24,929 nt of DNA from positions 1 to 24,929 of the IMG/VR virus record IMGVR_UViG_3300025674_000360. The stretch is one strand, 5' to 3'. Both the position numbers and the translations under genes were made by a program. Origin of the DNA: a virus. Shown piece after piece: positions 1-24,929 of the stretch. The notes under the pieces are model-generated. The model saw nothing but the letters and a program-made list of their open reading frames with translations. It was not told the origin of the DNA and searched no databases. Each line of letters starts with the position of its first letter. Within the stretch, counting starts at the first letter, position 1.

Positions 1-602
1 CCATTAGTAATTAACTCATCACCTATCTCTTCAAAGTCTCCGTTTTGTACTAACTCATCACTTAATACTTGTACGCTTTCTATATAACCTTGTGAGTTTA
101 CTCTTGTAGCATCTGAACCTCTTGAGAAGTCAAAGTCTCCATTAATTGTATTTACCGATGTGAATGTATTTAAAGTTCCAGCTACACCATTTTCAACAAT
201 TATTCTAATCTGAAGACCATCTGTCATATTTCCTTCAAAATAGAAATCACCACTCCCATTAGCGTTAGTGTTTTCCACACTTGTTGAGAATGTAGTTATA
301 GTAGCTGTGTTTGCACCATTTCTTAAAAAATACCTAACTCTTGTGCCAGAGGTCAATGTTTGATTGAAGTCAATTCTTATTTTACCCGTAGTTCCAACAG
401 CATATAATGGATATGTAACATCTGTATTTTGAGTTAAGGTGAGACCGTTTAATGTGCTACTGCTTAAAAAAGCATCGTCTGTTGTTTGTGCGGGTAAAAC
501 ACTATACACTTTGCCTAAAAAACCACCTGCGTTGTTTTCGTCTGATTCCCCCTTATAACCAGAAGGAATCATAGCTAATCCTAATTTATCGTATGCGCTC
601 AT
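1..602 (-). CDS. Tail fibre / receptor-binding-like structural protein, partial (3' end off window)
   Basis: An open frame starts at the ATG at 602..600, which overlaps the upstream gene's stop as ATGA, and runs off the left edge, giving about 200 residues. The N-terminus reads MSAYDKLGLAMIPSGYKG. It is followed by beta-rich, Thr/Ser/Asn-rich sequence, then the motif FDFSRGSDATRVNSQGYIE near residues 158-176 and ELVQNGDFEEIGDELITNG at the cut edge. The SRGSDATRVN..G.IE plus ELVxNGDF pattern is typical of Bacteroidota phage tail or appendage proteins with repeated carbohydrate-binding (galactose-binding-like) modules. From this I infer a receptor-binding or fibre role. Being last in the structural operon fits that. 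The full length and the number of C-terminal modules cannot be seen here. Confidence 0.7.
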   Translation of the reverse strand, partial: MSAYDKLGLAMIPSGYKGESDENNAGGFLGKVYSVLPAQTTDDAFLSSSTLNGLTLTQNTDVTYPLYAVGTTGKIRIDFNQTLTSGTRVRYFLRNGANTATITTFSTSVENTNANGSGDFYFEGNMTDGLQIRIIVENGVAGTLNTFTSVNTINGDFDFSRGSDATRVNSQGYIESVQVLSDELVQNGDFEEIGDELITN

Positions 603-793
603 ATATCTTCTATTCTTTTAAGTTCAGCCTCTAAACAAGCCTGTGCTTCAAATATACCTCCATCCGTTTCTACTCTACTCTTAAAAGACCCTACTACACT
701 TGAAGCAATGTCCTTGTAGATAGACCCAAAGCCTATGTTATTTACGTGAGCCGTTCCCCACCAACTTGATTCGTATATTTTTCCAAAAGCCAT
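599..793 (-). CDS. Small conserved phage protein (unknown; tail-associated by context)
   Basis: This 64-residue protein starts MAFGKIYESSWWGTAH and ends with an SRVETDGGIFEAQACLEAEL segment. Its stop overlaps the start of the tail-fibre gene as ATGA, so the two are probably translationally coupled. The start is preceded by an A-rich leader (AAAAAAAACTTAAGAAATG). I recall similar short FGKIY...WWG proteins next to tail-fibre genes in flavobacterial phages, but no function is established. There is no membrane segment or signal peptide. A structural or fibre-attachment role is inference from position only. Confidence 0.7.
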   Translation of the reverse strand: MAFGKIYESSWWGTAHVNNIGFGSIYKDIASSVVGSFKSRVETDGGIFEAQACLEAELKRIEDI

Positions 794-826
794 TTCTTAA
801 GTTTTTTTTCGTTTTCCTTTTTTACC

Positions 827-1327
827 TTATAAGACCCATCCGTTGAACGTTGCATCTTTACTAGGGTGCGTGTCTTCATTTGTGTTAGTTAAGTATTCTG
901 GGAACTTGTCCAAGTTAAAGGTCATATAGTCTATAAATCTTCTAGTGTATTGTTCTGCTTTGTTGCGTTCGTTTTGTACTAGAAAGTCTACTTCTTCTTT
1001 TGTTGCCGTTACAGAGTTTTCGCTTTGGTGCTTATAGATTCCCCCGTTCTTAATCTGAAACGCTGCCGTAGGTAAGTACTCTACCATCGCATAGTGTATA
1101 AGCATAGGTTGTATATAAGAATTAACCAAAGTAAGATAGTCCCCGCTTAAAGTACCCGCTACAATATCTGCGCTTATCTTGTTGTATAAATCTGTGCCTA
1201 AATACAGATGTATATGCATCTCTTGGGCTTCCTTGATGTGCTGAACAAATCTATCAAAGTCTACGTTTCCGTCTATTATAGAGTTACGTACTAAATCTTC
1301 TCTTTTTATAAATAATGCAGTTGCCAT
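827..1327 (-). CDS. DUF6712-like head-tail connector / neck protein candidate
   Basis: The protein has 166 residues. The N-terminus MATALFIKREDLVRNSIIDGN and the sequence QHIKEAQEMHIHLYLGTDLYNKI match my memory of the DUF6712 family of Bacteroidota phages, whose members lie next to the portal and are thought to be head-completion or ring proteins. It is mostly alpha-helical, as expected for an adaptor. It starts two bases after the portal stop (TAG, T, ATG). The assignment to DUF6712 rests on pattern recognition; the connector role is inference from family context and its place directly after the portal. Confidence 0.6.
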   Translation of the reverse strand: MATALFIKREDLVRNSIIDGNVDFDRFVQHIKEAQEMHIHLYLGTDLYNKISADIVAGTLSGDYLTLVNSYIQPMLIHYAMVEYLPTAAFQIKNGGIYKHQSENSVTATKEEVDFLVQNERNKAEQYTRRFIDYMTFNLDKFPEYLTNTNEDTHPSKDATFNGWVL

Positions 1328-1328
1328 A

Positions 1329-3107
1329 CTAATAATTTGGGTGGTGTCCGTTTCTAGGCATATCTATAGGTGCTATTGCTACTTCTTTAGGGTTTTTAGG
1401 TGCTTTCCATCCTTCTCGTATGGCTTGGTTTACATTCTTAAAGTTTGTCCCTTGTAGCGCATTTCCTCCGTATGTCTCTCCGTCTTTCTTTAGTTTCTTT
1501 TTGTATACTCGTCGCTCCCATCTGTGGTAACAATTAACACCGCCCTTGTATTTGAAAATAGAGTAGTTTCTACCCTTGTGTCCGTGTTTCTTGTTTACCC
1601 CTTTTGCACTCATAAACCCTATGTCTTCTTTGCGATAGAGTTTACCCGCTCCAATCATATTTCTACAAAACAATCTTGATTCTCCTTTAGGTTGTTTACG
1701 AGTTCCCTTCACGTACTTGTATCTTACCTTCCATAAGTCGGTGTCTTGTGTACTATCTTGGGTTGCGCTTAGTTTTAATCCGTTTAAGTAAGACTCCGCA
1801 TCAAAGTCCTCTGGTTCATCTCCTACATCTTCTACGTCTATAAGTTCATACCCTTCTGGTTCGTCCTCTCCTAAGTCTTTTATCTCATCCCATAACTCTC
1901 CTGCTAAATCGTCATCTAAGAAAGGTCTCTGGTCTGATAGCTTTTGTCCTGTCTCTTCTTCTACTTGTTCTTTAGTAATCGCATTGTCTAAGTCTGTAAA
2001 CTCTAACGGCTGAAGCGTTTTAAAGTATAAATTAAGCGTTATCTCGTTGTAGGCAAGTACTTGGTCAAAGGCATCTATTAAAAGTCGCTGAAACGGTCTT
2101 ATAACGGTGTTATCCATTAGGGTAGAAGCCGTCTTTAGTTCGTCTGCGTTATTTCCTAGTCCGCTTTGGTCTTTAATACCTAATAACATAGGAGATACTA
2201 CCCTGTGCGATACCATTATCTTACGCATAGCCTCATCGCTTAAAAACTGATACTGATTATGTGCGTCTGATAACTGTACGGGTTCTATACTTGCACTTGT
2301 TTCCGCAGAATCGTTAAAGGCTAATATAAACTTACCCGCATTAGACGTACCGCTAAACTTCTGGTAGATTCTTTGCTCTATTAGGCTTCTTTCTTCTTCG
2401 TTAGGTACTCCGTTGTTAAAGTTAATCAACATAGAAGGTGCTAAGCCGTTCATTATGTTGTTTAGGTGGAAGTTTGATACCTCTTCTTCTATCTCTGCGT
2501 ACTGTATACCACCTTGATAGTCTACGGGACTGTAATAATAAAACCCCGCTCTATATGGCTTTACAAATAGTATCTCTATTGCTTCTCTTGAACAACCAAA
2601 CGCAGGTATTCTTTTTAAATCGTCCCCTTTACGGTACTTATCCCAATTAGGATGATAGTAATACGCCTCTACATCTCCTTTAGCGTTACACTTTTCCGCT
2701 CTTAGCGTTTCTACGGGATAATGCTCTACACTTGTAATCTTACTTCTGTCTTTAGAGTAGATAACCTGCATAGCACAACCGCCCATAAGTTTTAAATCGT
2801 AAACTAACTTACGTACACAATCTTTAGAAAATAAAGACTTCATCTGTGCGTATTCGTTAGGTCTTCTTGAAGAGTCGGTAGCATCTAAACCTTGTCCGTA
2901 TATCATCTCGGAAATACCGTTTATGATAGCGTTGTTTGTAGGGCTTCCGTTGTATCGGTCTATTAGGTATTGGTAGTAGTTGTTGTCCGCTCCGTATTCT
3001 ACAAAGTTTTGGTTTCTCTTTTCTACTATTTCGGGAGAAGTATAAGTAGCTAAATTAACTACCCGTAAATCGTTGGTATACTTTGTGGGTTTGTGTTGTC
3101 TACTCAT
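1329..3107 (-). CDS. Phage portal protein with C-terminal extension
   Basis: This 592-residue protein would form the dodecameric portal at one capsid vertex, through which DNA enters and leaves. The first 400 or so residues look like an HK97/SPP1-type portal: an early NNAIINGISEMIYGQGLD segment, a central YYSPVDYQGGIQYAEIEEEVSNFHLNNI helix region, and the MLLGIKDQSGLGNNADELKTA segment typical of Bacteroidota phage portals. Residues 395-440 are very acidic. The last 140 residues are basic and Cys/His-containing (LFCRNM, NCYHRWERRVYKKKL), resembling the C-terminus of MuF or minor-head proteins; this would be a fusion. The start overlaps the upstream stop as ATGA. The portal call is solid; the fused-domain reading is less so. 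Confidence 0.85.
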   Translation of the reverse strand: MSRQHKPTKYTNDLRVVNLATYTSPEIVEKRNQNFVEYGADNNYYQYLIDRYNGSPTNNAIINGISEMIYGQGLDATDSSRRPNEYAQMKSLFSKDCVRKLVYDLKLMGGCAMQVIYSKDRSKITSVEHYPVETLRAEKCNAKGDVEAYYYHPNWDKYRKGDDLKRIPAFGCSREAIEILFVKPYRAGFYYYSPVDYQGGIQYAEIEEEVSNFHLNNIMNGLAPSMLINFNNGVPNEEERSLIEQRIYQKFSGTSNAGKFILAFNDSAETSASIEPVQLSDAHNQYQFLSDEAMRKIMVSHRVVSPMLLGIKDQSGLGNNADELKTASTLMDNTVIRPFQRLLIDAFDQVLAYNEITLNLYFKTLQPLEFTDLDNAITKEQVEEETGQKLSDQRPFLDDDLAGELWDEIKDLGEDEPEGYELIDVEDVGDEPEDFDAESYLNGLKLSATQDSTQDTDLWKVRYKYVKGTRKQPKGESRLFCRNMIGAGKLYRKEDIGFMSAKGVNKKHGHKGRNYSIFKYKGGVNCYHRWERRVYKKKLKKDGETYGGNALQGTNFKNVNQAIREGWKAPKNPKEVAIAPIDMPRNGHHPNY

Positions 3108-3433
3108 AATATTATATACTCGTTATCATAACTTGTTTCTTGTACGTATTGATTTGTATTAACCGAGTAGTCAGAACTGTCTGTACAAAATATCTTACCC
3201 TTATAAATCACATCTGCGCCATCTAAAAGCGTTAGATTATAAAAATTACCTTCTGTAAGAGAAAATGCGTTAGAGAAGACTAAATAGCCTTTATTTTTAG
3301 TTGCAGCTACACTTGTGTATGTGTCGGTGTCGTTAGTAGATTCGTTTCGTACTTTTACCGTAATACTTGAAGGGTAACTTCTTGGAATTACCTTTACTTC
3401 TTGTGCGCTTGTACTCGTGGTTAAAACCTTCAT
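3104..3433 (-). CDS. Small beta-rich virion-block protein, unknown function
   Basis: The protein has 109 residues with alternating hydrophobic and polar stretches (SSITVKVRNEST, GNFYNLTLLDGADVIYKGKIFCTD) that suggest an all-beta fold. It is coupled to the portal gene by an ATGA overlap. It begins a new block: a U-tailed hairpin lies just upstream, and the start is preceded by the repeated element TTTCGTTATATAAGTATG. Similar short proteins ending in a Y.DNEYI-like sequence sit next to portals in related phages, as far as I recall. A connector or decoration role is possible but not shown. Confidence 0.65.
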   Translation of the reverse strand: MKVLTTSTSAQEVKVIPRSYPSSITVKVRNESTNDTDTYTSVAATKNKGYLVFSNAFSLTEGNFYNLTLLDGADVIYKGKIFCTDSSDYSVNTNQYVQETSYDNEYIIL

Positions 3434-3449
3434 ACTTATATAACGAAAT
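3431..3449 (-). promoter_or_regulatory. Repeated start element CGTTATATAAGTATG, copy 1
   Basis: On the minus strand it reads ATTTCGTTATATAAGTATG, with the final ATG being the start codon of the gene at 3433. The same 15-base core sits at three other starts (7334, 13883, 17427). Here it follows a terminator-like hairpin, so it may be a phage promoter giving a very short leader, or a translation-enhancing leader. A TTGC lies 25 bases upstream of the TTTCG, with the same spacing as at the 13883 copy. Confidence 0.5.
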
Positions 3450-3475
3450 AAAATTGGGATTTTGTAGTTTTAAGC

Positions 3476-3503
3476 AAAAAAAAGGGTAACATTTCTGCTA
3501 CCC
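3476..3503 (-). terminator. Rho-independent terminator after the 3525-4040 gene
   Basis: On the minus strand GGGTAGC, a loop AGAAAT and GTTACCC form a 7-bp stem with one G-U pair, followed directly by eight T. It lies just after the stop of the putative tail-tube gene and before the block starting at 3433. Confidence 0.85.
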
Positions 3504-3524
3504 CTTCTCTATAAGTGTTAAAAA

Positions 3525-4040
3525 TTACGATGCTGCCGTTACACTTGGTGTAAGTTGTGTCGCACTTGCATCTACCGTTACCGCAGTTGTTAAGGCAATC
3601 GGTGGAGTTTTTTCTAATGCTTCAAAAGTTAAAGTAAACCCAGAGTAATCCCCTAAGTTAGCACCCGTTGCTAGAGTACCACCTATTAAATCACATCCGT
3701 GTTCTGCACCTACTAACCATTGTTGCCCGTTATAGTCTTCTACGACAATATTAGGTTTATTAGCAGCTAGTAGTTTGATTTCGTCAGACGTAGCACTATC
3801 CAGTAAAGGAAGTTGCACGTTTACCGTTTGGGTGTAAAAGATAGAGTTGTTTTCTCTTGAACCGTTAATAGCAGTCTCTAAAGAAGATGCACCTTTAAGG
3901 TCAAACTGATACCAATCAGCCGTACCCGCAGTAACGGTAGTCATCGTACCATCATACTCCGCAAAGTAAATCGTCTTTAGTCCTCCTACGGTCTTGTTAC
4001 AAGGTAACTCTCTACCGTTTAAGGTTAATGTACAAGCCAT
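3525..4040 (-). CDS. Putative major tail (tube) protein
   Basis: This 171-residue protein has the N-terminus MACTLTLNGRELPCNKTVGG, a DWYQFDLKG segment and a C-terminal GANLGDYSGFTLTFEALEKTPP motif. The predicted beta-rich fold and the G...LGD..G.TLTFEA ending resemble tail-tube-like proteins in Bacteroidota siphophages. The gene stands alone between two strong terminators, immediately after the major capsid gene, which implies separately controlled and probably abundant expression, as expected of a major virion protein. A head decoration protein is the main alternative. The Ala/Thr-rich tail (about the last 20 residues) looks unstructured. Confidence 0.5.
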   Translation of the reverse strand: MACTLTLNGRELPCNKTVGGLKTIYFAEYDGTMTTVTAGTADWYQFDLKGASSLETAINGSRENNSIFYTQTVNVQLPLLDSATSDEIKLLAANKPNIVVEDYNGQQWLVGAEHGCDLIGGTLATGANLGDYSGFTLTFEALEKTPPIALTTAVTVDASATQLTPSVTAAS

Positions 4041-4053
4041 ATTTATAAGTATT

Positions 4054-4088
4054 AAAAAAAGGGATAGGGTACACCCCTACCCCCTTTT
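4054..4088 (-). terminator. Rho-independent terminator after the major capsid gene
   Basis: On the minus strand GGGGTAGGG, a five-base loop GTGTA and CCCTATCCC form a 9-bp stem with one G-U pair, followed by seven T. It sits between the capsid stop and the start of the next gene and probably sets capsid mRNA levels or protects its 3' end. Confidence 0.85.
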
Positions 4089-4105
4089 ATATGTTAAAAA
4101 ATAAT

Positions 4106-5101
4106 TTATGATGCAGATGCAGTTCTGTGGATTACATCAGATGCAACGCCTACTTGAACTCCCGCAGTAAATCTAGAGATTACTCTTACGTTTTGAGAAC
4201 CATCTAAGTCTGCCATATCAAGCAACTTAACTTCGTTGTGGTCAGATAATAAACCTGTTCCGAAGAATAAGTTAGACTTCTGTCCTGCGAAGGCTCTGTT
4301 TCCAGACATACCTGTACATCTCTGTAATGGAATACCATCAAAAGTAAGCTGAGACTCCATTTGGTAGAATGTAGTTCCTTTGTTGTCTACACCGTTTGCT
4401 CCTACGTTAGTTGCAAATCCTCCTAATGCTCTTACATACGCTTGGTAAACGTTGTTAGGTACGTAAATCATTAAGTCCTCTTTTCCGTATACCGCAGAAG
4501 GGATAGCATCTACCATACCACCTAAGAAGTCAATTACGTTAGAAGAAGTAACAGTAGTAGAACCAATGTTGATTCCGCTTGATGTTATTAAAGTTTCAAA
4601 TCCGTCAAACAATGCAGTAGCAGCAGTTGCTCCGTCATCGTCTCCTTGCCAGATGTTCTTCTCTACTGATTCTGCAATTTTACCTGCTACGTGAGCCAAG
4701 ATAAAGTCTGCAAAAGTAGGAGGTAGGTTATCAAAAGCAGAGTAACCCATACCAACTGCTTCCCAATCAGAACGAAAATCTTTCTTACAAAGTTCAAGGT
4801 TTACCTGTAACTCTTTTGGTGTAAGAATAGACTCTGTTAAAGATAGTCTGTCATTCCCCGAAGAAATAGCAGAGAAGTCGCAAGACCCGTCTCTTACAAT
4901 GTTGTTGTCATCTAGTACTTTAAGTACTTCTTGATACTTAACGTTTGGCTTGATTGTAATCGCACCGTCGTTAAGCGTTTTTCCTGATAGAAGAGCAGCA
5001 GCAATATATTCCCCTGCAAATTCTCCTGCATACGTAGTAGTGATAGTTTCTACTGACCCACTACCTGTAATGTCTCTAAAGTTGTGTTTCTGAATATTCA
5101 T
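4106..5101 (-). CDS. Major capsid protein (HK97-fold)
   Basis: This 331-residue protein is the main shell protein of the head. It resembles major capsid proteins of Bacteroidota siphophages: an N-terminal FAGEYIAAALLSGKTL segment, ELCKKDFRSDWEAV near residue 107, GKIAESVEKNIWQGD in the spine-helix region, and C-terminal FRFTAG-like RVISRFTAGVQVGVASDVIH. Its length fits an HK97-type coat protein without a long cleaved delta domain; a separate acidic gene just upstream could supply scaffolding. The start overlaps that gene's stop by one base (TAATG). A strong hairpin terminator follows the gene. Confidence 0.88.
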   Translation of the reverse strand: MNIQKHNFRDITGSGSVETITTTYAGEFAGEYIAAALLSGKTLNDGAITIKPNVKYQEVLKVLDDNNIVRDGSCDFSAISSGNDRLSLTESILTPKELQVNLELCKKDFRSDWEAVGMGYSAFDNLPPTFADFILAHVAGKIAESVEKNIWQGDDDGATAATALFDGFETLITSSGINIGSTTVTSSNVIDFLGGMVDAIPSAVYGKEDLMIYVPNNVYQAYVRALGGFATNVGANGVDNKGTTFYQMESQLTFDGIPLQRCTGMSGNRAFAGQKSNLFFGTGLLSDHNEVKLLDMADLDGSQNVRVISRFTAGVQVGVASDVIHRTASAS

Positions 5102-5631
5102 TATGAAAATAGTTTACTAAAAATTAAATCTGTTGTTGTTCCTTTTTTGTTATGTGATAGTTTTCTAAACTTTTGTACGATTTGTTCCTCTGGGTTGTGT
5201 TTTAGAGGTTCGGTAGCAGGTTCTTGTGCGGATAATTCCTCTTTAACCTCTTCTGCCATTTCTTCCTCTTTTTTACCTAAGTCTTGAATCATAGCTTTAA
5301 TTTCGTCAATCGCTTGTCCGAACTCCTCACGAGTTACATAAGCCATCTCTTCTTCAGCAGCCTCTACCTCTTCGGTTTCATTAGCCTTAATTTCCTTAAT
5401 GATACCTTCTTCTTCTACCGCTAGTATTCTTCCATCCTCTAATGTGTATTCGCCTACAGGGAGAGCAATCTTTTCTTCCTCTGTAATGATAAATACTTCA
5501 TTATTGGCTTCAAACACTTCGGCTTCTAAGACAGTACCATTATCTAGTGTCATTTGTGCGAGTTCTACCTTTTCGGCATCCTCCACTCCCAATAGGGTTT
5601 TAATTTGATTTAACATATCTACAGTATTCAT
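5101..5631 (-). CDS. Acidic scaffold-like capsid assembly protein (candidate)
   Basis: The protein has 176 residues. The first half is beta-rich and acidic (VELAQMTLDNGTVLEAEVFE, ALPVGEYTLEDGRILAVEEE). The second half is a predicted coiled coil rich in Glu (ETEEVEAAEEEMAYVTREEF and EEEMAEEVKEELSAQ), ending in a basic tail, QKFRKLSHNKKG. An acidic coiled-coil protein with a basic C-terminus, encoded between the protease and the capsid protein and coupled to it by TAATG, fits a scaffolding protein. No catalytic motif is seen. The role is inference from composition and position. Confidence 0.6.
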   Translation of the reverse strand: MNTVDMLNQIKTLLGVEDAEKVELAQMTLDNGTVLEAEVFEANNEVFIITEEEKIALPVGEYTLEDGRILAVEEEGIIKEIKANETEEVEAAEEEMAYVTREEFGQAIDEIKAMIQDLGKKEEEMAEEVKEELSAQEPATEPLKHNPEEQIVQKFRKLSHNKKGTTTDLIFSKLFS

Positions 5632-5641
5632 ATTTATTTAT

Positions 5642-6082
5642 TTATGCTTTTTTCTGGATTATAAACCACTCTGTACCATCAGACCATATCGCTATACCTT
5701 CATACGCTTTATTTATCTCATACGCTCCTGTGCCATCTAATGTATCTCCACTTGCGGGTGTAAGGTCTACTCTTGTGTTAGTATCAAAAGTATTGTCTGT
5801 GATAAATCTTATTTTTCTGTTTGTGCTTGATGCAGCCGTAGGAAGTGTGTAAGTAGCCGTACCATTCGCACCACTCCAACTTAAATGAACAATATGTGCA
5901 TCTGGGTAATCTGCTAAATCTACGTTTACACTCGCTTGTGCCGTTATGTTAGTAGCTATTAGGTAGTTTTTTATGCCGTTTACCGTTGTTTTCTTTGTTG
6001 TACCGCTTTGTACTAAAGGGAGTTGTTCTGTACCCCCTAAAGCCGTAGCCGTATCTAATGCACTTATTCTTTTGTCTGCCAT
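5642..6082 (-). CDS. Small structural protein (decoration/head-fibre-like)
   Basis: This 146-residue protein begins MADKRISALDTATALGGTEQ and continues LPLVQSGTTKKTTVNGIKNY, a common opening in phage fibre and decoration proteins. The rest is beta-rich, with GTATYTLPTAASSTNRKIRF and a C-terminal AIWSDGTEWFIIQKKA, suggesting a small trimeric beta appendage. Its start overlaps the upstream stop as TAATG. A capsid decoration or head-fibre role is inference from fold impression and its place between protease and scaffold. Confidence 0.55.
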   Translation of the reverse strand: MADKRISALDTATALGGTEQLPLVQSGTTKKTTVNGIKNYLIATNITAQASVNVDLADYPDAHIVHLSWSGANGTATYTLPTAASSTNRKIRFITDNTFDTNTRVDLTPASGDTLDGTGAYEINKAYEGIAIWSDGTEWFIIQKKA

Positions 6083-6279
6083 TATAATACTATTTTACTA
6101 TCGTTTTCTTGTAATATAAAAGACGTATTGTCTTGTTGCATTAAGTAAAAACTCGTTTTATGTATGCTTCCTATTCCTTGCGCCCATAAAGACCCATCAC
6201 AACACTTCCTAGAGTATGTTCCGTTCTTACATAAACAGGCTCTTTTGTTTCCTTTAGGACTTGTTCTACTTGGTGTCAT
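6082..6279 (-). CDS. Small Cys-rich protein, unknown
   Basis: I chose the ATG at 6279, which overlaps the protease stop as ATGA and gives 65 residues; an in-frame ATG at 6294 would overlap the protease by 19 bases. The sequence contains KRACLCKNGTYSRKCCDG and then QGIG, with four Cys in CxC and CC pairs, so metal binding is possible. I recall similar YS.KCCDG...QGIG mini-proteins in flavobacterial phages, without a known function. It sits between head-assembly genes. Confidence 0.6.
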   Translation of the reverse strand: MTPSRTSPKGNKRACLCKNGTYSRKCCDGSLWAQGIGSIHKTSFYLMQQDNTSFILQENDSKIVL

Positions 6280-7334
6280 TTTATCGGTACGCAATTAGGG
6301 ACTAAACGCCCGTTTTTCTCCTTCATACCTATCATCTCATACCCATCTTGACAAGGTGCTTTAAGGTCTATTAAGTCTAATTCTTTTAACTTACTCTCCG
6401 CCCAACGTTTTGCGGCTTTACCTCCCCACAATAAATAAGAAATCGTCCCACAGGCTTCTGTATTACCTTCGTCGTAATATTCCTCCGCCCTAGAGAGATA
6501 AGAATACATCCTCTTTATTGTGTCTACTGTTACAGGTCTACCCGCTGCTAAATCAGCACTCCTTTGTTTTCCTGTTTCTGTAGCGCACTTGTTACCCTGT
6601 TTTTCGTTTAGTTCTCTACCTCGCTTTGCGTTGTTCTTTACCGCATCTGGGTAATCCGAATAAGATTCTAATTCTACGCCCGTTAGAAGCCTTCTTAACT
6701 CATCTACTACACCTTCTGCCACTTCTTCTGCAAAGTCCTCGTAGAACGCATCAAAATCCTTTTTACAACTACCGCAAGACCCATCGCATTCCTTACAATG
6801 CTCTTTTAAGCTTTCTTGTGGTCTTTCCATCTTATCGGCAAAATAGCCTTCTATAGAGAATCCTTTTACTTTACCTGTTTTTACAAAATCGTTCCATACT
6901 TCCTCGTTGTTTACCTTTACCGCACCCATCCAAGTACCTACGGGAACTTCCATTTTGTAATATCTGCTTTTGTCTTTTTTATCGTCCTCAACAATCCAAC
7001 TCTCTACTAAAGAAAGTCCTTGTAATGGCTCTCTGTGTTCTAAGGTTGAGTTATTCTGATAACCGTTCATTAAAAAGAGTTCGCTTGTCTTCTTAATGGT
7101 TTCTTTGGAAAAGTATACGTAGTAGTCTTCGTCTTTTCCGTTTCTGTATATTGGTTTGTTTGGAACAAGTAAAGCACCTATCAAGATTCTTTGGTCTTTG
7201 TCTGCTTCTGCAAACTTGATTTCCTCTTTTAGTGCTATGAAATCTTCTTCTATAGCGGGTCGTTCTACTACCGAAATAGCATCAACTCCGCTTATATCGT
7301 TTTCCTCGTCTAATATTAATTCTACGATTCTCAT
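6276..7334 (-). CDS. XkdF-like prohead serine protease
   Basis: This 352-residue protein probably matures the prohead by cleaving assembly proteins. Residues 45-165 match the XkdF/S78-type protease family: LIGALLVPNKPIYR, YYVYFSKETIKK, a probable catalytic His100 in STLEHR, and a probable catalytic Ser160 in VKGFSIEGYF. After the protease domain comes a Cys cluster (C180, C183, C187, C190) and then a region around residues 225-320 containing YPDAVKNNAKRGRELNEKQG and GGKAAKRWAESKL. That region recurs in Bacteroidota phage proteins and has no known job. The last stretch ends NGRLVPNCVPIK. The gene opens a new block with the repeated CGTTATATAAGTATG element at its start. Confidence 0.85.
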   Translation of the reverse strand: MRIVELILDEENDISGVDAISVVERPAIEEDFIALKEEIKFAEADKDQRILIGALLVPNKPIYRNGKDEDYYVYFSKETIKKTSELFLMNGYQNNSTLEHREPLQGLSLVESWIVEDDKKDKSRYYKMEVPVGTWMGAVKVNNEEVWNDFVKTGKVKGFSIEGYFADKMERPQESLKEHCKECDGSCGSCKKDFDAFYEDFAEEVAEGVVDELRRLLTGVELESYSDYPDAVKNNAKRGRELNEKQGNKCATETGKQRSADLAAGRPVTVDTIKRMYSYLSRAEEYYDEGNTEACGTISYLLWGGKAAKRWAESKLKELDLIDLKAPCQDGYEMIGMKEKNGRLVPNCVPIK

Positions 7335-7350
7335 ACTTATATAACGTTTT
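7332..7350 (-). promoter_or_regulatory. Repeated start element CGTTATATAAGTATG, copy 2
   Basis: Minus strand AAAACGTTATATAAGTATG, ending in the start codon of the XkdF gene. It is identical over the 15-base core to the copy at 3433. It lies in a 52-base gap after the tape-measure gene, which itself has no clear terminator hairpin. Confidence 0.5.
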
Positions 7351-7386
7351 TAAGTTTTAATTTTGCATTTTCAACACAACTTTTTT

Positions 7387-8928
7387 TTATAAGGTCGCTT
7401 CACTAACTATATTTCGGTCTAAACTTTGTGCCGAAGTAACCTCATTACTTACCACGTAGGCTTTTACAGGTTCACTACGTTGTTCTGCTATTACATTAGC
7501 TAATTGGTTAGTACCCGCTTGACCGATTACATTAAACGCAGGAGGAGCAGATGCAACCGCACCGCCTCCACCTCCAAAACCTCCTCTTGATGGTATGTTA
7601 GGTATTGGTGTACTATTGATTGCTCTTACCGCCTGTAAACCACTTGCTAAGGTTGTAGCCGTTGCAGTTATTTTTTGTATTGTTCCAAAAGGTTCTGGTA
7701 ATGTTGTTTCGTTTTTCCAAACTTGTGTTACCCCTTGATATGTGTTTATTAAGGCTTGTGCCGATGCTGCTGCTTTACCCGCCTTACTATTTGCACCTAA
7801 TAACCCTGCTATTTGTCCTAATGTATCTCCTGCAAACTTTAGTTTTTGTTCGTTGGTTAGCTTGTCTGCTTTTGTTTCTTCTTCTTTTTGTTTTTGGTAG
7901 TTTTTAAGTTGTTCTGCACCCGCTTCTGCACGTAGTTGTGTTTCTTTATCTATTCTAACTTGTAGCCTTGCAAAAGCCATATCATCAACCGCTTCTACTT
8001 TTACTACACCTTCCATTTTTTTGGCAATCTCGCCATCTATGTAGGCATCATTAAAGGCTTTTTGTTCTAGGAGTAACGCTTGTCTTCTAGTAAAGGCTTC
8101 TTTTTGTCTTGTAAGAGATTCTGTTTCTAAATCAGACACCCTTGCTACTACTTCTGCATACGCTCTTCTATCTTCTCTACTGCTTTCTCCTAATGCTAAT
8201 TGTTCTTTTAAGGTGTCTCTTCTTTGTTTTGCTATATCAAGTTCTAACTGTAACAACTTATCCTCACTTGCTAAAACCCTATCTAAAGCAGCTACCCTTT
8301 CGTCAAATGTTTTGTTTCTGTCCTCTGCTATTAATTTATCTTCAGCTATAGACTTTCTTAGTTCTGCACCAGAGGTAATAAGTTTTATCTCTGCATTTTC
8401 AATAGCTATTAAGGACTTTTCTAATTCTCTCGCTAAATCTACCTCTCTTTGTATTTCATCTCCTAAACCTTTAAACTGGTCTTTAGCAGAATCTAATGCG
8501 CCTCGCCAGTCCCCTTTAAATAGTTTTGTAAGAGACTCGCCTAATCCACTAATACGGTCTATAATAACATCGGTAGCAGCCTTTATACCCGCAAATGCTT
8601 CTCTTAATTTATCCGCCCCTCTTTCTGTTTTAGTAAAGAAGGTAATTAAAGTACCAAAGGCAACTATTAAAGCACCGATACCCGTAGATATTAAAGCACC
8701 TTTTAGGGTCTTCATACCTTTTATAACCCCACCGATAGAACTCGCAAATCCCTTAGTTTTAGTTATAGCACCCCCAAAAACACCATCAGCTAAACCACCT
8801 ATTTCCTCAAAGTTATTTTGTGTTTCCTTTGTTTCTTTTTGTACATCTTCTAATTGGTTCTTTAGCTTCTTTAAATCTTTTTCAGATTCTCCTGTTTTTA
8901 CTTCTACTTCTACTACATATTTTTCCAT
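7387..8928 (-). CDS. Tail tape measure protein
   Basis: This 513-residue protein sets tail length and occupies the tube lumen. It has an N-terminal coiled coil (SEKDLKKLKNQLEDVQKETK), a hydrophobic segment at about 79-98 (LISTGIGALIVAFGTLITFF), long charged helices through residue 370, and an Ala/Gly-rich C-terminus with ATATTLASGLQAVRAINSTP, a GGFGGGGG stretch and VVSNEVTSAQSLDRNI. That arrangement is characteristic of Bacteroidota siphophage tape measures. It is short for the family, implying a tail of the order of 75 nm using the usual 1.5 angstrom per residue. The ATG follows an AAACAAAGAAAGACA leader and overlaps the small upstream ORF by 16 bases. Confidence 0.85.
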   Translation of the reverse strand: MEKYVVEVEVKTGESEKDLKKLKNQLEDVQKETKETQNNFEEIGGLADGVFGGAITKTKGFASSIGGVIKGMKTLKGALISTGIGALIVAFGTLITFFTKTERGADKLREAFAGIKAATDVIIDRISGLGESLTKLFKGDWRGALDSAKDQFKGLGDEIQREVDLARELEKSLIAIENAEIKLITSGAELRKSIAEDKLIAEDRNKTFDERVAALDRVLASEDKLLQLELDIAKQRRDTLKEQLALGESSREDRRAYAEVVARVSDLETESLTRQKEAFTRRQALLLEQKAFNDAYIDGEIAKKMEGVVKVEAVDDMAFARLQVRIDKETQLRAEAGAEQLKNYQKQKEEETKADKLTNEQKLKFAGDTLGQIAGLLGANSKAGKAAASAQALINTYQGVTQVWKNETTLPEPFGTIQKITATATTLASGLQAVRAINSTPIPNIPSRGGFGGGGGAVASAPPAFNVIGQAGTNQLANVIAEQRSEPVKAYVVSNEVTSAQSLDRNIVSEATL

Positions 8929-9059
8929 TGTCTTTCTTTGTTTATCGTTTTAAATGCCCCCTTAAAGGTTTCTGGCAAGTAGTACTTACCCTGTGCTATT
9001 TTTATGTTTTCTGTTTCGCCTTTAGCTATCTCTAAAAGTTCTAATATGTTTTCTATCAT
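8913..9059 (-). CDS. Small conserved tail-block protein (48 aa)
   Basis: This short frame begins MIENILELLEIAKGETENIK and continues AQGKYYLPETFKGAFKTIN. It starts with an ATGA overlap to the 679-residue tail gene and ends inside the first codons of the tape-measure gene, so it fills the whole gap and is likely translated by coupling. I recall short proteins with a kYYLPETFK motif at this position in related phages. Its location between tail genes suggests a tail-assembly or structural role; nothing more can be said. Confidence 0.65.
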   Translation of the reverse strand: MIENILELLEIAKGETENIKIAQGKYYLPETFKGAFKTINKERQWKNM

Positions 9060-11095
9060 AGTTCGTTAAGTAGTTCTAGGTCGCTCTTACCTGTTTGTAG
9101 GTTTGTTTTAATAGAGTTTATCTTATAGGTCTTTCCGTTTATAATTACCCTGTTGTCTAGTGTGAGTTCTCGTATAATCCTTAAAGGCAAATAAGCCGTT
9201 ACTTTAGTTAGTCGGTTGAGTTGGCTAAAGATGTCTGATATGTAACTTTTGTGGTAGGTCTCAAACAAAGAATTAGTTAAGGTCGTGTCGGTTTCCCATT
9301 CGCTTAACTCTGCCGTAAAATGTATGTTGTCGGTTGAGGTTGCAGGGTCTAGTACTCTTGAATTAGAAGGTAGTATTGCAGAGGTTTTTTCTTTTGCGCT
9401 ATTAGGCTCGTTATCCCGCTCTACGTTTTCTACAAAAGAATAACTAATACCCGTCTTTAACTCCGCATAAAATATTAATGGTTCTTTGTGGTACGGGTTT
9501 AAATTATTATCCGTAAAAAGACCATACATAATATCTATGTAGTTTTGGGTAAAGTCATCCTTTAACCTTTCAAACTGCATATGATGAAAAGGTATCTCTA
9601 CCGTATAGAGTCCACCCGTTAGACTTTCTTCTCCTGCATTGTAATACGTAGCACCCCATTCCTTGTTTACAATCTGGTCGTATTTAGTAGCAAGTATCGT
9701 ACCCGTGTCTTTGTAAGCAAACTTTATTTCTTTATACGCTAAAGGAACATCTACTTGAGATTCTGTTACATCTACGAACTCGCTTATATCATACGAATCT
9801 GCACCGCTATAAAAGTTGTCTAAGGTGTCTACTTGTACTACGTTGTTTTCGTCTATGTAAGCCACAAGGTTAAACATCTTCCATAACGCATTTAAGAAAT
9901 CCATTATCTTCATTTCTGGAATCTGTTGGCTTATCACAAAAGCAAAGTCTGGGTTATAAGTAACGTTGTTAGAGTCAAACGTAAAAGACCCTCCACCGTC
10001 TTGTGTGTGTGTTACCGTCCATCTGATTTTACTAATTGTTACAGGTAGGTTTAACGGAACAACATACACATCATAAGAACCTGTTGCATAAGAATAATCA
10101 GCAGGGTAAGAAAAGGTTTGAGAACCAGATACAAAATCACTCCTAAATACTACATTACCACCGTTCTTAATTATTATAGCGTATTGGTCGGTATCACTTG
10201 ATGTTATAGCTAAGGAAAAAGTAGAAATGTTTGCAGGGTTTACAGACATCCCTAAAAATGTACCCGTCATATTTACAAACGTATCTCCACCTGTACTAAA
10301 CCCCGTTACTTGTATTTGTGTTTCGTCTTCAAGGTTTTCTACAAGTCCACTCTTACGATGTAACCATATAAATAAATCGTCATACCTTGCGTTGGTTGAA
10401 GTAAAGAAGTCTGTAGAAAAAGAAAGACCGTTAGGTGTTAGATAATCGGTTTCTATAGCCTCTACTATCTTTCTTACCCTTAGAGCGTATTTTAGTTGAT
10501 TCCATCGTACCCCTCTGTGTACACTCGTACTTACAAACTCTATATTGTCTACTTCGCTTCCTATTGCCGTGTTTTCAGAAGAATCGTAATAGAGTCTTTG
10601 GGAGTGTGTAATTAAGGGTACTATAAGGTCTACTCCTGCTTGTGATGGGTCTAGGGTTAAACCTGATTCTATATCACTTGCCGTATACTCGGTGTTAAAT
10701 GTGCTTAAATCAAGGTTGTTTAGTTTGTCCTCTCCTATGATGTCTTTGAGTTGTATGCTATTCCCAAAGAAGGTAATTCTATATGCGTGTGCTTTGTTGT
10801 TTTTTAGGTTTACCCCGTCTAACTTAATCTTACCTTTTTTAAATAAGATGTGGTTTAGGTCTATGTGTGCTGCTACCTTTTTTCTTGCATCAAACCCGTC
10901 TACTATATCACTATTGTAGTAATGCTCAAATATCTTATTATTCTCCTTAGAAGCGGGTACGGTAAAAGACTGTGTAAAGTCCGTAAATATCTTATCTACA
11001 TCTTTAGCGTTTTTTAAGGTTTGGGTTATAGTTATCGTCTCATCATCAAACAACTCTACCCTACTATCCCCTATGTATAATTGTACCTGTTGCAT
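9056..11095 (-). CDS. Large tail structural protein (distal tail/baseplate candidate)
   Basis: This 679-residue protein starts MQQVQLYIGDSRVELFDDET, followed by KNAKDVDKIFTDFTQSFTVP, a signature I associate with a conserved flavobacterial phage virion protein. It is mainly beta-rich, with FVISQQIPEMKIMDFLNALWKMFNLVAYIDENN in the middle and LTLDNRVIINGKTYKINSI near the end, reminiscent of hub or baseplate proteins. It is encoded next to the tape measure, as distal tail components usually are. The start overlaps the upstream stop by one base (TAATG). Exact role in the tip is not known. Confidence 0.65.
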   Translation of the reverse strand: MQQVQLYIGDSRVELFDDETITITQTLKNAKDVDKIFTDFTQSFTVPASKENNKIFEHYYNSDIVDGFDARKKVAAHIDLNHILFKKGKIKLDGVNLKNNKAHAYRITFFGNSIQLKDIIGEDKLNNLDLSTFNTEYTASDIESGLTLDPSQAGVDLIVPLITHSQRLYYDSSENTAIGSEVDNIEFVSTSVHRGVRWNQLKYALRVRKIVEAIETDYLTPNGLSFSTDFFTSTNARYDDLFIWLHRKSGLVENLEDETQIQVTGFSTGGDTFVNMTGTFLGMSVNPANISTFSLAITSSDTDQYAIIIKNGGNVVFRSDFVSGSQTFSYPADYSYATGSYDVYVVPLNLPVTISKIRWTVTHTQDGGGSFTFDSNNVTYNPDFAFVISQQIPEMKIMDFLNALWKMFNLVAYIDENNVVQVDTLDNFYSGADSYDISEFVDVTESQVDVPLAYKEIKFAYKDTGTILATKYDQIVNKEWGATYYNAGEESLTGGLYTVEIPFHHMQFERLKDDFTQNYIDIMYGLFTDNNLNPYHKEPLIFYAELKTGISYSFVENVERDNEPNSAKEKTSAILPSNSRVLDPATSTDNIHFTAELSEWETDTTLTNSLFETYHKSYISDIFSQLNRLTKVTAYLPLRIIRELTLDNRVIINGKTYKINSIKTNLQTGKSDLELLNEL

Positions 11096-12198
11096 TATCT
11101 GATATTCTGTATTTGGTCAAAAGCAAAATCAAAGTCTATAGTATAAGCTACTAAAGAGTCGTTTAAGCGTGTTTTAAAGGTCTGTGAGGACGTTTTAGGT
11201 TTTGCAGGGTATAAAGTACCATCTAAAGTAATCCAGACCTTCTCGCTTAACATTAGTTCTTCTATCCAAGCGTTGTAGTCTTCGTTTACATATCCCGTAC
11301 TTAGTTGTACGCTTCTTTTACCTTGTTTGTCGTATTGGTTGTATTGGTGTTTAGCTACATTGTAAGTAAGGGTACTAAAGTCTATTACGTTTGCTTTGTA
11401 TTCTTCTCCCGTTACATTTATACTCTCTGTTGTTTTGCCTGTAAAGTATAAGTCTTGTAATGCACCCCACCGATTGTAAAAAGTAACCTTTACCGATTCG
11501 TGCTTAGTACAATTCAAGTCCTCTATTAAAATAGTGTATCTAATAGTTGGTAGACTTGGTAGTGCTGCATCTTCATATAACTCTACCTTATCGTAAGATG
11601 TTCCTACACTTATATAATAAATCTGTGCATCCGTATTAGTTGAATTAGATATAGCAGTCTCGGATTGTTCCACATCATTAGTATAAAGTTTAAATCTCCA
11701 ACCCGATAAATTACCATCTGTATTATCTACGTTTACAGGTATGCGTATAACCTCATCGCTTGGTCTGTATATTGTAACTTCTGAAGAAGGTGTATCTACT
11801 CTATCCGTAATAAATACGGGAGTATCTGTTGTGTAGTTTATTCCTTCGTTGTATAGCGTAAATCCATCATAAGCCAAATAGTAATTATTGGTATATCCAG
11901 ACCCTATTTGTGTGCCATCTGATTCGTAGAGTTTTGCAGCTAACCTAACCCATACAGGTTCGTTGTCGTACGTACCATCAAACTCGGTTTCTATGTAATC
12001 TCTTATAAGTTCGCTTACCTCAAATACCACATAGTTAGTCGTTCCCGTTTCGTACTTTTTAAGAGAATACTGAAACGTAGAAGGGGGTGGTAATTTATTA
12101 CCTGTGTAAATACTTATGTCAAGTTCTACGTAATTGAGATTCGTATCGCTATACTTTATGTAGTATGGACTTCTTACTTTAATTCTAGTCTCGCTCAT
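11095..12198 (-). CDS. Tail structural protein, unknown role
   Basis: This 367-residue beta-rich protein starts MSETRIKVRSPYYIKYSDTN and contains repeated strand-turn-strand patterns. Its C-terminal part has VKVTFYNRWGALQDLYFTGK, resembling conserved tail proteins of Bacteroidota siphophages. It is coupled by ATGA to the gene upstream and by TAATG to the 679-residue tail protein, and the pair probably forms part of the distal tail. No enzymatic motif is visible. Confidence 0.6.
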   Translation of the reverse strand: MSETRIKVRSPYYIKYSDTNLNYVELDISIYTGNKLPPPSTFQYSLKKYETGTTNYVVFEVSELIRDYIETEFDGTYDNEPVWVRLAAKLYESDGTQIGSGYTNNYYLAYDGFTLYNEGINYTTDTPVFITDRVDTPSSEVTIYRPSDEVIRIPVNVDNTDGNLSGWRFKLYTNDVEQSETAISNSTNTDAQIYYISVGTSYDKVELYEDAALPSLPTIRYTILIEDLNCTKHESVKVTFYNRWGALQDLYFTGKTTESINVTGEEYKANVIDFSTLTYNVAKHQYNQYDKQGKRSVQLSTGYVNEDYNAWIEELMLSEKVWITLDGTLYPAKPKTSSQTFKTRLNDSLVAYTIDFDFAFDQIQNIR

Positions 12199-12713
12199 TC
12201 TGTTGTGTATTGTAAAAATTCGTCTATGTCTAATGCAAAGGCTTGTATAACCTCTTCTGGTAAATTCATAAAGGCTTTCTCAAAAGGCTTAGTAAAAAAC
12301 AACGTAGCTTTTATCCCTTTACGATAAACACTCGTTGCTATTGCATACTTTAAACTTTGTCTTGTTATAAATCTTCCTTTATCGTCTCGTATTCCTTTTA
12401 TACCTTTCTTGATTACCCACTTGTCTAAACTCTTTGGGGGTATCATCTTAAACCTACCCGAATACTTGTAAGGACTTTGCCTACTCTCTGCGTATGTACT
12501 CTGACTTCCTTGTACCCCTTCGTCTATAAACTTACCGTACTCCATCATAAAGAACTCCATAAAAACCGAGTTAGGCATAACCTTTAAGTCATACCCTAAA
12601 CTACCGTACAAGTCCCCTGTAGCGTTTATTTTATTCTTGGTAAGGTTCGTACGGGATTGTTGTACTACATACTTACCAAACTTGTTTAGTTCTTCTTTTA
12701 CGTTTTTTAACAT
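12195..12713 (-). CDS. HK97 gp10-like neck/tail-completion protein
   Basis: The protein has 172 residues. The layout fits the HK97 gp10-like family of tail-completion proteins: an N-terminal helix (MLKNVKEELNKFGKYVVQQS), a NATGDLYGSLGYDLKV strand region, MEFFMMEYGKFIDEGVQG, then PPKSLDKWVIKKGI. The YGxFIDxGVxG segment is the most telling. The start overlaps the upstream gene by seven bases. It likely joins the tail to the head connector together with the gene upstream. Family assignment is by pattern, not search. Confidence 0.65.
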   Translation of the reverse strand: MLKNVKEELNKFGKYVVQQSRTNLTKNKINATGDLYGSLGYDLKVMPNSVFMEFFMMEYGKFIDEGVQGSQSTYAESRQSPYKYSGRFKMIPPKSLDKWVIKKGIKGIRDDKGRFITRQSLKYAIATSVYRKGIKATLFFTKPFEKAFMNLPEEVIQAFALDIDEFLQYTTE

Positions 12714-13156
12714 ACGTCTACATCGTTTTCTATCATAACCTCAAAGGTTATCACAACACCCGCTACTTGATTCTCAAACCTATCCGTAAAAGGTTCTATA
12801 GTTGCATCTCCTTCTACTTGGTACTTGTCTACAAATAGAGTTCCTATCCGCATCTTCTGGACTAACTTGTTTACTACCGCTAGTTGAGTGTTTAAGACAT
12901 CCTGTTCGTTGCTTCTCTCAAACCCATCGTCTTCCTCTTTGGTTACATCTACTAAGTCCATAGCTATTACACTTACACTAAATCGTAAGACCTGTTCGTT
13001 GCTTGTGATAGCGTTTAGTATTACGTGGCTTAAAGGATAGATAGTTTGTTTTTCTAAGTCTACCTGTGTGATGTCCCCGAAAGTAACCTTATTAACGTCT
13101 ATGTCTGATTCTAAGGTTTCTCGTATCTTCTCTAGTACTCTGTATAATCCGTTCAT
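12707..13156 (-). CDS. Tail terminator-like protein (candidate)
   Basis: This 149-residue alpha/beta protein has MNGLYRVLEKIRETLESD at the N-terminus, IYPLSHVILNAITSNEQVLR in the middle and a strand GVVITFEVMIENDVDVC at the end. This size and fold pattern and its place directly after the tail chaperone and beside the gp10-like gene fit a tail terminator. Its ATG overlaps the stop of the -1 frame extension of the chaperone (ATGA), which supports that extension being translated. Confidence 0.5.
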   Translation of the reverse strand: MNGLYRVLEKIRETLESDIDVNKVTFGDITQVDLEKQTIYPLSHVILNAITSNEQVLRFSVSVIAMDLVDVTKEEDDGFERSNEQDVLNTQLAVVNKLVQKMRIGTLFVDKYQVEGDATIEPFTDRFENQVAGVVITFEVMIENDVDVC

Positions 13157-13407
13157 CTGTATTTTTTCTTTAGTTCTTGTGCTTCTATTTCTGACCGCTC
13201 TTTCTCAAAACTCAACAAGGTCAAACATTGATGTACTCCTAATGTAGTGATATGTTCAAATCGTCTAAGGTCTCCTTGAGCAAGTTGATATATTGATTGA
13301 TACCAACCCCATTTTTCTCCGAATTGAGATACTGCACTATATTGCTCTCCTCCTCCTGCTCTAAATAGTCCGTCATAAGTCTGGATAAGTCTATCCCTAA
13401 ACGGTAA
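13153..13407 (-). CDS. -1 frame extension of the tail assembly chaperone (programmed frameshift product)
   Basis: The -1 frame relative to the chaperone gene stays open from about 13480 to a TGA at 13155-13153. It encodes convincing protein, including GEKWGWYQSIYQLAQGDLRR and then FEHITTLGVHQCLTLLSFEK. There is no ATG or GTG in this frame, so it needs a shift from the upstream frame. A run of nine T on the minus strand (13414-13406) provides a perfect T TTT TTT slippery heptamer in the chaperone frame; slipping there would add 84 residues, giving a product of about 243. An A5 run near 13316 is a weaker alternative site. G/GT-type tail chaperones of many siphophages use such a -1 shift. The stop overlaps the next start as ATGA. 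Confidence 0.75.
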   Translation of the reverse strand, partial: LPFRDRLIQTYDGLFRAGGGEQYSAVSQFGEKWGWYQSIYQLAQGDLRRFEHITTLGVHQCLTLLSFEKERSEIEAQELKKKYR

Positions 13408-13883
13408 AAAAAAAGCAAGGAAGATATAACTACATCTAAAGGCATATCCTTTAAGTGTTCCGCGTCTACTACGTCATAGTCCACTATATTGTATCGTTCT
13501 CCGTATTTGTCTTTTATGGGTCTGTATAGTACCGACATCGCCCTGTGCATATTCTTCCAGTCCCCTAAGAACGTATCTAAGTCTATGTACTCTCCGAAAC
13601 TAATATCATCAAGGTTAGGTATAAAACCGTATTCCTGTCCCTTTAGAGAGAACTTTCTTATAAGTTGAGGTTGTTGGTTTAGTAGTTCGTCTAAGTGGCT
13701 TATAATGGCTTTAACGTCCTTTATACGCATAGACATCGCTTCGGTTAGTTTAACCCCACAGAATATCTCTAACATCTTCTGCGCTACAAATTGTTCGTCT
13801 GTTTGTTCTATCCTCAAGAACTTCTGATACTGCCCTAATGTAATCTCGTTTAGAGAATCGGGTACGTTTATTTCTAACTTCAT
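13239..13883 (-). CDS. Tail assembly chaperone (G-like, unshifted product)
   Basis: This 214-residue protein, MKLEINVPDSLNEITLGQYQ at the N-terminus, contains GFIPNLDDISFGEYIDLDTF and MHRAMSVLYRPIKDKYGERY, which I associate with tail chaperones of Bacteroidota siphophages. The frame ends LKETLDDLNISLH. An overlapping -1 frame encodes the rest of a longer product (see 13153-13407). As in lambda G/GT, a minority shifted product would help load the tail tube subunits onto the tape measure. It opens the virion block, after a strong terminator and with the repeated CGTTATATAGATATG element at its start. Confidence 0.7.
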   Translation of the reverse strand: MKLEINVPDSLNEITLGQYQKFLRIEQTDEQFVAQKMLEIFCGVKLTEAMSMRIKDVKAIISHLDELLNQQPQLIRKFSLKGQEYGFIPNLDDISFGEYIDLDTFLGDWKNMHRAMSVLYRPIKDKYGERYNIVDYDVVDAEHLKDMPLDVVISSLLFFYRLGIDLSRLMTDYLEQEEESNIVQYLNSEKNGVGINQYINLLKETLDDLNISLH

Positions 13884-13899
13884 ATCTATATAACGAAAT
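13881..13899 (-). promoter_or_regulatory. Repeated start element CGTTATATAGATATG, copy 3
   Basis: Minus strand ATTTCGTTATATAGATATG, ending in the chaperone start codon. TAGATTTCG just upstream also resembles a flavobacterial TAnnTTTG -7 box, and TTGC lies 25 bases before the TTTCG. It directly follows the terminator at 13926-13952, so transcription of the virion genes probably starts here. Confidence 0.55.
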
Positions 13900-13925
13900 C
13901 TAAACCCGATTTTTAAAATAAAGGC

Positions 13926-13952
13926 AAAAAAAAAGACCCCCCGAAGGGAGTC
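13926..13952 (-). terminator. Rho-independent terminator with UUCG loop
   Basis: On the minus strand GACTCCC, TTCG loop and GGGGGTC form a 7-bp stem (one G-U), followed by nine T. It ends transcription of the two small genes at 14000-14562. A second short hairpin (GACCT, ATT, AGGTC; 13959-13971) lies just upstream of it. Confidence 0.9.
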
Positions 13953-13999
13953 CTGTCTGACCTAATAGGTCTTGACTAACTAAACAAAAAAATGAAAAA

Positions 14000-14227
14000 T
14001 CACATATTGTTTGTTCTTTTGGAGAATAATAAGTCCTGTGCTGCTTCAAGACATTCTTCGTGCGATGCGTGTCTGTATACTACTACTTCGCTTTCGTCTT
14101 CTACTTGCCAGTCTTCTCCTAATGATGGTCTGACGAGAAACATTCTATTAGGGTGTACTTCTAATACCCATTCTTCTCGTCCTGTGTTGTCATTTCTACT
14201 GATTCTTTCTAGTGCGTTTATTTTCAT
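14000..14227 (-). CDS. Small acidic accessory protein, unknown
   Basis: I chose the ATG at 14227 (75 residues; MKINALERISRNDNTGREEW) because it has the ACAAAGAACATT leader seen at several other starts here. The longer frame to 14314 would run through a hairpin terminator and into the upstream gene. The protein contains VLEVHPNRMFLVRPSLGEDW and ends with a helix, SHEECLEAAQDLLFSKRTNNM. No known domain is recognised. It forms a two-gene cassette with 14296-14562 between the terminase and tail blocks, bounded by terminators, like a moron-type insertion. Confidence 0.65.
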   Translation of the reverse strand: MKINALERISRNDNTGREEWVLEVHPNRMFLVRPSLGEDWQVEDESEVVVYRHASHEECLEAAQDLLFSKRTNNM

Positions 14228-14249
14228 AATGTTCTTTGTTTTATATATT

Positions 14250-14277
14250 ATATAAAAGGCGAATATTTCTATCCGCC
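14250..14277 (-). terminator. Hairpin terminator between the two small genes
   Basis: On the minus strand GGCGGATA, a GAAA tetraloop and TATTCGCC form an 8-bp stem (one G-T pair), followed by TTTTATATAATATAT. The U-run is short, so it may be a partial terminator or a 3'-end stabiliser. Confidence 0.6.
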
Positions 14278-14295
14278 AAATATCTACATATTTTT

Positions 14296-14562
14296 TTATT
14301 TTCTTGATTTGCATTTTTCTATGCAGCCAATAGTGTTAGCTATTGCTACGTCAGTATGATACAGGCTAAACATATCGATGTATTCTGATTCCCAGATGTC
14401 TTCATCTTCGAAGTATTCATCTAAGTAAACACCGAAGCAAGTGTTTTCTAGTCTGATGTCGATTCTTTTACCGCTTGGTAATGTATATAACACCTGTTCC
14501 AATTCGCCGCTTCTTAGCTTTGTTAATTTTAATGTTAAGTTGATAATTTCAAAAGTTGTCAT
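14296..14562 (-). CDS. Small accessory protein, unknown
   Basis: I chose the ATG at 14562 (88 residues; MTTFEIINLTLKLTKLRSGE), which follows the AAAACAAAGAAATT leader; the longer in-frame start at 14610 would lie inside the promoter-like element. The sequence includes VLYTLPSGKRIDIRLENTCF and an acidic segment DEYFEDEDIWESEYIDM. It is soluble and acidic with no recognised domain. Its own promoter-like motif upstream (14589-14617) suggests control separate from the terminase genes; an early or host-takeover role is only a guess. Confidence 0.65.
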   Translation of the reverse strand: MTTFEIINLTLKLTKLRSGELEQVLYTLPSGKRIDIRLENTCFGVYLDEYFEDEDIWESEYIDMFSLYHTDVAIANTIGCIEKCKSRK

Positions 14563-14588
14563 AATTTCTTTGTTTTTGTTTGTTTCTA

Positions 14589-14617
14589 CGAATATAGAAC
14601 TTATTAACAATACAAAC
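14589..14617 (-). promoter_or_regulatory. Promoter-like motif P1 shared with 19938-19969
   Basis: On the minus strand GTTTGTATTGTTAATAAGT is followed by TCTATATTCG. TATATTCG is close to the flavobacterial TAnnTTTG -7 box. The block ATTGTTAATAAGT-NN-TATATT recurs upstream of the gene at 19916, and both genes also share an AAACAAAGA leader just before the ATG. Confidence 0.6.
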
Positions 14618-14638
14618 CAAATTTATTTACAATTTTTT

Positions 14639-15838
14639 TTATCTAACTGCATAGCTTCCGTAGTTTGGGTTCTTGAGTTGGTAGGTTATAGCGTACCTAG
14701 CTGCATCTATTAAGTGGTCAAATCCGTTGTCTTTTGGTGTGTTGCTTCTTGTGTCTAACCAGACGTAGTTGTTTAGTTCTTTGATTAGGTTCTTGCTATT
14801 AGGGTCTACTATTAAGTCGTAGTCTTGCATTATGGTTATCCCCTCTGCTACGGTTGTCTTTTTTATTCCCTTTATGTTGAGGTCTGATTTTAGTTCTGTG
14901 ATAAGTCGCTTTTCTGCCGAGTCTGCTATAATTAAACTTCTACCTGCGTATTGCTTATTTAAAGCACGTATCTCGCTAGTTGTTAGGTTGTACTTATAGA
15001 AACACTCCTTTAGGTATATAAGTTTGTTAGAAGTGTCTATAGATACCTCTACGAGCGTGGTAGGGTCTGTCATACCGTAATCCTGTCCAAAGATGCTACT
15101 CATATGTGGTGCAAAGTCCCCTAGTGTCCAATTCTGAAATATAACACCTTCTGCTTTATTTAACCATCCCCCTAGCATAATGTGGTTATACCTTTCTGGT
15201 CTTCGTTCCTTCATTACGTTAGCTTGTTGTAGGAAAGAATCTGATAGGTGTTTTAGGTTGTCTTTATAAGTAGTGTGTATGTAAGTAGTGTCGTTCTTTG
15301 TTAGGTTGCTTCCCTCCCTTACGCCTTTGTCCTCAAAGAATCTTCTGTATACAAAGTGTTCTTTAGTCGCAGGGTTCATTATCAGAAATACTCTATTGGG
15401 TAAGTATTTGTGTCTTATAGAAAGGTCTATCTTGTCAAATATACTTTCGTCTGTAAGTTCTTCTGCTTCGTCTAATACCCACGTAGAAACTCCTTGTAAG
15501 GATTTAAGGTTAGCCGTTTGGTCTCCGCTACTTGTTTTGATTCCCCTAAATAATATCTTACTATTAGATTCTATGTTTACGATTTCGTCCTTTGTGATGT
15601 AGAACATACTTCTTAAATCAAGTAGGTCTATCTTTTCTAAGAACTCTGGTATAATAGAAATGTGAGCAGACTTTAAGGTATACCTCGTAAATAAGATTGT
15701 GTGTCCTTCCTCTAATGTCAAAAGAAGTATAAGGGTAGTGATGTTAAAACTCTTACCGCTACCCCTACCTCCCGTTATTATCGTATACCTTGATTCTGAT
15801 TGTGGGACGAGTTTGTATTGGCTCTGTAACTCAATCAA
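14639..15838 (-). CDS. terL: Terminase large subunit
   Basis: This 399-residue protein is the packaging motor, which translocates DNA into the prohead and cuts the concatemer. The ATPase domain has Walker A GGRGSGKS (23-30) and Walker B with catalytic acid TWVLDEAE (119-126). The C-terminal RNase-H-like nuclease shows FGQDYGMTDPTTL (D253), LIIADSAEKRL (D306) and NGFDHLIDAARYA (D374/D378). This is the usual layout of PBSX/Terminase_3-type large subunits, at normal length. The start overlaps the small subunit gene by eight bases. A promoter-like element for the next two small genes lies right behind its stop. Confidence 0.95.
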   Translation of the reverse strand: MIELQSQYKLVPQSESRYTIITGGRGSGKSFNITTLILLLTLEEGHTILFTRYTLKSAHISIIPEFLEKIDLLDLRSMFYITKDEIVNIESNSKILFRGIKTSSGDQTANLKSLQGVSTWVLDEAEELTDESIFDKIDLSIRHKYLPNRVFLIMNPATKEHFVYRRFFEDKGVREGSNLTKNDTTYIHTTYKDNLKHLSDSFLQQANVMKERRPERYNHIMLGGWLNKAEGVIFQNWTLGDFAPHMSSIFGQDYGMTDPTTLVEVSIDTSNKLIYLKECFYKYNLTTSEIRALNKQYAGRSLIIADSAEKRLITELKSDLNIKGIKKTTVAEGITIMQDYDLIVDPNSKNLIKELNNYVWLDTRSNTPKDNGFDHLIDAARYAITYQLKNPNYGSYAVR

Positions 15839-16091
15839 ACTTTACTAAGTCCTTAAAACTCAAATTAAGACCGCCAGATGTTACATCTATGCTTTCTTTA
15901 GGTTTACCATACCTGTAGTTAAAATAGAGTTGTATGGCTCTCATATCTCCGTTTAGACATTTATCTCTTAGAATCTTTATTACCTCATCTGATTCTATAA
16001 TGTTGTCTAGTCGTTCTATAAGTTTGCCTTCTGCGTCTTTAGGCTTTCTACCTGCCGTTTTATGTCCTCCGTTGTTTTTTCTACCGTCCAT
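15831..16091 (-). CDS. terS: Terminase small subunit-like protein
   Basis: This 86-residue protein, directly upstream of and overlapping the large terminase gene, begins MDGRKNNGGHKTAGRKPKDA, the Gly/Lys/Arg-rich opening usual for small terminase subunits in Bacteroidota phages. A short helical segment (LRDKCLNGDMRAIQLYFNYR) and YGKPKESIDV follow. It would recognise phage DNA and load the large subunit. It is shorter than many small subunits. The call is strong from position and opening sequence. Confidence 0.8.
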   Translation of the reverse strand: MDGRKNNGGHKTAGRKPKDAEGKLIERLDNIIESDEVIKILRDKCLNGDMRAIQLYFNYRYGKPKESIDVTSGGLNLSFKDLVKFD

Positions 16092-16111
16092 TTAATTAGA
16101 ATTATTATTAA

Positions 16112-16951
16112 TTATAGTCCACAATACCCAGAATCACACTCGTTAAAATCATCCTCAAATAGTTCTTGTTGTGGATTCCAAGATATTATATCCTTATAGG
16201 TCATTTCTTTTTTAAATTGTGATTTATTTGTTTCTTGATTTGCAAACCATTGTAATTTATCTGGATGCTTTTCTGACATCTTTTTAAGTAGAGTTGCAGA
16301 CCTATGAAAACATCCTACACAGTTATTCATCCACGCAAACCGCACAGGTTTATCTCTCCAAAACTCCTCTACCTTATCTTTAAATATTCCGTCTTCTATA
16401 AGCGGAAATACAGGCTTTCTGTGTTTAAACTCTGTCCACTTGTTTCTACTCCCTATCTTACCTGTTATTACTTTACTATACATAAACCCATCTTCTTTAC
16501 ATCGCTCTAGCATACTCTTGGCTCTCCTCATTTCATTTGCTCTAAAGCCTATTCGTTCTTCTATAGGTTCTTTTATGTTGTTCCACCACCACTTTACTAT
16601 AGGTTCTAGTTTCATTTCTATTGTACAGAACCTTTGCATCACATTAGGAACATATCTCTTTCCTTCGCTTCTTATAAGAATCTTATCAAAAGTCTTACCT
16701 GTAACCCAATCTATCTTTTGTCCTATGTATTGCTCTAAGTCAAGCATTGTATAGATTATCATATCATCCTCTGCCGTTGCTATAAAGGGTGCTTGTATTC
16801 TGTCTTCTACTTCTTGCCTTATCTTCTTGTCTGGAAACTTACATTTCTCATCCTCTATTCTAACCAAAGCAAAAACATTATAGTCCGCAGGATAGTTAGC
16901 TGCGATGTACGAAGAGGTTTTACCCCCACTTAAACTGTTTACGGTCTTCAC
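16112..16951 (-). CDS. PP-loop ATPase of the PAPS-reductase/DndC-like superfamily
   Basis: The protein has 279 residues. A PP-loop, SGGKTS (8-13), at the N-terminus binds ATP in the adenine nucleotide alpha-hydrolase superfamily. MQRFCTIEMKLEP (C109) is the usual second PAPS-reductase-family motif. Further Cys at C211 and C214 (NNCVGCFHRS), and C272 and C277 near the end, could hold an iron-sulfur cluster, as in DndC-like enzymes. The start is GTG, overlapping the upstream nuclease stop (GTGA). It could act in DNA or RNA thiolation or another modification; sulfate assimilation is less likely in this setting. Substrate is unknown. Confidence 0.8.
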   Translation of the reverse strand: MKTVNSLSGGKTSSYIAANYPADYNVFALVRIEDEKCKFPDKKIRQEVEDRIQAPFIATAEDDMIIYTMLDLEQYIGQKIDWVTGKTFDKILIRSEGKRYVPNVMQRFCTIEMKLEPIVKWWWNNIKEPIEERIGFRANEMRRAKSMLERCKEDGFMYSKVITGKIGSRNKWTEFKHRKPVFPLIEDGIFKDKVEEFWRDKPVRFAWMNNCVGCFHRSATLLKKMSEKHPDKLQWFANQETNKSQFKKEMTYKDIISWNPQQELFEDDFNECDSGYCGL

Positions 16952-17427
16952 TTTATTAATTTGTAATATGCGTTTGTATACTTAAAATTCTTTACTCGCC
17001 ATTTATTAACGCTATCATAAGAAGATATATAAATATCTGCCGTGTTGTTTTTAAAAGGCATTACAAAAGCATAAAAACCTATATTCTTGTCTTTAAGATG
17101 CGCTCTTTCATTAACTAAAAAATATGGAGATGTACTTCTTGTACATTTAACATCTATTGTTTTATCTCCTATTATTATGTCTGGTTCGCTTACAGGTTTA
17201 TCGTTAAGTAATGTATTTAATTTATGTTCAACTCCTATAGAGTGTAAGTAGTGTGAGAATATCAACTCTCCCTTTACACCCATAACATCTAACTCTTCTT
17301 CCTTACCATCACGTTGAAAATATTTTACCTTCTTTTTAATTTCTTTATTTGATTTACTTCGCAAACTACCTATTACTTTAGATACCTCGTTAATGTAGTC
17401 GGGATATTTAGTGTGTATGTGTCGCAT
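16948..17427 (-). CDS. PD-(D/E)XK endonuclease-like protein
   Basis: The 159-residue protein has a recognisable PD-(D/E)XK nuclease core: E54 in GVKGELIF, D83 in SEPDIIIGD, and D92-x-K94 in TIDVKCTRS, followed by FLVNERAHLKDKNIGFYAFV. This is the fold of restriction- and resolvase-type endonucleases. It is coupled by GTGA to the PP-loop ATPase gene, so they may act in one pathway. It heads the block that runs into the terminase genes, with the repeated CGTTATATAGATATG element at its start. Target and specificity are unknown. Confidence 0.7.
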   Translation of the reverse strand: MRHIHTKYPDYINEVSKVIGSLRSKSNKEIKKKVKYFQRDGKEEELDVMGVKGELIFSHYLHSIGVEHKLNTLLNDKPVSEPDIIIGDKTIDVKCTRSTSPYFLVNERAHLKDKNIGFYAFVMPFKNNTADIYISSYDSVNKWRVKNFKYTNAYYKLIK

Positions 17428-17443
17428 ATCTATATAACGAAAA
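17425..17443 (-). promoter_or_regulatory. Repeated start element CGTTATATAGATATG, copy 4
   Basis: Minus strand TTTTCGTTATATAGATATG, ending in the start codon of the nuclease gene at 17427. The core is identical to the copy at 13883. It sits in the 21-base gap after the gene at 17449-17640 and probably begins the packaging block. Confidence 0.5.
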
Positions 17444-17448
17444 AAAAG

Positions 17449-17640
17449 TTACATTTTAACAATCCAATAGCTTTTTCCTCTTTGCATCTTCATTACTAAC
17501 TTCTCATACCCTATCTTATAGAACTGTGCTACTTCGGTAAGGTGCTTAAAGAATCTCTTTTCTTTGGTGGAGTAAAAGGTACATATTCCTTTGTGTCTGT
17601 CTCTTGCTTCTTCGTTGCCGTTCTCTAAGTAATCTAGCAT
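17449..17640 (-). CDS. Small basic protein, unknown (start uncertain)
   Basis: The ATG at 17640 gives 63 residues (MLDYLENGNEEARDRHKGIC) and follows the DnaA-like stop as TAA, T, ATG, a spacing also seen at 20922. An in-frame ATG at 17733 would give 94 residues but overlap the upstream gene by 92 bases, so I prefer the short form. The rest includes TFYSTKEKRFFKHLTEVAQF and a basic end, MKMQRGKSYWIVKM. The arrangement suggests a small DNA- or RNA-binding protein, but no family is recognised. Confidence 0.55.
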   Translation of the reverse strand: MLDYLENGNEEARDRHKGICTFYSTKEKRFFKHLTEVAQFYKIGYEKLVMKMQRGKSYWIVKM

Positions 17641-17641
17641 A

Positions 17642-18103
17642 TTATCTATGTACACCTTGAAGTGTTCGCTTTTTACTCTTTTTCTCCACTCCTTGTATTC
17701 TTGTATGGTGTTTTCTTTTAACTCTGGTGTCATACTGCGTGAGGTGTTTTACTAGAAACTTTAGTTCTCTTTCGTTTAATTTATTTAGGTTGTCTTTTGC
17801 GTACTTTAAGTATGTTAGCCTTATGCCGTGTTCTGTCAGATTGTCTATGATGTCGTTGAACTTTGGATTGTACTTTAGTCGTATCTCAAAGTCCCTTAAT
17901 GCGTGTAACACCGTTGCGTGGTTCTTTGCCTGTCCATACCTACCACAAATTTTTCCTATACGAGAAAAACTATACCTAAAGTTTTCTCTTAGTATATAGT
18001 AAAATAACGCTCTACCGTCTACGTATTCTCTTTCTCTAGTGTTCTTAAATATGTTTATTCCTAGTGTCTCGTTTATTTTGTCTTTTATGTTGTCTTCTAT
18101 CAT
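17642..18103 (-). CDS. Orphan DnaA domain IV-like DNA-binding protein
   Basis: In this 153-residue protein, residues 25-85 match the C-terminal DNA-binding domain of the replication initiator DnaA: YVDGRALFYYILRENFRYSF, SRIGKICGRYGQAK, and NHATVLHALRDF (61-72), which corresponds to the DnaA signature D-H-x-T-V-x-x-A. There is no AAA+ ATPase domain. The C-terminal 35 residues are basic (KRKHHTRIQGVEKKSKKRT). It is coupled to the RecE-like gene by ATGA. It may recognise DnaA-box-like sites on phage or host DNA, either to start phage replication or to interfere with the host initiator; which of these is not determined. Confidence 0.75.
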   Translation of the reverse strand: MIEDNIKDKINETLGINIFKNTREREYVDGRALFYYILRENFRYSFSRIGKICGRYGQAKNHATVLHALRDFEIRLKYNPKFNDIIDNLTEHGIRLTYLKYAKDNLNKLNERELKFLVKHLTQYDTRVKRKHHTRIQGVEKKSKKRTLQGVHR

Positions 18104-18864
18104 AATGTTCCTCTTATTACGTAATCTTCTAAACTCTCTCCTTGCTCAAAGAACTCGTTATAGGTTTCTACTGCGTGTTGTACTTTTTGTTCTCCAGAAA
18201 AATAAAACTCTTCTGATACATCAAAAATCCCTATGTCTAACGTCCCTTTGTCTATTACTAAAAATCTAAAGTCTTTGTAGTCTTTCTTAAATAACTCACA
18301 ATATATAAAACATTGACTATCGTACCCGTAGGCTTTAGCTTTGTAGGTTGGAAAGGCTTTTAGGTCTTGTGTGGTCTTTAAGTCTACTAGAGCGTTTCCT
18401 AGTACGTCTGCCTTTGCTCTAAACGGGTAAGCAAATATAAAATCTATTGCGGGTTTCTCAAACTCTGAACCAGATAATAAATCTACTGCGTAATGGTTTT
18501 TAAGTAGTGCATCTGCCATACGTTCTGCTTCGTTCTTTTCCTTGATTGTATAAACCTCTCCTAGTTCTATCTTAGCATCCTTATACTTTTTAGAGTTCTT
18601 GCTCTGTACGTCTACGAAATTAAGTTGCTCAAACTTTTGGGTCTCAAGTATTGCCATATGAAACAATCTCCCGTTTCTTAGTGCTTGGGTTTCTCCGTTG
18701 CCGTACTCTGTTACATACCTGTACTTTTTAGGAGATTCGTTTAGTAGTTTAACCGAAGAAGAACTTAGTGCTGCTTTTCCTAAATAGCCGTAGTAAAATG
18801 TATCATCGTACATCTTTTGCAGGAGTTCTTCTTTGTCCCACGTTTTGTAATCTAATAGTGTCAT
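18100..18864 (-). CDS. RecE-like PD-(D/E)XK exonuclease
   Basis: The 254-residue protein resembles the nuclease domain of exodeoxyribonuclease VIII (RecE-like/DUF3799): LSSSSVKLLNESPKKY, RNGRLFHMAILE with His69, FRAKADVLGNALVDLKTT with D153 and D161-x-K163, then KAKAYGYDSQCFIY. Such enzymes chew one strand of double-stranded ends to allow phage single-strand annealing recombination. A RecT or Erf partner is not seen in this window; the OB-fold DUF3127 protein at 22903 could assist. It is coupled by ATGA at both ends (with 18861-19217 and the DnaA-like gene). Confidence 0.8.
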   Translation of the reverse strand: MTLLDYKTWDKEELLQKMYDDTFYYGYLGKAALSSSSVKLLNESPKKYRYVTEYGNGETQALRNGRLFHMAILETQKFEQLNFVDVQSKNSKKYKDAKIELGEVYTIKEKNEAERMADALLKNHYAVDLLSGSEFEKPAIDFIFAYPFRAKADVLGNALVDLKTTQDLKAFPTYKAKAYGYDSQCFIYCELFKKDYKDFRFLVIDKGTLDIGIFDVSEEFYFSGEQKVQHAVETYNEFFEQGESLEDYVIRGTL

Positions 18865-19217
18865 ATTCTTTGCTCTAGTGCGTGTATGTCTTTTGTTAGT
18901 ATTTCTATTTCTTCGTGTAATTTGCTTTGGCTTTCTTCTGCTTTTTCCTGTAACGCTCTAGCCTTTAGTAAATCTCTCTCTAGCTGATTGATGATATACT
19001 GATACGTAAAAGCATTAGACCGTAGTCGCTCGGTGTAGATGTGTATCTCACAAAACCACCCTAATAATTTAAGTACGGCTTCTGTAGGTTTACGTTTTAG
19101 TTGTTCATTAAGTAAGGTGGAGACTTTATCTATATTGTCTGTGTATATAGCCCACTCTTTGTCTTCTTGTTTGAGTTGTTTAGTAACTCGTATCTGTAGT
19201 TCTGTTGGTTCTACCAT
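18861..19217 (-). CDS. Coiled-coil protein, unknown
   Basis: The 118-residue protein, MVEPTELQIRVTKQLKQEDK at its start, has a helical middle (LLGWFCEIHIYTERLRSN) and a C-terminal coiled coil (LERDLLKARALQEKAEESQS and LHEEIEILTKDIHALEQRI). It precedes and is ATGA-coupled to the RecE-like exonuclease, so it may be an accessory to recombination. The start has the AAAAACAAAGATT leader. No domain is recognised. Confidence 0.65.
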   Translation of the reverse strand: MVEPTELQIRVTKQLKQEDKEWAIYTDNIDKVSTLLNEQLKRKPTEAVLKLLGWFCEIHIYTERLRSNAFTYQYIINQLERDLLKARALQEKAEESQSKLHEEIEILTKDIHALEQRI

Positions 19218-19228
19218 AATCTTTGTTT

Positions 19229-19576
19229 TTAGCCTATATCGTAAGGGTCTGTTCCGTTTTTAGTTATAAAGTCAGCTATAGCGTGTGTAGCAGAAGGAGG
19301 TGTATATCCGCCCACGTAATAACTCTTTATGGTTACATTTCCGTATTTCTCAACAAGCATCATAGCACTCTCTTCTGTGATTATCCATTCGTAATCGCTC
19401 TCCTTATATATAACCTCAACATCTTCGTAAATCTTCTTCTTTGATTCCCAACCCTTCTCTGTTGGTTGCTTAATGGACTCAATTAAAGTTATGTCTTTGT
19501 CTCCTTCTAAAAGCGAAAGAGAACCTCTATTAAGACTTCCGTCTCCGTTAACTTGCAAGTAATATTCTTTTGTCAT
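19229..19576 (-). CDS. Unknown protein downstream of the hammerhead ribozyme
   Basis: The 115-residue protein, MTKEYYLQVNGDGSLNRGSL at the N-terminus, contains EDVEVIYKESDYEWIITEES and SYYVGGYTPPSATHAIADFI. It has no membrane segment and no domain I can name. Its ATG lies 19 bases after the predicted self-cleavage site of the ribozyme, behind an ACAAAAACAAAGACA leader, so its mRNA would start with a 5'-hydroxyl end if cleavage occurs. It is the second gene of the transcript from the promoter-like motif at 19938. Confidence 0.7.
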   Translation of the reverse strand: MTKEYYLQVNGDGSLNRGSLSLLEGDKDITLIESIKQPTEKGWESKKKIYEDVEVIYKESDYEWIITEESAMMLVEKYGNVTIKSYYVGGYTPPSATHAIADFITKNGTDPYDIG

Positions 19577-19589
19577 TGTCTTTGTTTTT

Positions 19590-19639
19590 GTCTAAGACGC
19601 TTCGCAGCGTTTCGCCTACTAAAGGCTCGTCAGTTAGAC
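19590..19639 (-). ncRNA. Type I hammerhead ribozyme
   Basis: Read 5' to 3' on the minus strand, all hammerhead parts are present in order. Stem I 5' strand is GUCUAA (19639-19634). The core CUGACGA (19633-19627) follows. Stem II is GCCU-UUAGU-AGGC (19626-19614). The core GAA (19613-19611) leads into stem III ACGCU with a GCGA tetraloop and AGCGU (19610-19597). The cleavage base C17 is at 19596, and stem I 3' strand UUAGAC occupies 19595-19590. Every base of the catalytic core (C3 U4 G5 A6 G8 A9, G12 A13 A14, A15.1-U16.1, H17) fits, and all three helices are fully paired. Stem I is the open helix, hence type I. Predicted cleavage is between 19596 and 19595. It fills the 70-base gap between two small genes. 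Confidence 0.95.
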
Positions 19640-19646
19640 TTTGTTA

Positions 19647-19916
19647 TTATAGTTGTTTTTCTGTAACACGAAGGTTAAATCCTTCACACGCTTTTTTGAT
19701 TTTTTCGTACAAGTCATAACCGTTTGAGTTTGTAGATGTACTATAAAAATACCAACCATCATACTCTTTAACCATACCTATTTTTTTTGCTTCCCTCCAA
19801 TTCATACCATTTGCACGAACAGATATAAAAGAAGCATCAAGGTGTTCTTCTTTGTGATTGTCCTTAATTGTTTGTAATTCTCTTTTTAAGTTTTGATAAT
19901 CTGTAATTGTTTTCAT
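19647..19916 (-). CDS. Unknown small protein upstream of the hammerhead ribozyme
   Basis: The 89-residue protein begins MKTITDYQNLKRELQTIKDN and contains FISVRANGMNWREAKKIGMV and YDLYEKIKKACEGFNLRVTE. It is soluble, mixed alpha/beta, with no recognised family. Its stop codon lies only seven bases before the ribozyme's first stem, so the ribozyme forms the 3' end of its mRNA after cleavage. It has its own promoter-like motif (19938-19969) and the AAAACAAAGAAT leader. Confidence 0.65.
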   Translation of the reverse strand: MKTITDYQNLKRELQTIKDNHKEEHLDASFISVRANGMNWREAKKIGMVKEYDGWYFYSTSTNSNGYDLYEKIKKACEGFNLRVTEKQL

Positions 19917-19937
19917 ATTCTTTGTTTTAATAATAAT

Positions 19938-19969
19938 GCAATATAATACTTATTAACAATATCACAAAC
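19938..19969 (-). promoter_or_regulatory. Promoter-like motif P2 shared with 14589-14617
   Basis: On the minus strand GTTTGTGATATTGTTAATAAG is followed by TATTATATTGC. The block ATTGTTAATAAGT-NN-TATATT matches P1 at 14589-14617. The gene at 19916, and through it the ribozyme-bearing transcript, starts about 20 bases downstream. It is the only gap of notable size between 19647 and 20430. Confidence 0.55.
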
Positions 19970-19994
19970 TTTTATGAACTTTTTTTTGTTACTA

Positions 19995-20429
19995 CTACGT
20001 GAGTGAACCTTTTTTTAAGTCTTCTATATCTACGTTGTAGTTTATTCTGATGGCTTGACTTTCTTCTAAGTAGTAAATCTCTTTGTCTGTTTTGTTCTGA
20101 TTCCACATCGTAGTTTGTGGGCATCTCTGTATGGTAAGGTCTGGTAGGGTGAGGTCGTTTAGATGATACAGATAGTTTCCTTTTGGGTCGGCTACAAAGT
20201 ATAATCGTACTCCATCAAATTCCGAAAGACAATCGTACTTCTTTTTCTCTAGCATTTTAGTCTCATAGTACTTTGTTCTAAACTTCATCTCTATCACACA
20301 GTCCTTTCCTTTTATGGTTTTACCTATGCCATCATAACAAAGGTTCTGGTCTCCTATCCATTTTATATCATATCCCATTACGTTCATTACCCCTATTACG
20401 GCTTTTTCTAGGTTATCCCACTTGTTCAT
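19995..20429 (-). CDS. PD-(D/E)XK nuclease-like protein
   Basis: The 144-residue protein shows a compact nuclease core: D33 in CYDGIGKTIKG and E47-x-K49 in CVIEMKFRTKYYE, followed by GVRLYFVADPKGNYLYHL. This fits small phage endonucleases or resolvases of the PD-(D/E)XK superfamily. It is in a run of small replication-block genes and its start overlaps the gene upstream by 17 bases. Substrate is unknown; a branched-DNA resolvase is one possibility. Confidence 0.55.
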   Translation of the reverse strand: MNKWDNLEKAVIGVMNVMGYDIKWIGDQNLCYDGIGKTIKGKDCVIEMKFRTKYYETKMLEKKKYDCLSEFDGVRLYFVADPKGNYLYHLNDLTLPDLTIQRCPQTTMWNQNKTDKEIYYLEESQAIRINYNVDIEDLKKGSLT

Positions 20430-20607
20430 ATAAATCGGTTAGGTTTTTTATCCATCGGTTAATCTGTTTCTTGTTACAACTACAGGGTACTTGCTTTGGG
20501 TGGTTAAAGTACTTTGCGTGTAAATCAGATACAACGTTTAACTGTTGGTAGGTTATGTTCTCTTGTCCTATTATTGGTTTAAATAGTTCTCTATCGTTTT
20601 CGCTCAT
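20413..20607 (-). CDS. Small protein with CSC motif, unknown
   Basis: The 64-residue protein contains NITYQQLNVVSDLHAKYFNH and a CSCNKKQINRWIKNLTDLY helix. Similar short CSC-containing proteins occur in flavobacterial phages as far as I recall, with no function. Its start overlaps the upstream stop by 17 bases. It is helical with no membrane segment. Confidence 0.6.
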   Translation of the reverse strand: MSENDRELFKPIIGQENITYQQLNVVSDLHAKYFNHPKQVPCSCNKKQINRWIKNLTDLYEQVG

Positions 20608-20773
20608 TACAAGTTAAATTATTCAACCAGACTTCTCGTTCGTAGCACCCGCAATCGTTCTTACCAAACTTACGGGCAATCCATAAGGCTACAGTATACG
20701 CATTACCAAAAGTTATCAGTTCGGTAATAGCGTGTACCATAGTCCCTAGTTTAATATAACATCCTAATCTCAT
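20591..20773 (-). CDS. Small Cys-containing protein, unknown
   Basis: I chose the ATG at 20773 (60 residues; MRLGCYIKLGTMVHAITELI) because it overlaps the upstream stop as ATGA; an ATG at 20827 would overlap that gene by 58 bases. The C-terminus GKNDCGCYEREVWLNNLTCN has a CxC plus Cys pattern that could bind metal, and the N-terminal half is hydrophobic. I have seen this DCGC.ER..WLN ending in flavobacterial phages, with no assigned function. Confidence 0.65.
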   Translation of the reverse strand: MRLGCYIKLGTMVHAITELITFGNAYTVALWIARKFGKNDCGCYEREVWLNNLTCNERKR

Positions 20774-20922
20774 AATAAAATCAGAACTAAAAATATTATT
20801 GCATAACCTAATATACACCCCGCACAAATAGCTGCGGATAGTTCTATAGGTAGTTTTTTACTTGGAGTTATTCTTGCTCCTGTTACTAATTCTTCTGCTT
20901 CTTCAAATTGTATTTGTTTCAT
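20770..20922 (-). CDS. Single-pass membrane mini-protein (50 aa)
   Basis: This short frame begins MKQIQFEEAEELVTGARITP and ends in a hydrophobic helix from about residue 27, LSAAICAGCILGYAIIFLVL. Gene boundaries support it: it starts one base after the upstream stop (TAA, T, ATG) and its TGA overlaps the next ATG. The charged N-terminus with one C-terminal membrane helix suggests a tail-anchored membrane peptide. Function is unknown. Confidence 0.65.
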   Translation of the reverse strand: MKQIQFEEAEELVTGARITPSKKLPIELSAAICAGCILGYAIIFLVLILL

Positions 20923-20923
20923 A

Positions 20924-21412
20924 TTACTTATAATTTAGTTTTTGTATTAATAAATGTTCTATATCATAATACCTACACTTTACTAAAACATCTTTTCTGT
21001 TCCATTTTTTTCTCGTGTAGTATTTTAGAAAATCCTTCTTGCTTTCTGTAGTCTCCTTAACTGTACTTAAAATATAATTTAACAAATCTATTCTTTTAAA
21101 AACGCAAAATGATGATAATTCTTCAACATCAAAAACTATCCATTCTGATTCTCCCTGCAACCATCCTTTATCGCCATTTACATTTTTTAACTCCAACCAT
21201 ATACATTCTAAATGTCTTGAACCTTTTACATCAACTCCTTTATTATTCACCCAAAAATCTATATGTTGATATATGTCTTCTTCTTTACTTGATTTATTTA
21301 TTATATTACCTCTATCAGATACAATTTTTTTAAATTTCTCCTCTACTTCTTTTCCTTTTTTCCAAGAGTAATCCCACCTTTCTTTTGATATTTTTTCGGT
21401 GTTATAACTCAT
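20924..21412 (-). CDS. PD-(D/E)XK-like nuclease, putative
   Basis: The 162-residue protein has an N-terminal acidic helix with E24/E25 (GKEVEEKFKKIVSDRG), then QHIDFWVNNKGVDVKG (D52, D61-x-K63), WLELKNVNGDKGWLQG (E74-x-K76) and EWIVFD. This order of acidic residues before a DxK or ExK strand resembles the PD-(D/E)XK fold seen in phage endonucleases. It is coupled by ATGA to the sigma-like gene. The family call is by motif only; it could instead be a nuclease-fold regulator. Confidence 0.55.
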   Translation of the reverse strand: MSYNTEKISKERWDYSWKKGKEVEEKFKKIVSDRGNIINKSSKEEDIYQHIDFWVNNKGVDVKGSRHLECIWLELKNVNGDKGWLQGESEWIVFDVEELSSFCVFKRIDLLNYILSTVKETTESKKDFLKYYTRKKWNRKDVLVKCRYYDIEHLLIQKLNYK

Positions 21413-21882
21413 ATTATCTCTTTTAAAATTGCTTTTACTTTTTTGTATGTGTTGTAAAGAGAGTAGTAGCTGATATTTGTTTTTCGTGATAGTTGGCTTA
21501 TACTCTCTCCGCTTTCTATAATCTCAAAGACTTTCTGGTCGTACCAATACAATTCCTGTAAGGTCTTTAAAATACGCTCGTAGTTCTTTAGATACTGTAC
21601 CTCTATATCGTTTGTTGGGTCGTTAAAGTCGCTTAGTTCTACTAAAATGTACTTGGCTTCTTTTCGCTTTAAATCTAAAAAGATACTCGTCAGAACCTTA
21701 AAGACATAAAAGTAGTTTATCTCTCCGTCCTTAGTAATATCCTTACCTTGATTTATTACCTTAGCAAGTCTTTCATACATATCTTGTACAATGTCCTGTG
21801 CCGTAAAAGGGTTACAACCAAAAGACTGTACAATACCTATCCATTGATGGTGCTTTTTGTATGCTAATTCTAATCCGTCCAC
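21409..21882 (-). CDS. Phage sigma-factor-like protein
   Basis: The 157-residue protein has the two helical parts of a small ECF-type sigma factor. Residues 8-42 (KKHHQWIGIVQSFGCNPFTA, AQDIVQDMYERL) look like region 2, and residues 112-155 (YWYDQKVFEIIESGESISQL, TNISYYSLYNTYKKVKAILK) like the region 4 helix-turn-helix. A YFYVFKVLTSIFLDLKRKE helix links them. The start is GTG at 21882, overlapping the small upstream gene by 13 bases. It could redirect host RNA polymerase to phage promoters, perhaps to the repeated start element of the late blocks; that link is untested inference. Confidence 0.7.
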   Translation of the reverse strand: MDGLELAYKKHHQWIGIVQSFGCNPFTAQDIVQDMYERLAKVINQGKDITKDGEINYFYVFKVLTSIFLDLKRKEAKYILVELSDFNDPTNDIEVQYLKNYERILKTLQELYWYDQKVFEIIESGESISQLSRKTNISYYSLYNTYKKVKAILKEII

Positions 21883-22043
21883 GTCGTAATCAAAATTCCA
21901 AATATACCTAATAAGATTTGATGTCTATGCCATTCGTCTTCTACGTCTTCTTGGCTTGGATGATAATAAAGGTAACCTACCGAAAATCCGTACAAAGGAA
22001 CAAACTGTATGTCGTACCCTCTATTTCCGTTCTGTATTGTCAT
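21870..22043 (-). CDS. Small membrane-like protein (57 aa)
   Basis: This short frame begins MTIQNGNRGYDIQFVPLYGF and ends QILLGIFGILITTWTD. It has two hydrophobic stretches (about 12-26 and 42-53) and could be membrane-associated. It bridges the helicase and sigma-like genes: its start is 23 bases inside the helicase gene and its stop 13 bases inside the sigma gene. I recall similar IQF.PL.G proteins next to helicases in flavobacterial phages. Without the small ORF this stretch would be an unusual gap. Confidence 0.6.
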   Translation of the reverse strand: MTIQNGNRGYDIQFVPLYGFSVGYLYYHPSQEDVEDEWHRHQILLGIFGILITTWTD

Positions 22044-22902
22044 ATTTTAAGTTTTTGCTATCTATGGTAAACCCTGTTCTATTCGGCATACTTCTTAATC
22101 GTATAGGGTCATCTAAGGTTGTTGGTCTTCCTCCTGTGTCTACGTCTTTTATCTTTCTTACGTGTATGTCTGTAAATACCCAGTCTTCTTTGTGTTGGGT
22201 GTACCTGTGTACCGTTAAGAAATCATCCGCCCTGTTTCCAAACTTACCCCCCGATTCTACATCCGCCATAGATGGGGGTATAGGGTGTCCTGCGTAATTA
22301 TGTCCTTCTGGGTGTTTCTTTCTTAGTGCTTCCGTAACTGCGTGGGTGTTTAACCATATCGCTACTTTAAATACCTTACTAAACAATCGCATCTCTGTTG
22401 TGGCTTGGTAGTCGTATTCGTGTGCGTTATTGGTCTTTTTAATCAGAGAGTTGTAAGGGTCTATTAAAAACCCGTCAAACTGCCATTCTTTATATATCCC
22501 TTTAGCTTCGGTCAAGAGTTCTTTATAAGTGTATAGTTTATTGGTGTCTATAATCTTAAATCGGTTAGAAAAGGAGTCCGTAAATAGTTTTATATCTTTT
22601 TCGGGTATACTCATCAAAGGTAATCCCGTATGGAACTCTATTATCTTTCGCATTATGGACGGAGATGTATTCTCTGAAGAATATATAAGCCACTTTAACT
22701 TATGCTTCCGTCCGTACAAGTACATCAAATAAAGAACCAAGTGCGTTTTACCTACGTTTGCGTGTCCCGTAATCACCGTAAAACCTCTTTTAAATCTAAA
22801 ATAATCATCTACTTCCGTTACTCCTATTCCTAAACCTTCTTCTATTTCCCCTCGTTTTACCTTTACCAGATAATCCGATAGTTTGTCTTTGTTTACTAAC
22901 AT
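22021..22902 (-). CDS. DnaB-type replicative helicase core
   Basis: The 293-residue protein is a RecA-fold helicase. Walker A is GHANVGKT (46-53), a probable catalytic Glu is in YSSENTS (E77), Walker B is DGFLIDPYN (143-151), and the sensor strand AIWLNTHAVT carries H187. The C-terminal GKFGNRADDFLTVHRYTQH is the DNA-binding/arginine-finger region. The N-terminal domain of cellular DnaB is missing, as often in phage helicases. It starts directly after the stop of the OB-fold gene (TAAATG). It would unwind the phage replication fork, with the DUF3127 protein coating single strands. Confidence 0.85.
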   Translation of the reverse strand: MLVNKDKLSDYLVKVKRGEIEEGLGIGVTEVDDYFRFKRGFTVITGHANVGKTHLVLYLMYLYGRKHKLKWLIYSSENTSPSIMRKIIEFHTGLPLMSIPEKDIKLFTDSFSNRFKIIDTNKLYTYKELLTEAKGIYKEWQFDGFLIDPYNSLIKKTNNAHEYDYQATTEMRLFSKVFKVAIWLNTHAVTEALRKKHPEGHNYAGHPIPPSMADVESGGKFGNRADDFLTVHRYTQHKEDWVFTDIHVRKIKDVDTGGRPTTLDDPIRLRSMPNRTGFTIDSKNLKYDNTERK

Positions 22903-23217
22903 TTAAAAAGGTAAATCGTCTTCTTTTTCTACAGATGCATTTTCTTGTACCAAACTAGATATACTCCAAGCCTCTATAGAATTAAAGTATCTAGTTTCTC
23001 CTTTTTGGTTTGTCCATTCTTTACCCCTTAGGTTAATCGCTATTGTAACTAAGTCTCCTACCTTATTATTTTGGGTTTTGTCTACGTTCTTTTGTGTAAA
23101 CTCTACCAACAAAGTTTGCGGGTATTTGTCCTCTGTTACAATTACTACTTCTCGCTTTTGGAAGTTACCATAGGTTTGTACTTGTCCGATTGATTTAATG
23201 TTTCCTGTTATCTCCAT
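22903..23217 (-). CDS. DUF3127 OB-fold, SSB-like protein
   Basis: The 104-residue protein matches DUF3127 of Bacteroidota: MEITGNIKSIGQVQTYGNFQ, KREVVIVTEDKYPQTLLVEF, GDLVTIAINLRGKEWTNQKG and RYFNSIEAWSI. The fold is OB-like. It ends in an acidic tail with DDLPF, equivalent to the DDIPF tip by which bacterial SSB recruits partner proteins, so a single-strand DNA-binding role in replication is likely. It is coupled to the gene upstream by TAATG and lies directly ahead of the helicase. Confidence 0.8.
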   Translation of the reverse strand: MEITGNIKSIGQVQTYGNFQKREVVIVTEDKYPQTLLVEFTQKNVDKTQNNKVGDLVTIAINLRGKEWTNQKGETRYFNSIEAWSISSLVQENASVEKEDDLPF

Positions 23218-23555
23218 TATCCTTTATTTACATAGTTTACAAATAGTCTAGCCGTTTCTATAACGGTGTCTTCATCCACATCGTTTTTAGCGTGAAAGTC
23301 TACCGCTGCCTTTAACATACTCTGCCTAATAATATGTATTTGTACATTGTGTTCTTTAGGTTGAGATAGCCTCGCCCGATAATCCCCTATTAGTTCGTAA
23401 TCTATAGGTTCGCCTACTTTCCTTTTAAAATCTCCTGTGGCAAGAAAATACTTTTTGTCTCCGTTTTCCATACCGACGTAATAGTTTTTCATCATCCTAC
23501 CATCTACCTCTCTGTCGGGTTTAGGTACTACGAACTTTACTTTACTCGTTTTCAT
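23217..23555 (-). CDS. Replication-block protein, unknown
   Basis: The 112-residue protein, MKTSKVKFVVPKPDREVDGR at its start, contains NYYVGMENGDKKYFLATGDF, then IDYELIGDYRARLSQPK and a C-terminal helix (TVIETARLFVNYVNKG). The beta-rich first half could be an OB-like fold. It lies just upstream of the DUF3127 gene with a TAATG overlap, so a partner in single-strand DNA binding is plausible but unproven. Confidence 0.65.
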   Translation of the reverse strand: MKTSKVKFVVPKPDREVDGRMMKNYYVGMENGDKKYFLATGDFKRKVGEPIDYELIGDYRARLSQPKEHNVQIHIIRQSMLKAAVDFHAKNDVDEDTVIETARLFVNYVNKG

Positions 23556-23616
23556 TGTTTTCTAAATTAAATTGATAAATTTCTAGGTCTAATTCCCAGA
23601 GTTGTTCTTTGTCCAT
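23542..23616 (-). CDS. Short ORF at operon start (24 aa)
   Basis: The frame reads MDKEQLWELDLEIYQFNLEN and ends NENE. It is the first ORF after the promoter at 23634 and overlaps the next start by 14 bases, so it may be a leader peptide or promote translation of the following gene. Its amphipathic, acidic composition gives no functional clue. Confidence 0.4.
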   Translation of the reverse strand: MDKEQLWELDLEIYQFNLENNENE

Positions 23617-23633
23617 ATTAATAACTTTACCCT

Positions 23634-23668
23634 CAAATATAAACAAAATTGTTAAACAAAAAAGCAAA
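23634..23668 (-). promoter_or_regulatory. Flavobacterial-type promoter of the replication operon
   Basis: On the minus strand TATATTTG (23641-23634) is a perfect TAnnTTTG -7 element. TTTG-containing tracts lie upstream (CTTTTTTGTTTAACAATTTTG) at roughly the spacing of a -33 element. It lies directly after a terminator and before the short ORF at 23616, so it likely starts the operon of the OB-fold protein, helicase and sigma-like gene. Confidence 0.65.
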
Positions 23669-23697
23669 AAAAAGAGGTGCAGTAAACTACACCCCTC
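23666..23697 (-). terminator. Rho-independent terminator after ninG
   Basis: On the minus strand GAGGGGTGTAG, TTTA loop and CTGCACCTC form a stem (two-base GG bulge, one G-U pair), followed by eight T. It ends the transcript from the ncRNA/NinG region and precedes the replication-operon promoter. Confidence 0.8.
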
Positions 23698-23756
23698 CAA
23701 AACAAAGACTAATTATGGGAAAGAAGTACGTAAATATACTACTATTCTACATTACG

Positions 23757-24158
23757 CTACTCTAAACTTTTTAACAGTTCTTGGTATTTCTTTATTAGGT
23801 CTTCTAAGTCTCCTGTGTTAAACTTTACGAGTTCTCTGGATTTGTTTAAGAGTTGTTCCGCTTTTCCTTCTTCCTCCTTGTTTAAGGCTAAAGCAAACTC
23901 ATACTGCTTACCTTGATTCCCGATGTTGCAGCCGTAACATTGTGGTCTAACGTTATCCTCATCCCAACGAGTACTATAGTGCCTACGAGACATAAAGTGT
24001 CCTGCGTGTATCTTTTTTATCTCGTACTTACGCCCACAAGTATAACACGTACAGATGCCGTTTTTAGAGTGTTTAAGTCTGATGTACTTAGAGAAGATAC
24101 TATCTAGCTTTTTTACAAGTTTACCCTTAGTTGGTTTTTGAGGTTTTTTTTGTCTCAT
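23757..24158 (-). CDS. ninG: NinG recombination protein
   Basis: The 133-residue protein matches the lambda NinG (Rap) family, which acts in phage homologous recombination on branched DNA. The zinc-type motif is clear: CTCYTCGRKY (C36, C38, C41), KKIHAGHFMSRR with H51 and H54, then DEDNVRPQCYGCN with C74 and C77. The basic N-terminus (MRQKKPQKPTKGKLVKKLDS) and a C-terminal helix complete it. It is shorter than lambda NinG (about 200 residues), as in many Bacteroidota phages. Coupled to the gene upstream by ATGA. Confidence 0.88.
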   Translation of the reverse strand: MRQKKPQKPTKGKLVKKLDSIFSKYIRLKHSKNGICTCYTCGRKYEIKKIHAGHFMSRRHYSTRWDEDNVRPQCYGCNIGNQGKQYEFALALNKEEEGKAEQLLNKSRELVKFNTGDLEDLIKKYQELLKSLE

Positions 24159-24361
24159 AAGGCTCTAAGTAGTTCGTTACCTATGTTTTCGTCTAGGGTC
24201 TTTATAGCCTTGTATATACGCTTACTTTCTTTTTTTGTTTCTTCTATTTCTTTCTTTAGAGAGTCTATACCTAACCTTGTGTATAGGTCTGTATCGTACT
24301 CTAATAGCTTATTTATTTTTTCTTTTTTGCTTACCTGTAACGCTAATATCGTCTCTATCAT
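24155..24361 (-). CDS. Small coiled-coil protein, unknown
   Basis: The 68-residue protein is almost entirely helical: MIETILALQVSKKEKINKLL, TRLGIDSLKKEIEETKKESK and YKAIKTLDENIGNELLRAL. It is coupled to ninG by ATGA and is the first gene after the structured-RNA stretch. A partner for NinG is possible. An AACAAAGCATAT leader precedes the ATG. Confidence 0.6.
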   Translation of the reverse strand: MIETILALQVSKKEKINKLLEYDTDLYTRLGIDSLKKEIEETKKESKRIYKAIKTLDENIGNELLRAL

Positions 24362-24393
24362 ATATGCTTTGTTAGATTATCTTTGTCTGAAAA

Positions 24394-24614
24394 GTGCATA
24401 GGTTACCCTACACACCTTTCCACTATGCTTCGTTGAGTTACCTTCGCCTAGATAGTGCAAGTAGATTTAATAGGTTGTCTACTCTCGCCAATGCCACTCT
24501 CCTATAGAGTACAGACCTTCGTTTGGCTTTCGGTTGAAGTGGTACTATGTCTGCTTCCCGTTCTTGTACCTTTTAAAATGTAGCCGAACCGAGTCAATGG
24601 ACGTATAAGCTACA
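24394..24614 (-). ncRNA. Candidate structured noncoding RNA, unknown class
   Basis: The 267 bases 24362-24628 hold no convincing gene but are about 44 percent G+C by hand count of three 60-base lines, well above the AT-rich surroundings. Several helices can be drawn on the minus-strand RNA: UGUAGC/GCUACA (24614-24609 with 24584-24579); GGUAC/GUACC (24570-24566 with 24545-24541); UACUCU/AGAGUA extended by GUC/GAC (24516-24506 with 24485-24477); CACUAU/AUAGUG (24457-24452 with 24426-24421); and a 9-bp hairpin with a GUAA tetraloop (24415-24394). It lies between the holin candidate and the NinG operon. I cannot match it to tmRNA, RNase P, a group I intron or a known ribozyme. Function unknown. 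Confidence 0.5.
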
Positions 24615-24628
24615 CCGCAAATATATAA

Positions 24629-24929
24629 TTATTTTTTTATCTGAGCATACTTCTCTATAGACCTACCAGAAAAATATGCTATGTAAACACTTGTTGTAAG
24701 GGTTGTAATTAAATCTATCCAATGTGTTTCTACCTTAAAAACGTTTAACGAGTCTAATACAATATATAGACTTACAATTACCGTTAAGTATAATATAATC
24801 AGAGGTCGTACAATCTTAGCTAACTTGTTATCAGACTTTGCATCTGCTTCCCATCGTCTTGTAACCGCTTCTAACTCTCTCTCATCCATTTCAAGCAGTT
24901 TTAACGCAGTTTCTTTGTCTTGTGGTGTT
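24629..24929 (-). CDS. Putative holin-like membrane protein, partial (5' end off window)
   Basis: The frame is open through the right edge, so the true start may lie outside; an internal ATG at 24889 gives 86 residues. Two membrane helices are seen (about 29-46, LIILYLTVIVSLYIVL, and 58-74, IDLITTLTTSVYIAYF, numbered from that ATG). RRWEADAKSDNKLAKIVRPL precedes the first and a charged tail, GRSIEKYAQIKK, follows the second. The RWEADxxSD..L...VRPL motif followed by two helices matches small holin-type proteins of Bacteroidota phages. It would make lesions in the inner membrane at lysis. No endolysin is in the window. Confidence 0.65.
   Translation of the reverse strand, partial: TPQDKETALKLLEMDERELEAVTRRWEADAKSDNKLAKIVRPLIILYLTVIVSLYIVLDSLNVFKVETHWIDLITTLTTSVYIAYFSGRSIEKYAQIKK

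Follow-up and report, generated by a model that had tools for sequence, protein, structure and literature searches.

A predicted type I hammerhead ribozyme at the joint between two exchangeable small phage genes

Between two small genes of a 24.9-kb virus record (hereafter "the window", i.e., the whole stretch of DNA that was analysed), which encodes its main genes on the minus strand, positions 19590..19639 (-) make up what is, judged from sequence, a complete type I hammerhead ribozyme (HHR). With a probability of roughly 0.75, we regard this element as an intercistronic HHR that cuts the polycistronic transcript of an accessory-gene cassette, serving as both mRNA processor and insulator.

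The predicted ribozyme comprises, from 19639 to 19590, a 6-bp stem I (GUCUAA, 19639-19634, with UUAGAC, 19595-19590), the core CUGACGA (19633-19627), an arm II of 4 bp with the loop UUAGU (GCCU(UUAGU)AGGC, 19626-19614), the GAA triplet (19613-19611), a 5-bp stem III with the loop GCGA (ACGCU(GCGA)AGCGU, 19610-19597) and C17 (19596). All three stems are fully paired, stem I is open, stems II and III are closed by their loops, and the core, GAA and C17 follow the hammerhead consensus, whose position for cleavage places the predicted cut between C17 and 19595 (19595..19596 (-)). The CUGANGA...GAA...UH core is present together with the standard core-adjacent pairs (A15.1-U16.1, 10.1-11.1, 1.1-2.1), as are all core positions demanded by Perreault et al. 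2011 (PMC3088659), N7 being a C, which is permitted. The core, the paired stems and the GCGA loop had been recognized in the initial annotation of this DNA and are borne out by sequence, fold and match to the Rfam family RF00163; the cut between 19596 and 19595 that it had proposed agrees with the consensus.

The MFE fold of the segment is the hammerhead, at an energy z of only -1.9, so that fold energy alone is not decisive. A scan with an HHR descriptor gave one match in the window and 0 in 200 first-order Markov simulated windows, and the pattern of core plus stem II occurred in 0 of 100 dinucleotide shuffles. The type I covariance-model check that had been suggested for this element returned a match of RF00163 (Hammerhead_1) that spans exactly 19590-19639 and covers core, topology and all model positions, with 29.3 bits (E 3.6e-7) against a curated cut-off of 34; the syntenic HHR of a relative, L129, reaches 38.8 bits and thus exceeds this cut-off. 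An off-register type III hammerhead match (21.3 bits, E 2.6) from the whole-window cmscan was rejected, the direct RF00163 search having resolved the register.

The HHR lies on the coding strand between the co-directional open reading frames (ORFs) of gene A (19647..19916 (-), 89 aa) and gene B (19229..19576 (-), 115 aa), neither of which matches a Pfam or PHROGs family; both are held in a variable cassette that is bounded by two conserved genes. The stop codon of gene A ends 7 nt before stem I, and the predicted cut is separated from the gene B ATG at 19576 by 19 nt, so that cleavage would leave gene B with a 19-nt leader (UUAGACAAAAACAAAGACA, 19577..19595 (-)). This leader carries AAACAAAG, as had been noted initially, and leaders of this type are likewise found ahead of gene A and of the gene at 18861-19217. 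Upstream of gene A, pattern matching points to a promoter-like site at 19938..19968 (-) (TTTG, 19 nt, TATATTGC), its TTTG...TAnnTTTG layout being of a kind known from Bacteroidetes. Since, in addition, the terminase of the window is closest to those of the Nonlabens phages P12024L and P12024S (57% identity), a flavobacterial host is likely. Between genes A and B, a pattern scan of the window gave no Bacteroidetes-type promoter match, and a sigma-70-type scan gave no promoter on the minus strand. Among the downstream neighbours is a PD-(D/E)XK, exonuclease VIII-like gene (Pfam/PHROGs). Elsewhere on the same strand, the window encodes a small protein with a DnaA C-terminal helix-turn-helix domain (PF08299; 17642-18103 (-)), possibly a replication-related DNA binder, and contains a terminator-like hairpin with a T-run (23660-23700 (-)) inside a chance-level match to the Rfam L20 leader.

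The relatives at this locus were found via protein searches with the neighbouring genes and not via the ribozyme. L002 is nearly identical to the window, L130 and L132 end before the joint, and only four locus-spanning relatives differ from the window, two of which (L081 and L131) share one cassette. In these two, gene A is replaced by an unrelated gene and the gene B counterpart has 30% identity over 87 aa, its DNA giving no alignment; in L081, an 87-bp island containing the ribozyme and the leader is 92% identical to the window. In L129, the HHR is present between two genes that are both unrelated to A and B, and its stem II reads GUCC/GGAC versus GCCU/AGGC in the window, i.e., the changes are compensatory. 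L128 possesses neither the A/B gene pair nor the HHR; there, the promoter-like stretch, which is similar at 19938..19968 of the window, in L081, L129, L131 and in this empty-site relative, leads directly into the counterpart of the gene at 18861-19217. Within this small, protein-found sample, the HHR is retained while both neighbouring genes change and is absent together with the genes in L128; therefore, the comparison assigns the predicted ribozyme to the joint rather than to a single gene. Conservation of the hammerhead core in related phages, another check that had been suggested, was likewise found. No hammerhead was detected by descriptor or model in Nonlabens phage P12024L, nor in relatives of the left-flank gene at a greater distance (about 50-56% identity), and annotated phages gave no match by blastn of an 81-nt segment or by tblastn of gene B, so that these searches revealed the element itself in no cultured phage.

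Homologues of A and B at other loci are arranged differently. In L003-L008, the gene B homologues (53-62%) lack a ribozyme and are directly preceded by a TAnnTTTG promoter element, and in L254 the gene A homologue (68%) possesses a promoter element of its own and, downstream, a terminator-like hairpin with a T-run (GGGGGCAGCAATGCCCCTTTT). At the A/B joint, the ribozyme seems to take the place of both terminator and promoter.

Comparison of ribozymes supports both the helices and a tertiary contact. Among 14 ribozymes of equal layout, double changes occur in 10 of the 15 pairs with 100% pairing, and the helix covariation score is 0.61 versus 0.04-0.08 for slid versions. In 149 of 160 ribozymes that were not selected on these two positions, the last base of loop II and the base +7 after the cut form the combination U/A, A/U or G/G (shuffles: mean 77, maximum 98). 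Seven loci (L009, L011, L053, L086, L104, L399 and L424) have A/U and U/A on the same contig; shared descent alone therefore fails to explain this covariation. Two main HHR classes can be distinguished, one with a UNANU pentaloop and an A before and after stem I, the other with an NNAA tetraloop and a U at +7. When ribozymes were picked by core, stem II and loop II, 114 of 116 were complete, and all 114 have an A flanking both sides of a 6-bp stem I; in the class of the window, conservation extends to the A at 19640, which flanks stem I opposite 19589. A tertiary contact between loop II and +7 is predicted, for which the window has the U/A form, with the U at 19618 (-) and the A at 19589 (-) as partners.

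The element of the window belongs to a larger set. IMG/VR was scanned with a pattern consisting of the core and part of stem II, yielding at least 117 usable sites; among the matches listed, 82 of 117 viral sites complete into hammerheads via stems I and III (flank shuffles: 0.2%). In cellular genomes, only 6 of 117 pattern matches are complete hammerheads, and most cellular matches are therefore due to chance. Public viral contigs contain at least about 290 unique HHRs, most of them on the coding strand and just ahead of a start codon. The ATG of an ORF of at least 40 aa lies within 40 nt of the cut in 71% of 122 unique ribozymes (antisense 5.7%, random same-strand positions 18.5%), and in a held-out set of 114 ribozymes the median distance from cut to start is 26 nt (IQR 22-32), with 83% within 45 nt versus 2.6% in antisense. 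The ORFs that follow the ribozymes are short, with a median of 80 aa. On the other side, in the held-out set, the median stop codon of the upstream ORF overlaps stem I in its first base, under a 50-codon ORF limit and with approximate ORF calling; the statistics for a 40-codon limit were set aside, as they include spurious ORFs ending in the core UGA.

Many contigs carry arrays of HHRs on one strand. L053 (39.8-kb record G001) has 14 model matches, all on one strand, with differing stems and both tertiary pair types, and L425 has, at about 2297-8620 (record G011:C1:8348-14671), 13 hammerhead matches within 6.3 kb, or almost one for each small gene. In this very dense natural array, most ribozymes are followed by a leader with an AGGAGG-type site. 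Near the hammerheads of L014, a GroEL-like chaperonin gene (535 aa, identified by eye) is located on the opposite strand (2966-4573 (-)).

In pairs of related contigs, 60 of 151 classifiable ribozyme joints were kept as short islands versus 16 of 1086 other same-strand joints, a contrast that is inflated by the choice of contigs for having ribozymes and by the non-independence of the pairs. This colinear island test was chosen after the data had been seen and replaced a test of gene exchange based on ribozyme proximity to alignment breakpoints, which gave the opposite result (28% versus 43% at other joints) because retained islands sit mid-way inside replaced blocks. The protein-found family of the window itself is a cleaner case for retention of the joint than this wider set, but it is small.

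The most likely sequence of events is as follows. Transcription would start at the promoter-like site before gene A, and the ribozyme would fold as it emerges, kept active by the loop II to +7 contact to which the covariation points. Cleavage after C17 would yield two messages. That of gene A would terminate in hairpins and bear a 2',3'-cyclic phosphate; the other, comprising gene B and the subsequent genes, would begin with a 5'-OH and a short leader of the standard type, similar to those that the gene B homologues receive from promoters. In this way, the ribozyme would take over the tasks of both terminator and promoter at the joint, and the genes on either side could therefore be exchanged with no effect on the translation or decay of their neighbours. 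For the phage, the advantage may lie in the insulation of exchangeable genes or in separate decay, both of which fit the sequence alike. As to the intercistronic processing put forward in the initial annotation, the placement between A and B stands and has strong comparative support, with cleavage being predicted.

Other readings of the element have to be weighed against its role as processor and insulator. It is doubtful, albeit worth serious consideration, that the ribozyme cleaves but mainly sets decay, providing a protected 3' end for gene A and a 5'-OH by which gene B evades 5'-monophosphate-dependent decay, with no insulation involved. Such ends are the established chemistry of hammerhead products, and stems II and III would form the end of the gene A product; however, decay alone does not explain why the ribozyme marks joints at which genes change. 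This very association, i.e., ribozyme islands between exchanged genes here and in other phages, could also be taken to mean that the conserved 60-90 bp stretch is mainly a patch of DNA homology for cassette recombination, with self-cleavage incidental or a relic. We consider this improbable, given that ribozymes of the same joint differ by compensatory changes (L129 versus the window; L014 versus L105), which lower DNA identity while the fold is kept, that stems differ among the ribozymes of one phage, and that core and tertiary pair are kept where helix sequences are not.

A similarly low probability is assigned to a gating of cleavage by translation of gene A, where a terminating ribosome would cover the 5' strand of stem I and delay the cut, so that the ribozyme reports on upstream translation. 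The 7-nt spacing between the gene A stop and stem I and the median stop position in the held-out set (approximate ORF calling) would be in line with this, but tight packing of phage genes yields the same spacing. That the element is a chance or decayed hammerhead-like sequence is hardly credible: its model score under the Rfam cut-off would fit, yet the absence of matches in simulations and shuffles, the helix and tertiary covariation and the retention in relatives all speak against it. The role as intercistronic processor and insulator is the reading we prefer.

From synthetic biology, RiboJ is known as a ribozyme insulator; like the HHR of the window it is a hammerhead just before a gene, for which cleavage gives a uniform leader, but it is engineered and placed after a promoter, whereas the window HHR is natural and located between genes. 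Multiple hammerheads flanking prophage genes have been reported, for which processing into gene-length mRNAs was proposed; cleavage was demonstrated for three such arrays in vitro and for one array in E. coli (Perreault et al. 2011, PMC3088659). Intergenic phage hammerheads, their arrays and the processing idea have, hence, been known since 2011, and the initial view that intercistronic use in a phage would be notable in itself was too strong. In both cases, hammerheads flank phage genes of varying identity; in contrast to the 2011 arrays, comparison of relatives here reveals a ribozyme that stays in place as the genes on both sides change, up to 13 ribozymes are arrayed in 6.3 kb among the matches listed, and a two-way tertiary signature is described. 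A hammerhead variant 13 nt upstream of a gene start in Halovirus HF1/HF2, reported as probably active in vivo (PMC3088659), shares the location just upstream of a phage gene but has core insertions and an extremely halophilic host, while the core in the window is canonical. For minimal hammerheads, a trans-Hoogsteen contact between +7 and loop II was reported to raise activity (O'Rourke, Estell, Scott 2015, as cited in PMC9217987), with no gain from that contact in the construct of the citing study itself (PMC9217987). As cited there, these minimal hammerheads share with the phage HHRs a 6-bp arm and the +7 to loop II contact, but pair a U at +7 with an A of the tetraloop, whereas the phage HHRs have A/U, U/A and G/G, the window combining a loop U with an A at +7. 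A 2017 review regarded the role of prokaryotic and phage hammerheads as an open question (PMC6155905), and in the open-access literature, which leaves aside most subscription journals, no later paper settling it was found. As far as checked, the present comparison adds to this knowledge a single joint that occurs empty, swapped or full, as well as the covariation of a tertiary pair.

Close relatives in which one joint is full, swapped or empty make this locus a natural experiment, which also offers a small construct by which processing, insulation and decay can be separated. If the ribozyme of the window does act as an insulator, ribozymes would be a real part of gene organisation in many phages, and nature would hold a ready library of ribozyme insulators. 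Tentatively, and at somewhat less than even odds, we suggest that in many phages an HHR at each accessory-gene joint serves as portable punctuation that replaces terminator and promoter, gives each gene a short 5'-OH leader and permits free swapping, its activity being kept by the covarying loop II/+7 pair; if so, these elements would be a natural form of the synthetic ribozyme insulator.
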